Shown here in pieces: positions 1 to 64,000 of a stretch of 64,000 nucleotides of DNA; position 1 is the stretch's first letter, and every line of letters starts with the position of its first letter. The notes under the pieces are model-generated. The model was not told where the DNA came from. It saw only the letters and a program-made list of their open reading frames with translations, and searched no databases. This DNA comes from Piscinibacter lacus. GTDB lineage: Bacteria; Pseudomonadota; Gammaproteobacteria; Burkholderiales; Burkholderiaceae_C. The stretch is taken from positions 645,288 to 709,287 of the forward strand of contig NZ_JAERRA010000002.1 in assembly GCF_016735685.1 (NCBI RefSeq), in the 5' to 3' direction. The translations under genes were made by a program, and so were the position numbers.

Positions 1-1
1 G

Positions 2-922
2 ACCGGCGAGCTGCCGCCCTACTTCGGCCTGGGCCCGCAGCCCGGGCCGGAATGCCAGCTTGCCTACCACGCCAGCCTGATGGCCGCGTCCTGGCTGGCC
101 CTGGCCGAGGGCGATGCCGGCGCGGTGCGCGAGGTGCTGCGCCACACGCCCGACCTGCCCGAAGGCTGCCTGTGGCTCAGCTATGTGCGCTGCCATGACG
201 ACATCGGCTGGAATGTGCTGCGACCCGAGCTGAGCGCGCTCGGCAGCGAGCCGGTCGCGCGCCTGGCACGCGCCTCGCGCCACTACGCCGGCCGCGGGAC
301 CGACCCGCGACCGCGCGGCCGCGCCTTCCAGGCCGCCGACGAACACGCCGTGCACGGCACCAACGGGATGACCCTGGCCCTGGCCGGCCTGCCGCAAGAC
401 GGCAGCGACCCGGGCCCCGCCCTGGCCCGCATGGCGCTGCTGCATGCCCTGAGCTTCTTCGTCGGCGGCCTGCCGCTGATCTACATGGGCGAGGAACTGG
501 GCCAGGACAATGTCGGCGAGGCCGAGCTGCTCGCCCGCCAGGGCCCCGACGGCCGCGAGCTGCACCGCCCGGCCTTCGATGAAGCCGCCGCCGCGCAGCG
601 CCACGACCCCGACCACCTGGCCGGCCGCTGCTTCGCCATGCTCCGCCGCTTGCAGCGCGAGCGGCTGGCGATGCTGCCGCAGGGCAGCCCGGTGCGGCTG
701 CGCCTGCTGCCCAGCGAGGCGCCCGGCCTGCTGGCCCTGGAGCGCGACGGCGTGATCGGCCTCTTCAACTTCGGCGCCACCGCCTGCGCGGCCGACCTGC
801 GCACGCTGGCGGCCGGACCGCTGCACACCCCGGGCGCCGATGGGCGCATGCTCGCGGTCGACACGCGGCAGCCGCTGACGCTGCCGGGCCATGCGGCCCT
901 GTGGCTGCAGCCCGCGGCCTGA
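2..922 (+). CDS. Amylosucrase (GH13), C-terminal part; 5' end outside window
   Basis: This is the C-terminal ~306 residues of a glycoside hydrolase family 13 enzyme; the frame is open from base 2. Amylosucrase makes an alpha-1,4-glucan and fructose from sucrose. The motif YVRCHDDIGW is close to YVRSHDDIGW of amylosucrase and holds the conserved His-Asp of GH13 region IV. The segment GGLPLIYMGEELG matches GGLPLIYLGDEVG of the same family, and a beta-sandwich C-terminal domain follows. The next gene, a sugar transporter, begins 35 bp after the stop, so the two are probably co-transcribed. A related trehalose synthase or alpha-glucosidase is possible, but the region IV motif favours amylosucrase. 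The catalytic nucleophile region lies upstream of the window and cannot be checked. Confidence 0.8.
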   Translation, partial: TGELPPYFGLGPQPGPECQLAYHASLMAASWLALAEGDAGAVREVLRHTPDLPEGCLWLSYVRCHDDIGWNVLRPELSALGSEPVARLARASRHYAGRGTDPRPRGRAFQAADEHAVHGTNGMTLALAGLPQDGSDPGPALARMALLHALSFFVGGLPLIYMGEELGQDNVGEAELLARQGPDGRELHRPAFDEAAAAQRHDPDHLAGRCFAMLRRLQRERLAMLPQGSPVRLRLLPSEAPGLLALERDGVIGLFNFGATACAADLRTLAAGPLHTPGADGRMLAVDTRQPLTLPGHAALWLQPAA

Positions 923-957
923 GCCCCACCCTTCACCGCGCACGCAGGACCCTGTCC

Positions 958-2286
958 ATGACCCGCCGGAAACCGCTGCTCAACCTGTGGCAGCTGCTCA
1001 GCATGAACTTCGGATTCTTCGGAATCCAGTACAGCTTCGGGCTGCAGCAAGCCAATATGAGCCCGATCTACCAGTTCCTCGGCGCCGAGGAGGCCAAGCT
1101 GCCGCTGCTGTGGCTGGCCGGGCCGGTCACCGGCCTGCTGGTGCAGCCCATCGTCGGCGCGATGAGCGACCGCACCGACAGCCGCTGGGGCCGGCGCACG
1201 CCCTACTTCCTGATCGGCGCCCTGGTGTGCAGCCTGGGCCTGCTGGTCATGCCCTTCAGCCCGACGCTGTGGTTCGCGGCCGGCCTGCTGTGGATCCTGG
1301 ATGCGGCCAACAACGTGACGATGGAGCCCTACCGCGCCTACGTCAGCGACCGGCTGGAACGCGCGCAGCAGCCCTCGGGCTTCCTGATCCAGAGCGCCTT
1401 CACCGGCCTGGCCCAGACCCTCGCCTACCTCACCCCCAGCCTGCTCGTCTGGTGGGGCCTGGACCGCGATGCGACGCTGGACAGCGGCATTCCGCATGCC
1501 ACGGTGACGGCCTTCATGATCGGTTCCTTCGTGTCCATCGCCAGCGTGCTGTGGTCGGTGCGCAGCACGCCCGAGCTGCCGATGAGCGAAGCGGAACGCG
1601 CCGCGCTGCGCGCGCTGCCGCGCGGGCTCAAGGCCACCTTCGGCGAGATCTTCGCGGCGGTGCGCGAGATGCCGCAGGCCATGCGCCGCCTGTGGTGGAT
1701 GAAGTTCTTCCAGTGGTACGGCATGCTTTGCTACTGGATCTACATCGTGCCCTCGCTGGCCCTGTCGATGTTCGGCAGCAGCGAAGCCGGCAGCAGCGGC
1801 TTCCGCGAAGCCGGCCTGCTCAACGGCCAGATCGGCGGCTTCTACAACTTCGTCGCCTTTCTCGCGGCCTTCGCGCTCATCCCCTTCAGCCGCCGCCACG
1901 GCCCGGCGCGCGTGCATGCCGTCTGCCTGGTGCTGGCCGGCCTGGGCATGCTGGCCCTGCCCGGCATCCAGAGCAAGGCCCTGCTCTTCCTGCCGATGGT
2001 CGGCATCGGCCTGGCCTGGGCGAGCATCATGGGCAATCCCTACATCATGCTGGCCGACAGCATCCCCAAGGAGCGCATCGGCGTCTACATGGGCCTGTTC
2101 AACACCTTCATCGTGCTGCCGATGATCGTGCAGGTGCTGACGCTGCCGCTTTACTACGAGAGCCTGCTCGACAGCGACCCGCGCCAGGTGATCCGGCTGG
2201 CCGGCGTGCTGCTGATCCTTGCGGCCGGCTGCGCGCTGCGCCTGCATGCCCCCCGTTCCCAGGAAAGCCGCCATGCATCCGTCTGA
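958..2286 (+). CDS. MFS sugar transporter (GPH/SLC45-like)
   Basis: Integral membrane protein of 442 residues with about 12 hydrophobic segments, probably a sugar:cation symporter in the inner membrane. The N-terminal stretch [17 protein letters not shown] and the loop [13 protein letters not shown] (between TM2 and TM3) are typical of the glycoside/SLC45-type sucrose and maltose carriers. ATG 958 is chosen because an in-frame GTG at 901 would lie inside the amylosucrase gene. The gene sits between amylosucrase and zwf, and its end overlaps the start of zwf by 14 bases. Context suggests import of sucrose or a maltose-type disaccharide; the substrate is inferred. Confidence 0.85.
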
Positions 2287-3793
2287 GGCCCCCGCCGCAT
2301 CGCCCTCGGCCGCGCTGGCGGCCGCCATCGCCGGCCCCGAGCCCGGACCGGGCACGCTCGACATCGTCATCTTCGGCGGCAGCGGCGACCTGGCCTTCCG
2401 CAAGCTGCTGCCCGCGCTCTACATGGCCTTCCTGCATGAGCGGCTGGAGCCCGGCACGCGCATCCTCGGCCTGGGCCGCCAGGGCTGGAGCCGGGCCGAC
2501 TACCTGGCCTTCATCGACAGCCATTCGCCGGCCTTCATCGCGCCGGGCGCCTTCAGCGCACCGGTCTGGCAGCGCTTCCTCGGCATCCTCGACTACCGCT
2601 GCGTGGACGCGACCCAGGCGGCGGACTACGCCGTGCTGCGCGAGCCCGCCGACCGCGTGCCGCAGCGGGTGTTCTACCTGGCCACCGCGCCCAGCCTGTT
2701 TTCGCAAATCGGCGCCCACCTGGATGCCGCCGGCCTGATCGACGCGCGCTCGCGCGTCGTGCTGGAAAAGCCGCTGGGCACCGACCTGGCCTCGGCCCGC
2801 GCGATCAATGCCGACATCGGCCGGCACTTCCGCGAGGAACAGGTCTACCGGATCGACCATTACCTGGGCAAGGAGACGGTGCAGAACCTGATGGTGCTGC
2901 GCTTCGGCAATGCCATCTTCGAGCCGCTCTGGCGCGCGCCCTACATCCGCAGCGTGCAGATCACGGTGGCCGAATCGGTCGGCGTCGGCAGCCGGGCCGG
3001 CTTCTACGACGGCGCCGGCGCCCTGCGCGACATGGTGCAGAACCACCTGCTGCAACTGCTGTGCATCGTGGCGATGGAGCCGCCGATCTCGCTGAACCCC
3101 GACGATGTGCGCGACGAGAAGCTGCGCGTGCTGCGCTCGCTGCGCCGCATGGAGCTGGCCGATGTGCGGCGCGACACCGTGCGCGGCCAGTACACCGCCA
3201 GCCTGGGCGAAGGCCCCTCGATGCGCGGCTACCGCGAGGAGGAGAACGTGCCGCCGGACAGCCGCACCGAGACCTTCGTCGCGCTCAAGGCCCACATCAA
3301 CAATGCGCGCTGGGCGCATGTGCCCTTCTTCCTGCGCACCGGCAAGCGCATGCAGACGCGGCGCTCCGAGATCATCGTGGACTTCACGGGCCAGCCCTTC
3401 TCGATCTTCCCCAACCAGTCCGGCGGGCGGCCCAACCGGCTGATCATCAGCCTGCAGCCGGAGGAATCGATCCAGCTGGAGATGATGGTCAAGGAGCCCG
3501 GCTCGGGCATGGTGCCGCGGCCGGTGAAGCTGGAGCTGGACTTGCAGTCCGCCTCCGACAAGCGCCGCGCCGAGGCCTACGAACGCCTGCTGATGGACGT
3601 GATCAAGGGCCGCCTGACCCACTTCATGCGCCGCGACGAGCTGGAGGCGGCCTGGACCTGGGTCGAGCCCATCCTCGACGGATGGAAGCTGCTCGGCGAA
3701 CGGCCGCGCGACTACCGCGCCGGCACCTGGGGCCCGGCCGCCAGCTCGGCGCTCATGGCGCGCGAGGACCTGGCCTGGTTCGAGGAATCCTGA
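2273..3793 (+). CDS. zwf: Glucose-6-phosphate 1-dehydrogenase
   Basis: Oxidises glucose 6-phosphate to 6-phosphogluconolactone with reduction of NAD(P)+, the entry to the Entner-Doudoroff and pentose phosphate routes; cytosolic, 506 residues, normal family length. The dinucleotide-binding motif GGSGDL is at residues 35-40 and the substrate-site signature RIDHYLGKE starts at residue 193, with the catalytic His-Asp chemistry placed nearby. EKPLGTD is also present. ATG 2273 was preferred to an upstream in-frame ATG at 2219, which would extend further into the transporter gene. Pgl begins two bases after the stop, so the two enzymes of the first steps are translated together. Confidence 0.97.
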   Translation: MHPSEAPAASPSAALAAAIAGPEPGPGTLDIVIFGGSGDLAFRKLLPALYMAFLHERLEPGTRILGLGRQGWSRADYLAFIDSHSPAFIAPGAFSAPVWQRFLGILDYRCVDATQAADYAVLREPADRVPQRVFYLATAPSLFSQIGAHLDAAGLIDARSRVVLEKPLGTDLASARAINADIGRHFREEQVYRIDHYLGKETVQNLMVLRFGNAIFEPLWRAPYIRSVQITVAESVGVGSRAGFYDGAGALRDMVQNHLLQLLCIVAMEPPISLNPDDVRDEKLRVLRSLRRMELADVRRDTVRGQYTASLGEGPSMRGYREEENVPPDSRTETFVALKAHINNARWAHVPFFLRTGKRMQTRRSEIIVDFTGQPFSIFPNQSGGRPNRLIISLQPEESIQLEMMVKEPGSGMVPRPVKLELDLQSASDKRRAEAYERLLMDVIKGRLTHFMRRDELEAAWTWVEPILDGWKLLGERPRDYRAGTWGPAASSALMAREDLAWFEES

Positions 3794-3795
3794 GC

Positions 3796-4566
3796 ATGGA
3801 CGCCGCCATGCTGGCTCAGCTCGCGCCCGCCCTGCAGGCGCGCTGGCCGCATCTGCGGCTGCGGCAGCCGCCGGGCGAGGAGGCGCTGAAGGACCTCGTC
3901 GAGACCGTGGCCGACACGCTGCGCGCGGCCGTGACCGAAGGCGGCGCAGCCACGCTCGCGGTCTCGGGCGGGCGCTCGCCGGTCGCGCTGTTCGAGGCCC
4001 TGCGCACCCAGGCCCTGCCCTGGGCGCAGATCACCGTGACCCTGGTCGACGAGCGCTGGGTGGCCGACGGCCACCCCGACCGCAACGACCGCCTGGTGCG
4101 CGCGCACCTGCTGCAAGGCCCGGCCGCCGCCGCGCGTTTCGTGCCCCTGATCGCCCCCGGCCCGCTGCCGCCGCTGGCCGATGCCGCCGCGGCAGCCGAT
4201 GCGCGCATCGCTGCGCTGCCGCCCGCCGACCTGGTGCTGCTGGGCATGGGCGCGGATGCGCACACCGCCTCGCTCTTCCCCGGCTCGCCCGACCTGGCCG
4301 CCGGCCTGGACCCGCAGCAGCCGGCCCGGGTGCTGGCCATGCGCCTGCCCGATCCGCCGCCGCAGCCCGCCCATCCGCGCCTGAGCTGGACCCTGGCGCA
4401 TCTGCTGCGCGCCCGCGCCCTGTTGCTGCCGCTGCAGGGCGCCGACAAGCTCGCCACCCTGGCCCGCGTGGTGGCCGATCCGGCGCGGCCCGCATCGCCG
4501 GCCTGGCCCATCGCCCACCTCTTGCAGCAGACGGCCGTGCCGCTCACGCTGTGGCTGCCCCACTGA
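3796..4566 (+). CDS. pgl: 6-phosphogluconolactonase
   Basis: Hydrolyses 6-phosphogluconolactone to 6-phosphogluconate. The 256-residue protein has the SOL/DevB-type fold signature: [17 protein letters not shown] near residue 55 (phosphate-binding SGG), then VTLVDERWV and, further on, [16 protein letters not shown], the normal catalytic-loop motif with its His. It lies directly between zwf and edd, with 2 and 16 bp gaps, which agrees with a role in the same pathway. Confidence 0.95.
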
Positions 4567-4582
4567 CTTCCGGAGGCTCCGC

Positions 4583-6436
4583 ATGAGCACCCCCGCCCCC
4601 GCGCTCCGTCCCGCCCTGCACCCGACGCTGGCGGCCGTGACCGCGCGCATCGAGGCCCGCAGCGCCACCAGCCGCGCGGCCTACCTGGCGATGATCGACA
4701 GCGCGCGCCGCCCCGGCGCCCAGCGCGCCGGCCTGGGCTGCGCGAATGCCGCCCATGCCTGGGCCGCGATGCCGCAGGACGACAAGCTGCGCCTGAATGC
4801 CGAGCGTGTGCCCAACCTCGGCATCGTCAGCGCCTACAACGACATGCTCTCGGCCCACCAGCCCTACGAGCGCTACCCCGAGCGCCTGCGCGCCGCCGCC
4901 CGCGCAGCCGGCGCGACCGCCCAGGTGGCCGGCGGCGTGCCGGCCATGTGCGACGGCATCACCCAGGGCGAGGACGGCATGGAGCTGTCGCTGTTCTCGC
5001 GCGATGTGATCGCGCTGGCCACCGCGGTCGCGCTCTCGCACCAGGTCTTCGATGCGGCGCTGTGCCTGGGCGTCTGCGACAAGATCGTGCCCGGCCTCTT
5101 CATCGGCGCCTTGCAGTTCGGCGAGCTGCCGACGGTCTTCGTGCCCGCCGGGCCGATGACCAGCGGCCTGTCGAACGAGGCCAAGGCCAAGGTGCGCCAG
5201 GAGTATGCGCAGGGCAAGGTCGGCCGCGAGGCCCTGCTGGCCTCCGAGCAGGCGGCCTACCACGGGCCCGGCACCTGCACCTTCTACGGCACGGCCAACT
5301 CCAACCAGATGCTGATGGAGATCATGGGCCTGCACCTGCCGGGCGCCTCCTTCGTCAACCCGGGCACGCCGCTGCGCGAGGCCCTGACCGAGGCCGCCGT
5401 GCAGCACGCCGTCGCCCTGGCCCAGCCCGGCCCGGCGCGGCGCGGCCTGGGCCATCAGATCGATGCGCGGGTGCTGGTCAACGGCCTGGTCGGCCTGCTG
5501 GCGACCGGCGGATCGACCAACCACACCCTGCACCTGGTCGCCATGGCCCGGGCCGCCGGCCTGGTGCTGGACTGGGACGACTTCGCCGCCCTGTCGGCCG
5601 CCGTGCCGCTGCTGGCCCGCGTCTACCCCAACGGCCAGGCCGATGTGAACCACTTCCATGCCGCCGGCGGCATGGGCTTCCTGATCCGCGAGCTGCTCGA
5701 CGCCGGCCTGCTGCACGAGGACGTCGACACCATCCTCGGCCGCGGCCTGCGCGCCTACACCCGCGAGCCCTGGCTCGATGGCGGCCAACTGGCCTGGCGC
5801 GATGCGCCGGCCGCCAGCGGCGACCTGGACGTGCTGCGCCCTGCCACCCAGCCCTTCAGCCCCGACGGCGGCCTGCGCCTGCTGCAGGGCAACCTGGGCC
5901 GGGCGGTGGTCAAGGTCTCGGCGGTGCGGCCCGAGCACCGCGTGGTGCGCGCGCCGGCCCGCGTCTTCAGCGACCAGAAGCAGCTCGAACAGGCCTTCCG
6001 CGCGGGCGAGCTGACGGGCGACCTGGTCGCCGTGGTGCGCGAGCAGGGCCCGCGCGCGAACGGCATGCCCGAGCTGCACAAGCTGACCCCCGTGCTCGGC
6101 CTGCTGCAAGACCGCGGCCAGCGCGTCGCGCTGGTGACCGACGGCCGCATGTCCGGCGCCTCGGGCAAGGTGCCGGCGGCCATCCACCTGAGCCCGGAGG
6201 CGCTCGACGGCGGGCCGATCGCGCGCATCGAGGACGGCGACTGGATCACGCTGGATTGCGAGCGCGGCCTGCTGCAACTGGAGGTCGAGCCGGCCCTGCT
6301 GGCCGCCCGCACACCGGCGCCGCCCATGCCGCGCGAGGGCCTGCTCAACCACGGCCGGCAGATCTTCCAGCTCTTCCGCGACCACGCCAGCGCGGCCGAG
6401 GCCGGTGCTTCGCCCTTCGGCCTCGGCCAGCCCTGA
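4583..6436 (+). CDS. edd: Phosphogluconate dehydratase
   Basis: Converts 6-phosphogluconate to 2-keto-3-deoxy-6-phosphogluconate (KDPG), the first committed Entner-Doudoroff step. It is an IlvD/Edd-family iron-sulphur enzyme of 617 residues, close to the usual ~605. The conserved cysteines expected to hold the cluster are in [15 protein letters not shown] and [15 protein letters not shown]. The C-terminal [18 protein letters not shown] is the other family signature. A clear Shine-Dalgarno (GGAGG) precedes ATG 4583. Eda follows 29 bp later. Confidence 0.97.
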
Positions 6437-6465
6437 GCCCGGCCCCACCCCACCCGAGACCCGCC

Positions 6466-7122
6466 ATGTCCCCCAGCCCCCACCATCCCACGCTGAGCCT
6501 GCCCGCCTTCCGCTCGCGGGTCGTGCCGGTAATCGTGATCGAACAGATCGAGCAGGCCGTGCCGCTGGCCCAGGCCCTGCTGGACGGCGGCATCGACGTG
6601 ATGGAAATCACCTTGCGCAGCGCGGCCGGCCTGGCCGCCATCGAGGCCGTGGCCCGCGCGGTGCCGGCCATGCAGGTCGGCGCCGGCACCGTCACCCGGC
6701 CCGCCGAGCTGATGCAGGTGCGCGATGCCGGCGCGCGCTTCGCGCTCTCGCCCGGCCTGACCGAGCGCCTGGCCGATGCCGCCTTCGCCGCCGGCCTGCC
6801 CTTCATCCCCGGCGTGATGACGCCCGGCGAGGTGATGCGCGCCCGCGAGCTGGGCTTCCGCCTGCTCAAGCTCTTTCCGGCCGAACAGGCCGGCGGCCTG
6901 GCCATGCTCAAGGCCCTGGCCGGGCCACTGGGCGACATGCGCTTCTGCCCCACCGGCGGCGTCACGCCCGAAAGCCTGGCCGCCTACCTGAAGCTGCCGA
7001 ACGTCGCCCTGGTCGGTGGCTCCTGGCTGACACCGCCGGCCCGCCTGGCCGCGGGCGACTGGGACGGCATCCGCCAACTGGCCCGCGCCGCGACCGCCGC
7101 CGCAGAGGCCGCCCGCGCCTGA
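6466..7122 (+). CDS. eda: KDPG/KHG aldolase
   Basis: Splits KDPG into pyruvate and glyceraldehyde 3-phosphate. The 218-residue class I aldolase has Glu47 in MEITLRS and the Schiff-base lysine at about residue 135 in FRLLKLFPAE; the PTGG phosphate loop follows. Next to edd as in most Entner-Doudoroff operons. The 92 bp to pgi shows no clear terminator, so pgi and glk may be part of the same transcript. Confidence 0.97.
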   Translation: MSPSPHHPTLSLPAFRSRVVPVIVIEQIEQAVPLAQALLDGGIDVMEITLRSAAGLAAIEAVARAVPAMQVGAGTVTRPAELMQVRDAGARFALSPGLTERLADAAFAAGLPFIPGVMTPGEVMRARELGFRLLKLFPAEQAGGLAMLKALAGPLGDMRFCPTGGVTPESLAAYLKLPNVALVGGSWLTPPARLAAGDWDGIRQLARAATAAAEAARA

Positions 7123-7214
7123 GCCGGCGCCGCCGGCCCGCCCGCTGCGCCCCAAGCCCCGCGCCGACGGCGGCCCTTCAAGCCGTCCCCACCCCTCGAC
7201 CCGCTCCACACGCC

Positions 7215-8813
7215 ATGCCCCTCCCGCCCTTCGTGCCGGCGCCGCAGCGCCCGGCCTGGCAAGCCCTGGCCCGCCTGGCCGCCCAGCCCCAGCCGCATCT
7301 GCGCGAGCGCTTGCAACAGCCCGGCCGCGCCGCCGCCTTCCAGGCCGAGGCCGCCGGCCTGAAGCTGGACTACAGCCGCCAGGCCCTGGACCGGCCCGAA
7401 CTCGACGCCCTGCTCGCCCTGGCCGAGGCCAGCGGCGTGCAGGCCCAGGCCCGCGCGATGGCGGCCGGCGAGCCCGTCAATGCCACCGAGGGCCGGGCGG
7501 TGCTGCACCTGGCCTTGCGGGGCGACCCGGACGAGGCCGACCCGCCCTGGGGCCGGGCCTGCGCCGAGGCGGTCGAAGCCGAGTTGCAGCGCATGTTGGC
7601 CGCGGCCGAGGCCCTGCGCCGCGGCGCCTGGCGGGGCCATGACGGCCAGCGCTTCACCGACGTGGTGAACCTGGGCATCGGCGGCTCGGACCTGGGCCCG
7701 CGCATGGTCTGCGAGGCCCTGCTGCCCATGCTGCCGGCCGAGGCCCGGCCGCTGCGCCTGCACTTCGTCTCCAACCCCGACGCCTGGGCGCTGCAGGGCG
7801 CGCTGGAGGGCCTGGACCCGGCCCGCACCGCCTTCATCATCCAGAGCAAGACCTTCACCACGCAGGAGACGCTGACCCTCGCCGCCTCGGCCCGGCGCTG
7901 GCTGCGCGACGGCGGCTGCCCGGCGGAGCGGCTCGATGCGCATCTGCTGGCCGTCACCGCCTACCCGGAGCGCGCACAGGCGCAGGGCCATGCGCCGGCG
8001 CGCACCCTGCGCATCTGGGACTGGGTGGGCGGCCGCTACTCGGTCTGGTCGGCCATCGGCCTGCCGGTGGCGCTGGCCCTGGGCGCCGAGGCCTTCCGCG
8101 CACTGCTGGCCGGCGGGCGGGCGATGGATGCGCACTTCCTCGACGCGCCGCCGGCCCGCAACCTGCCGCTGCTGATGGCGCTGTTCGGCGTGTGGAACCG
8201 CAACTTCCTGCACTGCCCGACCCAGCTCATCGTGCCCTATGCCAGCCTGCTCGGGCGCTTCGTGCCCTTCGTGCAGCAGATGGACATGGAGTCCAACGGC
8301 AAGTCGGTGCAGGTCGATGGCGCGCCGGCCGCGGTCGACACCGGCCCCATCGTCTGGGGCGGCCTGGGCATCGACGGCCAGCATGCCTACTTCCAGCTCG
8401 TGCACCAGGGCCGCCACCGCATCCCGGTGGACTTCATTGGCACGCGCGCCAGCGGCGCCGCCCTGCCGCTGGCGGCCGAGCACGACCGGGTTGTGCGCCT
8501 GAACCTGCAAGCCCAGGCCGAGGCCCTGGCCTACGGCCGCGATGCCACCGACACCGCCGCCAGCCTGCGCGCCGCCGGCCTGGACGAAGCCACGGTGCAG
8601 CGCCTGCTGCCGCACCGCAGCTTCCCGGGCGACCGGCCGAGCAGCATCGTCTGGATGGACCGCCTCAACCCCTGGACCCTGGGCGCGCTGATCGCCCTGT
8701 ACGAGCACAAGGTCTTCTGCCAGGCGGCGATCTGGGGCATCCATGCCTACGACCAGTGGGGCGTGGAGCTGGGCAAGACCATGGTGCAGGCGCTGGAGCA
8801 AGCCGATGCATGA
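7215..8813 (+). CDS. pgi: Glucose-6-phosphate isomerase
   Basis: Interconverts glucose 6-phosphate and fructose 6-phosphate. The 532-residue protein carries VNLGIGGSDLGP, the signature GGRYSVWSAIGLP and the C-terminal AIWGIHAYDQWGVELGK. Here it would route fructose released by amylosucrase, once phosphorylated, back into the Entner-Doudoroff pathway. Its stop overlaps the start of glk by 8 bases, indicating translational coupling. Confidence 0.97.
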   Translation: MPLPPFVPAPQRPAWQALARLAAQPQPHLRERLQQPGRAAAFQAEAAGLKLDYSRQALDRPELDALLALAEASGVQAQARAMAAGEPVNATEGRAVLHLALRGDPDEADPPWGRACAEAVEAELQRMLAAAEALRRGAWRGHDGQRFTDVVNLGIGGSDLGPRMVCEALLPMLPAEARPLRLHFVSNPDAWALQGALEGLDPARTAFIIQSKTFTTQETLTLAASARRWLRDGGCPAERLDAHLLAVTAYPERAQAQGHAPARTLRIWDWVGGRYSVWSAIGLPVALALGAEAFRALLAGGRAMDAHFLDAPPARNLPLLMALFGVWNRNFLHCPTQLIVPYASLLGRFVPFVQQMDMESNGKSVQVDGAPAAVDTGPIVWGGLGIDGQHAYFQLVHQGRHRIPVDFIGTRASGAALPLAAEHDRVVRLNLQAQAEALAYGRDATDTAASLRAAGLDEATVQRLLPHRSFPGDRPSSIVWMDRLNPWTLGALIALYEHKVFCQAAIWGIHAYDQWGVELGKTMVQALEQADA

Positions 8814-9843
8814 GGCCCGCGCCCCCGGCGCCGGCCCGCAGCCGACCGGGCCGCGCCTGCTCGGCGACATCGGCGGCACCAACGCCCGCTTCGGCTGGCA
8901 GGCCGGGCCGCAGGCGGACATCGTGCAGGTGCAGGTGCTGCCCTGCCTGGAACATGCCCGCCTGGAGGACGCGATCCGCGCCTACCTGCGGCAGCAGGGC
9001 CTGCCGCCGCCGGCTTGCGCCGCCCTGGGCATCGCCAACCCGGTGACGGGCGATGCGGTGAAGATGACCAACCATGCCTGGGCCTTCAGCATCGAGGGCC
9101 TGCGCGCGGCCCTGGGCCTGGGCCGGCTGCTGATGCTCAACGACTTCAGCGCCCTGGCCCTGGCCCTGCCGGCCCTGCCGCCGCAGGCGCTGCGGGCGGT
9201 GGGCGGCGGCACGGCGGCGCCGGATGCGCCCTGCGCCCTGATCGGCCCGGGCACCGGCCTGGGCGTGTCGGGCCTGCTGCCGGTGGGCGGTGGCGGCCCG
9301 GCCTGGCCGCTGTCGGGCGAGGGCGGCCATGTGACGCTGGCGGCCGGCAACGAGCGCGAGTTCCGCGTCATCCAGGTGCTGCAAGCGCGCTACGGCCATG
9401 TATCGGCCGAGCGGGTGCTGTCCGGCCCCGGCCTGGTCGACCTGTACCACGCCCTGCTGGCGCTGGAGGGCAAGCGCGGCATCGAGATCGTCTCGCCGGC
9501 CCAGGTGCTGGAGCGTGCGGCCGAGCATCCGGGTTCAACCGCCAACGAGGCCCTGGACCTGTTCTGCGGCTTCCTCGGCAGCGTGGCCGGCGACCTGGCG
9601 CTGACGCTGGGTGCGCGCGGCGGCGTCTACTTGGGCGGCGGCATCCTGCCGCGGCTGGGCGAGCGCTTTGCAGCGTCGTCCTTCCGCACACGCTTCGAGG
9701 CCAAGGGCCGCTTCCGCAGCTACTTGCAGGCCATCCCGACCTGGGTGATCGAAGGGGCGGCGCCCGCGCTGCTCGGCGCGGCGCGGGCGCTGGACCTGCC
9801 GGTCCGGCCGGCCGACCCTCAGGCGGCGGCGAGCGCCGGGTAG
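8806..9843 (+). CDS. glk: Glucokinase
   Basis: ATP-dependent phosphorylation of glucose. The 345-residue ROK-independent (bacterial Glk) type protein begins after a short leader with GDIGGTNARFGW, the ATP phosphate-binding loop, followed by LNDFSALALALP and GPGTGLGVSGLLP, both standard for the family. ATG 8806 is chosen because it overlaps the pgi stop and puts the phosphate loop near the N-terminus. The last 25 bases overlap the 3' end of the convergent reductase gene. Confidence 0.95.
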   Translation: MHEARAPGAGPQPTGPRLLGDIGGTNARFGWQAGPQADIVQVQVLPCLEHARLEDAIRAYLRQQGLPPPACAALGIANPVTGDAVKMTNHAWAFSIEGLRAALGLGRLLMLNDFSALALALPALPPQALRAVGGGTAAPDAPCALIGPGTGLGVSGLLPVGGGGPAWPLSGEGGHVTLAAGNEREFRVIQVLQARYGHVSAERVLSGPGLVDLYHALLALEGKRGIEIVSPAQVLERAAEHPGSTANEALDLFCGFLGSVAGDLALTLGARGGVYLGGGILPRLGERFAASSFRTRFEAKGRFRSYLQAIPTWVIEGAAPALLGAARALDLPVRPADPQAAASAG

Positions 9844-10937
9844 TCGGTGTAGCCCTCGCGACCTTCGGCATAGAAGGTCGCAGGGTTGGGCGCATTCAGC
9901 GGCGCGTCGCGCTTCAGGCGCTCGACCAGGTCGGGGTTGGCGATGAAGGCGCGGCCGAAGGCGATCGCATCGGCGCGGCCGGACTGCACCGCGTCCAAGG
10001 CCATCGCGCGGGTGTAGCCGTTGTTCAGGATCAGGCTGCCGCGGAAGCTGCGGCGGACGCCGGCAAAGTCGAAGCCGCTCAGCTCGCGCGTGCCGCCGGT
10101 CGCGCCTTCGACCAGATGCAGGAAGCCCAGGCCGCGCGCATCGAGCTGCTCGATCAGCGCGCCGAAGACGGCCTGCGGATTCGAGTCGTGGATGCCGTTG
10201 GACGGCGTCAGCGGGGACAGGCGGATGCCGACCCGGCCGGCACCGATCTCCGCCACCACGGCATCGACCACTTCCAGCGCGAAGCGGCAGCGGTTCTCGA
10301 TGCTGCCGCCGTAGGCATCGTGGCGCTGGTTGGCACCATCGCGCAGGAACTGGTCGATCAGGTAGCCGTTGGCGCCGTGGATCTCGACGCCATCGAAGCC
10401 GGCCGCGAGGGCGTTGGCCGCGCCGCGCCGGAACTGCGCGACGACCTCGGCAATCTCGTCCAGGCTCAGGGCATGAGGCTGGGGCAGCTCCTGCTTGCCG
10501 CGCGGCGTGTGCACCTGGCCGGCTGCGGCAATCGCCGAAGGCGCGACCGGCGTGTGGCCGCCGTTCAAGTCGGGGTGGCTGACGCGGCCGACATGCCAGA
10601 TCTGCGCGACGATCTTCGAGCCGGCCGCATGCACGGCGGCGGTGATCGGCTTCCAGCCCTCGACCTGGGCCGCGCTGTAGATGCCCGGCGTGGCGCGGTA
10701 GCCCTTGCCGGCCGGCGCGACCTGGGTGCCTTCGCTGATGATCAGGCCGGCGCCGCTGCGCTGGCGGTAGTAGTCGACATTCATCGGCGAGCCCGGCACG
10801 TCGCCGGCGGCCTCGTCGGCGCGGCAACGGGTCAACGGGGCCATGACGACACGGTTGGCAACCTCGATGGCACCAAGGCGGCCGGGCTGGAAGAGCAGGG
10901 CCTCGGCGGGCGAGAGGGTGGAAGCGGAGACAGTCAT
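9819..10937 (-). CDS. Old yellow enzyme family NADH:flavin oxidoreductase (alkene reductase)
   Basis: FMN-dependent ene-reductase of 372 residues, similar to NemA/XenB-type N-ethylmaleimide and nitro-ester reductases. Near the N-terminus is NRVVMAPLTRCRA, an FMN contact motif, and the active-site His-Asn pair lies in VEIHGANGYLIDQFL. FGRAFIANPDLVERL near the end is the family's C-terminal phosphate-binding region. ATG 10937 was chosen over an in-frame ATG 36 bases upstream because the family normally begins just before the first beta strand. The natural substrate cannot be told from sequence. It stands alone, convergent with glk. Confidence 0.9.
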   Translation of the reverse strand: MTVSASTLSPAEALLFQPGRLGAIEVANRVVMAPLTRCRADEAAGDVPGSPMNVDYYRQRSGAGLIISEGTQVAPAGKGYRATPGIYSAAQVEGWKPITAAVHAAGSKIVAQIWHVGRVSHPDLNGGHTPVAPSAIAAAGQVHTPRGKQELPQPHALSLDEIAEVVAQFRRGAANALAAGFDGVEIHGANGYLIDQFLRDGANQRHDAYGGSIENRCRFALEVVDAVVAEIGAGRVGIRLSPLTPSNGIHDSNPQAVFGALIEQLDARGLGFLHLVEGATGGTRELSGFDFAGVRRSFRGSLILNNGYTRAMALDAVQSGRADAIAFGRAFIANPDLVERLKRDAPLNAPNPATFYAEGREGYTDYPALAAA

Positions 10938-11058
10938 CGGGTGCGACAGGGTCGGGCGACCCCGGGTAAACACGGAGACGGCCAGTGTGTCGACCGCGAA
11001 TAGCCCTTGCCGCGCGGGGGCTTGCAGCCGTCGGGCGGGCGGCGACGCCCGCGCGCCG

Positions 11059-11631
11059 TCAATCCGGATGGCGGATGAAGCGCGCGTTCGCCGGCAGCTT
11101 CAGCGCGGCCAGGCGGGCGGCATCGAGCACCGCATCCTCGGGCAGCAGGCCATTGGCATGCAGCAGCCAGGCGCTGAGCGCGTAGACCGCCTCGGGCGGC
11201 AGGCTGCCCGGCGCCTGCAGCGGCATGGCGCGGCGGATGTAGTCGAACAGGGTGCTGGCCTGCGGCCAGTGGTTGCCGATCGTGCGTTCGGCGCCGGGCC
11301 GCAGCGCCAGCGGCGCCCGGCCGACCAGGCGGCCGCCGTTCAGGCCCTGGGCCTGGCCCTCGCCCTCGGCCCCGTGGCAACTGGCGCAGTGCTGGGCATA
11401 GAGCGCCCGGCCCTCGGCCACGCTGCCGCGGCCGGGCGGCAGGCCGCGACCGTCGGGGTAGACGCTGAGGCTGCCGGCCTGCGCCGGGGGCAGCGGCTGG
11501 CCCAGGCGCGGTCGGCCGGCCTCGGCCCCCAGCACGGGCGGGGCGGCGGCTGCCAGCGGCCCGCTGCCCAGCAGCCAGGCGGCCAGCAGGGCGCGGCCGG
11601 CGAGCGCGGCGAAGCGGCCTTCAGAAGGCAT
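11059..11631 (-). CDS. Monohaem cytochrome c, SoxD N-domain-like, partner of SoxC-like enzyme
   Basis: Periplasmic c-type cytochrome of 190 residues. There is a Sec-type signal sequence (residues ~8-30), then one haem site CASCH at 82-86 and a probable Met136 axial ligand in RRAMPLQAPGS. LPPGRGSVAEG before the haem and NHWPQASTLFDYIRRAMP after it resemble the N-terminal cytochrome domain of SoxD. Full SoxD is larger and has a second haem domain, which is missing here. It overlaps the molybdoenzyme gene by 11 bases, so it is very likely its electron acceptor. Confidence 0.85.
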   Translation of the reverse strand: MPSEGRFAALAGRALLAAWLLGSGPLAAAAPPVLGAEAGRPRLGQPLPPAQAGSLSVYPDGRGLPPGRGSVAEGRALYAQHCASCHGAEGEGQAQGLNGGRLVGRAPLALRPGAERTIGNHWPQASTLFDYIRRAMPLQAPGSLPPEAVYALSAWLLHANGLLPEDAVLDAARLAALKLPANARFIRHPD

Positions 11632-12880
11632 CGAAACCGTCCTGGCCGTAGCTGTGCAGCACCGCGCCGTGCGGCGCGACGGCCCAGGTGACGATGGCGT
11701 TGTAGTGATAGAAGCCGCCGCGCCCGCGGGCGGCGAGCAGGGCCTCGCGGGCGGGCTGCACCTGGCCGCGATCGTCGGTGGCGCGGCTCTGCAAGAGGGC
11801 CGGCTGGCCGTCCCAGCGCCAGGGCAGGCGGAAGCGGCTCAGGGCATGAGCCTGGGCCGGGGCATCGAGCGGCGCCTCGGTCCAGTGCTTGCCGCCATCG
11901 ACCGAGACCTCGACCCGGCGGATCGCGCCATGGCCGCTCCAGGCCAGGCCGCGGATCTCGTGCACGCCCGGGCCGGGCAGGGTCTGGCCGTGCGAGGGCG
12001 AGGTGATCAGCGACTTCACGTCCATGCGCATCGCGAACTGGCGCACCCGGCCGTCGGGCAGGGGCTCGGTGTAGCGGGCGGTCTCGTTGCGGGCCATGGC
12101 GGGCTGGTCGGAGGCCTCCAGCGTGTTCAGCCACTTGACCCACAGCACGCCCTTGAGGCCCGGCAGCACCAGGCGCATGGGGTGGCCGTTCTCGGGCCGC
12201 AGGCGCTCGCCGTTCTGGAACAGGCCGATCAGGCCGCGCTCGCGCGCCAGGGCCATGGGCACGCTGACATGCATGGCGCCGGCATCGCCGCCGGTGGCGA
12301 CCAGCCAGCCGGCCTGCGGATCGACACCGGCTTCGTCGAGCAGCAGGGCCAGCGGCACGCCGGCCCATTCGGCGCCGGACAGCAGGCCATGGACCAGGCC
12401 GGCCGGGCGCTGCACCGGCTCCTCGAACCAGCCGGCGCTGCTGTTGCCCGCGCATTCGAGGAAGGCCTGCTGCGCGCGCCGGGGGTAGCGCAGCAGGGCA
12501 TCGACGCTCCATTGCAGCGGCTGGCGCACGCGGCCGATCAGGCGCAGGCGGTGCTGCGCCGGGTCGATGCGGGGCGTGCCGCCGTGGTTGCGGACGAAAT
12601 GCAGGCCGTTGGGCGTGATCGTGCCATCGAGCTGTTCCAGCGGGGTCCAGGCCGCGCCGTTGGTGTCCAGCCCGCGATGGTTCAGGCCGATGCGGCGCTG
12701 CACGCCGGCTTCGGCCGGAGCGGGCTGGCCATAGGGCTGGAAGGCTTCGCCGGCCGGGGCCGGGCCGTCCGCCACGGCGCCTTGCACCGCCGCACCGCCG
12801 GCCAGGGCCGCGGCCGTGGCCTGGTGCAGGAAACGGCGCCGCGTGGGCGCGGGGTCGGGGGCAGCGGGTGGCGCGGTCAT
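11621..12880 (-). CDS. soxC: SoxC-like sulfite/sulfane dehydrogenase molybdopterin subunit
   Basis: Sulfite-oxidase-family molybdenum enzyme of 419 residues, exported folded by the Tat route: RRRF is at residues 14-17, followed by a hydrophobic stretch. The Mo-coordinating cysteine is Cys143 in FLECAGNSS, and VKWLNTLE plus a C-terminal dimerisation domain (VEVSVDGGKHWTEAP) follow. Residues 46-60 (FQPYGQPAPAEAGV) resemble SoxC. SoxCD oxidises the sulfane sulphur of thiosulfate-bound SoxYZ; related SorAB oxidises sulfite. None of soxXYZAB is in the window, so sulfite oxidation is an equally good guess. Divergent from the Crp/Fnr gene at 13030. Confidence 0.82.
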   Translation of the reverse strand: MTAPPAAPDPAPTRRRFLHQATAAALAGGAAVQGAVADGPAPAGEAFQPYGQPAPAEAGVQRRIGLNHRGLDTNGAAWTPLEQLDGTITPNGLHFVRNHGGTPRIDPAQHRLRLIGRVRQPLQWSVDALLRYPRRAQQAFLECAGNSSAGWFEEPVQRPAGLVHGLLSGAEWAGVPLALLLDEAGVDPQAGWLVATGGDAGAMHVSVPMALARERGLIGLFQNGERLRPENGHPMRLVLPGLKGVLWVKWLNTLEASDQPAMARNETARYTEPLPDGRVRQFAMRMDVKSLITSPSHGQTLPGPGVHEIRGLAWSGHGAIRRVEVSVDGGKHWTEAPLDAPAQAHALSRFRLPWRWDGQPALLQSRATDDRGQVQPAREALLAARGRGGFYHYNAIVTWAVAPHGAVLHSYGQDGFDAF

Positions 12881-12934
12881 GGGCCCAGTTTAGGCAGGCC
12901 CGGCCTCCGGACGCCGCCCGGGGGCGGGGCCTTG

Positions 12935-12948
12935 GTTCGCTAACGAAC
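12935..12948. promoter_or_regulatory. 14-bp palindrome with Fnr-type 5-4-5 geometry
   Basis: The sequence GTTCGCTAACGAAC is a perfect 5-bp inverted repeat with a 4-bp spacer, the same layout as Fnr/Crp-type half sites. It lies in the 149-bp gap between the divergent soxC-like and Crp/Fnr-like genes. If TAAAGT at 12971-12976 is a -10 element, transcription would start near 12983 and the palindrome centre would be at about -41.5, the standard position for a class II Crp/Fnr activator. Function is inferred. Confidence 0.5.
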
Positions 12949-13029
12949 ATCCAGAAACGCGGGAAATCCCTAAAGTGAAGGTCCGGCCGATCGCGGCCCA
13001 GCCCCACAACCGCCCGGGAGGCGCACACG

Positions 13030-13737
13030 ATGACCGATCCAAGCCTGCTTCGCCAGAACCACCTTCTCGCGGCCCTCAGCGAAGAGGACCTGGCGCGCTG
13101 GTTGCCCCTCCTGGAAGAAGTGGACATGCCGCTCGGTCATGTGATCTACGAATCCGGCCGGGTGCAGAGCCATGTCTACTTCCCGACGACCGCCATCGTC
13201 TCGCTGCTCTATGTGATGGAGAACGGCGCCTCGGCCGAGATCGCGGTGGTGGGCAACGAGGGCGTGGTCGGCATCTCGCTCTTCATGGGCGGCGGCTCGA
13301 CGCCGAGCCGGGCGGTCGTGCAGAGCGCCGGCCGCGGCATTCGCCTGCCGGGCCGGATCATGACGCGCGACTTCGACAGCTCGGGCACCGTCATGCACCT
13401 GATGCTGCGCTACACGCAGGCCCTGATCACGCAGATGGCGCAGACCGCCGTCTGCAACCGCCACCACAGCCTGGACCAGCAGCTCTGCCGCTGGCTGCTG
13501 CTTAGCCTGGACCGGCTCAGCGGCCATGAGCTGAAGATGACGCAGGAGCTGATCGCCAACATGCTGGGCGTGCGCCGCGAGGGCGTGACCGAGGCGGCGC
13601 TGAAGCTGCAACGCATGGGCCTGATCCGCTATGCGCGCGGCCACATCACCGTGCTCGACCGGCCCGGCCTGGAGAAGCGCACCTGCGAGTGCTACGCCGT
13701 GGTCAAGCGCGAGTACGACCGCCTGCTGCCCGACTGA
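13030..13737 (+). CDS. Crp/Fnr-family transcription regulator
   Basis: Protein of 235 residues with an N-terminal cyclic-nucleotide-binding-like beta roll (residues ~10-130), a long dimerisation helix and a C-terminal winged helix-turn-helix. The recognition region is ELIANMLGVRREGVTEAALKL. No N-terminal cysteine cluster is seen, so it is not a classical Fnr iron-sulphur sensor; the effector is unknown. SD-like GGGAGG precedes ATG 13030. The promoter region has the palindrome at 12935-12948, so it may regulate itself and the divergent soxC-like operon. A second, related regulator follows at 13877. Confidence 0.88.
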   Translation: MTDPSLLRQNHLLAALSEEDLARWLPLLEEVDMPLGHVIYESGRVQSHVYFPTTAIVSLLYVMENGASAEIAVVGNEGVVGISLFMGGGSTPSRAVVQSAGRGIRLPGRIMTRDFDSSGTVMHLMLRYTQALITQMAQTAVCNRHHSLDQQLCRWLLLSLDRLSGHELKMTQELIANMLGVRREGVTEAALKLQRMGLIRYARGHITVLDRPGLEKRTCECYAVVKREYDRLLPD

Positions 13738-13876
13738 GCCGGCCCAGGCCGTCCTGGGTGCGATAGCAGACGGTCGGCCGGGGTAGGCCGCCCCAGACTC
13801 AAGCCTCGCCGGCCCTTGCGGTGGCACCGTCCCAGCCCGGGGGTGCCGACCCCGCGGCAGCGCGACCCAACTTGCC

Positions 13877-14581
13877 ATGACGCCGCCTGAGAACCACCTG
13901 ATCCGCCGCCTGCCGGCCCGCGAGCGCCAGGCCCTGCTGGCCCTGGCCGAGCCGGTGGAACTGCGCCTGTCGGCCGTGCTGGTCGAGGCCGATGCGCCCA
14001 GCCCCGACCTCTACCTGCCGCTGAGCGGCTTCGTCTCGCTGATCATCCCGGTCGATCAGCACCCGGGCCTGGAGGTCGGCATGGTCGGCTGGGAAGGCCT
14101 GCTCGGCCTGCACCGCCTGCTGGGCCACAGCCGCTCGCCGCTGCGCGTCGTCGTGCAGGGCGCGGGCGAGGCCCTGCGCCTGCCCTGGGCAAGCTTCCAG
14201 CCCCTGCTGCAAGCCAGCCCGGGCTTGCAGGACACCCTGCGACGCTACCTGGGCAACCACCTCGACCAGCTCGCCCGCGCGGTGGCCTGCCAGCGCTTCC
14301 ACACCATCGCGCCGCGCCTGGCGCGCTGGCTGCTGATGAGCCAGGACCGCGCCCGCAGCAGCGAGATCCAGGTCACCCATGCCTTCCTGGCCTACATGCT
14401 GGGCGTGCGGCGCGTCGGCATCACCCTGGCCGCCCAGCGGCTGCAACTTGCCGGGCTGATCGACTACCGGCGCGGCGTGCTCGGCGTGCTGGACCGTCGC
14501 GGCCTGGAAGACGCCGCTTGCAATTGCTACCGCGCCGACCGCCTGCGCTATGCCGAAGTGCTCGGCGAGCCGGGCGGCTGA
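13877..14581 (+). CDS. Second Crp/Fnr-family transcription regulator
   Basis: Protein of 234 residues with the same layout as the regulator at 13030: a cNMP-binding-like beta roll, then a helix-turn-helix with HAFLAYMLGVRRVGITLAAQRL. The two share the LGVRR.G.T pattern of the recognition helix but differ widely elsewhere, so they are old paralogues rather than a recent duplication. It ends five bases before the diguanylate cyclase gene, which suggests one operon linking this regulator to c-di-GMP signalling. Effector unknown. Confidence 0.87.
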   Translation: MTPPENHLIRRLPARERQALLALAEPVELRLSAVLVEADAPSPDLYLPLSGFVSLIIPVDQHPGLEVGMVGWEGLLGLHRLLGHSRSPLRVVVQGAGEALRLPWASFQPLLQASPGLQDTLRRYLGNHLDQLARAVACQRFHTIAPRLARWLLMSQDRARSSEIQVTHAFLAYMLGVRRVGITLAAQRLQLAGLIDYRRGVLGVLDRRGLEDAACNCYRADRLRYAEVLGEPGG

Positions 14582-14585
14582 AGCG

Positions 14586-15533
14586 ATGTCCACCTCCCCC
14601 GATGCAAAGGGCCTTGCGATGCACCTCCCCCTGCCCCAGGACCCGCGGCCCCTCGCCCTGCACGGCCTGCCGCCCACCACCCGCATCCCGTCCGTCCGCC
14701 GGAACGGCAGCCTGGCGCTGCCGCCCGAAGACCGCGTGCTGGATGACGGCCGGGCCCTGCTGCGCCAGACCCGCCGGGCCCTGCGCCTGGCCATGCACAC
14801 CCCGATGACGAGCAGCCTGGCGGCCGAGCACCTGAGCCTGCGCAACGGCCTGATCACCTGCCTGGGTGCACTCGACCGGCTGCAACTGCTGCTGGCGCTG
14901 GAATCCGTCCGCCAGCGCCAGCAGGCCCGCGGCCGGGAACAGGGCCGCGCCGAGCTGGCGCAGACCCAGGCCCACCTGGCCCGGCTCGACCAGGATGCGC
15001 AGCAGGCCCGCCACCAGGCCCTGCACGACAGCCTGACCGGCTTGCCGAACCGCCGCCAGTTCGAGGAGCGACTGGTCGAGGCCCTGGCCGAGCCGGCCGA
15101 GGCAGTGCGCCGTGCCCGGGGCCTGCTCTACCTGGACCTCGATGGCTTCAAGGCGATCAACGACCGCCACGGCCATGCGGTCGGCGACAGCGTGCTGCGG
15201 GTGATCGCGCGTCGCCTGGCCGCCACCGTGCGCAGCGAGGACTTGATGAGCCGCGTCGGCGGCGACGAATTCGCCTGCCTGCTGCGCCGGCTCGACCGAC
15301 CCGAGCGGCTGCAGGTGCTGGGCCACAAGCTGGTCGAGGCGGTCGGACAGCCGATCCAGCTTGGCGGCCTGACCTTGCAGCTCGGCGCCAGCGTCGGCGG
15401 CCTGCGGCTGGAACCCACGTCACGCGACGCCAACGCCCTGCTGCGCGCGGCCGACCGCGCGATGTACCGGGCCAAGCGCGACGGAGGCGGCCTGGCCCTG
15501 TTCGATGCCGAGCGGGACGGGCCGATCGCCTGA
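14586..15533 (+). CDS. GGDEF diguanylate cyclase
   Basis: Makes cyclic di-GMP from two GTP. The 315-residue protein has an N-terminal region of unknown fold (1-100), a Gln/Arg-rich predicted coiled coil (~105-145), then the GGDEF domain from HDSLTGLPNR (147-156). The active loop RVGGDEF is intact (GGDEF at 225-229), and RSED at 216-219 matches the inhibitory RxxD I-site five residues before it, so product inhibition is expected. There is no membrane segment, so it is a cytosolic enzyme with an unrecognised input domain. ATG 14586 is 4 bp after the preceding regulator gene. Confidence 0.93.
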   Translation: MSTSPDAKGLAMHLPLPQDPRPLALHGLPPTTRIPSVRRNGSLALPPEDRVLDDGRALLRQTRRALRLAMHTPMTSSLAAEHLSLRNGLITCLGALDRLQLLLALESVRQRQQARGREQGRAELAQTQAHLARLDQDAQQARHQALHDSLTGLPNRRQFEERLVEALAEPAEAVRRARGLLYLDLDGFKAINDRHGHAVGDSVLRVIARRLAATVRSEDLMSRVGGDEFACLLRRLDRPERLQVLGHKLVEAVGQPIQLGGLTLQLGASVGGLRLEPTSRDANALLRAADRAMYRAKRDGGGLALFDAERDGPIA

Positions 15534-15611
15534 GCCGCGCGGCCCGCGGCCGGTCGCACCGGCCCACCGGCCGGCCGGCTGCCGGCAGCTCGTCCGCGAC
15601 GGAGCCCGACC

Positions 15612-16682
15612 ATGTCCCCCGATCCGTCCCCCTTCGAGCCACGGCTTGCCGCCCTGGCCCATCAACTCGGGCGCGACGGCCAGCCCGTCGAACGCGCCGA
15701 AGGCCGCGAGATGGACTGGCTGCTCGCCGGCCCCTGGGCCTACGGCCTGTGGCGCCTGCGCAGCGGCCCCGGCGCCGACCTGCGCGAGCTGCCGGCCCGC
15801 GACGCCGCCAGCCGCGAAGCCCTGCGGCTCAACCGGCGCCATGCCGCATCGCTGTATCAGGCCACGCTGCATCCGGTCTGGGCCGAAGGGGCCGCCCCGA
15901 GCGCGGGCACCGTGCCGCCGCAGTTGATCGACCATGCGGTCGTGATGCGCCGCATCGCATGCAGCCAGCGCGGTCACCGCCTGCTGCAAGCCGGCCGCCT
16001 GGCCGCCCACAGCCTGGCCGTGCTGGCCCGCGACCTGGCGGCCGTGCACCGCGCGGCCGCCGGACTGCCGGCCGACAGCCCGTGGGGCCGGCCCGAGCAT
16101 CTGCTGGAAGCCAGCCTGGACGCGCTCGACGCACCGGGGCCGCCGCTGGAGGCGCCGATCCGGCGCGAGCTCACCCAGCGCCTGTGCGGCCTGGCCCAGG
16201 ATCTGGCGCCGGTCTGGGCGGCCCGCCGCGCGGCCGGCTGGGTGCGCGAAGGCCACGGCCGCCTGCGGCTCGACCATCTGGTGCTGTCCGGCAGCAGCCT
16301 GCGGCCGGTGGCCTGCGCCGTGCTCGATCCGGCCGAGCGCTGGATCGACCCGGTGCAGGACCTGGCCGGCCTGCTCTTCGACCTGCTGCTGCACGGCCAG
16401 CCGGCGCTCGCCGCCAACCTGCGGCAGCACATGGTGCTGTGCCTGGGCCAGACGATCGATGCCGAGCTGCTGCGCCAGGCCCTGCTGCAACGCGGTCTGC
16501 TGGCCCGCGCCCGGCTGCCGCAGCCGCTGAGCGACGGCAGCCCGCGCGACGGTCCGGATGCCGCCAGCGCCCTGCTCCTGCTGCGCGCGCTGGCCGACCC
16601 CCTGCGCACCCCGGGCCTGGGCATGCAGGCCGGCGACTTCGTCGACACCGGCTGCCGCCGCCCGGCGGCCGCCTGCCCGTGA
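15612..16682 (+). CDS. COG2187-type aminoglycoside-phosphotransferase-like protein, probably catalytically dead
   Basis: Protein of 356 residues resembling the kinase-like N-terminal half of COG2187 proteins, with WAYGLWRLR and the EALRLNRRHAASLYQATLHPVW segment. In active relatives the catalytic loop reads HGDLHxxN; here the matching stretch is HGRLRLD (215-221), so the catalytic Asp is replaced by Arg217 and the Asn is lost. The C-terminal P-loop (AAA-type) kinase domain of full-length COG2187 proteins is absent. This looks like a pseudokinase or a binding protein. It lies between the diguanylate cyclase and an MgtC-like gene; the role is unknown. Confidence 0.65.
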   Translation: MSPDPSPFEPRLAALAHQLGRDGQPVERAEGREMDWLLAGPWAYGLWRLRSGPGADLRELPARDAASREALRLNRRHAASLYQATLHPVWAEGAAPSAGTVPPQLIDHAVVMRRIACSQRGHRLLQAGRLAAHSLAVLARDLAAVHRAAAGLPADSPWGRPEHLLEASLDALDAPGPPLEAPIRRELTQRLCGLAQDLAPVWAARRAAGWVREGHGRLRLDHLVLSGSSLRPVACAVLDPAERWIDPVQDLAGLLFDLLLHGQPALAANLRQHMVLCLGQTIDAELLRQALLQRGLLARARLPQPLSDGSPRDGPDAASALLLLRALADPLRTPGLGMQAGDFVDTGCRRPAAACP

Positions 16683-16698
16683 GGCGGCTGGGACCGGC

Positions 16699-17961
16699 GT
16701 GAACCCCGCCGATCCGGCGCTCGCCGCCGGGCTGGCGGTGGCCCTGGGCGCGGGCCTGCTGGTCGGCATCGAGCGCGAACGGCACAAGGCCCGGCAGGCA
16801 GGCCGCGAGGCCGCCGGCCTGCGCAGCTTCGCCGTGGCGGCGCTGGTCGGCGCGCTGGCGGCCGTGCTCGACACGCCCGGCCTGCTGGCGGCCTGCACCC
16901 TGGGGGCGGCGCTGCTCGCGGCCGTCGCGCACCAGCGCAGCCGCAGCGAGGATCCGGGCCTGAGCACCGAGATCGCCTGGCTGGCCGTGCTGCTGATCGG
17001 CGCCCGGGCGATGTCGGCGCCCTTGCAGGCGGCTGCGGCGGCCGTGCTGCTGACGGTGCTGCTGGCCGCGCGCAACCCCCTGCACCGCTTCGCCGTGCGC
17101 ACGCTCAGCGCGCATGAGCTGCAAGACGGCCTGCTGGTGCTGAGCCTCGGCCTGATCGTGCTGCCCCTGCTGCCGGACGGGCCGGTGCCGGCCCTGGCCG
17201 GCCTGGCCCCGCGCAGCCTGGCCGCCACCCTGCTGATGCTGCTGCTGGTGCAGACCCTGGGCCATGCCGCCCAGCGGGCCCTGGGCCTGCGGCGCGGGCT
17301 GCTGCTGGCGGGGCTGGTTTCGGGTTTCGTGTCGAGCACGGCCACGGTGCTGGCCTTCGGCGCCCGCGCGCGGCGGGCCGGCGCGGCCGGCCGACTGTGG
17401 GCCGCCGGGGCCACGCTCTCGGGCGCGGCGACCTGGCTGCAAGTGCAGTTGATCGTCAGCGCGCTGCTACCGGCCCAGGCCCTGGACCTGCTGCCGATGA
17501 CCGCCGGCGGCGCGGCCGGTGCGCTGGCGGCCGCCGCGCTGCTGGCCTGGCGCGCCCCGGCGGCCCGGGCGGATGCCGAAGCGGTGCCCGACGGCAGCGC
17601 CCTGCATCCCGGCCAGGCCCTGGGCTTCGCCCTGCTGCTGGCTGCGGTGGCCTATGGCCTGAACCGCCTGCACCAGGCCTTCGGGGCGGCCGGCCTGCAC
17701 GCCGGCGTGGCCCTGGCCGCCCTGGCCGATGCGCATGCGCCGGTGGCGGCCCTGACCGCCCTGGCCAGCCGGGGCGCCCTGGGCGGCGAGGGCCTGGCCC
17801 GGGGCATCGGGCTGGCGGTGGCCGCCAACACCCTGAGCCGGCTGGTGCTGGGCCATGGGGCGGGCGGCAGGCGCTATGGCTTGCAGCTCGCTGCCGGCCT
17901 GCTGCTGAGCCTGGCCGCGGCCAGCCTGGGCGGCCTCGGCGCGCTGGGCGCCTGGGGCTGA
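16699..17961 (+). CDS. MgtC/SapB and DUF4010 domain membrane protein
   Basis: Integral membrane protein of 420 residues with about 12 hydrophobic segments. The N-terminal part shows the MgtC-like ALGAGLLVGIERER motif and a following GLRSFAVAALVGAL; the C-terminal half matches the DUF4010 layout, including LAGLVSGFVSSTATVLAFG. Substrate is not established for this family. GTG 16699 is the likely start, 16 bp after the pseudokinase gene, and places the MgtC motif at the usual distance from the N-terminus. Confidence 0.82.
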   Translation: MNPADPALAAGLAVALGAGLLVGIERERHKARQAGREAAGLRSFAVAALVGALAAVLDTPGLLAACTLGAALLAAVAHQRSRSEDPGLSTEIAWLAVLLIGARAMSAPLQAAAAAVLLTVLLAARNPLHRFAVRTLSAHELQDGLLVLSLGLIVLPLLPDGPVPALAGLAPRSLAATLLMLLLVQTLGHAAQRALGLRRGLLLAGLVSGFVSSTATVLAFGARARRAGAAGRLWAAGATLSGAATWLQVQLIVSALLPAQALDLLPMTAGGAAGALAAAALLAWRAPAARADAEAVPDGSALHPGQALGFALLLAAVAYGLNRLHQAFGAAGLHAGVALAALADAHAPVAALTALASRGALGGEGLARGIGLAVAANTLSRLVLGHGAGGRRYGLQLAAGLLLSLAAASLGGLGALGAWG

Positions 17962-17980
17962 GCGCGCTGGCCCCGGCGGC

Positions 17981-18532
17981 TCAGGGCGCCGCGGTCTGGG
18001 CGGGCTGCACGGCGGGCGCCGCCTGGACAGGCGTCTCAGGCTGAGCCGGCCGCGCGGGCTGGGAAGGAGGCGGTGTCGGTGTCGGTGTCGGTGTCGGCGG
18101 AGGCTGCGCCGCCGCGGGCCGGGGCGCCTGGGCTGCGGCCTGCTGCCGCAAGGCCCGCAGCAGCAGGGAAAGGCCCAGGGTCCGCCAGGCCACCCGACCG
18201 CGCAAGGCGCGCCAGGCGCGCAGGCGAACCAGCACGGCGCCCAGCACGGCGGCGCCCAGCAGGCCGGCCAGGGGATGGCGGCCCAGGGCCGGGGCGATCA
18301 GCCCCTGCAGCAAGGGCAGCAGGGCATGCAGCGGCGGCGCCGTGGCAAGCGGTGGCGCCGCCGGGTCGAGGGCATGGGCAAGCCAGGCCGCCAGGCCGCC
18401 GGACCAGGCCCCGCCGGCCGGCGCCGCCGCCTCGGCCGGTGCCAGGCGCCGGATCAGGGCCGCGCGGGAGGCCGCCAGACGGGCCTCGGCCCGCGCCAGG
18501 GCCGCCCGCCGGGCCCGGGCGCTGCGGTTCAT
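17981..18532 (-). CDS. Hypothetical membrane protein, third gene of YqjD/YqjE-like cluster
   Basis: Protein of 183 residues that I do not recognise by sequence. It begins with a basic, Ala/Arg-rich helix (residues 1-35), has two or more hydrophobic stretches (about 45-105) and ends in a Pro/Thr/Ala-rich tail containing a (Pro-Thr)n run. Position after YqjD-like and YqjE-like genes matches E. coli yqjK, and its basic N-terminal helix is compatible with that, but similarity is weak. Its start overlaps the stop of the YqjE-like gene by 4 bases. Confidence 0.6.
   Translation of the reverse strand: MNRSARARRAALARAEARLAASRAALIRRLAPAEAAAPAGGAWSGGLAAWLAHALDPAAPPLATAPPLHALLPLLQGLIAPALGRHPLAGLLGAAVLGAVLVRLRAWRALRGRVAWRTLGLSLLLRALRQQAAAQAPRPAAAQPPPTPTPTPTPPPSQPARPAQPETPVQAAPAVQPAQTAAP
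18071..18097. repeat. Hexanucleotide tandem repeat (CGGTGT)4
   Basis: Four perfect tandem copies of CGGTGT followed by CGG. On the minus strand they encode the Pro-Thr run in the C-terminal tail of the protein at 17981-18532. Changes in copy number would stay in frame because the unit is 6 bp, so slippage would vary tail length without a frameshift. Confidence 0.9.
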
Positions 18533-18915
18533 GGCACGGTGCCGAGGGAGCGCAGCGCGGCCTCGTCGGCAGCGGCTTCGCGGCGGGTCGCGACGAAGGG
18601 CTCGGCCAGGCGATCCCGGCCGATCCACCAGGCCAGCGGCGCCAGCAGCAAGGGCAGCAGCGGCACGCCCAGCAACACGGCCTGGACGGCCAGCGGCTGC
18701 GGGCCGGCCAGCACGGCAAGCATCAGCGCCACGCCGGCCAGGCCGAGGCCCAGCAGGGCCAGCAGGCTGGCAAGCAGGCGCCAGCGCAGGCGGCGCAGGG
18801 TTTCGTCGAGCAGGCTCTGGCCTTCGAGCCGGGCCAGCTCGGCCCGGGCGGCGAGGTGCTCCAGCGCCAGATCGGGCGCCGCCACCAGGGCCTGGAGGGC
18901 CGAGACCGGGGCCAT
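18529..18915 (-). CDS. YqjE-like phage holin-family membrane protein
   Basis: Protein of 128 residues with an amphipathic N-terminal half (HLAARAELARLEGQSL, the usual YqjE feature), two transmembrane segments in the middle (LLASLLALLGLGLAGVALML and the next hydrophobic run) and a short polar tail. Despite the family name, chromosomal YqjE proteins are not known lysis proteins; E. coli YqjE is an inner-membrane protein of unclear function. It lies between the YqjD-like gene (14 bp gap) and the hypothetical gene (4 bp overlap). Confidence 0.75.
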   Translation of the reverse strand: MAPVSALQALVAAPDLALEHLAARAELARLEGQSLLDETLRRLRWRLLASLLALLGLGLAGVALMLAVLAGPQPLAVQAVLLGVPLLPLLLAPLAWWIGRDRLAEPFVATRREAAADEAALRSLGTVP

Positions 18916-18929
18916 GACGCCCCCCGGCC

Positions 18930-19292
18930 TCAGCGCGGCGGGCCTCCGAAGCCACGCGCCATCAGGCTGCCCAGCACGACCAGGCCCGCGCCGGCCAGCG
19001 CCGCCAGGCCCAGGGCCGTGAGCGGCCGGTGAACGACCGAATCGCGGGCGGCATGGCGCAGGCGCTGGGCCTGCTCGCCCAGCCCGTGCAGGGTCTCGCG
19101 CGCCTGGGCGCCGCGCTCGGCGGCCCAGTCGCGCACGGTTTCGCGGGTGTCCTCGCAAGCCTGTTCGAGGCGCTGGGGCACGGTGGGCTGGGGCTCGCCC
19201 TCGACGCGGGGGATCAGGGCGCCGTCGGCATGGGCCGCATGGCGGGCCTCGCGTGAAGCGGGGGAAGCATCGGCAGCACGGGGCTGGGACAT
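18930..19292 (-). CDS. YqjD/ElaB-like DUF883 protein
   Basis: Protein of 120 residues: a polar N-terminus, a long heptad-rich helix with LEQACEDTRETVRDWAAERG, a single C-terminal hydrophobic anchor (LTALGLAALAGAGLVVLGSL) and a short GFGG tail. This is the layout of YqjD/ElaB, tail-anchored inner-membrane proteins reported to bind ribosomes in stationary phase. ATG 19292 has a strong SD (GGAGG) 7 bases upstream and gives the normal family length, unlike the longer frame. Confidence 0.75.
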   Translation of the reverse strand: MSQPRAADASPASREARHAAHADGALIPRVEGEPQPTVPQRLEQACEDTRETVRDWAAERGAQARETLHGLGEQAQRLRHAARDSVVHRPLTALGLAALAGAGLVVLGSLMARGFGGPPR

Positions 19293-19525
19293 GGGAACAC
19301 CTCCTGGGGCGGATGGGCCGGGCCGGATGGCCCCGCCGAAGCCTTGAGGGTCGGCCCCGGCCGCAGCCCGGTCTGTACGGCACGCCACGGCGGCCGGCGG
19401 CGTGCGCTGACGCACCGACCGCGGGCCCGGCCGAACGCAAGCTGAAGGCCCCTGGCTGTCTGACGGCACCCCATGCCCTGCCCGAACCTGCCCGCGTGCG
19501 CCACGGCCCGCCGGCGCCCGCGACG

Positions 19526-20140
19526 ATGAAACCCGGCAGCCGCCGCACGCCGGCCCGCGACCCGGCCGCAGCCGCCGGGCCGGTGCTGCCGGTCGAGCAC
19601 ATCGCCAGCAGCCTGCTGGGCCAGCCCTATGCGACCCTGGATCCGGCGGCCCAGCGCGTGGCCCTGCATGTGGCGCGGCGCAAGCGCCTGGGGCCGCGGC
19701 CGGCGGCCGAGCCGCCGCCGCCGGCCGACCGCGGCGCCCGGGCCGCCGATGCGCTCACCGCCTTCGGCGGCTCCTGGCGCTTTGTCGGCCTGTTCACGGC
19801 CACGGTGCTGGCCTGGCTGCTGCTGAACGTGCTGCTGCTGGCCCGGCTCGGTTCCGCCTTCGACCCCTACCCCTTCATCCTGCTGAACCTGGTGCTGTCG
19901 ACGATGGCGGCGATCCAGGCGCCGATCCTGCTGATGTCGCAGAACCGGCAGGCCGAGAAGGACCGCGTGAAGCTCGACGGCGACTACGAGGTCAATCTCA
20001 AGGCCGAGCTGGAGATCCTGCTGCTGCACCAGAAGCTGGACCGGCTCCAGCACGAGCAGTGGCACGAGCTGCTCGCCCTGCAGCGGGAGCAGTTGGACCT
20101 GCTGCGGCACCTGCGGCTGCCGCGGGTCGCGGAGGCCTGA
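19526..20140 (+). CDS. DUF1003 membrane protein
   Basis: Protein of 204 residues. After a Pro-rich N-terminal region there is the DUF1003 core: ALTAFGGSWRFVGLFTATVL (first membrane segment) and FDPYPFILLNLVLSTMAAIQ (second segment), then APILLMSQNRQAEKDR. A C-terminal coiled coil rich in Leu, Gln and His ends the protein. The family is widespread and of unknown function. ATG 19526 is the only good start ahead of the conserved core; no strong SD is seen. Confidence 0.85.
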   Translation: MKPGSRRTPARDPAAAAGPVLPVEHIASSLLGQPYATLDPAAQRVALHVARRKRLGPRPAAEPPPPADRGARAADALTAFGGSWRFVGLFTATVLAWLLLNVLLLARLGSAFDPYPFILLNLVLSTMAAIQAPILLMSQNRQAEKDRVKLDGDYEVNLKAELEILLLHQKLDRLQHEQWHELLALQREQLDLLRHLRLPRVAEA

Positions 20141-20155
20141 GGCATGGCGCCGGCT

Positions 20156-20722
20156 TCAGGCCGGCGGGCCGGACGATCGCTCCGCAAGCGGCATGACGGG
20201 CGCCGCCGCCTGCTGCTGGCGCAGCAGCAGGTGCAGGCGGGTATCGAACTCGATCTGCGCGTAGCCGGGCAGCATGGATTCGCAGAGCGCGTAGAAGGCC
20301 TTGTCGTGCTCGCGCTCCTTCAGGTGCGCCAGCTCGTGCACGACGATCATCTGGAGCATCGCGGCCGGCGCATCCTTGAAGACGGCGGCGATGCGGATCT
20401 CGCGCTTGGCCTGCAAGCGCGCGCCCTGCACGCGCGAGACGGTGCTGAGCGTGCCGAGCGCCCGCTGGTCGAGCAGCAGGCGGCTGTCGTACTCGACCTT
20501 GCCGAGCGGCGGCGCGCGGCGCAAGTGGCGCTGCTTGAGGGCCTGCACATGCTCGTAGAGCTGGGCGCTGGTGCGCACGGCATGCGGCTCGGGATGGCGT
20601 CGGGCCAGGTACTCGGCCAGGCGGCCGGTGGCCAGCAGCTCGCGGACCTGCGCTTGCAGCCCGGCGGGGTAGCCGGCCAGGAAGGGCAGCGGGGCCGGGG
20701 CGGGCGCGGCGGCGGGATGCAC
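20156..20722 (-). CDS. YgjP-type zinc metalloprotease
   Basis: Putative M48-related metallopeptidase of 188 residues. The zinc motif is HELAH (129-133) followed by KEREHDKAF, the usual YgjP/WSS1-like pattern in which His139 is the third ligand. Upstream is a run of beta strands with RLLLDQRALGTLSTVSR. Such proteins are soluble; E. coli YgjP is little studied. The gene is followed on the other strand by the DUF1003 gene and preceded by slyX, 6 bp away. Confidence 0.82.
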   Translation of the reverse strand: MHPAAAPAPAPLPFLAGYPAGLQAQVRELLATGRLAEYLARRHPEPHAVRTSAQLYEHVQALKQRHLRRAPPLGKVEYDSRLLLDQRALGTLSTVSRVQGARLQAKREIRIAAVFKDAPAAMLQMIVVHELAHLKEREHDKAFYALCESMLPGYAQIEFDTRLHLLLRQQQAAAPVMPLAERSSGPPA

Positions 20723-20728
20723 GGCGTT

Positions 20729-20965
20729 TCAGTAGTGCGGCGGCAGCTCGTCGCGCAGGCTGCGCGGGCCGCCGGGGCTGTCCTGGGCCTGGAGCTGCTG
20801 GCGCAGGAGGCGCAGCTCGTGATGCAGCGCATCCAGGGTCTGCTGCTGACGCGCGACGGTGGCGTTCAGGTGCTCGACCAGGTCCTCGGTGAAGCTGAGC
20901 TTGATCTCCAGATCGGTCAGGCGCGCGTCGATCGGGTCGGCGGGGTCGTGGGCATCGGCAGGCAT
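20729..20965 (-). CDS. slyX: SlyX family protein
   Basis: Small protein of 78 residues (the family is usually ~70) that is almost entirely one coiled coil: IDARLTDLEIKLSFTEDLVE, LNATVARQQQTLDALHHELR. The C-terminal RSLRDELPPHY is the family's hallmark PPHY ending. Function of SlyX is not settled. ATG 20965 is chosen because the longer frame would overlap the patatin gene. Confidence 0.92.
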   Translation of the reverse strand: MPADAHDPADPIDARLTDLEIKLSFTEDLVEHLNATVARQQQTLDALHHELRLLRQQLQAQDSPGGPRSLRDELPPHY

Positions 20966-21043
20966 GCGGCAGTGTAGGCAGGCGGCATCCGCCGGCCGGC
21001 GGCCGGCGTAGGCTGTGCGGTGGACTGGCTTCCCGATCGACCC

Positions 21044-21940
21044 ATGCCCCCTGCCCTGCAGCACCCCGCCCGCCGCCTGGCCCTGGGCCGCGCCGGCGCG
21101 CTGGGCCTGGGCGCCCTGCTCGGCGGCTGCGCCCTGCCCGCAGACCATGCCGGGCCGGAGGCGCCGCGCGCCGCGCCGTTGGCCAAGCGGCCGCGGGTGG
21201 CCTGGGTCTTCAGCTCGGGCGGGCCGCGCGGCTTCGTGCATGTCGGCGTGATCAAGGCCCTGGACCGGCTCGGCCTGGCGCCGGACCTGATCGTGGGCGC
21301 CTCGGTCGGCGCGCTCGTCGGCACCCTGCGCGCCGGCGGCCTGGACGCGGCGCGCATCGAGGCCCTGGCCCTATCGCTTGGCCTGCATGAGCTGATCCGC
21401 CTGCAACCGGGCGGGCCGGCCTGGCTGGGTGCCGGCGGCCTGCCGGACTGGCTGGACGCGCAACTGCCCTCGCCACGCTTGCAGGAGCTGCCGCTGCCCA
21501 TGGTTTGCGTGGCCCAGCGCCTGGACGACGGGCAGATCGTCGGATTCACCGCCGGGCATGCGGGCCTGGCCGTGCAGGCGGCCGCCGCGGTGGTGGGCGA
21601 GCTGGCGCCGGTGCGCATCCACGGCCGGCTGTACGGCGATGCCGACCCGATCAGCCCGCTGCCAGTGCGGCTGGCGCGGGCCCTGGGCGCGCAGCGCGTG
21701 CTGGCCGTCGACGCCTCGGCCCATGAGGACCGCGCGCCGCCCGCGGCCGCGCGCTTCCGCGCCGGCGACCTGGCCAAGCGCGCCCGCACCGCCCCCGATG
21801 CCGCCGCGGCCGACCTGCTGCTGCATCCCGATTTCGGCTACTGGGTGAACCTGTCCCGGGCCTTCCGCGAACGCGCGATCGCCGCGGGCGAACAGGCCAC
21901 CCTGGCCCAGGCCGAAGCCCTGCGGGCCCTGCACGCCTGA
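21044..21940 (+). CDS. Patatin-like phospholipase, predicted lipoprotein
   Basis: Protein of 298 residues with a lipoprotein signal ending in LLGGC (Cys29), so probably anchored in the envelope. The patatin fold is shown by the oxyanion loop SSGGPRGFVHVGV and the nucleophile elbow GASVG with Ser87. The catalytic Asp region, normally DGG or DGA, reads GDADPISPLPV, a deviation that keeps an Asp at the expected place. YWVNLSRAF near the end is also found in relatives. ATG 21044 is favoured over ATG 21020 because it gives a conventional signal peptide. Confidence 0.85.
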   Translation: MPPALQHPARRLALGRAGALGLGALLGGCALPADHAGPEAPRAAPLAKRPRVAWVFSSGGPRGFVHVGVIKALDRLGLAPDLIVGASVGALVGTLRAGGLDAARIEALALSLGLHELIRLQPGGPAWLGAGGLPDWLDAQLPSPRLQELPLPMVCVAQRLDDGQIVGFTAGHAGLAVQAAAAVVGELAPVRIHGRLYGDADPISPLPVRLARALGAQRVLAVDASAHEDRAPPAAARFRAGDLAKRARTAPDAAAADLLLHPDFGYWVNLSRAFRERAIAAGEQATLAQAEALRALHA

Positions 21941-21976
21941 GGCGGACGGGGGCCGCCGGGTGCGCCCTGGGGGTCT

Positions 21977-22825
21977 TCAATAGGCGTAGAAGCCGCGGCC
22001 CGCCTTGCGGCCGAGGTGGCCGGCGGCCACCATTTCCTTGAGCAGCGGGGCCGGGCGGTACTTCGGGTCGCCGAAATCGGCGTGGAAGACATTCATGATG
22101 GCCAGCACGGTGTCCAGGCCGATCAGGTCGGCCAGGGCCAGCGGGCCGATGGGGTGGTTGCAGCCCAGCTTCATGCCGGCGTCGATGTCGGCCGCGCTGG
22201 CGATGCCCTCCTGCAGCACGAAGATGGCCTCGTTGATCATCGGCACCAGGATGCGGTTGACGACGAAGCCCGGCGCGTTCTTCACGGTGACCGGCGTCTT
22301 GCCGACCCGGGCCGCGAAGTCCAGCGCCAGCGCGTGGGTGGCATCGTCGGTCTGCAGGCCGCGGATCACCTCCATCAGGCCCATCAGCGGCACCGGGTTG
22401 AAGAAATGCATGCCGACGAAGCGGCCCGGCTGCTTCATGACCGCGGCCAGTTGGGTGATGCTGATCGAGGAGGTGTTGGTCGCGATCACCGCGCCTTCGC
22501 CGGCCACGGCATCGACCTGGCGCAGGATGCGCAGCTTCAGCTCCAGGTTCTCGGTGGCCGCCTCGATCACGAGCGGGCAGCCGGCCAGGGCGACGTAGTC
22601 GGTGCTGAGCGTCAGGCGGGCCAGGGCGGCGTCGCGGGCCTCGGCGCTGAGCTTGTCCTTCTTGATCAGCCGGTCCAGGCTGCCGGCCAGGGTGTCGCGG
22701 CCGCGCTGCAGGGCGGCCTCGCTGACATCGATCATCACGACGTCGAGGCCGGCCAGTGCGCTGACCTGCGCAATGCCGTTGCCCATGGTGCCGGCGCCGA
22801 TGACGCCCACGGTGGTCAAGCTCAC
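21977..22825 (-). CDS. 3-hydroxybutyryl-CoA dehydrogenase
   Basis: NAD(P)-dependent oxidation or reduction of 3-hydroxyacyl-CoA, 282 residues. The Rossmann motif [14 protein letters not shown] is near the N-terminus, the catalytic His is in [16 protein letters not shown], and the C-terminal dimer domain has [15 protein letters not shown] and [16 protein letters not shown]. Length fits PaaH/Hbd-type single-domain enzymes. The start is GTG 22825 (GGAGA 7 bases upstream); no closer ATG exists before the Rossmann motif. No thiolase or crotonase gene is beside it. Confidence 0.93.
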
Positions 22826-22983
22826 GGTGTGGTTCTCCAGACTCGATCGGGATGGGAGGTGCGGCCGGGCGCGGGGGCCCGCCTGCACGGCGGACGGGAT
22901 TGTCGGCCGGTTTTTTGCACCGCAGCATGGGCTGTGCCGCCCTGTTCCGGATCGCGACAGGGCCCTGCGGCCGGGCCGGGGGC

Positions 22984-24999
22984 TCAGGCCGGCGGGGCTT
23001 GCAGCGCGCGCTCGATGCGGCGGCGCCCCACGGTGGGCTTGGGCACGGGGTGCAGGCCCTGCTCCTGGAACCAGCCGCGCACATCGTCTTCCAGCCCGAG
23101 GCCGTGCATGTAGTTGTAGAGCGCCTTCTTCAGGGCGCGGCCCAGGGTGTCGTGGTCGGTGCCGGTGGGGTCGATGAAGCCGACATCGTTCTTGGCGAAG
23201 CCGCCCGGCGGCAGCGGCTTGAGCGTGATGCCGTAGTCCTGCGGCCGCTGGCCGACCGGCGAGTGCACGGTGCAGGCAAAGCGGTGGAAGAAGCCGCTCT
23301 GGATGCAGCCCTGCTGGAAGAGCTGGCGCACGTACTCCAGCGCATCGACCGTGTCCTGCACGGTCTGGGTCGGGAAGCCGTACATCAGGTAGGCATGCAC
23401 GCGCACGCCGGCCTCGGTGAAGCCGCGGGTCACGCGGGCGACCTGCTCGACGGACACGCCCTTCTTCATCAGCGCGAGCAGGCGGTCGGAGGCCACCTCC
23501 AGCCCGCCGGAGATGGCGATGCAGCCGCTGTCGGCCAGCAGGCCGGCCAGCTCGGGGGTGAAGGTCTTCTCGAAGCGCACATTGCCCCACCAACTGAGGG
23601 TCAGCTTGCGGCGCAGGATCTCGGTGGCCAGGGCCTTGAGCACCTTGGGCGGCGCGGCCTCGTCGACGAAGTGGAAGCCGGTCTGGCCGGTCTCGGCAAC
23701 GATGGCCTCGATGCGGTCGCACAGCAGTTCGGCGCCCGCCGCGTCATAGCGGCTGATGTAGTCCAGGCTCACATCGCAGAAGCTGCACTTCTTCCAGTAG
23801 CAGCCATGGGCCACGGTCAGCTTGTTCCAGCGGCCGTCGCTCCACAGCCGGTGCATGGGGTTGAGCAGGTCCAGCAGGCTGAGGTAGCGGTCCAGCGGCA
23901 GGCCGTCCCAGGTGGGGGTGCCGACCTCGGCGAAGAGGATGTCGGGCTCGGCCCAGTTCGCGTAGCGCACGGCGGGCCGGCCGTCGTCCGCCGGGGCACG
24001 GTAAAAGGTGCGGACCAGGCGCTGGCGCGAACGCCGCCCTTGCAGGTGCTCGATCAGCGCCAGCAGCGGGCGCTCGCCGGTGTCGAGGCAGACGAAGTCG
24101 ACGAAATCGAAGAGCCGCGGCTCGGCCAGCTCGCGCAGCTCGGTGTTGACCCAGCCGCCGCCCAGGGCGATGGCGACCGAGGGGTCCTGCGCCTTGACCG
24201 TCTGCGCGATCCGCAGCGCGGCATAGACCGCGCCCGGGAAGGGCACCGAGAGCAGCAGCAACTGCGGCCGGTGGCGCGCCAGCACCTCGGCGCTCAGGCA
24301 CTGCAAGCGGCGGTCGACGAGGGTGGGCGGCGCGGCCAGGGCCTCGGCCAGCGGGTCGAAGGAGGCCTGGCTGGCGGCCAGGCTCTCGCCGTAGCGGACG
24401 AACTCGAAGCGCGGATCCACCCCGGCCTGGATGACCTCGGCCAGGTCGTTCAGGTAGAGCGTGGCCAGGTGGCGCGCACGGTCCTGCACGCCCAGGCTGC
24501 CGAAGGCCCAGGCCAGCGGGTCCGCGCCGCCGTCCTCGCCGTCCTCGCCCAGGGCATGGGCCTCCAGCGTGGCGAAGCGCGGGCCTTCGGGCAGGAAGCT
24601 GCGGTTGGCGATGCGGTGGGCCAGGGTCGGGTCGCGGCCCTGCAGGAAGGCCAGGGTGCGCGGCAGGCTCAGGCGGTAGGCCTCGAACTGCCCGAGGAAG
24701 GCCTGCACCGCGGGCCGTCCGTGGGCGGCATGGCTGGCGGGCAGGGCCAGGATCTCGGCACGGATGGCGTCCAGGCCGGCGGGCGACAGCAGGTCCAGCG
24801 CCAGGTCCAGGGCCAGGTCGGCCTGCACCGCGTCGAGGCCGCGAGAGCGCAGGAAACCGGTCAGGTAGGCCGTCGAGGGGTAGGGCGTGTTGAGCTGCGT
24901 CATCGGCGGGATGAGCGACAGCACGCGCAGCGCCGCCGCGCCAGCCGGCTCGGCAGGGGCAGCGACCGGCAAGGACGCAGGAAGGGGCAGGTTCGACAC
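22984..24999 (-). CDS. B12-binding-like radical SAM protein with CX4CX2C cluster motif
   Basis: Protein of about 671 residues. Residues ~30-330 hold a Rossmann-like segment ([20 protein letters not shown] and [20 protein letters not shown], then [14 protein letters not shown]) as in B12-binding radical SAM proteins, though no DxHxxG cobalamin motif is seen. The iron-sulphur motif is [12 protein letters not shown] with Cys400, Cys405 and Cys408, spacing CX4CX2C rather than the usual CX3CX2C. The TIM-barrel continues with [20 protein letters not shown] and [10 protein letters not shown]. The start is uncertain; GTG 24999 is proposed. It is divergent from a glycosyltransferase. Function unknown. 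Confidence 0.85.
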
Positions 25000-25188
25000 G
25001 GGGCGGGGCAGGGGCGGTCGCGGCAGCAGGCCGGCGTGGGCTGATTGTCCGCGGGCGCCCGCATCCCCCCTGATCAGGCGGGGCCGGAAGGCCCTCCCCC
25101 CAGGTGGCCGACATGTTGCTTGACGGACGACAGGGGAAGATTCGGTGCAGCCGCACCGTGCGGCCCCGAGCATCGGACTCCCTTGATC

Positions 25189-26490
25189 ATGAAACCAGCC
25201 CTGCGCGTGCTGCTGCTCGCCGACCGGCTGTCCAACGAGGGCGGCGGCGATGCGCTGGCCGCCCATCTCCTGGCCCTGGCGCCGGCCCTGGCTGCGGCCG
25301 GGGCCAAGGTGGGCCTGGCCTTGCCGCTCACCACGGCCCTGACCCAGCCGGTGCCCGAAGGCGTCACCCTGCTGCCCCTGCCCACCGTCAGCAGCGAGGC
25401 CACGCTGCGTGCGCTGCATCGCTGGGCGCCCGATGTGGTGCATGTGCACCGCTGCGAGCAGCTCCACCTGCTCAGCGAGTTGCAGACCCTGGACGTGCCG
25501 CTGCTGCGCAGCATCCACGACCACACCGTGATCTGCATGCGCGAGGACCGCCGCCGCTGGCCCGGCGACCGCTGCGGCCGCAGCCTGGGCCTGGGCTGCA
25601 TGGCCTTCGGCTGCACCCTGACCGAGCCGGCATCCCTGCCGCGGGGCGGCCTGCCCGGGGGCCTGCGGCGGCTCAACACCAAGCGCGCGGCGCTGGATTT
25701 CGAGCGCCTCTTCGACCGCGTGGTGGTGCCCAGCGAGTCGATGCGCAAGCTGCTGCTGAGCAACCGCTTCCATCCGGCGCCGCTGCGGGTGATGCCGGGT
25801 TGCAGCCGCTTCGACGGCAGCGAGGCCGCCCACGTGCAGCGCCTGCCCGGTCGCCCCGGCCTGGAACGGCCGCTGGCCCTGCTGCATGCGGGCAGCGCGC
25901 GGCCCGCCGGCGGCCTGCCGCGGCTGCTGCAGGCCCTGGATCAATTGCCCGCCTCCTGGCAGTTGACGCTGCTGACGACCGAGGCCGAGCGCCCGGCCAT
26001 CTACCGGCTGCTGCCGCGCCTGGACCGCGCCGCCTCCGTGCTGCTGCGCAACCTGCCGCGCGAGGGCGTGCCGGCCGCGGCCTACCGGGCGGCGGACCTG
26101 CTGGTGCTGCCCTCGACGGTCGACGATCCCCGCCCCTCGCCCGCGCTCGACGCCATGGCCCTGGGCACGCCCGTGCTGGCCAGCCCGGTGGGCGTGCCGG
26201 CCGAGCTGATCCGCGACGGGCTGACCGGCTTCCTCTGCGACGCCGACACCGTGCGCGGCCTGGGCGATGCGCTGCGGCGCGCGCTGGACCGCGGCGAGGA
26301 CCTGGCCGACATCGGCCGCGCCGCCCAGCACCGGGTGCTGGGTGCCCACAGCCCGGCCCGCCATGCCGAGGCCCTGCTGGCCCTCTACCGCGAGGCGGCC
26401 GAACCCTGGGGCAGCTTGCAGCAGCAGCCCCCGCCGGGCGCGGACTGGCCCGGCCTGCGCACCGTGCGGCCCACCGGCACGCGCGACTGA
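25189..26490 (+). CDS. Glycosyltransferase family 4
   Basis: GT-B-fold glycosyltransferase of 433 residues, soluble or peripheral. The N-terminal domain starts LRVLLLADRLSNEGGGDA and includes DVVHVHRCEQL; the C-terminal domain has ADLLVLPSTVDDPRPSPALDAMALGTPVLASPVG split around the nucleotide-sugar site. The usual EX7E motif is changed: both Glu positions are Asp here. Five cysteines around residues 115-145 (CMRED to GCMAFGC) could be a small metal or disulphide cluster, also seen in some GT4 proteins. Donor and acceptor are unknown; no other polysaccharide genes are nearby. Confidence 0.85.
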   Translation: MKPALRVLLLADRLSNEGGGDALAAHLLALAPALAAAGAKVGLALPLTTALTQPVPEGVTLLPLPTVSSEATLRALHRWAPDVVHVHRCEQLHLLSELQTLDVPLLRSIHDHTVICMREDRRRWPGDRCGRSLGLGCMAFGCTLTEPASLPRGGLPGGLRRLNTKRAALDFERLFDRVVVPSESMRKLLLSNRFHPAPLRVMPGCSRFDGSEAAHVQRLPGRPGLERPLALLHAGSARPAGGLPRLLQALDQLPASWQLTLLTTEAERPAIYRLLPRLDRAASVLLRNLPREGVPAAAYRAADLLVLPSTVDDPRPSPALDAMALGTPVLASPVGVPAELIRDGLTGFLCDADTVRGLGDALRRALDRGEDLADIGRAAQHRVLGAHSPARHAEALLALYREAAEPWGSLQQQPPPGADWPGLRTVRPTGTRD

Positions 26491-26521
26491 GCGGGCGCGG
26501 CCGGTTCTCGGCCACACCCGC

Positions 26522-27211
26522 TCAGGCCCGGCGGTAGGTGATCAGCCGGCCCTTGTAGGCGGCGCGCTCGTCCTGCTCGGCGGCGTCCAGGCGCAGTTCC
26601 TCGCGGCCGTAGCCGAGGTCGGCCATGCGACGGTGGAAGGCGCTGCGGTTGCCGCGGTCGGGGTCGACGATCCAGATCTCGGCCTGCTCGGCGGCATGGC
26701 GGCCGATGAAGGCGGCCAGCCAGCCGGCCTCGTCGCGCTCGTAGAGCAGGTCGCTGCCGATCAGCAGGTCGTAGCGCTCGCTGCCGCAGGCGGCTTCCTC
26801 GGCCGGCCGGCCGCTGGCGCTGCCGGTCCAGGGGCCGTGGTGGTAGGGCATCGGCGCCAGCGCATTCAGGCGCAGGTTCTCGCGCAGGAAGGGGCCGGCC
26901 AGGGGATGGATGTCGCTGGCCGTCATGCAGGCGCCGCGGCGGTGGCCGACCAGGCTGGCCAGGCCCAGGCCGCAGCCGATCTCCAGGATGCGCTCGCCGG
27001 GCTTCAGCACGCGCTGCGCGATGCGGTCGGCCAATTGCAGGCCCGAGGGCCAGACCAGGCCGAACAGCGGCCAGGCCGCCGGCGAGATGCCCAGCGCCTC
27101 GGCCGCGCCGAGCGGGTCGTCGTACTGCTGGCGGTCGCGCAGGGCGCGCACCTGGAGGTCGGCCGCGCCGCGGATGGGCACGCTGGATTGCAGGGTCTGG
27201 ACACCGGACAT
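26522..27211 (-). CDS. SAM-dependent methyltransferase, METTL21/NNMT-like
   Basis: Class I methyltransferase of 229 residues. Motif I is ILEIGCGLGLASL, the next acidic residue is in MTASDIHPLAG and a later motif is RYDLLIGSDLLYERD, as in the METTL21/protein-lysine and nicotinamide N-methyltransferase-like group. No target is evident. It is divergent from the aminotransferase-EgtB pair (112 bp between starts), but it is clearly not EgtD, which is a larger and different type of methyltransferase. Confidence 0.85.
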   Translation of the reverse strand: MSGVQTLQSSVPIRGAADLQVRALRDRQQYDDPLGAAEALGISPAAWPLFGLVWPSGLQLADRIAQRVLKPGERILEIGCGLGLASLVGHRRGACMTASDIHPLAGPFLRENLRLNALAPMPYHHGPWTGSASGRPAEEAACGSERYDLLIGSDLLYERDEAGWLAAFIGRHAAEQAEIWIVDPDRGNRSAFHRRMADLGYGREELRLDAAEQDERAAYKGRLITYRRA

Positions 27212-27323
27212 CGCGCAGGGCGAAGCCCGGTCGGGCGGCTTCGAGGGCAGGGAAAGGGCGCCGAGTATCCCGCCCCAGGCGGCCCGTGCCGGCCGCTGCG
27301 CGGAGAATGCCGCGATCACGCCC

Positions 27324-28694
27324 ATGCGCCCGTCCCACCCGCTACTCGATCCGGCCCGGCTGGAGGCCACCCTGGCCGCCGAGCGCGCCGCCTATGCCCA
27401 CGCCCATCCGCGCAGCCAGGCGGCGGCCCGGCAGGCCGAGGCCTCGCTGCTCTTCGGCCTGCCGCTGCACTGGATGCGCGACTGGGGCCTGCCCTTCCCG
27501 CTGCTCATCGAGCGCGCCGAAGGCGCGACCGTGCACACCCTGGACGGCCAGGCGCTCGACGATTTCTGCCTGGGCGACACCGCGGCCATGTTCGGCCACG
27601 CGCCGCCGGCCGTGGTGGCGGCGGTGCAGCGCCAGATCGCGCGCGGCAGCACGGCCATGCTGCCCAGCGAGGATGCCGCCGCCGTCGGCGCCCTGTTGCA
27701 GGCCCGCTTCGGCCTGCCGCAGTGGCAGTTCGCGCTGTCGGCCAGCGATGCCAACCGCTTCCTGCTGCGCTGGCTGCGCGCGGCCACCGGGCGACGGCGC
27801 CTGCTGGTCTTCGACGGCTGCTACCACGGCACGGTCGACGACTGCTTCGTCGACCTCGACGACGACGGCCGGCCGACCATGCGCCCCAGCCTGCTCGGCC
27901 AGGTGCAGGACCTGCGCGGCTCGACCACGGTGCTGCCCTTCAACGACCTGGACGCGCTGGAAGCCGCACTCGCCGAAGGCGATGTGGCCTGCCTGCTGGC
28001 CGAGCCCGCGCTGACCAATTGCGGCATGGTGCTGCCCGAGCCCGGCTTCTGGCCCGCCGCCCGCGCCCTGCTGGACCGGCACGAGGTGCCGCTGATCGCC
28101 GACGAGACCCACACCCTCAGCGCCGGGCCGGGCGGCTGGTGCCGCGCCCAGGGCCTGCGGCCCGACGCCCTGGTCGTCGGCAAGGCCCTGGGCAGCGGCC
28201 TGCCGGTGGCAGCCTACGGCTTCAGCGCGCGCTGGGCCGAAGCCGCCATGGTCGCCAAGCTGGCCGCGGCGCCCGGGCATTCCGGCATCGGCACCACGCT
28301 CAGCGGCCATCGGGCCGGCCTGGCCGCGATGCGCGCGACGCTGGAAACGCTGATGACCCCGGCCGTCTACGCCGGCATGCTGGCACGCGGCGCGCGTCTG
28401 GCCGACGGGCTGGAGCGGCTCATCGGCATCCGCGGCCTGCCCTGGTCCGTAAGCCGGCTGGGCGCACGCTGCGAGCTGCAATACGGCCCGCGCCCGCCGC
28501 GCAACGGTAAGGAAGCCGCCGCGCAGTTCGACGACCGCCTGGACGCCTGGCTGCACCTGGCCTTGCTCAACCGCGGCGTGCTGCTGACGCCCTTCCATTC
28601 CATGATGCTGATCAGCCCAGCGACCCAGGACGCGCAGGTCGACCACCTGCTCGATGCGCTGGACCAGGCCCTCGACACCCTTGCCGCGGCCTGA
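27324..28694 (+). CDS. PLP-dependent aminotransferase, class III
   Basis: Fold-type I PLP enzyme of 456 residues. DGCYHGTVDDCFVD is the cofactor-binding region, LIADETHTLSAGPGG holds the conserved Asp that contacts the pyridine ring, and the Schiff-base Lys is in VVGKALGSGLPVAAYG. These resemble glutamate-1-semialdehyde aminomutases and omega-aminotransferases, but the substrate cannot be read from sequence. The stop is 28 bp before egtB on the same strand, so the two are probably co-transcribed and functionally linked. Confidence 0.87.
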   Translation: MRPSHPLLDPARLEATLAAERAAYAHAHPRSQAAARQAEASLLFGLPLHWMRDWGLPFPLLIERAEGATVHTLDGQALDDFCLGDTAAMFGHAPPAVVAAVQRQIARGSTAMLPSEDAAAVGALLQARFGLPQWQFALSASDANRFLLRWLRAATGRRRLLVFDGCYHGTVDDCFVDLDDDGRPTMRPSLLGQVQDLRGSTTVLPFNDLDALEAALAEGDVACLLAEPALTNCGMVLPEPGFWPAARALLDRHEVPLIADETHTLSAGPGGWCRAQGLRPDALVVGKALGSGLPVAAYGFSARWAEAAMVAKLAAAPGHSGIGTTLSGHRAGLAAMRATLETLMTPAVYAGMLARGARLADGLERLIGIRGLPWSVSRLGARCELQYGPRPPRNGKEAAAQFDDRLDAWLHLALLNRGVLLTPFHSMMLISPATQDAQVDHLLDALDQALDTLAAA

Positions 28695-28722
28695 GCCGCG
28701 CCCCGAACAAGAACACGCCACC

Positions 28723-29943
28723 ATGAACGCCAGCACCGAATCGGCCCTGCTTCTCGCCACCGAGCGCCGGGCGCGCTATGCCGCCGTCCGAGCCCACAGC
28801 GAGGCCCTGGCCGAGCCGCTTTCGGCCGAGGACCAGTGCATCCAGTCCATGCCGGATGCCAGCCCGACCAAATGGCATCTGGCCCACACGAGCTGGTTCT
28901 TCGAGACCCTGCTGCTCAAGCCCCATGCGCCTGGCTACCGCACGCCCCACCCGGCCTATGCCAGCCTGTTCAATTCCTACTACGAGCAGCTCGGCCCGCG
29001 CCACCCGCGGCCGCAGCGCGGCCTGATCACCCGGCCCGACCTGGCCGAGGTGCGCGCCTACCGCGCGCATGTCGATGCCGCCATGGATGCGCTGCTGGCC
29101 GGGCCGCTGGATGCGGAACGCGCCTTCCTCGTCGAACTGGGCCTGCACCACGAGCAGCAGCATCAGGAGCTGCTGCAGACCGACATCCTGCATGCCCTGT
29201 CGATGAACCCGCTGCGGCCGGCCGCCCTGCCGCAGGCGCCGCGCGCCGCCGCGGCCGGGCAGCCCTTTGCGTGGATCGAGCAAGCCGGCGGCGAGGCCTG
29301 GATCGGCCATGCCGGCCCCGGCTTCGCCTACGACAACGAAAGCCCGCGCCATCCGCTGCGGCTTCAGCCCTACCGCCTGGGCAACCGCCTGGTCACCCAG
29401 GGCGAGTACCAGGCCTTCATCGCCGAGGGCGGCTACCGCCGGCCGGCTTTCTGGCTCAGCGACGGCTGGGCCACCGTGCAGGCCCAGGGCTGGACCGCGC
29501 CGGCCTACTGGCTGCCCGAGGGCGCCGACGGCCAGCCCGAAGGCATCTACACCCTGCGCGGCGTCGAGCCCTTCCGGCCCGAAGCCCCGGTGCTGCACCT
29601 GAGCTTCTACGAGGCCGCCGCCTATGCCGAATGGGCCGGCGCCCGCCTGCCGACCGAGGCCGAGTGGGAAGCCGCCGCCACCGGCCCGCAGGCCGCCGCA
29701 CTGCACCAACTGCATGGCGTGGCCTGGCAGTGGACCCGATCCAGCTACGACCCCTACCCCGGCTACCGCCCCTGGGCCGGCGCGGTCGGCGAATACAACG
29801 GCAAGTTCATGGTCAGCCAGCTTGTGCTGCGCGGCAGCAGCCTGGCCACCCCGCCCGGCCATGCGCGCGACAGCTACCGCAACTTCTTCCCGCCGGCCGC
29901 GCGCTGGCAGTTCAGCGGGCTGCGGCTGGCGCAGGACGCCTGA
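28723..29943 (+). CDS. egtB: Ergothioneine biosynthesis protein EgtB (sulfoxide synthase)
   Basis: Non-haem iron enzyme that joins a thiol (Cys or gamma-Glu-Cys) to hercynine with O2. The N-terminal DinB-like domain carries the three-His iron site: His55 in WHLAHTSWFF and His143/His147 in HHEQQHQEL. The C-terminal formylglycine-generating-like domain follows, ending GEYNGKFMVSQLVLRGSS and SYRNFFPPAARWQFSGLRLA. Length of 406 residues is normal for the proteobacterial type. EgtD, which makes hercynine and usually adjoins egtB, is not present: the next gene is convergent mnmA, 24 bp away. Confidence 0.93.
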   Translation: MNASTESALLLATERRARYAAVRAHSEALAEPLSAEDQCIQSMPDASPTKWHLAHTSWFFETLLLKPHAPGYRTPHPAYASLFNSYYEQLGPRHPRPQRGLITRPDLAEVRAYRAHVDAAMDALLAGPLDAERAFLVELGLHHEQQHQELLQTDILHALSMNPLRPAALPQAPRAAAAGQPFAWIEQAGGEAWIGHAGPGFAYDNESPRHPLRLQPYRLGNRLVTQGEYQAFIAEGGYRRPAFWLSDGWATVQAQGWTAPAYWLPEGADGQPEGIYTLRGVEPFRPEAPVLHLSFYEAAAYAEWAGARLPTEAEWEAAATGPQAAALHQLHGVAWQWTRSSYDPYPGYRPWAGAVGEYNGKFMVSQLVLRGSSLATPPGHARDSYRNFFPPAARWQFSGLRLAQDA

Positions 29944-29967
29944 GGCAGGCGGGGTGCGGGGCGGGGC

Positions 29968-31119
29968 TCAGGCCGCCGCGTCGATGAAGCCCCCGCCCAG
30001 GCAGACCTCGCCGTCATACAGCACAGCCGACTGGCCGGGCGTGACGGCCCACTGGGCTTCGGGGAAGTCGAGGGCAAAGCCCTCGCGGGCCGGGCGCTCG
30101 CCGGCCGCGGGCAGGGTGGCCGGCTGAAAGTGGCAGGCGGCGTCGGCTTGGCGGTAGCGGGTCTTGGCGGCCAGGCGGGCGCCGGCTGGCGGCGGCTCGC
30201 CGGCCACCCAGCTCGGCGCGTCGGCCTGCAAGCTGTGCTGCTGCAACCAGGGGTGGGTGTGGCCTTGCACGATGAGCAGGGTGTTGCGCGCCAGGTCCTT
30301 GCGGGCGACGAACCAGGCTTCATGGTCACCGCCGCCGCGCGGCGCGCCCTTCTCCTTGACGCCGCCGATGCCGATGCCCTTGCGCTGGCCCAGGGTGTAG
30401 AAGCTCAGGCCGACATGCTCGCCCAGGCGGCGGCCGCGGTCGTCGACGATGGGGCCGGGCTGGTTGGCCAGGTAGCGGTTGAGGAAGTCGCGGAAGGGCC
30501 GCTCGCCGATGAAGCAGATGCCGGTCGAGTCCTTCTTCTTCGCGTTGGGCAGGCCGATCTCGGCGGCGAGGCGGCGCACCTCGGTCTTGGGCAGCTCGCC
30601 GACCGGAAAGAGGGTGCGTGCGAGCTGGGCCTGGTTCAGGCGGTGCAGGAAGTAGCTCTGGTCCTTGAGCGGGTCCAGGCCCTTCAGCAGCTCATGACGG
30701 CCGCTGGCCGGGTTGCGGCGCACGCGGGCATAGTGACCCGTGGCAATGGTCTCGGCGCCCAGGGCCAGGGCATGGTCGAGGAAGGCCTTGAACTTGATCT
30801 CGGCATTGCAGAGCACGTCGGGATTGGGCGTGCGGCCGGCGGCGTACTCGCGCAGGAAGTCGGCGAAGACGCGGTCCTTGTAGTCGGCCGCGAAGTTCAC
30901 ATGCTCGATGTCGATGCCGATCACGTCGGCCACGCTGGCTGCGTCCAGCCAGTCCTGGCGTGAGGTGCAGTGCTCGGAATCGTCGTCGTCCTCCCAGTTC
31001 TTCATGAACAGGCCGACGACCTCATGGCCCTGCTGCTTGAGCAGCCAGGCGCTGACGGCGGAATCGACACCACCTGAAAGGCCGACGACGATACGGCGCT
31101 TAGAACCCGCCGGGCTCAT
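29968..31119 (-). CDS. mnmA: tRNA-specific 2-thiouridylase
   Basis: Thiolates U34 in the wobble position of tRNAs for Lys, Glu and Gln. The 383-residue protein has the PP-loop SGGVDS (15-20), the catalytic cysteines Cys104 in [12 protein letters not shown] and Cys202 in [12 protein letters not shown], and the LKDQSYFL motif. All expected residues are present. Its start overlaps the stop of the Nudix gene (ATGA), so the pair is translationally coupled. Confidence 0.97.
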
Positions 31120-31640
31120 GCGCTGAGCCCCTCGCCGGCCGGTGGCAGCGGCGCCATGTAGAGGCTGGCATCGGCCCAGACAGCGTCCAGCGGCAGGTGG
31201 CGGCCGGCCAGGTGGGCCTCGATGCTCTGCTGCACCATGGGGCTGCGGTGGCGCTCGGGGCAGGCGCGCAGCTCGTCGATCGTCATCCACAGGGTGCGGA
31301 CGATGCCGGTGTCGAGCGCGCGCGCCGGGTCGGCCTCGCCGACCCGGCCGACGAAGGAGAAGCGCAGATAGGTCACATCCTGCTGCCGCGCCGGGCGCTG
31401 GAAACGCGCCAGGCAGACCGGCAGCAGCGCGGTGGGCGTGAAGACGCGGGCGGTCTCCTCCAGCACCTCGCGGACGACGGCTTCATGCAGCGACTCGCCC
31501 GGGTCCAGGTGGCCGGCGGGGTTGTTCAGGCGCAGGCCCTCGGGGGTGTGCTCCTCGACCAGCAGGAAGCGGCCGCCGTCCTCGATGACGGCAGCGACGG
31601 TGACATTGGGGCTCCAGCGGGCGGGGACAGCGGCGTTCAT
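31116..31640 (-). CDS. Nudix hydrolase (NudJ-like)
   Basis: Hydrolase of nucleoside diphosphate-linked compounds, 174 residues. The Nudix box [20 protein letters not shown] matches GX5EX7REUXEE; the normal Gly after EEx is Ala here, as in several phosphatase-type members such as NudJ. The neighbouring position before mnmA is common in betaproteobacteria and matches E. coli, where nudJ lies beside mnmA. NudJ hydrolyses HMP-PP and nucleoside triphosphates; assignment is by similarity and context. Confidence 0.88.
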
Positions 31641-32002
31641 CCCCGGATTGTCGGCCCGCCGGCCGCTGGGCTGCGGCGCTCCGGTCTGGCACGTCCCGCC
31701 GGGCCGGGCCAGGGACAGGGGCCGCTGCCCCCGCCCTGCGGCCTGCGCCGGACGCCCGGGCCGGCACGGCCGCAGCCTCGCCCTCGCGGCCGCGGCCCGG
31801 AACTTGCCAACGGGCGAACGGTTTGCGCAAAACAACACGGACCGACCCAAAACAGGACACATTGTGTAAGCTGCGCGCCGCCAAGGCCCTGCCCCACGCA
31901 GGGCCTCGTGTCGCGCAGGCCGCAAGGTCCCGCAACGCTCGAATTCATTTCTGCCCTTGAACGAGGCCGCACACAAGTCGGCCCCTGCCCGGAGGAATCC
32001 CC
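31641..32002. other. Intergenic region upstream of pntAA, probable promoter region
   Basis: The 362-bp gap between the divergent nudJ-like and pntAA genes is the longest non-coding stretch in the window. Most of it is very GC-rich, but about 31800-31870 is AT-richer and likely contains the promoters. It contains a perfect 10-bp palindrome, TTTGCGCAAA at 31822-31831, which could be an operator. No convincing -35/-10 pair, tRNA or riboswitch was recognised. A strong SD (GGAGG) precedes pntAA. Confidence 0.5.
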
Positions 32003-33136
32003 ATGCTGATCGGAGTGCCCGCGGAAACGTCCGCAGGCGAAACCCGGGTTGCCGTCACCCCCGAGACGGCCAAGAAGCTCATTGCCCAGGGTCACCGCAT
32101 CCGGCTGCAGTCCGGCGCGGGCGTGGCCGCCAGCGCCACCGATGCAGCCTATGCCGCCGTCGGCGTGGAGATCAGCGATGCCGCCGGTGCGCTCGGCGCC
32201 GAACTCGTGCTCAAGGTCCGCTCGCCCTCGGCGGAGGAACTGCCGCTGATGCAGTCCGGCGCCGCGCTGGTGGGCATGCTCGATCCCTTCCACAAGCCTG
32301 GCCTGCAGGCGCTCACCGACGCCAAGCTCACCGCCTTCGCGCTGGAAGCCGCCCCGCGCACCACCCGCGCGCAGAGCATGGACGTGCTGTCCTCCCAGGC
32401 CAACATCGCCGGCTACAAGGCCGTGATGATGGCGGTTGACCAGTACCAGCGACTCTTCCCCATGCTGATGACGGCGGCCGGCACCATCAAGGCCGCGCGC
32501 GTCGTGATCCTGGGCGTGGGCGTGGCGGGCCTGCAAGCCATTGCCACGGCCAAGCGCTTGGGCGCGGTGATCGAGGCCTCGGACGTGCGGCCCTCCGTCA
32601 AGGAGCAGGTCGAGTCGCTGGGCGCGAAGTTCATCGACGTGCCCTACGAGACGGCCGAGGAGAAGGAAGCCGCCGAGGGCGTGGGCGGCTATGCGCGCCC
32701 CATGCCGCAGAGCTGGCTGGACCGCCAGAAGGCCGAGGTCGCCAAGCGCGTGGCCCAGGCCGATGTGGTGATCTCCACCGCGCTGATCCCGGGCCGCGCC
32801 GCGCCGACGCTGATCACCGCCGAGATGGTGCAGAGCATGAAGCCGGGCTCGGTGATCGTCGACCTGGCCGCAGGCCGTGGCGCCGACGGCGTGGGCGGCA
32901 ACTGCCCGCTGACCGAGGCCGGGCAGACGGTGGTCAAGCACGGCGTGACGCTGATCGGCGAGACCAATCTGCCGGCCCGCGTGGCGGCCGACAGCTCGGC
33001 CCTCTATGCGCGCAATGTGCTGGACTTCCTGAAGCTCGTGCTGTCCAAGGACGCCAGCGCGCTGACGGTGGACCTGGAGGACGACATCGTCAAGGCCTGC
33101 CTGATGTGCCGCGACGGGCAACTGCTGCGCAACTGA
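32003..33136 (+). CDS. pntAA: NAD(P) transhydrogenase alpha subunit, part 1
   Basis: The soluble NAD(H)-binding domain I of the proton-translocating transhydrogenase, 377 residues. It starts [20 protein letters not shown] and has the dinucleotide motif [21 protein letters not shown], both typical of the AlaDH/PNT family. In this split-alpha form the membrane part is a separate short gene (pntAB at 33538). Uniquely here, panD lies between the two parts. The operon couples NADH-dependent reduction of NADP+ to the proton gradient. Confidence 0.95.
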
Positions 33137-33152
33137 GCCGTCGATCCCGCCC

Positions 33153-33515
33153 ATGCAACGCCTGATGCTGCGCGCCAAGCTGCACCGCGCCACCGTGACG
33201 GAGGCCGACCTCCATTACGAGGGCTCCTGCGGCATCGACAGCGAGCTGCTGGCCGCGGCCGACATGCGCGAGTTCGAGCAGATCGAGCTCTACAACATCC
33301 ACAACGGCGAGCGCTTCTCGACCTACATCATTCCCGCGCCGGCCGGCTCGGGCGTGATCTCGCTCAACGGTGCGGCGGCCCGCAAGGCCCAGGTCGGTGA
33401 TCTGCTGATCATCTGCACCTACGCACCGATGAGCGAGGACGAGGTCGCGGGCCACAAGCCCAAAGTTGTGCTGCTCGATGCGGGCAACCGCATCGGCCAG
33501 ATCCGCAAGTTCTGA
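33153..33515 (+). CDS. panD: Aspartate 1-decarboxylase
   Basis: Makes beta-alanine from aspartate for pantothenate synthesis. The 120-residue pro-enzyme matches E. coli PanD closely at [20 protein letters not shown]; self-cleavage is expected between Gly24 and Ser25 to make the pyruvoyl group. [28 protein letters not shown] and the Tyr22 region are conserved. It starts 16 bp after pntAA and ends 22 bp before pntAB, in the same direction, so it is embedded in the transhydrogenase operon. Confidence 0.96.
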
Positions 33516-33537
33516 GATTCCGCCAGGAGACCCCCCC

Positions 33538-33858
33538 ATGGACGCCGTCAGTCCGACCCTGCTCAACCTCGTCATCTTCGTGCTGGCCATCTACGTGGGC
33601 TACCACGTGGTCTGGACCGTCACACCCGCCCTGCACACGCCGCTGATGGCGGTGACCAATGCCATCTCGGCCATCGTCATCGTCGGTGCCATGCTGGCTG
33701 CGGCCCTCACCGAGACCGTGCTCGGCCAGACCATGGGCGTGCTCGCCGTGGCGCTGGCGGCGGTGAATGTCTTCGGCGGCTTCCTCGTGACCCGCCGCAT
33801 GCTGGAAATGTTCAAGAAGAAAGAGCGTCCCGCCAAGGCCGCCGAAGGGAAGCACTGA
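33538..33858 (+). CDS. pntAB: NAD(P) transhydrogenase alpha subunit, part 2 (membrane)
   Basis: Small inner-membrane subunit of 106 residues with three hydrophobic segments: LVIFVLAIYVGYHVVWTV, MAVTNAISAIVIVGAMLAAA and MGVLAVALAAVNVFGGFLV, followed by RRMLEMFKKKE. This corresponds to the C-terminal membrane part of a fused PntA. The stop is 2 bp before pntB. Confidence 0.94.
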   Translation: MDAVSPTLLNLVIFVLAIYVGYHVVWTVTPALHTPLMAVTNAISAIVIVGAMLAAALTETVLGQTMGVLAVALAAVNVFGGFLVTRRMLEMFKKKERPAKAAEGKH

Positions 33859-33860
33859 CC

Positions 33861-35297
33861 ATGAGCCTGAACCTCGTCGTTTTCCTCTACCTGGTCGCCT
33901 CGGTCTGCTTCATCCAGGCCCTCAAGGGCCTGTCGCACCCGACGACCTCGATCCGCGGCAATGCCTTCGGCATGGCCGGCATGACGATCGCCGTGCTCAC
34001 CACGGCCGCGCTGATCTTGCAGCAGCTCGGCCAGCAACCCGACAGCGCGGCCGGCGGCCTGCCCTATGTGCTGGCGGCCCTGGTCGTCGGCGGCGGCGCC
34101 GGCGCGGTGATGGCCAAGCGCGTCGAGATGACCAAGATGCCCGAGCTGGTGGCCTTCATGCACAGCATGATCGGCCTGGCCGCGGTCTTCATCGCCGTGG
34201 CCGCCGTGGCCGAGCCCTGGGCCTTCGGCATCGCCGCCAAGGGCGTGGCGATTCCCTTCGGCAACAAGCTGGAGCTCTTCCTGGGTGCGGCCATCGGTGC
34301 CATCACCTTCAGCGGCTCGGTCATCGCCTTCGGCAAGCTCAGCGGCAAGTACAAGTTCCGCCTCTTCCAGGGCGCGCCGGTCACCTTCGGCGGCCAGCAC
34401 ATGCTCAACCTGGGGCTGGGCCTGGCGATGCTGGGCCTGGGCGTGGGCTTTGCGGTGACGGAAAGCTGGCCGATGTTCTTCGTCATGCTGGCGATCGCCT
34501 TCGTGCTGGGCGTGCTGATCATCATCCCGATCGGCGGGGCCGACATGCCGGTGGTGGTGTCCATGCTCAACAGCTATTCGGGCTGGGCGGCGGCGGGCAT
34601 CGGCTTCTCGCTGAACAACTCCATGCTGATCATTGCCGGTTCGCTGGTGGGCAGCTCGGGCGCGATCCTGAGCTACATCATGTGCAAGGCGATGAACCGG
34701 TCGTTCTTCAACGTGATCCTGGGCGGCTTCGGCGGGGATGCCACGGCAGCCGCCGGCGGCGCCCAGCAGCAGCGCAGCGTCAAGAGCGGCAGCGCCGACG
34801 ACGCGGCCTTCATCATGGGCAATGCCGAGACGGTCATCATCGTCCCCGGCTACGGCCTGGCGGTGGCACGCGCCCAGCATGCGGTGAAGGAGCTGGCGCA
34901 CAAGCTGGTGGCCAAGGGCGTGACGGTGAAGTACGCCATCCACCCGGTCGCCGGGCGGATGCCGGGTCACATGAACGTGCTGCTGGCCGAGGCCGAGGTG
35001 CCCTACGACCAGGTCTTCGAGATGGAAGACATCAACGGCGAGTTCGGCCAGGCCGATGTGGCCATCATCCTGGGCGCCAACGACGTGGTGAACCCCGCGG
35101 CCCTGACCAAGGGCAGCCCGATCTACGGCATGCCCATCCTGGAGGCCTACAAGGCCAAGACGGTGATCGTGAACAAGCGCTCCATGGCCGCCGGCTATGC
35201 GGGCCTGGACAACGAGCTGTTCTACATGGACAAGACCATGATGGTCTTCGGCGATGCCAAGAAGGTCGTCGAGGAGATGGTCAAGGCGGTGGAGTGA
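33861..35297 (+). CDS. pntB: NAD(P) transhydrogenase beta subunit
   Basis: Membrane and NADP(H)-binding subunit of 478 residues. The N-terminal half has about nine membrane segments, including HPTTSIRGNAFGMAGMTIA; the C-terminal half is domain III with IVPGYGLAVARAQHAVKELA, HPVAGRMPGHMNVLLAEA and GANDVVNPAALTKGSPIYGM. All are normal for PntB. The operon ends in an intrinsic terminator at 35343-35365. Confidence 0.97.
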   Translation: MSLNLVVFLYLVASVCFIQALKGLSHPTTSIRGNAFGMAGMTIAVLTTAALILQQLGQQPDSAAGGLPYVLAALVVGGGAGAVMAKRVEMTKMPELVAFMHSMIGLAAVFIAVAAVAEPWAFGIAAKGVAIPFGNKLELFLGAAIGAITFSGSVIAFGKLSGKYKFRLFQGAPVTFGGQHMLNLGLGLAMLGLGVGFAVTESWPMFFVMLAIAFVLGVLIIIPIGGADMPVVVSMLNSYSGWAAAGIGFSLNNSMLIIAGSLVGSSGAILSYIMCKAMNRSFFNVILGGFGGDATAAAGGAQQQRSVKSGSADDAAFIMGNAETVIIVPGYGLAVARAQHAVKELAHKLVAKGVTVKYAIHPVAGRMPGHMNVLLAEAEVPYDQVFEMEDINGEFGQADVAIILGANDVVNPAALTKGSPIYGMPILEAYKAKTVIVNKRSMAAGYAGLDNELFYMDKTMMVFGDAKKVVEEMVKAVE

Positions 35298-35342
35298 GTT
35301 CCACCCGGCCGGGCCCCGCGCCCGGCCGAGGCACCCGCGCAG

Positions 35343-35365
35343 ACGCCTCCTCCGGGAGGCGTTTT
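35343..35365 (+). terminator. Intrinsic terminator after pntB
   Basis: Eight-bp stem ACGCCTCC/GGAGGCGT with a TCCG loop followed by TTTT, 45 bp after the pntB stop. Confidence 0.85.
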
Positions 35366-35481
35366 GCATGGTGCCGCCGGGCTTCCCCCCGGGGGGCTCG
35401 TGAGCTTTTCCCGCAGCCATCGGCCCGCCGCTGCGTAGCCTGCCGCAGGCCCGCAATGCCGCGGGACCGAAGGCGGACGGG

Positions 35482-36348
35482 ATGATCGAACTGGATGGAA
35501 TGCAGGTGCGCTTCGGCCGCTTCATGGCGGTCGAGTCGCTGAGCCTGAGCGTGCCCGCGGGCGAGCTCTTCGGCTTCCTCGGCCCGAACGGCGCCGGCAA
35601 GACGACGACGATGCGCGTGCTCAGCGGCGCGCTGCGCGCCAGCGCCGGCCGGGTGCGGGTGGCCGGCTGCGAGCTGCCGCGCGAGCTGGCCCGGCTCAAG
35701 CCGCGCATGGCCTGCGTGCCCGATGTGGACACGCACTACGAGGACCTCAGCGCGCGCGAGAACCTGCGGCTCTTCGCCCGGCTCTACGGCGTCGACCCGC
35801 GCGCGGTGGACACCTGGCTGGCGCGGGTCGAGCTGAGCGAGGCCGCCGACCTCAAGGTGCGCAGCTACTCGCGCGGCATGAAGAAGAAGCTGCTGATCGC
35901 GCGCGAGCTGATGCATGCACCGCAAATCATCTTCCTCGACGAGCCCACCGCCCACCTCGACCGCCACTCCGTCAGCCGCGTGCATGCCCTGCTGCGCGAG
36001 CAGGTGGCCGAAGGCCGCACCGTCTTCCTGACCACCCACGACATGGACGAGGTCGAGGCCCTGTGCGACCGGGTGGCCCTGATCGCCCACGGCCGCCTGC
36101 TGGCCTGCGACACGCCGGCCCGGCTGATCGCCCGCCATGCGCAGCGCTGGTGCGAGGTGCAGTACGAAAGCGAGGGCCGCAGCCAGCGCCTGAGCCTGCG
36201 CATGGACGACGATGCCGAGCGCGAGCAGCTCGCCAGCCTGCTGCGCACGCATCCGCACCTGCGCATGCACACCCGCGAGCCGGCCTTCGAGGAGGTCTTC
36301 CGCAGCCTGACGGCCGCTGCCACCGCCGCGCGCGGGGTGCCGGCATGA
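35482..36348 (+). CDS. ABC transporter ATP-binding protein (ABC-2 type)
   Basis: ATPase subunit of 288 residues. Walker A is GPNGAGKT (34-41), the signature region is YSRGMKKK (129-136) and Walker B is IIFLDEPTAHLD (149-160), with the switch His in LTTHDMDE. Such proteins pair with an ABC-2 permease, which follows immediately (4 bp overlap). The final ~60 residues, as in NatA/CcmA-like ATPases, form a non-conserved extension. The exported substrate is unknown. Confidence 0.92.
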   Translation: MIELDGMQVRFGRFMAVESLSLSVPAGELFGFLGPNGAGKTTTMRVLSGALRASAGRVRVAGCELPRELARLKPRMACVPDVDTHYEDLSARENLRLFARLYGVDPRAVDTWLARVELSEAADLKVRSYSRGMKKKLLIARELMHAPQIIFLDEPTAHLDRHSVSRVHALLREQVAEGRTVFLTTHDMDEVEALCDRVALIAHGRLLACDTPARLIARHAQRWCEVQYESEGRSQRLSLRMDDDAEREQLASLLRTHPHLRMHTREPAFEEVFRSLTAAATAARGVPA

Positions 36349-37508
36349 GCGCCGGCCTGCCGCCGCCGCGCCCGCCCGGCGCCCTGGGCGCGCTTGCCGT
36401 GCTGCTTGGCAAGGAGCTGCTGCGCCTGCGCCGCAACCCGGCCGCGCTGATGGCCGTGGGCCTGCTGGTGCTGATGAGCGTGCTGGTCAGCCTGGAGACG
36501 CGCAGCGGCCAGGCCCAGCAGCGCGCCGAGGCACGCTCGGCCCGGCTGCCCTGCTGGATCGTGCATCCGCCGGGCGATGCCTTCGCCGCCTACCTGCAAC
36601 GCCATGCCGGGCCGCGGCTGCCGGTGGAATTCGTCGCGCGCGATCAGCCGCAGGCCAGCGCCTACCCGCGCGGCCTGCCCTGCGCAGCCGAGATCGGCCC
36701 GGTGCAGGACCGCCAGGCCCAGGGCCTGAAGCCGCTGCGCCGCATCGTCTTCCGCCATGGCGAGGACCGCGCGCGCAGCGAGCAGCTTGCGCGCTGGGTG
36801 CTGTCGGGCCTGGCCGCCCAGGCCCTGGACGCGAATGTCGAGCAGGGCCTGCAACCCTTCCCCGCCGGCCATGCCCTGCCGCCGCCGGGCGGCCTGGCCA
36901 AGCTGGACCTGGGCAGCGGCCAGACCCGGGCCCTGGTCGGCACCATGCTGCTGTACTCGGCGCAGTTCTTCGTCGCCTGCGCGCTCTTCATCTCCTTTGC
37001 CGCGCACGAGCGCGAACGCGGCATCGCCCAGGCCGTGGCCTTGAGCCCGGTCGGCCCCGGCCTGACCCTGCTGGCCAAGTTCATCTTTCACCTGGGCCTG
37101 GCCGCGGCGGCCTGTGCGCTGATGCTGGCGGTGCTGGCGCCGCGCCTGCTGGGCAGCGGGCTGCTCTGGGGCATGTTGCTGCTGATGGGCCTGGGCCTGA
37201 GCGCGGTGGCCACCCTGGTGGTCAGCTTCAGCCGCAGCCAGACGGCGGCCAGCCTGGTCGGCTTCTGCTACCTGATGACGGTGGGCGCGGTCTTCGCGCT
37301 CTCGGGCAGCTTCCCGGCCTTCCAGGGCCTGCGCCTGCTGATGTTCGAGCACCATGCCCTGCAGGGCCTCAATGCCCTGCTCAGCCCGCGCGGGCCGGAG
37401 ACCGCGCTGCGCGTGATCGAGGGCCTGCTCGGCCTGGGCCTGACGGTGCCGCCGCTGCTGCTGGCCGCGGCCCTGGCCTGGAGCCGGCGCGGCTGGCGCC
37501 AGGCCTGA
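36345..37508 (+). CDS. ABC-2 type permease
   Basis: Inner-membrane permease of 387 residues. A first membrane segment (ALMAVGLLVLMSVLVSL) is followed by a periplasmic region of about 150 residues and then about five more hydrophobic segments, the standard ABC-2 (type V exporter, NatB-like) layout. It overlaps the ATPase gene by ATGA. A GC-rich hairpin with no T-run lies just after the stop. Confidence 0.88.
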   Translation: MSAGLPPPRPPGALGALAVLLGKELLRLRRNPAALMAVGLLVLMSVLVSLETRSGQAQQRAEARSARLPCWIVHPPGDAFAAYLQRHAGPRLPVEFVARDQPQASAYPRGLPCAAEIGPVQDRQAQGLKPLRRIVFRHGEDRARSEQLARWVLSGLAAQALDANVEQGLQPFPAGHALPPPGGLAKLDLGSGQTRALVGTMLLYSAQFFVACALFISFAAHERERGIAQAVALSPVGPGLTLLAKFIFHLGLAAAACALMLAVLAPRLLGSGLLWGMLLLMGLGLSAVATLVVSFSRSQTAASLVGFCYLMTVGAVFALSGSFPAFQGLRLLMFEHHALQGLNALLSPRGPETALRVIEGLLGLGLTVPPLLLAAALAWSRRGWRQA

Positions 37509-37520
37509 GGCGGTGTGAGG

Positions 37521-37536
37521 CCCCGGCTTGCCGGGG
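37521..37536 (+). terminator. Possible hairpin terminator after ABC permease
   Basis: Six-bp stem CCCCGG/CCGGGG with a CTTG tetraloop, 12 bp after the permease stop. It lacks a T-run, so it may be a transcript-stabilising hairpin rather than a true terminator. Confidence 0.35.
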
Positions 37537-37665
37537 TCGGCCGCCGAATACCGGACTGACACGGGCACGACACGCGGCTTTCACGGCCCGCCGCGACAGT
37601 GCGCGGCAGAAGCCTGTGCCCCCTCGCGGGGCGCAGCCCGTCTTGCCGTCCCCGGAATGCCCACC

Positions 37666-40600
37666 ATGTCCCGATTCGCCCGCCCGGCCCGCCCGCGGCT
37701 CGCCCCCCTGGCCCTGGCCCTCGCCGCCCTGCTGGGCGGCCCCGTGGCCGCCCAGAGCCTGCCCGCCCTGGTCATCAGCCAGGTCTATGGCGGCGGCGGC
37801 AACAGCGGCGCGACGCTGAACAAGGACTATGTCGAGATCTTCAACCGCGGCAGCAGCGCGGTCAGCCTGGAAGGCTGGTCGCTGCAATACGCCTCGTCCA
37901 CCGGCACCGGCAACTTCGCCAGCAACAGCCCGCTGGCCCTGCCCGGCGCGATGCTGCAACCCGGCCAGTACCTGCTGCTGAGCCTGGCCGGCGGCGCCAA
38001 CGGCGCGGCCCTGCCCACGCCGGACAAGGAAGGCACCATCGCCGCCGCCGCAGCCAATGGCAAGTTCGTGCTGGTGGCGCCCGACGCAAGCGGCACGGCC
38101 AGCGGCCTGGCCTGCAATGGCGGCAGCGCGGCCAGCAGCCCCTGCAATGCCGCCCAGCTCGCGCGCATTGCCGATGCGGTGGGCTATGGCAATGCCAACT
38201 ACTTCGAAGGCGGCGCCGCCGCCCCGGCGCTGAGCGCGACCCGCGCGGCCTTCCGCGCCATGGGCGGCTGCACCGACAGCAACCACAACGGCAACGACTT
38301 CACCGCCGCCCTGCCCGCGCCGCGCAACAGCGCCTCGCCGCTGAACCCCTGCAGCGTCACCCCGCCGCCGCTGAACCAGCCCATCGCGCCGGTCTGCATG
38401 GCCCTCAGCCTGGTCCAGGGCCAGGCCGGCAGCGCGGCCCAGACGGCGAGCGATCCGGACAGCGTGGTGAACGCCGTCCGCGTGGTCGGCAGCCTGCCGT
38501 CCGGCCTGAGCCTGGGCACGCTCACCCCGGCCACGGGCGAAGGCGGCACCGCCAGCGTCACCCTCAGCGCCTCGGCCAGCCTGGCCGCGGGCAGCTACCC
38601 GGTGGAGCTGAGCTGGTCCAACGACGAGAGCCAGACGGCGAACTGCACGGCCACCGTCACCGTCGAGGCGCCGGCCGCGGCGCTGACCCCGATCCCCAGC
38701 ATCCAGGGCACCGGCGCGCGCAGCCCGCTGGCGGGCCAGACGGTCAGCACCGAGGGCGTGGTGACCAAGGTGCTGAACAACGGCTTCTTCCTGCAAGACC
38801 CGGTCGGCGACGGCAACCCGCTCAGCTCGGACGGCGTCTTCGTCTTCACCAGCAGCGCCCCGACGGTGGTCGCCGGCGACCGCGTGCGGGTGAGCGGTTC
38901 GGTGATCGAGTTCGACGTGAGCGGCAGCGGCGCCAACCCGGCGGCCGAGGCCCGGCCGCTGACCGAGATCGGCGGCAGCCCGACGGTGGTCAAGCTGGGC
39001 ACGGCCGCGCTGCCGGCCCCCGTCGCCATCGACCTGGCCACCCAAGGTGGCGATCTGCTGGAGCGGGTCGAGGGCATGCTGGTCACCGTCGGCGGCCCGA
39101 TCACCGTCAGCCAGAACTTCTTCCTCGGCCGCTTCGGTCAGATGACCGTGGCCGCCGGCGATCGCGTGGAAACGCCGACCAACCGCCACCGCCCCGGCCC
39201 CGAGGCGCAGGCCCTGGCCGAATCCAATGCCCGCCGCACCCTGCTGCTGGACGACAGCAGCAGCCTGCAGAACCCCAACCCCATTCCCTACCTGGGCGAA
39301 GACGCCACCGTGCGCGCCGGCGACACCACGCCGCAACTCACCGGCGTGATCGACTTCGGCCTCTACACCGCCAGCACCACCGGCCTGTCGGGCTACCGCC
39401 TGCAGCCCACGGTGATGCCGGTTTTCAGCCGCGCCAACCCGCGCAGCAGCCAGCCGCCGGTCGTCGGCGGCAGCCACCGCGTGGCCAGCTTCAACCTGCT
39501 GAACTACTTCACCACCTTCACCAACGGCCGCACCGCCGACGGCGCCAGCGGCCAGGGTTGCAGCCTGGGCAGCTCGGTCAGCGCCGGCAACTGCCGCGGC
39601 GCGAGCAACCTGGACGAATTCAACCGCCAGCAGGCCAAGCTGGTCGCGGCGATCAAGGCCCTGGATGCCGATGTGCTGGGCCTGATCGAGTTGCAGAACA
39701 ACGGCATGACGGCAGTCAACCGCCTGGTCGATGCGCTCAACACCGAGCTGGGCGGCCCGGTCTATGCCGCCGTGGCCGATCCGGCCAGCGGCACCGGCAC
39801 CGATGCGATCAAGACGGCGCTGATCTACAAGCCGGCCCGGCTCGGCCCGGTGGGCGCCTCGCTCAGCGACCCCGCGGCGGTGCACAACCGGCCGCCGGTG
39901 GCGCAGACCTTCCAGACGGCCGCCGGCAGCCGCTTCACCGTGGTGGTCAACCACTTCAAGTCCAAGGGCTGCGACGGCGCGAGCGGGGCCGACCTGGACC
40001 AGGGCGACGGCCAGGGCTGCTTCAACGCGACCCGGGTGGCCCAGGCCCGCGCGCTGCTGGGCTTCATCAACCGCCTGCAGGCGGCCCGCAGCGATGTGCC
40101 GGCCACGCCCGAGCTGATGGTGCTGGGCGACCTGAATGCCTATGCCCAGGAAGACCCGATCGCCACCCTGCGCGCCGCCGGCCTGGTCGACGAGATCGGC
40201 CGCGACAAGGCCTTCGGCTACTCCTTCGTCTTCGATGGCGCCGCCGGCCGGCTCGACCATGCCCTGAGCACGCCGGCCCTGGCCGCCCGGGTGGTCAAGG
40301 CCGACGAGTGGGCGATCAATGCCGACGAGCCCTCGGTGCTGGACTACAACACCGAGTTCAAGCCCGACGACCGCTACAGCCCCACGCCCTTCCGCGCCTC
40401 GGACCACGACCCGGTCCTGGTCGGCCTGAACCTGGCGCCGGCCCTGGTGGCGACGGCGGCGCGCGGCAGCGTCAACGGCACGACCGGGGACGATGTGATC
40501 GTCGCCGGCCCGGGCGCCAACAGTGTGCAGGGCGGCCCGGGTGCCGATGTCTTCGTGATCCGCAACCTGCGCGAAGCCGGCGACACGGTGCTGGACTTCA

Positions 40601-40827
40601 CGCCCGGCGTGGACCGCATCGAGCTGGCCGAGCTGGTCGCCAGCCTGGGCCTGGGCGGGCACGACCTGCTCGCCAGCGGCCATGTGCTGCTGCAGGACAA
40701 CGCCCGCGGCCTGGGCCTGCTCTTCGATGCCGACGGCCGCGCCGGCCCGGCCCGCGCCAGCCTGCTGATGCTGCTGCCTGGCGTGAACAGCAGCCAGATC
40801 CAGCCGCGTCGCGACCTGGGCCTCTGA
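37666..40827 (+). CDS. ExeM/NucH-like extracellular nuclease with RTX-like C-terminus
   Basis: Predicted secreted endonuclease of 1053 residues. An N-terminal Sec signal ends near residue 30. A lamin-tail-like domain follows (LVISQVYGGGGNSGATLNKD), then a Cys-containing region, an OB-like domain with GVVTKVLNNGFFLQDP, and an endonuclease/exonuclease/phosphatase domain from ~605 with FNLLNYF, GLIELQNNG, VLGDLNAYAQEDP and ASDHDPVLVG. A short RTX-like calcium-binding stretch is at about 938-965 (GTTGDDVIVAGPGANSVQGG), then an acidic/hydrophobic tail. It could scavenge phosphate or degrade extracellular DNA. The RTX tail is usually a type I secretion feature. Confidence 0.9.
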   Translation: MSRFARPARPRLAPLALALAALLGGPVAAQSLPALVISQVYGGGGNSGATLNKDYVEIFNRGSSAVSLEGWSLQYASSTGTGNFASNSPLALPGAMLQPGQYLLLSLAGGANGAALPTPDKEGTIAAAAANGKFVLVAPDASGTASGLACNGGSAASSPCNAAQLARIADAVGYGNANYFEGGAAAPALSATRAAFRAMGGCTDSNHNGNDFTAALPAPRNSASPLNPCSVTPPPLNQPIAPVCMALSLVQGQAGSAAQTASDPDSVVNAVRVVGSLPSGLSLGTLTPATGEGGTASVTLSASASLAAGSYPVELSWSNDESQTANCTATVTVEAPAAALTPIPSIQGTGARSPLAGQTVSTEGVVTKVLNNGFFLQDPVGDGNPLSSDGVFVFTSSAPTVVAGDRVRVSGSVIEFDVSGSGANPAAEARPLTEIGGSPTVVKLGTAALPAPVAIDLATQGGDLLERVEGMLVTVGGPITVSQNFFLGRFGQMTVAAGDRVETPTNRHRPGPEAQALAESNARRTLLLDDSSSLQNPNPIPYLGEDATVRAGDTTPQLTGVIDFGLYTASTTGLSGYRLQPTVMPVFSRANPRSSQPPVVGGSHRVASFNLLNYFTTFTNGRTADGASGQGCSLGSSVSAGNCRGASNLDEFNRQQAKLVAAIKALDADVLGLIELQNNGMTAVNRLVDALNTELGGPVYAAVADPASGTGTDAIKTALIYKPARLGPVGASLSDPAAVHNRPPVAQTFQTAAGSRFTVVVNHFKSKGCDGASGADLDQGDGQGCFNATRVAQARALLGFINRLQAARSDVPATPELMVLGDLNAYAQEDPIATLRAAGLVDEIGRDKAFGYSFVFDGAAGRLDHALSTPALAARVVKADEWAINADEPSVLDYNTEFKPDDRYSPTPFRASDHDPVLVGLNLAPALVATAARGSVNGTTGDDVIVAGPGANSVQGGPGADVFVIRNLREAGDTVLDFTPGVDRIELAELVASLGLGGHDLLASGHVLLQDNARGLGLLFDADGRAGPARASLLMLLPGVNSSQIQPRRDLGL

Positions 40828-40869
40828 GCCCGGCCCGGCCGACCTTCACGCCCCTTTTCTTTCGCGCCG

Positions 40870-40890
40870 CCGCCGGAGCCCCTCCGGCGG
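40870..40890 (+). other. Hairpin between nuclease and PEP-CTERM genes
   Basis: Nine-bp perfect stem CCGCCGGAG/CTCCGGCGG with a CCC loop in the 84-bp gap. No T-run follows, so it may modulate read-through or mRNA stability. The SD of the next gene (GGAG) lies just downstream. Confidence 0.5.
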
Positions 40891-40911
40891 CCCGCCTTTC
40901 TGGAGTTGCCC

Positions 40912-41640
40912 ATGTTCATCCCCCGCCTGTCCGACCTGCGCCCTGCCGCCCTGCTGCTGGCCCTGGGCCTGGCCCTGCCGGCCGCCCAGGCCGCCCCGCT
41001 CAACGGCAGCTTCGAAGCCGGCCTGAATGGCTGGACGGTGCTGGGCGATGCCGCCGCCCTGGCCTCGCCCCTGGCCACCGAGGGCAGCCAGATCGCCTGG
41101 ATCGGCAATGCCTCGGCCAGCCTGGTCGACGATGCGACGCAGGCTGCCGGCGCGCTCAACCTCAGCGGCCTGGAGCCGCTGGCGGTGGGCCAGCCCGGCG
41201 GCCTGGAAGAGGGGCTGGGCCTGACGATCGGCGCGCTGGACCCGGATCCGGCCAACTTCATCTTCGCGATCGAGGGCTCGGCCCTGCTGCAGGACTTCGT
41301 CACCCTGGCGCCCACCGTGCTGCACTTCGACTGGGTGATCGACAGCGCCGACCCGCTGGCCGGCCAGGCCGACGGCGACCAGGCTTTCGTGCTGATCAAC
41401 GGCGTGCTCAGCACGCTCGGCGGCCCGGGCAGCGGCAGCTTCAGCACCGTGCTGGGCGCAGGCAACCATCGCCTGGCCTTCGGCGTGATCGACGTGCTCG
41501 ACCCCCTGGGCAGCACCCGCCTGGGCATCGATGCCGTGCGCCTGGCCGCTCCGGTGCCCGAGCCCAAGAGCTGGGCGCTGATGGCCGCGGGCCTTGCCGC
41601 GATCGGCTTCACCGCGCAGCGCCGCAGCCGCCGCCGCTGA
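40912..41640 (+). CDS. PEP-CTERM sorting domain protein
   Basis: Exported protein of 242 residues. A Sec signal ends around AQA at residue ~24. The middle part begins LNGSFEAGLNGWTVLGDAAA, a carbohydrate-binding-like beta-sandwich start typical of PEP-CTERM proteins. The C-terminus has VPEPKSWALMAAGLAAIGFT followed by QRRSRRR, a complete PEP-CTERM signal (PEP motif, hydrophobic span, Arg tail). These proteins are processed by exosortase and tied to extracellular matrix formation; no exosortase is in the window. Confidence 0.9.
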   Translation: MFIPRLSDLRPAALLLALGLALPAAQAAPLNGSFEAGLNGWTVLGDAAALASPLATEGSQIAWIGNASASLVDDATQAAGALNLSGLEPLAVGQPGGLEEGLGLTIGALDPDPANFIFAIEGSALLQDFVTLAPTVLHFDWVIDSADPLAGQADGDQAFVLINGVLSTLGGPGSGSFSTVLGAGNHRLAFGVIDVLDPLGSTRLGIDAVRLAAPVPEPKSWALMAAGLAAIGFTAQRRSRRR

Positions 41641-41731
41641 GCGCGGGCCGGCGGCGGCTGGCCCCGGCGGGCCGGGCTTCCGACAGAATCCCGGCCCATG
41701 GGCGGCCGGACGGCCGCCGCCGGAGACACCG

Positions 41732-42028
41732 ATGAGCGACGACTTCTTCGCCCCGCCCCCGTTCAGCGCCAGCTCCAGCGTCGAGCGCATCCGCCGCGCG
41801 CTGCGCGAGAAGCGCAGCCTGACCGAGCGCGGCGCGGCCCGGTTCGACTGGCGCGGCCAGCCGGCGGTGGAGATCGCGGTGGACGGCGCGGTGATCCGCG
41901 CGCGGGTGGCCAAGCACCCGATGCGCTCGAGCGACTGGCAGCTCCGCACCCTGAGCGATGGCGCCATGGTGCGGCACTGGATCGAGGACACGCTGCGCCA
42001 GGTCGAGCGCTGGTCCGACGAGGACTGA
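41732..42028 (+). CDS. Hypothetical protein, 98 residues
   Basis: I do not recognise this protein. It starts MSDDFFAPPPFSASSSVERI, has a basic middle (RRALREKRSLTERGAARFDW), a short beta-like region with AVEIAVDGAVIRARVAKHPM, and an amphipathic, acidic C-terminal helix ending in WSDED. No membrane segment or signal. Codon bias matches neighbouring genes, so it is likely real. It stands between the PEP-CTERM gene and the Bug receptor, both in the same direction, with 91 and 137 bp gaps. Confidence 0.6.
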   Translation: MSDDFFAPPPFSASSSVERIRRALREKRSLTERGAARFDWRGQPAVEIAVDGAVIRARVAKHPMRSSDWQLRTLSDGAMVRHWIEDTLRQVERWSDED

Positions 42029-42165
42029 AAGCGTGAACGAACCCGCGCCCGGGCGGCCCACCCCGGGCTTGGCCTTACGTAGTTCCCGTTGAACCGGCGC
42101 GCAGGCCGGCCCCTAGCATCGCGGCACCGCGGCCGGCAGAGGTCGCGCCTGACAAGGAGTTCGCG

Positions 42166-43134
42166 ATGAAGAAGCTGCTGATTGCCCTGAGTGCCACCCT
42201 GGCCGCCGGTGCCGCCCTGGCGGAGTACCCGGAAAAGCCCATCACCATCGTCGTGCCCTTCGCGGCCGGCGGCCCGACCGACAAGGTCGCCCGCGACCTG
42301 GCCGAAGCGCTGCGCAAGCCGCTGGGCGCCACGATCGTGATCGAGAACGTCGGCGGTGCCGGCGGCACCCTGGGCGCCGGCCGCGTGGCCAAGGCCGCCA
42401 ACGACGGCTACACCCTGCTGCTGCACCACATCGGCATGGCGACCGCGCCGGCCCTGTACCGCAACCTCAGCTACAAGGTGCAGGACGACTTCGAGTACCT
42501 CGGCCTGATCAACGAGGTGCCGATGACCCTGATCGGCAAGCCCACGCTGCCGGTGGCCACCTATGCCGAACTGGGCAAGTGGCTGGAGGCCAACAAGGGC
42601 AAGGTCAACCTGGCCAATGCCGGCCTGGGTTCGGCATCGCACCTCTGCGGCCTGATCTACCAGAGCACGGTCAAGATCGACATGACCACCGTGCCCTACA
42701 AGGGCACCGGCCCGGCCATGACCGACCTGATCGGCGGCCAGGTCGACCTGATGTGCGACCAGACCACCAACACCACCGCGCAGATCGAAGGCGGCAAGGT
42801 CAAGGCCTATGCCGTGACCACGCCGCAGCGCCTGAGCACGCCCTCGCTCAAGGGCCTGCCGACCCTGGACGAAGCCGGCCTGAAGGGCTTCAACGTCAGC
42901 ATCTGGCACGGCCTGTATGCGCCCAAGGGCACGCCCAAGGCGGTGCTGGACAAGGTCAATGCCGCACTGAAGGTGGCCCTGAAGGATGCCGAGTTCCAGA
43001 AGCGCGAAGAGGCGCTGGGTGCGGTCATCGTCACCGACAACCGCGTGAACCCGGCCGAGCACAAGGCCTTCGTCGCGGCCGAGATCGCCAAGTGGTCGCC
43101 GGTCATCAAGGCCGCCGGCCAGTACGCCGACTGA
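42166..43134 (+). CDS. Bug-family (TctC) tripartite tricarboxylate transporter receptor
   Basis: Periplasmic solute-binding protein of 322 residues. A Sec signal (MKKLLIALSATLAAGAALA) is followed by EYPEKPITIVVPFAAGGPTD, the Bug hallmark N-terminal strand and binding loop. Strong SD AAGGAG lies 9 bases upstream of ATG 42166. Bug proteins bind carboxylates, amino acids or other small molecules; the tctA/tctB membrane partners are not in the window, so it is an orphan receptor, as is common in Burkholderiales. Ligand not predictable. A bidirectional terminator follows. Confidence 0.93.
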   Translation: MKKLLIALSATLAAGAALAEYPEKPITIVVPFAAGGPTDKVARDLAEALRKPLGATIVIENVGGAGGTLGAGRVAKAANDGYTLLLHHIGMATAPALYRNLSYKVQDDFEYLGLINEVPMTLIGKPTLPVATYAELGKWLEANKGKVNLANAGLGSASHLCGLIYQSTVKIDMTTVPYKGTGPAMTDLIGGQVDLMCDQTTNTTAQIEGGKVKAYAVTTPQRLSTPSLKGLPTLDEAGLKGFNVSIWHGLYAPKGTPKAVLDKVNAALKVALKDAEFQKREEALGAVIVTDNRVNPAEHKAFVAAEIAKWSPVIKAAGQYAD

Positions 43135-43184
43135 TCGATCGTCCGCGTCCGGCGAGCCGCTCGGCCCGCCGGCCCCTGCCGGAT

Positions 43185-43216
43185 GCAAAAAGGCCACCCT
43201 CGGGTGGCCTTTTTGC
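43185..43216. terminator. Bidirectional intrinsic terminator (Bug receptor / purB)
   Basis: A long inverted repeat, GCAAAAAGGCCACCC / GGGTGGCCTTTTTGC, with A- and T-runs on the two sides, lies between the convergent Bug and purB genes. It can stop transcription from both directions. Confidence 0.9.
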
Positions 43217-43242
43217 TGGGGCTGCGGCGGCGGCCGCCGGCT

Positions 43243-44673
<1,431 letters not shown>

Positions 44674-44795
44674 TTAGGCGGCGCATCCCCCGGCCGGGCG
44701 TGGGCCCAGGGAGACAGCGGCGTCGGCTTGCCGTCAGGCTGAATGGCAGAATGAAATGGACCCTGGCATCCGCCATCGCCGCCCTCTGCCTTCCC

Positions 44796-45422
44796 ATGAA
44801 ACTGATCGGTTCCCTCACCAGCCCCTACGTCCGCAAAGTGCGTGTCGTGATGGCCGAGAAGAAGCTCGACTACAAGTTCGTGCAAGACAACGTCTGGGCC
44901 GAAGACAGCACGATCAGCGAAGCCAACCCCCTGGGCAAGGTGCCCTGCCTGGTGATGGAAGGGGGCGAAGCCATCTTCGATTCCCGCGTCATCGTCGAAT
45001 ACGTCGACACCCTGTCGCCGGTGGGCAAGCTGCTGCCCGCGGCCAGCCGCGAGCGCGTCGAGGTGCGCACCTGGGAAGCCCTGGCCGACGGCCTGCTCGA
45101 TGCCGCGGTGTCGGCCCGGCTGGAAGCCACCTGGCCCGGCCGCAGCGAGACCGAGCGCTCGCAAGCCTGGATCGACCGGCAGATGGGTAAGGTGCATGCG
45201 TCGCTCAAGGCCATGAGCCAGGGCCTGGGCGACCGGCCCTGGTGCATCGGCGGCAGCACCCACCTGGGCCTGGCCGACATCGCGGTCGGCTGCGCGCTGG
45301 GCTACCTCGATTTCCGCAATCCGGAAATCGACTGGCGCGACCGCCATCCCAACCTGGGCAAGCTCTTCGAGAAGCTGGCCCAGCGGCCAAGCTTCATCGA
45401 CACCGCGCCGCCGGCCGCCTGA
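44796..45422 (+). CDS. Glutathione S-transferase
   Basis: Cytosolic GST of 208 residues with an N-terminal thioredoxin-fold domain starting MKLIGSLTSPYVRKVRVVM, a cis-Pro loop GKVPCLVMEGG, and the EAIFDSRVIVEYVD glutathione-contact region; the C-terminal all-helical domain follows with LGLADIAVGCALGYLDFR. Ser/Thr or Cys at the catalytic position near TSPY is typical of bacterial groups. ATG 44796 is the canonical start; an in-frame ATG at 44751 would add 15 residues with no match to the family. Confidence 0.92.
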   Translation: MKLIGSLTSPYVRKVRVVMAEKKLDYKFVQDNVWAEDSTISEANPLGKVPCLVMEGGEAIFDSRVIVEYVDTLSPVGKLLPAASRERVEVRTWEALADGLLDAAVSARLEATWPGRSETERSQAWIDRQMGKVHASLKAMSQGLGDRPWCIGGSTHLGLADIAVGCALGYLDFRNPEIDWRDRHPNLGKLFEKLAQRPSFIDTAPPAA

Positions 45423-45460
45423 TCCGCCGGCACCGCGCCCCGGCGCGGCATGCGGCTTGT

Positions 45461-47548
45461 TCAGCCGCGCGGCGGCAGGCGCAGCTCCACCGCCCAGCCT
45501 TCTTCGGATGGCCCGCTGCTCAGGCGGGCGCCCAGGGCGGCGGCGCGCCGCTCCATGTTCGCCAGGCCCCGGCCCTTGTGCAGGCCTTCGGGCACGAAGT
45601 GCGGCAGGTCGCTGCCTTCGGCGAGCTGGCGGCGTTGCAGGCCGTTGTCGATCACGCTGAGGCAGACGCCGAGCGAGGGCGCCGGCTCGGTCTCGGCTTC
45701 GGGCGCGGCCCCGGTCTCCGGCGGATCGATGTCGCGGTCGGCCTCGGGCCGGGCGCCCTCGGTCCAGGGGGCGAGGACTCGCTCGGAAGGCGCCTCGCTC
45801 GGCAGCCGGGCCGAGGCCTCGGGCAGTTCAGGCGATTCCGGCGGCAGCGGCGCCAGGCGCAGCCACACGGTGCTGGCCTGGGCATGCTTGATGACATTGG
45901 TCAGGGCCTCGCGGACGATGCGCAGCACCTGCAGGGTGTCGGTGGCTGGCAGCGACCAGTCGATCACCGCATCGCTGGGCTGCCAGACCAGGCGGATGCC
46001 GGCCGCGCGCAGTGAGGGCTCGACCCGGAAGCGCAGCTCGGCCAGGGCCTCGACCAGCGGGCGACGGTCGGTTTCCAGGGAATCCAGCGCCAGCCGCAGC
46101 TCGACCAGGCAGTCGTCCAGCGCGGCGCGCAGCTCGCGCAGGGTCTCGGCGGGCGGCGGCGGGCCGGTTTCAGCGGGCAGGCGGCTGCCGGTCGGCGGGG
46201 TCGTCTCGGCCGTCTCGACCCGCTGCACTTGCTGGGTCAGGGCCATGGCGGCGACCAGGCGACCGCCTAGGCCGTCGTGCATCTCGCGCAGGATGCGGTC
46301 GCGCTCGGCGCGGGTGGCCTGCTCGCGTTCGCGCTCGCGCGCGCCGTCGAAGGCCCGGGCCAGCTCGGATTCCTTCTGCGCCACCCGCTCGGCCAGGTTG
46401 CGGTTGAGCGCCTGCAGGCCGCGGGCCGAATGGGCGAAGTCATCGACCACCGTCCAGGCCAGCACCGCCAGCAGGGCCAGGATGGTGTAGCGGCCCCAGG
46501 ACACGGCGCCGTAGTCGTACATCACCCGGAAGACCCAGAGATCGCGGGCGCCGACCACCAGGCAGGCCAGGGCCGCCACGGCAAGCAGCACGGCGGCGAG
46601 CTGGCGGTCGCGTGCGGCGCGCAGGATCAGCGCCCCGCCGACGAGGATCAACACCCCCTGGCTGCCCGCCAGCACCGCGGTGCGCAGACCGGGCTGCACG
46701 CTGAGCCAGCCCAGCACGGTCAGCACCAGGGCCACCACCGCCCAGCCGGCCAGCAGTTGGCGCGCGCGCGGTCCGTCGCGGCCCACCACGGCCAGGGCAT
46801 ACAAGCTCATCAGCACGACGAACCAGGGGTAGGACACCTGGAAGAGCACGGCCAGGATGGGCGACCAGGCCTCGCTGCCGCCCGGCTCGAAGGCCGTCAC
46901 CCGCCAGGCCCACAGCAAGCTGCCGACGCCGAAGCAGGCGTAGCCGAAATGCCGCACGCGCGAGGCCAGCAGCAGGGCCAGCGCGCCCATCACCGCGGCG
47001 GCCGCGCCCACCGCCCAGGCGCCGCGGCTCTGCAACTGGCCCAGGGCCACATGGCGCGGCTCCAGCAATTCCAGCGGGCCGACCCAGAGGCGCGACAGGC
47101 CGGCTTCGCGGCGCGGCTCGCCGTGCACCTCCAGCTCCAGCACATTGCCGCGGCTGCGCAGCAGGGCCGGCGGCAGGGCCACCAGGATGGGCTGCTGCGA
47201 GACATCGGGCAGGGGCTGGCGCTGGGTGCTGCCGAACTGGGCGATGGGCTCGCCATTGAGCACCACCCGCAGCACCAAACCGACGCGCGGGATGAAGAGC
47301 GCCGCCGGGCCGGCCTCCAGCGCGGCCTGTTCCAGGTCGATGCGGTAGCGCACGCCGCCTTCGCGCAGCGGTGCGCTGCGCTCCCAGGCATCGGGCAGGC
47401 GGGTCTCGCGCGGCGGCTCGCCGGGCAGCAGCAGGGTTGCGCGATCGACTTCCTGCACCAGCGGCCCGAGCGGCTCGGCCAAGCCGCTGCAGGCCGCCAG
47501 CATGCAGGCCAGCAGCAAGCCGGCCAGCCGACGCGCGATGCGCTTCAC
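45461..47548 (-). CDS. 7TM sensor histidine kinase with unusual ATPase-domain insertion
   Basis: Membrane kinase of 695 residues. It has a lipoprotein-like signal (LAAC at 17-20), an extracytoplasmic beta domain (~30-165), about seven membrane helices (~175-370) and a coiled coil. The phospho-acceptor His424 is in REMHDGLGG, as in HisKA_3-type kinases. The ATPase domain has the N box at EALTNVIKHA (Asn551) and the G boxes at VIDNG and GRGLANMERR. Between them, residues ~568-625 are a Pro/Glu/Ala-rich low-complexity insertion. The start is GTG 47548, overlapping the regulator's stop. It works with the adjacent response regulator. Confidence 0.9.
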   Translation of the reverse strand: MKRIARRLAGLLLACMLAACSGLAEPLGPLVQEVDRATLLLPGEPPRETRLPDAWERSAPLREGGVRYRIDLEQAALEAGPAALFIPRVGLVLRVVLNGEPIAQFGSTQRQPLPDVSQQPILVALPPALLRSRGNVLELEVHGEPRREAGLSRLWVGPLELLEPRHVALGQLQSRGAWAVGAAAAVMGALALLLASRVRHFGYACFGVGSLLWAWRVTAFEPGGSEAWSPILAVLFQVSYPWFVVLMSLYALAVVGRDGPRARQLLAGWAVVALVLTVLGWLSVQPGLRTAVLAGSQGVLILVGGALILRAARDRQLAAVLLAVAALACLVVGARDLWVFRVMYDYGAVSWGRYTILALLAVLAWTVVDDFAHSARGLQALNRNLAERVAQKESELARAFDGAREREREQATRAERDRILREMHDGLGGRLVAAMALTQQVQRVETAETTPPTGSRLPAETGPPPPAETLRELRAALDDCLVELRLALDSLETDRRPLVEALAELRFRVEPSLRAAGIRLVWQPSDAVIDWSLPATDTLQVLRIVREALTNVIKHAQASTVWLRLAPLPPESPELPEASARLPSEAPSERVLAPWTEGARPEADRDIDPPETGAAPEAETEPAPSLGVCLSVIDNGLQRRQLAEGSDLPHFVPEGLHKGRGLANMERRAAALGARLSSGPSEEGWAVELRLPPRG

Positions 47549-48270
47549 CGGCCGGCGTGGCGGTCGGTGCGCTGGCTGAGCTGCAACTTGCGGTAGACGT
47601 TGCGCACTTCCAGCGCCACACCGCGCTCGCTCAGGCCGAGGCGCTCGGCAATCTCCTCGGGCACGAAGCCCTGGGCGACCAGGCGCAGCACCTGCACCTC
47701 CAGGGCCGTCACCTCATGCCGGCTGGCGACCAGGGGGCCGTCCAGGCCCAGGCCGGTGTCGAAGCCGGGGTCGGTGTCCAGGCCGAGCAGGTCCAGGGCA
47801 TCGGGCGGCGCCGGTTCGACCGGTGCCGGCTCGGCACGGCCCTCGAAGCGCTTGAGCAACTGCCGCGCGATGGCCGGCGAGATCGGCGATTCGCCCCGCG
47901 CGGCCTGCTCGACGGCGACGACCAGCTCCTCGGTCGTGCATCCCTTGAGGAAGTAGCCGTCGGCACCCGCCTCGATCGCGCGCAGCACGCGGATCTCGTC
48001 GCCGAAGACCGAGAAGACCAGGATGTGCGGATGCCAGACGCCCTCGATGGCCGGGGCGGCGCTGAGCTCGGCGATCAGCTCGGTGCCGTCGCCATCGGGC
48101 AGGCCCAGGTCGGACAGCAGCACATCGGGGCGCAGGCTGGGCAGCTCCTCGCGCGCCTGCGCCAGCCGGGCGGCATGGCCGACGCAGCGCAGGCGGGCCG
48201 TCTGGTTCAGAGCCTCGCGCACATGCTGGGCAATCAGGGGATCGTCTTCGACCAGGTAAACCGTCAGCAC
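47545..48270 (-). CDS. LuxR-type (NarL family) response regulator
   Basis: DNA-binding response regulator of 241 residues. The receiver domain starts VYLVEDDPLIAQ with the phosphorylation Asp54 in LLSDLGLPDGDG and the conserved Lys in GADGYFLKG. A Pro/Asp-rich linker (residues ~147-180) leads to the LuxR helix-turn-helix with GFVPEEIAERLGLSERGV. The start is GTG 48270 with a good SD (GAGGAG) 5 bases upstream. The first gene of a two-gene operon with the kinase; target genes unknown. Confidence 0.93.
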   Translation of the reverse strand: MLTVYLVEDDPLIAQHVREALNQTARLRCVGHAARLAQAREELPSLRPDVLLSDLGLPDGDGTELIAELSAAPAIEGVWHPHILVFSVFGDEIRVLRAIEAGADGYFLKGCTTEELVVAVEQAARGESPISPAIARQLLKRFEGRAEPAPVEPAPPDALDLLGLDTDPGFDTGLGLDGPLVASRHEVTALEVQVLRLVAQGFVPEEIAERLGLSERGVALEVRNVYRKLQLSQRTDRHAGR

Positions 48271-48396
48271 CTTGACTCCTCGTATGGTTCTCGCGCGTCG
48301 GGCCCCCTGCCCTCGCGATGCGCGACGGACTCCCCACGTGAAAGCCGCGATTGTCGCGTCGCGCGGCCGGGCCGGCACGCCAGCCCCGCGCGGCGG

Positions 48397-48426
48397 CGGA
48401 CAGCCCCGCGGGGCTGCGGCTAAACT
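48397..48426 (+). promoter_or_regulatory. Probable sigma-70 promoter of metX leader
   Basis: A -35-like CGGACA (48397-48402) and a -10-like TAAACT (48421-48426) are separated by 18 bp, each matching 4 of 6 consensus bases. Transcription would start at about 48432, immediately at the 5' edge of the SAM-II aptamer, which supports the call. Confidence 0.5.
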
Positions 48427-48432
48427 CAAAGC

Positions 48433-48487
48433 ACAGCGCCGATTTGTTCCGGCTTGCGGGCGCTCAAGAAATGCAGCTAAACAGGGG
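48433..48487 (+). ncRNA. SAM-II riboswitch aptamer upstream of metX
   Basis: The order of blocks AGCGCC, GATTTG, CCGGCTTGC, GGGCGCT, AAGAAATGCAGCTAAA and CAGGGG agrees with the SAM-II (SAM-alpha) consensus, including the known element GATTTAACCG-TTGCAAGCGC-GCTAAA-AGGG of solved examples. P1 would pair AGCGCC with GGCGCT; the 3' A-rich strand and GGGG would form the pseudoknot with the GATTTGTTCC loop. It lies 75 bp before metX, a classical SAM-II target. Ligand binding should reduce metX expression. Confidence 0.9.
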
Positions 48488-48504
48488 CCGCGATCCCAGC
48501 ACCG

Positions 48505-48545
48505 CCCGGCCTCGCTAGCGCAGCGACGCCGGGTTTTCGTTTTTC
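48505..48545 (+). terminator. Intrinsic terminator of SAM-II leader
   Basis: An 11-bp stem interrupted by one C-C mismatch: CCCGGC/GCCGGG (48505-48510, 48528-48533) and TCGCT/AGCGA (48512-48516, 48522-48526), loop AGCGC, then TTTTCGTTTTT. An alternative pairing of GGCCG (48486-48490) with CGGCC (48507-48511) would block it and would compete with the aptamer's 3' GGGG, giving a SAM-dependent attenuator. Confidence 0.8.
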
Positions 48546-48561
48546 TGGACGCCTGAACACC

Positions 48562-49722
48562 GTGGATTTCCCGAGCAGCGTGGGCGAGGTGACGCCCCGG
48601 ACCCTCCGGCTCGACAGCCCCCTGCTGCTGCGCAGCGGGGCCTCGCTGGCGCCGGTCGACCTGGTCTACGAGACCTACGGCACGCTCAGCCCCGCGCGCG
48701 ACAACGCGGTGCTGGTCTGCCATGCCCTGAACGCCAGCCACCATGCCGCCGGCACCCACGCCGGCGTGGCACGCAGCAATGGCTGGTGGGACAACCTGAT
48801 CGGCCCGGGCAAACCGCTGGACACGCGGCGCTTCTTCGTGATCTGCATGAACAACCCGGGCTCCTGCTTCGGCTCGACCGGGCCGACGCATCCGAACCCG
48901 GCCACCGGCCAGCCCTGGGGCGCCGACTTCCCGGTGGTGCAGGTGGAGGACTGGGTCGATGCGCAGGCCCGGCTGCTCGATGCCCTGGGCATCGACACCC
49001 TGGCCGCGGTGATCGGCGGCAGCCTGGGCGGCATGCAGGCCCTGGCCTGGACGGTGCAGTACCCGGAGCGGGTCCGGCATGCGGCGGTGATCGCCTCGGC
49101 CCCGGCGCTGTCGGCGCAGAACATCGCCTTCAACGAGGTCGCGCGACGCGCCATCGTGACCGACCCCGACTTCTACGAAGGCCACTACCTGAGCCACGGC
49201 ACGGTGCCCAAGCGCGGCCTGCGCGTGGCGCGGATGATCGGCCACATCACCTACCTGTCCGACGACGTGATGGCCAGCAAGTTCGGCCGCGAGCTGCGCA
49301 ACGGCCACCTGGCCTACACGACCCAGGGCATCGAGTTCCAGGTCGAGAGCTACCTGCGCCACCAGGGCGACAAGTTCAGCGAGTACTTCGACGCGAACAC
49401 CTACCTGCTGATCACCCGCGCGCTCGACTACTTCGACCCGGCGCGCGCCCACGGCGGCTCGCTGCGCCGGGCGCTGGCCGCGGCGCGGGCCAAGTTCCTG
49501 GTCGTCAGCTTCACGACCGACTGGCGCTTCACGCCGCAGCGCTCGCGCGAGATCGTCAAGGCCCTGCTCGACAACCGGGCCGAGGTCAGCTACGCCGAGA
49601 TCGATGCGCCGCACGGCCACGACGCCTTCCTGATGGAGGACCCGCGCTACCACGGCGTGCTGCGCCAGTGGTTCGACCGCATGGCCCGGAGCCTGTCGGG
49701 CGCGAAGGAGTTGCAGGCATGA
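48562..49722 (+). CDS. metX: Homoserine O-acetyl/succinyltransferase
   Basis: Acylates homoserine in methionine synthesis. The alpha/beta hydrolase of 386 residues has the nucleophile motif [10 protein letters not shown], an Asp/His pair expected in VSFTTDWRF and [11 protein letters not shown], and LVYETYGTL near the start. MetX proteins may use acetyl- or succinyl-CoA; many proteobacterial MetX linked to metW use succinyl-CoA, so the acyl donor is open. GTG 48562 starts it, after the SAM-II leader. The stop overlaps metW (ATGA). Confidence 0.95.
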
Positions 49723-50303
49723 ATCCGCGCGGAGACTTCGAACAGATCGCCCGCATGGTGCCGGCCGGCGCCCATGTGCTGGACCTGGGCTGCGGCGACG
49801 GCAGCCTGCTGGCCCTGCTGCGCGAGACGCGCGGCTGCACCGGCTACGGCATTGAGCTTGACGATGCCAAGGTCGAGGCCTGCGTGGCCCGCGGCGTCAA
49901 CGTGATCCAGCGCAACCTGGACGAAGGCCTGTCGCTGTTCCAGGACAACGCCTTCGATGTGGTGCTCCAGCTCGAAACCCTGCAGCACCTGCGCCGCACC
50001 GAGCTGATGCTGCAAGAGACGGTGCGGGTCGGCCGCATCGGCATCGTCAGCTTCCCGAACTTCGCGCACTGGCCGAACCGGCTGCGGGTGCTGGCCGGCC
50101 GCATGCCGGTGACCCGGGCCCTGCCCTACCAGTGGTACGACACGCCCAACATCCGGGTCGGCACCTTCGCGGAGTTCGAGATCCTCGCCCGCCAGCAGGG
50201 GCTGCGGCTGCGCGAGGCCTTCGGGCTCGACGGCGGCCGGCGCATCGACTGGCGGCCCAATCTGCGCGCGCCGACCGCGGTCTTCAGCTTCGAGCGCGGC
50301 TGA
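49719..50303 (+). CDS. metW: Methionine biosynthesis protein MetW
   Basis: Methyltransferase-like protein of 194 residues with [16 protein letters not shown] (motif I) and the MetW-specific [19 protein letters not shown] and [20 protein letters not shown]. MetW acts with MetX in homoserine acylation in proteobacteria. ATG 49719 overlaps the metX stop, so the two are made together, under the same riboswitch. Confidence 0.96.
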
Positions 50304-50357
50304 GCTGCCACGGCCGGCCGGGCGCCGGGGCGCCGTGGGCCGCTCGCATGCGGCGGC

Positions 50358-51872
50358 TCAGCGCCCGCCCGCGGGCGCGGCCGCCTGCGGCGCGGCCCCC
50401 GGCAGGCTGGCGGCATCCCAGCCGCCACCCAGGCTGCGGTAGACGCTGACCAGGGCGGTCGCCACCTCGGTGCGGGCGGCGGTTTCGGCCTCGCGGCTGG
50501 CCAGGGCCTCGCGCTGGGCATCGAGCACGCTCAGGTAGTCGTCGATGCCGGCGTCGTGGCGCAGCGTCGCCAGGCGCAGGGCCTCCTGGTTCTGGCGACT
50601 GGCCTCGGCCAGGCGCTGCACGCGCTCGCTGCCGCGGCTGTAGTCGCTGAAGGCGGCCTCGGTCTCTTCCAGCGCGGCGGCCACGGCCTGGTCGTAGCGC
50701 GCCAGGGCCTGGGCGCTGCGCGCCTCGGCCGCGGCGATGCGGGCGCGCAGCGCGCCCGAATCGAAGGGCGCCCATTGCAGGCCCGCCCCCAGGCTGTAGA
50801 CACCCGCCCCGGCCCGGGCCAGGCCGCTGACGGTGGCGGCATTCAGGCCCAGCAGGCCCGAGAGCGAGACCTTGGGGAAGAGATCGGCCGTGGCCACGCC
50901 GATGCGGGCGGTGGCGGCGGCCAGCTCGCGCTCGGCGGCGATCAGGTCGGGCCGGCGTTGCAGCCAGGCGGCCGGCGTGCCGACCGGCAGCGCGCCGAGG
51001 TCGGTCAGCGGCAGGGCGGGCAGCGGGGCCGGCGACGCCAGCCGGGCCAGCAGCTCGCCATGCGCCTGGCCGCTGAGGGTGGCGATGCGGAAGGCCTGGC
51101 GCTCAATGCCGGCCCGCAGCGCGGGCAGGGCTGCCTCGGTGCCGGCCAGCAGGCCGCGGGCGCGGGCCAGGTCGAGATCGCTCGCCCGACCGGCCTCGCT
51201 GCGCAGGCGCAGCAGCTCGACCGAGGCGCGCTGGGCGCGCAGGGCCTCCTCGGTCGCGATCAGGCGCTGTTGCAGGCCGCGCAGGCTGAGGTAGCTGCCC
51301 GCCAGCTCGGCCACCAGGGAGACCTGCACCGCCTGCAAGCCGGCTTCGCTGGCCGCGACGGTGGCGGTGGCCGCCTCGCGGCTGCGGGCCAGGCCGCCGA
51401 AGAAATCCAGCTCCCAGCTTGCGACGAAGCCGGCGTTCAGGATGTTGCCGGTGCGGGCCTCGCGTGAAAGGCCCTGCGCCTGGGTCAAGGGAATGACCGT
51501 ACGGTTCGCGCCGGCATCAATGCCGCCGCTGGGGCGCTGCGCCGCCTCGGCCTCGCGCAGGCCGGCGCGGGCCTCCTGCAAGCGGGCCAGGGCCAGGCGC
51601 AGCTCGGGGTTGGCGGCCAGGGCCTGCTCGACGAGACCGTCGAGCACCGGGTCCTGGAAGCCGCGCCAGAAGCGGGCGATGCGGGCCGGGTCGACGGCCT
51701 GGGTGTTGGGCGCCGCCGCGGCACCGGCCTGGGTGAAGCCGGCCGGCAGGCGGGTGACGGGCGGCTTGGCGTCCGGGCCGACGGTGGTGCAGGCAGCCAG
51801 CAGGGCGGCAGCGGCCAGCGGCGCCAGGCGCTGCAGGGGGCCGGGACCGCGGCGCAGGATGGACTCAGTCAT
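50358..51872 (-). CDS. RND efflux outer-membrane lipoprotein (NodT/OprM type)
   Basis: TolC-like outer-membrane channel of 504 residues. A lipoprotein signal ends in LAAC, followed by TTVGPDAKPPVTRLP typical of the NodT family. Two OEP repeats follow: WRGFQDPVLDGLVEQALAAN with FVASWELDFFGG, and AAWLQRRPDLIAAERELAAA with YSLGAGLQWAPFDSG. It is the third gene of the RND operon; its start overlaps the pump gene's stop by 8 bases. Confidence 0.94.
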   Translation of the reverse strand: MTESILRRGPGPLQRLAPLAAAALLAACTTVGPDAKPPVTRLPAGFTQAGAAAAPNTQAVDPARIARFWRGFQDPVLDGLVEQALAANPELRLALARLQEARAGLREAEAAQRPSGGIDAGANRTVIPLTQAQGLSREARTGNILNAGFVASWELDFFGGLARSREAATATVAASEAGLQAVQVSLVAELAGSYLSLRGLQQRLIATEEALRAQRASVELLRLRSEAGRASDLDLARARGLLAGTEAALPALRAGIERQAFRIATLSGQAHGELLARLASPAPLPALPLTDLGALPVGTPAAWLQRRPDLIAAERELAAATARIGVATADLFPKVSLSGLLGLNAATVSGLARAGAGVYSLGAGLQWAPFDSGALRARIAAAEARSAQALARYDQAVAAALEETEAAFSDYSRGSERVQRLAEASRQNQEALRLATLRHDAGIDDYLSVLDAQREALASREAETAARTEVATALVSVYRSLGGGWDAASLPGAAPQAAAPAGGR

Positions 51873-54800
51873 GGGAGGCTCCGGCGGTCGGGCTGTCCGC
51901 GCCGTGGCCGTGGCCATGGCCGGCGCGAACCGGCATGGCCCGGCCGCGGCCGCGCATCAGCACATAGAATACGGGGGTCAGGTAGATGCCGAAGATCGTC
52001 ACGCCGATCATCCCGCTGAAGACGGCGATGCCCATGGCCTGGCGCATCTCGGAGCCCGCGCCGCTGCCGAAGATCAGCGGCGTCACGCCGGCGATGAAGG
52101 CGATCGAGGTCATCAGGATGGGGCGCAGGCGCATGCGGCAGGCGTGGATCACGGCATCGAGCACCTTCTCGCCCTGCTCTTCGAGCTCCTTGGCGAACTC
52201 GACGATCAGGATGGCGTTCTTGCATGCCAGGCCGACGAGCACGACGAAGGCGATCTGCGTGAACAGATTGAAGTCGCCCGGCTGGCCCCAGAAGCGCGAG
52301 AGCCAGACGCCGGTCAGCGCCGACAGGATGCACATCGGCACGATCAGCAGGATCGCGATCGGCAGCTTCCAGCTCTCGTACATCGCCGCCAGCACCAGGA
52401 AGACCAGCAGCACGCAGATCGGGAAGATCAGGACCATGGTGTTGCCGGCGATCTTTTCCTGGTAGACCAGCTCGGTCCACTGGTAGCCGACGCCGCGCGG
52501 CAGCGCCTCCTTGAGCAGCTTCTCCATCTCGGCCTGGGCCTGGCCCGAGCTGAAGCCGGGCTTGGGCGAGCCGTTGATGTCGGCCGAGTAGTAGCCGTTG
52601 TAGCGGCTGACCGCCGAGGGGCCGAAGGTGGGCTGCACGTCGACGAAGGCGCCCAGCGGCACCATGTCGCCGCGGTCGTTGCGCACGCGCAGGGCGGCGA
52701 TGTCCTCGGGCTTGTTGCGGAAGGGCGCATCGGCCTGGACGATGACCTGGTAGGTCTTGCCGAAGCGGTTGAAGTCGTTGACGTAGAGCGAGCCCAGGTA
52801 GGTCTGCATGGTCTCGTAGACGTCGGACAGGTTCACGCCAAGCTGCTTGGCCTTGGTGCGGTCCACGTCCGCGAAGAGCTGCGGCACATTGATCTGATAG
52901 TTGCTGTAGGTCAGACCGATGCTGGACTGCGGGTTGGCATAGATGCGGCCGATGGCGCCCCAGACCGCGGCATAGAGCGCCTGCTCGCCGACCGAATCGC
53001 GGTCTTGCAGCTCCAGGCGGAAACCGCCGGCATTGCCCAGGCCGTCCACCGCGGGTGGCGGCACGACGAACATCTGCGCATCCTGGATCTGCTGGATCGC
53101 CCCGTTGACGTTGCCCAGGATGGCCTGGAGCTGGGTCTCGGCGGTCTTGCGGTCCTCGAAGTCGTGCAGGCCGAAGAAGACGATGCCGGCGTTCGGCTGG
53201 GCCGCGAAGCCATTGATCGACAGGCCAGGGAAGGCCACCGAATCCTTGATGCCGGGTACCTTGAGCGCGATCTCGCTCATGCGGCGGATGACGGCCTCGG
53301 TGCGGTCCAGGCTGGCGCCGTCGGGCAGTTGGGCGATGCCGATCAGGTACTGCTTGTCGGGCGCCGGCACGAAGCCCGGCGGCACGCGGGTGAAGAGGAA
53401 GCCGGTCAGCGCCAGGCCGATGGCATAGACCACCAGGGCCGCCGCCTTGTGCCGCACCAGACCGCCGACCTGCCGGCTGTAGCCCGAGGAGCCGCGCTGG
53501 AAGACGCGGTTGAACCAGGCGAAGAAGCCGCCGAAGACCTTGTCCATGCCGCGGGTCAGCCAGTCCTTGGGGGCGTCATGGCCCTTGAGCAGGATGGCGC
53601 TGAGCGCAGGCGACAGGGTCAGTGAGTTGAAGGCCGAGATCACCGTGGAGATCGCGATCGTCACCGCGAACTGGCGGTAGAACTGCCCCGACAGGCCGGA
53701 GACGAAGGCCAGCGGAATGAAGACCGCGCACAGCACCAGGCCGATGGCGATGATGGGCCCGCTGACCTCGCGCATGGCCTTGATGCTGGCCTCGCGCGGG
53801 CTGAGGCCGGACTCGATGTTGCGCTCGACGTTCTCGACCACGACGATCGCATCGTCGACCACGATGCCGATGGCCAGCACCAGGCCGAACAGCGTCAGGG
53901 TGTTGATGGTGAAGCCCATCGCCAGCAGCACGGCGAAGGTGCCGACCACCGAGACCGGCACGGCCAGCAGCGGGATGATCGAGGCGCGCCAGGTCTGCAG
54001 GAAGACGATGACCACCAGCACCACCAGCAGCACCGCCTCGATCAGGGTCTGCACGACCTTGTTGATCGAGGTCTGCACGAAGCGGGTGGGGTCGTAGACG
54101 ATGCTGTAGTCCACGCCGGCCGGGAAGTCGGCCTTGAGCCGCTCCATGGTCTGGCGCACCGCCTCCGACAGCGCCAGCGCATTCGCGTCGGGCGACTGGA
54201 AGATGGCGATGGCCGCAGCCTCCTTGTTGTTCAGCAGGCTGCGCAGCGAATAGCTGTTAGACGAAAGCTCGACCCGGCCGACGTCCTTGAGCCGGACGAT
54301 GGAGCCGTCGCGGGTGTCGACGCGCAGGATGATCTCGGCGAACTCCTCGGGCGAGCTGAGCCGGCCCTGGGTGTTGATCGAGAGCTGGAATTCGGTGCCG
54401 CGCGGCGCGGGCGGCGCGCCGACGACACCGGCCGCGACCTGCGCGTTCTGCTCGCGGACCGCTCGGGTCACGTCGCCCGCGGTCAGGCCGCGCGCGGTGA
54501 GCTTGTCCGGGTCCAGCCAGATGCGCATGGCGTAGTCGCCCGAGCCGAAGGCCTGCACCGAGCCCATGCCGGGGATGCGCAGCAGCTCGTCGCGGATGTT
54601 GAGCGTCGCGTAGTTGCGCAGGTAGAGCGCGTCGTACTTGTCCTCCGGCGAGACGAGGTGGACCACCATCGTCAGGTTGGGCGAACTCTTCTCGGTCGTC
54701 ACGCCGATCTGCCGTACCACCTCGGGCAGGCGCGGCAGCGTGCGGTTGACGCGGTTCTGCACCGCGGTCTCGGCCGCATCGGCATCGGTGCCGATCTTGA

Positions 54801-55086
54801 AGGTGACGGTCAGGGTCATCGCGCCGTCGGCGGTGGCCTGCGAGGACATATAGAGCATGTCCTCGACGCCGTTGACCGCCTCTTCCAGCGGCGTGGCCAC
54901 CGTCTGGGCGATCACGCGCGGGTTGGCGCCGGGGAACTGGGCGCGCACGACGACCTGCGGCGGCGCGACCTCGGGGTATTCGGAAATCGGCAGCCGGAAG
55001 ATCGCGATCAGGCCGACGAGGAAGACCATGATCGACAGCACCGCGGCAAAGCGCGGCCGGTCGATGAAGAAGCGTGAGATGTCCAT
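51865..55086 (-). CDS. RND efflux pump inner-membrane transporter (HAE1 family)
   Basis: Proton-driven drug exporter of 1073 residues, AcrB-like. It begins MDISRFFIDRPRFAAVLSIM and has 12 membrane segments in two halves with large periplasmic loops. The proton-relay motif in TM4, GIVVDDAIVVVENVER, holds the two acidic residues (Asp-Asp), and the matching TM10 lysine region is LACKNAILIVEFAKE. The C-terminus has a short Gly-His-rich tail (GHGHGHG), unusual for HAE1. Substrates cannot be inferred. Confidence 0.95.
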   Translation of the reverse strand: MDISRFFIDRPRFAAVLSIMVFLVGLIAIFRLPISEYPEVAPPQVVVRAQFPGANPRVIAQTVATPLEEAVNGVEDMLYMSSQATADGAMTLTVTFKIGTDADAAETAVQNRVNRTLPRLPEVVRQIGVTTEKSSPNLTMVVHLVSPEDKYDALYLRNYATLNIRDELLRIPGMGSVQAFGSGDYAMRIWLDPDKLTARGLTAGDVTRAVREQNAQVAAGVVGAPPAPRGTEFQLSINTQGRLSSPEEFAEIILRVDTRDGSIVRLKDVGRVELSSNSYSLRSLLNNKEAAAIAIFQSPDANALALSEAVRQTMERLKADFPAGVDYSIVYDPTRFVQTSINKVVQTLIEAVLLVVLVVIVFLQTWRASIIPLLAVPVSVVGTFAVLLAMGFTINTLTLFGLVLAIGIVVDDAIVVVENVERNIESGLSPREASIKAMREVSGPIIAIGLVLCAVFIPLAFVSGLSGQFYRQFAVTIAISTVISAFNSLTLSPALSAILLKGHDAPKDWLTRGMDKVFGGFFAWFNRVFQRGSSGYSRQVGGLVRHKAAALVVYAIGLALTGFLFTRVPPGFVPAPDKQYLIGIAQLPDGASLDRTEAVIRRMSEIALKVPGIKDSVAFPGLSINGFAAQPNAGIVFFGLHDFEDRKTAETQLQAILGNVNGAIQQIQDAQMFVVPPPAVDGLGNAGGFRLELQDRDSVGEQALYAAVWGAIGRIYANPQSSIGLTYSNYQINVPQLFADVDRTKAKQLGVNLSDVYETMQTYLGSLYVNDFNRFGKTYQVIVQADAPFRNKPEDIAALRVRNDRGDMVPLGAFVDVQPTFGPSAVSRYNGYYSADINGSPKPGFSSGQAQAEMEKLLKEALPRGVGYQWTELVYQEKIAGNTMVLIFPICVLLVFLVLAAMYESWKLPIAILLIVPMCILSALTGVWLSRFWGQPGDFNLFTQIAFVVLVGLACKNAILIVEFAKELEEQGEKVLDAVIHACRMRLRPILMTSIAFIAGVTPLIFGSGAGSEMRQAMGIAVFSGMIGVTIFGIYLTPVFYVLMRGRGRAMPVRAGHGHGHGADSPTAGASHD

Positions 55087-55104
55087 GGCGCGGGCTCCGG
55101 CAGA

Positions 55105-56385
55105 TCAGGCGCCGGCCGCCGAGGCGGCGGAGGCCGGGGCGGCGGCCGGCGCCGCGCCCGGGGCGGCTTCGACCGGCAGGCCATTGGCATCGACCGGCAG
55201 TTCCAGCGGCTCCAGCGGCGCGCCGGGGCGCACGCGCTGCAAGCCGCTGACAACCACCTTCTCGCCCGCGGCCAGGCCCTTCTCGATCACCCGCATGCCC
55301 TCGCGCAGCGCGCCGGGCTGGACTTCGCGGTACTGCGCGATCTTGTCCGCGCCGACCACGTAGACGAACTTCTTGCTCTGGTCCGTGCCGATCGCGCGGT
55401 CCGGCGTCAGCACGACCTTGCGCGGCTCGCCACCCGCGAGCTGGATGCGTGCGAACAGGCCCGGCGCGAAGCGGCCGTCGCGGTTGTCGAAGACGGCGCG
55501 GACGCGGATCGCGCCGGTCGCCGGATTCAGGCGGTTGTCGACGAAGTCGACCGCGCCGGCATGCGGCAGGCCGCGCTCGTCGGCCAGGCCCATGCGGGCC
55601 TGCAGCGTCGCCGGGGCCACCTTGCGCAGGCGCAGGAAGGCCTGCTCGCTCACGTCGAAATAGGCATAGACCTTCTGCAGGCTGACCAGGGTGGTCAGCA
55701 CCTGCTCGGGGCCGACGAGGTTGCCGGTGGTGATCTCGGCGCGCGAGAGCTTGCCGGCGATGGGCGCGCGGATTTCGGTGAAGGCCAGGTTCAGGCGGGC
55801 GCCCTGCAGCGCGGCCTCGGCCGCGCGAAGCTGGGCTTCGGCGGTGCGGGCGGCGGCGGCGAGCTGGTCGACCTCCTGGCGCGAGACGGCGCGCGATTCC
55901 AGCAGGCCCTGGGCGCGGCCCAGGTCGGCCTGGGCGATGGCGAACTGGGCCTGGGCGGCCGCCTGCTGCGATTCGAAGCGGGCGACCTCGGCGGCATAGG
56001 TGCGGCGGTCGATGGTGAAGAGCAACTGGCCGGCCTTGACCACCGCGCCGTCGCGGAAATGCACCTTGTCGATGGGGCCGCCGACGCGGGCGCGGATGTC
56101 GACCGATTCGGGCGCTTCGAGGCGGCCGGTGAAGTCGAGCTGCTCACGCACCATGCGCTCGACCGCGGGCGCCACCGCCACCGGCGGCGCACCCGGCGGG
56201 CCGCCCTGGGCCTGGACGCCTTCGCTGCAGCCACTCAGCAGGCTGAGGCTGCCGAGCACGGCGACCAGGGTGGTCGTGGCCGCCAGGGCCCAGGGGCGGC
56301 GGCCCAGGGGCTGGGTGGTGGCGTCGGCGTTGGCGTCGGGGGGGGTGCCGGCGTCGGACGATAGGGGACGGATGGAGGGCGTCAT
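55105..56385 (-). CDS. RND efflux periplasmic adaptor (membrane fusion protein)
   Basis: Adaptor of 426 residues linking pump and outer-membrane channel. After a hydrophobic anchor ending LLSGC (lipoprotein-like) come the lipoyl half VDIRARVGGPIDKVHFRDG, a long helical hairpin rich in Ala/Gln, and the second half NLAFTEIRAPIAGKLSRAEI, then beta-barrel and MP domains. An Ala-rich tail closes it. First gene of the operon; 18 bp before the pump gene. An inverted repeat at 56481-56494 lies upstream. Confidence 0.94.
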   Translation of the reverse strand: MTPSIRPLSSDAGTPPDANADATTQPLGRRPWALAATTTLVAVLGSLSLLSGCSEGVQAQGGPPGAPPVAVAPAVERMVREQLDFTGRLEAPESVDIRARVGGPIDKVHFRDGAVVKAGQLLFTIDRRTYAAEVARFESQQAAAQAQFAIAQADLGRAQGLLESRAVSRQEVDQLAAAARTAEAQLRAAEAALQGARLNLAFTEIRAPIAGKLSRAEITTGNLVGPEQVLTTLVSLQKVYAYFDVSEQAFLRLRKVAPATLQARMGLADERGLPHAGAVDFVDNRLNPATGAIRVRAVFDNRDGRFAPGLFARIQLAGGEPRKVVLTPDRAIGTDQSKKFVYVVGADKIAQYREVQPGALREGMRVIEKGLAAGEKVVVSGLQRVRPGAPLEPLELPVDANGLPVEAAPGAAPAAAPASAASAAGA

Positions 56386-56480
56386 GGTCGTGCAGCTTCT
56401 TTGGCCCGGGCGGCCGGAAGGGGGAGGCAGGGGCCCGGCGCACAGCGCCCGGCCCTTGACCCGCAGTGCAGCAATCTTAA

Positions 56481-56494
56481 TGACCAAACGGTCA
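56481..56494. promoter_or_regulatory. Palindromic operator upstream of RND operon
   Basis: TGACCAAACGGTCA is a perfect 5-bp inverted repeat with a 4-bp spacer, 96 bp upstream of the adaptor gene. On the minus strand a -10-like TAAGAT overlaps its downstream side. Sites like TGACCGTTTGGTCA are typical of TetR/AcrR-type regulators of RND pumps. No such regulator gene is present in the window. Confidence 0.55.
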
Positions 56495-56609
56495 GTCAGG
56501 TGTGACAGCCCAAAGGCCTTAGGCCCCATGAGCCCAAAACGCGGCCCGCTTGCGCGGCAGCGGCGAAGCGAGGCGCAGCCCGCCGCCGCGGCTTTGGCAT
56601 GATGGGCCG

Positions 56610-57074
56610 ATGCCCGAACTGCGCAGCCTGCCGCCCGCCCCGCCGCCCCCGAGCGAGCCGCGCCGCCACGGCCCGGCCGCCTATGCCGTGCGGGTGGCGC
56701 CGAGCCGCATCGACGGCCAGGGCGCCTATGCCGACGAGGCGGTGCCGGCGCGGCGCAAGATCGGCGAGATCCGCGGCGAGCGCATCAGCGTGCGCGAGGC
56801 CCGTCGGCGCGCCAAGGGCCTGGCGCGGATCATGATCGTCGAGCTCGATGCGCATCACGCGATCGACGCAGCGGGCTCCTCGGATCCGCTGCGCTTCGTC
56901 AACCACAGCTGCGCGCCGAATGCGGTGCTGCGCATCCGCCAGGGCCGGGTGGAGTTCTACGCCCTGCGCGCGCTGAGCCCGGGCGAGGAGATCACCGCCG
57001 ACTACGGCGAGTCGCACCACGCCGGCCAGTTGCGCTGCGGCTGCGGCGCGCCCAACTGCCGCGGCGCGATCTGA
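56610..57074 (+). CDS. SET-domain protein (putative protein lysine methyltransferase)
   Basis: Small protein of 154 residues. The SET core is visible: [20 protein letters not shown] at the start, [11 protein letters not shown] (95-105), which forms the SAM and substrate-binding pseudoknot, and [10 protein letters not shown] (125-134) with the catalytic Tyr. The C-terminus has a post-SET-like cysteine trio, CGCGAPNC (Cys143, 145, 150), which with Cys101 may bind zinc. Such genes occur in Burkholderiales and some Xanthomonadales. Target unknown. A longer start at 56550 lacks matches to the family. Confidence 0.85.
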
Positions 57075-57138
57075 ACCGGGCCCGCCCCCGGGCCGGCGGG
57101 CTTCGCGGAAAATCCACGGTTTCCTCCGCGAGGCCCCG

Positions 57139-58548
57139 ATGAACGACGACACCCCCCGCGAAGCCAGCGCCCCCGTGGCCGAGGCCCCTGCCGCTGCCGG
57201 CAAGAAGGTCTACATCAAGACCTTCGGCTGCCAGATGAACGAGTACGACTCGGACAAGATGGTGGACGTGATGCGCGCCGCCGAAGGCTACGAGCCCACG
57301 CAGGACCCGGAGCAGGCCGACCTGATCCTCTTCAACACCTGCTCGGTGCGCGAGAAGGCGCAGGAGAAGGTCTTCAGCGACCTGGGCCGGGTCAAGCACC
57401 TGAAGGCGCGCGGCACCAAGATTGCCGTGGGCGGCTGCGTGGCCAGCCAGGAAGGCGCGGCCCTGCTGGACCGTGCGCCCTATGTGGACGTGGTCTTTGG
57501 CCCCCAGACCCTGCACCGCCTGCCCGAGCTGCTAAAGCGCCGCGACAGCCAGCGCCGGCCGCAGGTCGACATCAGCTTCCCCGAGGTCGAGAAGTTCGAC
57601 CACCTGCCGCCCGCCCGGGTGGAGGGCGCCAGCGCCTTCGTCTCCATCATGGAAGGTTGCAGCAAGTACTGCAGCTACTGCGTGGTGCCCTACACCCGCG
57701 GCGAGGAGGTGAGCCGGCCCTTCGACGACGTGCTGAGCGAGGTGGCCCACCTGGCCGAGCAGGGCGTGAAGGAAGTGACGCTGCTGGGCCAGAACGTGAA
57801 CGCCTACCGCGGGCCGATGGGCGGCACGGCCGAGATCGCCGACTTCGCCTTCCTGCTGGAAGTGGTGGCCGAGATCCCGGGCATCGAGCGCATCCGCTAC
57901 ACGACCAGCCATCCCAAGGAGTTCAGCGCGCGGCTGATCGAGCTCTACGGCCGCTGCGACAAGCTGGTCAACCATGTGCACCTGCCGGTGCAGCACGGCA
58001 GCGACCGCGTGCTGATGGCGATGAAGCGCGGCTACACCGCGCTGGAGTTCAAGAGCATCGTGCGCCGCCTGCGCGCGCTGCGGCCGGACATCGCCATCGG
58101 CAGCGACTTCATCGTCGGCTTTCCCGGCGAGACCGAGGCCGACTTCGCCCTGCTGATGAAGCTGGTCGAGGAGGTGGCCTTTGACGCGAGCTTCAGCTTC
58201 ATCTACAGCAGCCGGCCCGGCACGCCCGCCGCGGCGCTGGCCGACGACACGCCGGCGGAGGTGAAGCTCAAGCGCCTGCAAGTCCTGCAAGCGGCGATCG
58301 AGGCCGAGGCGCAGCGCCGCAGCCAGGCCCTGGTCGGCTGCATGCAGCGCGTGCTGGTCGAGGGCCCGAGCCGCAAGGACCCGACCGAGCTGATGGGCCG
58401 CACCGAGTGCAACCGCATCGTCAACTTCGCCCCCGGCCCGCAGCCGCAGCGCCTGGTCGGCCAGTTGCTGGACCTGCGCATCACCCAGGCCCTGCCGCAT
58501 TCGCTGCGCGCCGAGCTGCCCACGCGCGAGGCCGTGCTCAGCGCCTGA
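57139..58548 (+). CDS. miaB: tRNA-2-methylthio-N6-dimethylallyladenosine synthase
   Basis: Radical SAM methylthiotransferase acting on i6A37 of tRNA. The 469-residue protein has the N-terminal UPF0004 domain with cluster cysteines in [18 protein letters not shown] and VGGCVAS, the radical SAM motif CSKYCSYC (CX3CX2C) and a C-terminal TRAM domain with [20 protein letters not shown]. All residues expected are present. Its CX3CX2C spacing is a useful internal contrast to the radical SAM gene at 22984. Confidence 0.97.
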
Positions 58549-58632
58549 GCCTGGGCTCTGTCCTGAAGCCCAAAGCCCGAAGCACGCATCCCCCGGCGGC
58601 CTGACGGCCGCCACTTGCCGGAGCCCCATGCC

Positions 58633-60189
58633 ATGAACGCCCCCGAACGCCTGCTGCCGTCCCCGGATGCCGAGGCCCTGCGTGCCCATGTGGACCGCGC
58701 CTGGGCCGAGCGCATCGTGCCCGCGCTGCGCGACTACATCGCCATCCCGGCCAAGAGCCCGCTCTTCGATCCCGACTGGGCCGAGCACGGCCACCTGGAG
58801 AAGGTGCTGCGCGACGCGTCGACCTGGGTCGAGGCGCAGGGTCTGAGGGGCCTGCGGCTGGAGATCGTCCGCCTGACGGGCCCCGACGGCCGCCCGCGCA
58901 CGCCGGTGATCTTCTTCGAGCTGGCGGCGAGTACGCCGGCTGCTGCGGTGCGTGCGCAGGACGATCCGACCGTGCTGCTCTATGGCCATCTGGACAAGCA
59001 GCCCGAGTTCGATGGCTGGAGGACCGGCCTCGGTCCGTGGACGCCGGTGCTGCAGGGCGAGCGGCTCTACGGCCGCGGCAGCGCCGACGATGGCTACGCC
59101 GTCTACAGCGCCGTCACGGCGTTGGCCGCGCTTCAGGCCCAGGGCCTGCCGCACCCGCGCTGCGTGGGCCTGATCGAGAGCTGCGAGGAAAGCGGCTCGG
59201 GCGACCTGCCGGCCTACCTGGACGCGCTGCGCCCGCGCCTGGGCGATGTGCAGCTCGTCGTCTGCCTGGATTCGGGGGCCGGCAACTACGAGCAGCTCTG
59301 GCTGACCAGCAGCCTGCGCGGCAACGTGACCGGCACGCTGCGGGTGGAGGTGCTGGACGAGGGCGTGCACTCGGGCGACGGCAGCGGCCTAGTGCCCTCG
59401 AGCTTCCGCATCCTGCGCCATCTGCTGGACCGGCTGGAGGACAGCGGCAGCGGTCGCGTGCTGCCCGAGAGCTTCCATGTCGCGATCCCGGCCGAGCGGG
59501 TGGCCCAGGCGCAGCAGGCCGCCGCCATCCTTGGGGCCGAGGTCTGGAAGCGCTACCCCTGGGCCTGCGGCGCCGACGGCGGCTTCGTGCTGCCGGTGAC
59601 GACCGACCCGGCCGAGGTGCTGCTCAACCGCACCTGGCGCCCGACGCTGAGCGTGACCGGCGCCGACGGCTTTCCCGCCACCCGCAGCGCCGGCAATGTG
59701 CTGCGGCCCTTCACCGCCTTCAAGCTCAGCCTGCGCTTGCCGCCGGGCGTGGATGGCCATGTCGCCGCCCAGCGCCTGAAGGCCCTGCTGGAAGATCAGG
59801 CGCCCTACAACGCGCGGGTCACCTTCGAGCCCGATGGCCGGGCCGGCCCCGACGATGACGGCCAGGGCTCGGCGCGCTGGGGCGCGACGGGCTGGAATGC
59901 GCCCTCGCTCGCGCCCTGGCTGGATGCGGCGCTGGAGGCCGCCTCGCGCACGCACTTCGGCGCGTCCTATGCCCACATCGGCCAGGGCGGCACCATCCCG
60001 CTGATGAGCTTGCTGGAGGCGGGCTTCCCCAAGGCGCAGATGATGGTCTGCGGGGTGCTGGGCCCGAAGAGCAATGCGCATGGCCCCAACGAGTTCCTGC
60101 ACCTGCCCTATGCGCAGCGGCTGACGGCCAGCGTCGCCGAGGTGATCGCGGCCTTCGCGCGCACGAAGGCTGAGGCTGTGGCGGGCTGA
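58633..60189 (+). CDS. M20-family metallopeptidase
   Basis: Probable dipeptidase or carboxypeptidase of 518 residues, cytosolic. Metal-site motifs are LLYGHLDKQPEFDGW (His and Asp), YGRGSADDGYAVYS, and IESCEESGSGDLPAYL with the catalytic Glu. A dimerisation domain lies in the middle (GVHSGDGSG). ATG 58633 begins after a weak SD; an in-frame TTG at 58615 is less likely. Substrate not predictable. Confidence 0.93.
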   Translation: MNAPERLLPSPDAEALRAHVDRAWAERIVPALRDYIAIPAKSPLFDPDWAEHGHLEKVLRDASTWVEAQGLRGLRLEIVRLTGPDGRPRTPVIFFELAASTPAAAVRAQDDPTVLLYGHLDKQPEFDGWRTGLGPWTPVLQGERLYGRGSADDGYAVYSAVTALAALQAQGLPHPRCVGLIESCEESGSGDLPAYLDALRPRLGDVQLVVCLDSGAGNYEQLWLTSSLRGNVTGTLRVEVLDEGVHSGDGSGLVPSSFRILRHLLDRLEDSGSGRVLPESFHVAIPAERVAQAQQAAAILGAEVWKRYPWACGADGGFVLPVTTDPAEVLLNRTWRPTLSVTGADGFPATRSAGNVLRPFTAFKLSLRLPPGVDGHVAAQRLKALLEDQAPYNARVTFEPDGRAGPDDDGQGSARWGATGWNAPSLAPWLDAALEAASRTHFGASYAHIGQGGTIPLMSLLEAGFPKAQMMVCGVLGPKSNAHGPNEFLHLPYAQRLTASVAEVIAAFARTKAEAVAG

Positions 60190-60278
60190 GCGGGGGCCGG
60201 TTTTCACGGCCGGGTCATGCAAGGCGCTTAGGGTCCGGTCCACGCCGCGACCTGTCCCGCGGACGCAGGAAGCCGACC

Positions 60279-61193
60279 ATGACCCGCCCCGACGACGACC
60301 GCGCGACCGGCGCCGAACCCGACCTGGCCGAGCGCCTCTTCCTGGACCGGCTCGACAGCCTGGACGAGGAACTGGAACTGGAATTCGACGACCGCGACGC
60401 CGGCCGCAGCGCGGAAAGCCGCGACGAACGCCGACGCTACTTCCAGGAGTTGTTCCGCTTGCAGGGCGAGCTGGTCAAGCTGCAAGACTGGGTGCAGCAC
60501 ACGCGGCACAAGGTGGTCATCCTCTTCGAGGGCCGTGACGCGGCCGGCAAGGGCGGCGTGATCAAGCGTATCACCCAGCGGCTGAACCCGCGCGTCTGCC
60601 GCGTGGCCGCGCTGCCGGCGCCGAACGACCGCGAGCGCACGCAGTGGTACTTCCAGCGCTATGCCGCCCACCTGCCGGCTGCGGGCGAGATCGTGCTGTT
60701 TGACCGCAGTTGGTACAACCGTGCGGGCGTCGAGCGGGTGATGGGCTTCTGCACCGAGGCCGAGGTCGAGGAGTTCTTCCGCTCGGTGCCCGAGTTCGAG
60801 CGCATGCTGGTGCGCTCGGGCATCCAGCTCATCAAGTACTGGTTCTCGATCACCGACGAGGAGCAGGAAGCCCGCTTCGTAGCCCGCATCCAGGATCCGC
60901 TCAAGCAGTGGAAGCTCAGCCCCATGGACCTGGAAAGCCGGCGCCGCTGGGAGGACTACACCGTGGCCAAGGAAGCGATGCTGGAGCGCACGCACATCGC
61001 CGAGGCGCCTTGGTGGGTGGTGCAAGCCGTCGACAAGAAGAAGGCACGACTGAACTGCATCGCCCATCTGCTGGATCAGATGCCCTATGCCGAGGTGGAG
61101 CGTCCCGCCATCCAATTGCCGCAGCGGGTGCGGCATGCGGATTACCTGCGGCATCCGGTGCCGCAGGATCTAATCGTGCCTGAGCGTTACTGA
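60279..61193 (+). CDS. ppk2: Polyphosphate kinase 2
   Basis: PPK2-family enzyme of 304 residues, using polyphosphate to phosphorylate nucleoside diphosphates or monophosphates. The Walker A motif is EGRDAAGKGG, the Walker B/lid region is DRSWYNRAGVERVMGFC, and WKLSPMD is family-typical. Length and single domain suit class I, which works on GDP/ADP. An acidic N-terminal region (LDEELELEFDDRD) precedes it. Class assignment is an inference. Confidence 0.95.
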   Translation: MTRPDDDRATGAEPDLAERLFLDRLDSLDEELELEFDDRDAGRSAESRDERRRYFQELFRLQGELVKLQDWVQHTRHKVVILFEGRDAAGKGGVIKRITQRLNPRVCRVAALPAPNDRERTQWYFQRYAAHLPAAGEIVLFDRSWYNRAGVERVMGFCTEAEVEEFFRSVPEFERMLVRSGIQLIKYWFSITDEEQEARFVARIQDPLKQWKLSPMDLESRRRWEDYTVAKEAMLERTHIAEAPWWVVQAVDKKKARLNCIAHLLDQMPYAEVERPAIQLPQRVRHADYLRHPVPQDLIVPERY

Positions 61194-61277
61194 ACTGCCG
61201 GACCGGGCGGCCTGCCGAGCGGCTGCCTTGCCGATGCCGAACGAGCCGGCGCGGGTCGAGCCGGGCCGCGCAAGTGC

Positions 61278-62036
61278 TCAGACTGGCAGCGGACCGCGAC
61301 GCAACCAGCAACGCAGGATGGCCGCGGCCATCGGCGCCGCCACTTCGGCCAGGTAGCGCAGGAAGTCGCCATGGGCGGCGTCGTCGGCCCGGTCGGAGAT
61401 GCTGCGGATCACGGCATAGGGCACATCGCAGTCGTGGCAGACCTGGGCCAGGGCAGCGCCCTCCATCTCGACCGCCAGGGCATCGGGAAGCTCGTGGCGC
61501 AAGGCCTGACTTTCTGCCGCGGTGGCGACAAAGCGATCGCCGCTGACGATCAGGCCCTCGTGCAGGCGCGGCTGCGAGACGCCCAAGGCCTCCAGCGAGG
61601 CGGCCAGCGCCAGCCGCTCGACCGCCAAAGCCTCGGCCGCGGCGGCCTGCAAGCCATCACTCAGCTCGGCATCGGTCGGGAAGCGGGAGCGTCCGGTCAG
61701 CGGCACCTCATGCCGCGGAAACAGGGGGGAGACGTCCAGATCGTGCTGCAGCAGCTCGCGGGCGATGACGATGTCGCCCACCCGAGCCTGCGGATGCAGG
61801 CCGCCCGCCACGCCGGTGAAGACGATCGCCCGCGCCTTGAAACGCTCGATCAGCAAGGTGGCCGTGGTTGCGGCTGCGACCTTGCCGATGCGCGAAAGCA
61901 CCAGCACCACGTCCTGTCCTTCGAGACGACCTGCGTGAAAGGCACGGCCGGCATGGTGATGCACGGTCGGCGAGTCCAACTGGGCCAGAAGCGCGGCAAG
62001 CTCCTCGGGCATGGCCGCCATCAGGGCCAGGGTCAT
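61278..62036 (-). CDS. mtnN: 5'-methylthioadenosine/S-adenosylhomocysteine nucleosidase
   Basis: Hydrolyses MTA and SAH to adenine and the thioribose compound. The 252-residue PNP-family protein has the expected FTGVAGGLHPQARVGDIVI, the substrate loop LIVSGDRFVA and the catalytic region AVEMEGAALAQVC. ATG 62036 is preceded by AAGGA. It lies 41 bp after fadD, likely co-transcribed. It fits with the several SAM-consuming enzymes in the window. Confidence 0.93.
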   Translation of the reverse strand: MTLALMAAMPEELAALLAQLDSPTVHHHAGRAFHAGRLEGQDVVLVLSRIGKVAAATTATLLIERFKARAIVFTGVAGGLHPQARVGDIVIARELLQHDLDVSPLFPRHEVPLTGRSRFPTDAELSDGLQAAAAEALAVERLALAASLEALGVSQPRLHEGLIVSGDRFVATAAESQALRHELPDALAVEMEGAALAQVCHDCDVPYAVIRSISDRADDAAHGDFLRYLAEVAAPMAAAILRCWLRRGPLPV

Positions 62037-62077
62037 GACAATCCTTGAACAGGGCGAGGGCGACGGGAGCGCATGAA

Positions 62078-63742
62078 TCAGCGCAGCTCGCGTCGAAGGA
62101 TCTTGCCGACCGGGGTCTTGGGCAAGTCGGCCCGGAACTCGATCTGGCGCGGACGCTTGTAGCCGGTCAGATTGGCATGGCAGTAGGTGCGCACTTGCTC
62201 CTCGGTGAGGGAGGGGTCCTGACGCACGATGACCAAGCGCACAGCTTCGCCAGATTTCTCGTCGGGTACCCCAACAGCCGCGCACTCAAGCACGCCAGGC
62301 ATGCGCGACATCACATCCTCGATCTCGTTTGGATAGACGTTGAAGCCGCTGACGAGAATCATGTCCTTCTTGCGGTCGACGATCTTGAAGTAGCCGCGCT
62401 CATCGGCCACGCCAATGTCGCCGGTCCGCAGGAAGCCGTCCGCTGTCATCACGGCTGCCGTCTCGTCTGGCCGCTGCCAATAGCCCTGCATCACTTGCGG
62501 GCCGCGGATCGCGATCTCGCCGGGTTCGCCCAGCGCCACCTCCTGCCCGGCGTCGTCAAGCAGCTTGAACTCCGTCGACGGCAGGGGCAAGCCGATCGTG
62601 CCGGTGTAGCTCTTGGCATCGACCGGATTGCAACTGGCGGTCGGGCTGGTTTCCGACAGGCCGTAGCCTTCACAGATCGAACAGCCGGTCTTTTCTAGCC
62701 AAAGCTGCGCGACACCCGCGGTCACCGCCATGCCACCCCCGACGCTCAAACGCAGGCTCGACCAATCGACGGTGTTGAATTCAGGATGCCGCGCCAAGGC
62801 GCCGAACAAGGTATTGACCGCTGGAAAACTGTGGAAGCGATGCGGCTTGAGCGCCTTGAACACCGCAGGCAGGTCTCGGGGATTGGGAATCAGAATGTTG
62901 GCGCCACCGACTCGGAGGCTCAGCATCATGTTCACAGTAAACGCAAAGATGTGATAAAGCGGCAGTGCACAAACCGTCAACAAGGGCTCGTTGGCAGGCA
63001 ACCCACCAAGGACCGGTCGATACCAAGCCTCGCATTGCAGAACATTTGCGATGATGTTCCGGTGGCTGAGAACCGCTCCTTTGCTGACCCCAGTGGTTCC
63101 CCCGGTGTATTGGAGCAACGCCACATCCTCAGCATCAACCTCAGGTCGCTGGTACGGCTGGGCTGCTCCTCGCTGCAAGGCCGTACCGAATCGAACAAAA
63201 CCCGTCGAGTCGAAAGCCGGCACGAGCTTCTTGACGTGCCGCACCACCGCATTGACCACAGCGCCCTTGGCAACTCCCAGCATATCGCCCATGGCGGCAA
63301 GAACCACTCGGTTCGGCGGAATGGCATGCTTGGCAGCGCGCAAAGTCGCTGCGAAATTCTCAAGAATGACGATCGCTGACGATCCGGAATCGCGAAGCTG
63401 ATGCTCAAGCTCGCGCGGGGTGTAGAGCGGGTTGACGTTCACCAGCACACAGCCGGCTCGCAGGATGCCTGCAACGACCACAGGATACTGCGGAACATTG
63501 GGCATCATCACGGCAACGCGATCACCCGCCTGTAAACCCAGCGACTGAAGGTATGCCGCAAAAGCGCGCGATCGAACATCAAGATCGTGAAAGCTGAAGC
63601 TGCGCCCAAGAAAGTGACAGGCCGGACGGCCTAAGAACTTGGCAAAGCTCTCGTCAATCAGTGTCAGCAGTGAGCCGTAGGCACTAGGATCAATGGTAGC
63701 CGGAACACCTTGGGGATAGTGCTTGAGCCAGGCAGCGGTCAT
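62078..63742 (-). CDS. fadD: Long-chain fatty acid-CoA ligase
   Basis: AMP-forming acyl-CoA synthetase of 554 residues. The P-loop QYTGGTTGVSKGAVLSHRN, the adenylate motif EGYGLSETSPT, GDIGVADERGYFKIVDRKKD and the C-terminal Lys in KTPVGKILRRELR are all present. Chain length is inferred from similarity to FadD. The SD (AAGGAGA) is good. By eye, the first two-thirds (about 62700-63740) is markedly less GC-rich than every neighbouring gene, with more A/T-ending codons, which is worth noting. Confidence 0.92.
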   Translation of the reverse strand: MTAAWLKHYPQGVPATIDPSAYGSLLTLIDESFAKFLGRPACHFLGRSFSFHDLDVRSRAFAAYLQSLGLQAGDRVAVMMPNVPQYPVVVAGILRAGCVLVNVNPLYTPRELEHQLRDSGSSAIVILENFAATLRAAKHAIPPNRVVLAAMGDMLGVAKGAVVNAVVRHVKKLVPAFDSTGFVRFGTALQRGAAQPYQRPEVDAEDVALLQYTGGTTGVSKGAVLSHRNIIANVLQCEAWYRPVLGGLPANEPLLTVCALPLYHIFAFTVNMMLSLRVGGANILIPNPRDLPAVFKALKPHRFHSFPAVNTLFGALARHPEFNTVDWSSLRLSVGGGMAVTAGVAQLWLEKTGCSICEGYGLSETSPTASCNPVDAKSYTGTIGLPLPSTEFKLLDDAGQEVALGEPGEIAIRGPQVMQGYWQRPDETAAVMTADGFLRTGDIGVADERGYFKIVDRKKDMILVSGFNVYPNEIEDVMSRMPGVLECAAVGVPDEKSGEAVRLVIVRQDPSLTEEQVRTYCHANLTGYKRPRQIEFRADLPKTPVGKILRRELR

Positions 63743-63841
63743 GATCGTCTCCTTGCAACGGGACTATTGTCCCCAACCCGAGTCATCCCGTCATCAGGTG
63801 AAACCGCAGCGCCTTCGCCGCATTCGAAAACGGCAATGAGA

Positions 63842-63872
63842 AAACCCCCGACCTCATGGAGGACGGGGGTTT
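63842..63872 (-). terminator. rRNA operon terminator
   Basis: Reading on the minus strand, a perfect stem AACCCCCG/CGGGGGTT with inner pairing CCTC/GAGG and a T-rich run (TTTTCTC) lies 10 bp after the 5S gene. It ends the rRNA transcript before fadD. Confidence 0.9.
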
Positions 63873-63881
63873 CAATGTATT

Positions 63882-63997
63882 AGCCTGACGATGTCCTACT
63901 TTCACACGGGCATCCGCACTATCATCGGCGCTGAGGTGTTTCACGGTCCTGTTCGGGATGGGAAGGGGTGGGACCACCTCGCTATGGTCGTCAGGCT
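63882..63997 (-). rRNA. rrf: 5S ribosomal RNA
   Basis: The minus strand reads AGCCTGACGACCATAGCGAG at the 5' end, then CCCGAACAGG and GGGCATCCGC-complementary internal segments typical of 5S rRNA, and ends CGTCAGGCT, which pairs with the 5' end. The 116-nt length is normal. As 5S is last in bacterial rRNA operons, the 23S gene should lie beyond the end of the window. Ends are accurate to about 2 nt. Confidence 0.96.
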
Positions 63998-64000
63998 TAA

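Follow-up and report, generated by a model that had tools for sequence, protein, structure and literature searches.

The metXW locus and its leader

The leader described here spans positions 48397-48562 (+ strand) of the window, the whole 64,000-nucleotide stretch of DNA that was analysed, and is situated between a divergent response-regulator gene (- strand) and metX (+ strand). The metX gene (48562-49722, +) encodes a homoserine O-acyltransferase and is followed by metW (49719-50303, +), whose product, a methionine biosynthesis protein, scores 234.2 bits with TIGR02081 (cut-off 189.5). An earlier reading made from the sequence alone (the sequence-only reading) had placed metX downstream of an aptamer, which the protein models confirm, and metX with metW makes a target in methionine/SAM synthesis, as is typical of SAM-II riboswitches. 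The product of metX scores 646.7 bits with the succinyl model NF047916 (cut-off 560) and 564.6 bits with the acetyl model NF001209 (cut-off 331), and falls under the cut-off of a further acetyl model, TIGR01392; the model name alone leaves doubt about which acyl donor the enzyme uses. Adjoining metXW at 45461-48270 (-) are the divergent NarL/MadR-like response regulator and a sensor histidine kinase, both of which score far under the cut-offs of named families. A 5S rRNA gene (63883-63995, -; 85.1 bits) lies at the edge of the window.

A SAM-II aptamer upstream of metX

Judged by its sequence and predicted structure, the element at 48433-48490 (+) is the aptamer of a SAM-II riboswitch and would be expected to bind SAM. 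When 401 bases are scanned permissively against the whole of Rfam, the model RF00521 (SAM_alpha, SAM-II) matches over its full length (model positions 1-79) at 48426-48503 on the + strand, with 35.9 bits and an E-value of 1.2e-6. The gathering cut-off of this model is 36, and because the score is short of it by 0.1 bit, the aptamer does not show up when the window is scanned with the Rfam defaults, which return the 5S rRNA only. The sequence-only reading had proposed to abandon the aptamer if a covariance model scored it below threshold. By this rule the claim narrowly fails, yet the match is full length at the E-value given. The Rfam gathering threshold is a curated convenience and no biological feature, and we think that the rule misleads here because members of the family usually score close to the cut-off or below it and because the runner-up in a whole-genome RF00521 search, in which this is the sole convincing match, is partial with an E-value of 0.2. 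That same runner-up is the ground on which a chance match is rejected.

In the predicted fold, the 5' strand of P1, AGCGCC (48435-48440, +), pairs with its 3' strand, GGCGCU (48459-48464, +). Between them lie the conserved GAUUUG of loop 1 (48441-48446, +), which fits the RF00521 consensus, and the two 5' parts of the P2 pseudoknot, namely CC (48449-48450, +), which pairs with G48484-G48485, and UUGC (48454-48457, +), which pairs with GCUAA (48476-48480) while leaving U48478 unpaired. We take this register of P2 to be that of the published SAM-II structure, and for UUGC it is in keeping with the sequence and the RF00521 match. All three aptamer blocks, GAUUUG, CUUGC, and GCUAAA, are present in the window.

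Support for these helices comes from an alignment of the window with 43 diverse leaders of the family and order, chosen from 151 candidates by dissimilarity. The pattern used to pick them required exact GATTTG, CTTGC or ATTGC, and GCTAA, so that the invariance of these blocks is by construction, and the four UUGC/GCUAA pairs fixed in this way carry no covariation information. Across the 44 sequences, 94.5% of the cells of the P1 and P2 structure are paired, against at most 54.5% in versions slid along the alignment. Double-changed cells number 30, compared with 11.9 +/- 2.3 in shuffles and at most 6 in the slid controls, and covariation thus backs both the P1 helix and the P2 pseudoknot. The outer P1 pair is double-changed in 19/44 sequences, appearing as A-U, C-G, U-G, G-C, and U-A, and one pair of the CC/GG part of P2 is double-changed in 10/44. 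This CC/GG part is the weakest of the structure, with 70.5% of its cells paired and one P2 pair unpaired in 15/44. Counted as pairs with any double change, the alignment has 3 against 2.4 in shuffles, a value equalled in 213 of 500. A plain energy fold of the aptamer, a method that leaves out pseudoknots, is without P1 and no better than shuffles.

A covariance model built from the window and the 43 leaders (R1) scores 72.1 bits at 48433-48490 in the window, a figure that is partly by construction as R1 contains the window. Loci from other classes provide a test which, unlike R1 scores within the family and order, is not by construction: R1 recovers, at the positions given by RF00521 and with E-values from 7e-5 to 3e-12, each of the 30 best-scoring loci that the phylum search yielded, every one of which belongs to another class. 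With RF00521 itself these 30 loci score 65-88 bits, whereas the window is near or under the cut-off, and the P1 strands differ as well. P1 is GCGCC/GGCGC in 43/44 aligned sequences (6 of them with U for the last C) and CGUGG/CCACG (CGUGG/CCAC) in the 29 pattern-fitting loci of other classes. SAM-V has a SAM-II-like pseudoknot (PMC2704228), but it is described there as being without the final 3' pairing element and with other helix lengths, while the window matches RF00521 over its full length. The complete, block-by-block SAM-II match originally proposed is borne out by RF00521 together with the comparison with relatives.

Probable leader start and terminator

The -10-like element of the metX promoter is TAAACT (48421-48426, +), which corresponds in position to a TATACT-like box of relatives. 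Among 117 distinct leaders this A/T-rich box is enriched at -20 to -15 from GATTTG, with 0.31-0.89 bit per position. The -35 region shows no conservation across the same 117 leaders, and a promoter scan of the window found no promoter at the leader. Of the promoter suggested at 48397-48426, the -10 element stands, at the conserved box, while the -35 box at 48397 is rejected for want of conservation. The position of the box in relatives also supports the suggestion of a nearly minimal leader, and transcription probably begins near the edge of the aptamer. Just upstream of the -10 box is a perfect 16-base palindrome, CAGCCCCGCGGGGCTG (48401-48416); it was dropped as a candidate part of the switch, being absent from a leader of the same genus.

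Downstream of the aptamer lies an intrinsic terminator hairpin (48504-48534, +; -21.4 kcal/mol), followed directly on its 3' side by the U-tract UUUUCGUUUUUC (48535-48546, +). Of 200 shuffles of the 51 bases at 48500-48550, 198 fold less well than the native sequence (z -2.54). The stretch 48480-48545 gives a z of -1.35, with 19 of 200 shuffles as good, and for longer stretches of the leader the shuffles fold about as well (z 0.25 and -0.16). A simple terminator scan of the window does not list the hairpin at 48504-48534, probably because of an internal mismatch in its stem.

Comparison with relatives draws on 123 leaders: the 30 best family loci, 76 of 80 named metX loci (themselves the best 80 of 578), 16 leaders hand-picked from the RF00521 matches in the family, among which is one same-genus leader, and the window itself. 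One locus from the window's own genome (L001) was dropped as a duplicate, and L002-L005 (chance matches) and L132 (filler) gave no match. A terminator is found within 150 bases of 116 of the 123 aptamers, including those of 73 among the 76 aptamer-bearing named metX loci. The finder returned none in the other 7 leaders, in two of which (L065 and L076) a hairpin and T-run missed by its rules are visible by eye. Terminators also follow 30/30 best-scoring loci of other families in the order, against 41/300 random 150-base stretches of the window, and 26/29 pattern-fitting other-class loci drawn from the 30 of the phylum search. The strong terminator and T-run said to separate the aptamer from metX are thus confirmed by the stability of the hairpin and its counterparts in relatives.

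A second species of the genus shows which parts of this region are held constant. From the aptamer to the U-tract, 112/112 positions are identical, compared with 3/8 in the spacer between the -10 element and P1, 118/148 aligned columns in the region upstream, and 558/600 in the first 600 bases of metX.

A pairing that competes with aptamer and terminator

The 3' strand of P2 overlaps the sequence GGGGCCG (48484-48490, +), which is complementary to CGGCCUC (48507-48513, +) in the 5' arm of the terminator. The two strands of this putative antiterminator form 6 Watson-Crick pairs and 1 G-U pair, worth -9.7 kcal/mol as a hairpin alone and -13.0 kcal/mol in the best fold of the segment. The shorter pairing first noticed, GGCCG (48486-48490) with CGGCC (48507-48511), is present, and it lengthens to these 7 bp so as to include the G's at the 3' end of the aptamer. 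As the helix takes up the P2 3' strand as well as the 5' arm of the terminator, it is what an OFF attenuator needs. In folds of the growing transcript, the antiterminator is present up to 48525 and gone by 48530, where the terminator has taken its place.

Most relatives, although not all, have a counterpart of this helix. Leaders with other letters keep it as GGACACC/GGUGUCC (L047), GACGCC/GGCGUC (L042), or GGGGCC/GGCCUC (L041), and loci from other classes as GGCCGG/CCGGCC (L164) or AGACCGG/CCGGUCU (L172). In the 107 of the 123 leaders that are distinct and have a terminator, the first 10 bases after GCUAA were set against the terminator arm. At least 4 pairs are found in 98/107, with 68.8 expected from shuffled spacers, and at least 6 pairs in 71/107, with 36.5 expected. 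When partners are re-dealt among leaders, the observed mean of 12.9 compares with 11.9 +/- 0.24 and is reached in 0 of 1000 trials; both this control and that with shuffled spacers ignore kinship among leaders. Only 3 matched pairs are seen in 15/107 leaders of the re-dealing test, with Variovorax, Pseudacidovorax, and Ramlibacter contributing several. In some leaders (L006 and L019) this test has its anchor in the wrong place.

Probable control of metXW by premature termination

We consider it likely, and hold with good confidence, that this leader is a SAM-II riboswitch that turns metXW off through premature transcription termination. What the window shows, with counterparts in relatives, is an aptamer, a terminator, and a pairing that competes with both; SAM binding, a switch, its direction, and the start site are what we infer from them. 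RNA polymerase would start at about the edge of the aptamer. At low SAM, GGGGCCG of the P2 3' strand would pair with the 5' arm of the terminator, and transcription would run on into metX. When SAM is bound, the pseudoknot would hold G48484-G48485 on C48449-C48450 and the antiterminator would be lost. The loss of the antiterminator would allow the hairpin at 48504-48534 to form and transcription to stop in the U-tract near 48540-48546. That the arrangement of the leader predicts control of transcription had been suggested before, and comparison of this attenuator anatomy with relatives argues for it.

An attenuator may also be drawn with an antiterminator based on P1, in which CGGGCG (48457-48462) pairs with CGCCCG (48503-48508) and P1, not P2, is the competitor; we regard this version as unlikely. 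Its helix has six exact pairs and -7.5 kcal/mol across a 40-base loop, and is weaker here than the P2-based hairpin. Within the order, where P1 is so nearly invariant that it allows no covariation test, the terminator arm fits the P1 3' hexamer of its own clade better than that of the other clade in 100/107 leaders. When the two 3' strands are compared for their fit to the arm in these 107 leaders, P2 is the better in 67 and P1 in 33. The 26 other-class loci with a terminator include 19 distinct ones, and these show no such clade preference, the arm fitting its own P1 better in 9/19 with 2 ties; among the same 19 loci the P2 3' strand beats that of P1 in 17. In three distinct other-class loci (L163, L164, and L169) the terminator arm nonetheless forms 5 pairs with the P1 3' strand, and a similar pairing was a matter of speculation for regions 3 and 4 of the element described by Leyn et al. 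(PMC4239095). On these comparisons of sequence we prefer the P2-based antiterminator and keep the P1-based one as a rival.

It is more doubtful still that the aptamer binds SAM but acts on translation, alone or in addition, with the hairpin as a constitutive terminator that sets a low level of expression. There is a precedent for such an arrangement in S. meliloti metA, where a SAM-II aptamer is reported with an apparently unregulated terminator downstream (PMC9373788). In the present leader the metX start is 75 bases past the last G of the aptamer (48487), with the terminator between them, which makes direct masking unlikely. The match to the ribosome site is weak (-3.0 kcal/mol, equalled by 119 of 500 shuffles), and the P2 3' strand has its complement in the terminator arm both here and in most leaders examined. 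Finally, that this is a decayed SAM-II element which has lost SAM binding, as the 35.9 bits against a cut-off of 36 might suggest, is scarcely credible and was rejected, given the intact GAUUUG, CUUGC, and GCUAAA, the perfect identity to the second species beside a diverged flank, and the low RF00521 scores that are usual in the family (184 of 269 matching genomes are under the cut-off).

Termination through the P2-based antiterminator would place this leader beside the SAM-II riboswitches that work with terminators, such as S. meliloti metZ, with which it shares the aptamer blocks, P1 and the P2 pseudoknot, a promoter just before P1, a downstream terminator, and a target in the methionine pathway. 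In S. meliloti at high SAM, terminated metZ leader RNA goes up and metZ mRNA goes down, as reported by Scheuer et al. 2022 (PMC9373788).

Distribution and precedents

The element is common in related bacteria. RF00521 at an E-value of at most 0.01 matches 269/399 genomes of the family, with 85/399 above the cut-off, and 92/200 genomes of the order, 36 of them above it; at an E-value of at most 1e-4 it matches 55/299 genomes of the phylum. R1 at E-values up to 0.01 matches 184/200 family genomes, partly by construction as it holds family sequences, and MetX is found in 193/200 at E-values up to 1e-80. All these genome counts are samples, and the 30 loci fetched for each of the family, order, and phylum searches are the best scoring. 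The aptamer lies just upstream of metX, 49-230 bases before the matched start, in 76 of the 80 named loci (the best 80 of 578). The pattern finds no aptamer in the remaining four (L044, L058, L061, and L100), and R1 recovers that of L058, which brings the count to 77/80. This metX leader, from Ideonella azotifigens (L058:968-1046), has an insertion in the P1 region and keeps the core and a following hairpin with a T-run. One genome (G121) has three R1 matches, of which two, at C1:1655352-1657321, are some 2 kb from each other on opposite strands and well away from its metX.

The suggestion that a transcription-controlling SAM-II element would be unusual in a betaproteobacterium does not hold, given its frequency in the family and its precedents in the literature. 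SAM-II is, according to a 2007 survey, the aptamer with the most frequent link to terminators in alpha- and betaproteobacteria, and PMC2704228 gives Alpha-, Beta- and Gammaproteobacteria as the groups in which it is commonest. Corbino et al. 2005 (PMC1273637) describe many SAM-II elements as preceding putative terminators, with promoters usually just a few bases ahead of P1; one of their figure legends lists Bordetella bronchiseptica. The element is not novel; SAM-II is a known kind of riboswitch with a known mechanism. Taken alone, the present leader adds one more to a family in which SAM-II is common.

Relation to the metXZ element

An element of the same description has been reported under another name. 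Leyn et al. 2014 (PMC4239095), who used Rfam models, place SAM_alpha in Rhizobiales and Rhodobacterales only, and describe a new element, metXZ, found in the leader of metXW or of metZ in 35 betaproteobacterial genomes, among them 10/11 of Comamonadaceae and 3/3 of Alcaligenaceae. They give metXZ two helices that form a pseudoknot, terminators downstream, and what they suspect to be an antiterminator, propose that it arose in a betaproteobacterial ancestor, and treat it as distinct from SAM_alpha. A search of titles and the openings of abstracts on SAM-II or SAM_alpha in betaproteobacteria, with Burkholderiales, Burkholderia, and Ralstonia among them, found none that joins either name to metXZ, and Leyn et al. 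2014 is the one treatment of metXZ as a riboswitch that the literature search returned.

Compared by description, the element in the window and metXZ (PMC4239095) share a metXW leader, related betaproteobacterial hosts, two pseudoknotted helices, and a terminator downstream. On the strength of this description, as distinct from the published alignment, we hold it very probable that metXZ is SAM-II, missed at the Rfam cut-off; the large share of matching family genomes under that cut-off would explain how it was missed. If this is true, the ligand of metXZ is SAM, and its history is common with that of the other proteobacterial SAM-II riboswitches. The two can probably be merged; an orphan RNA element would then have its ligand, and the restriction of SAM_alpha to Rhizobiales and Rhodobacterales would be corrected. 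For genome annotation, the consequence is that the Rfam cut-off hides the element in more than two of every three matching genomes of the family sample (184/269).
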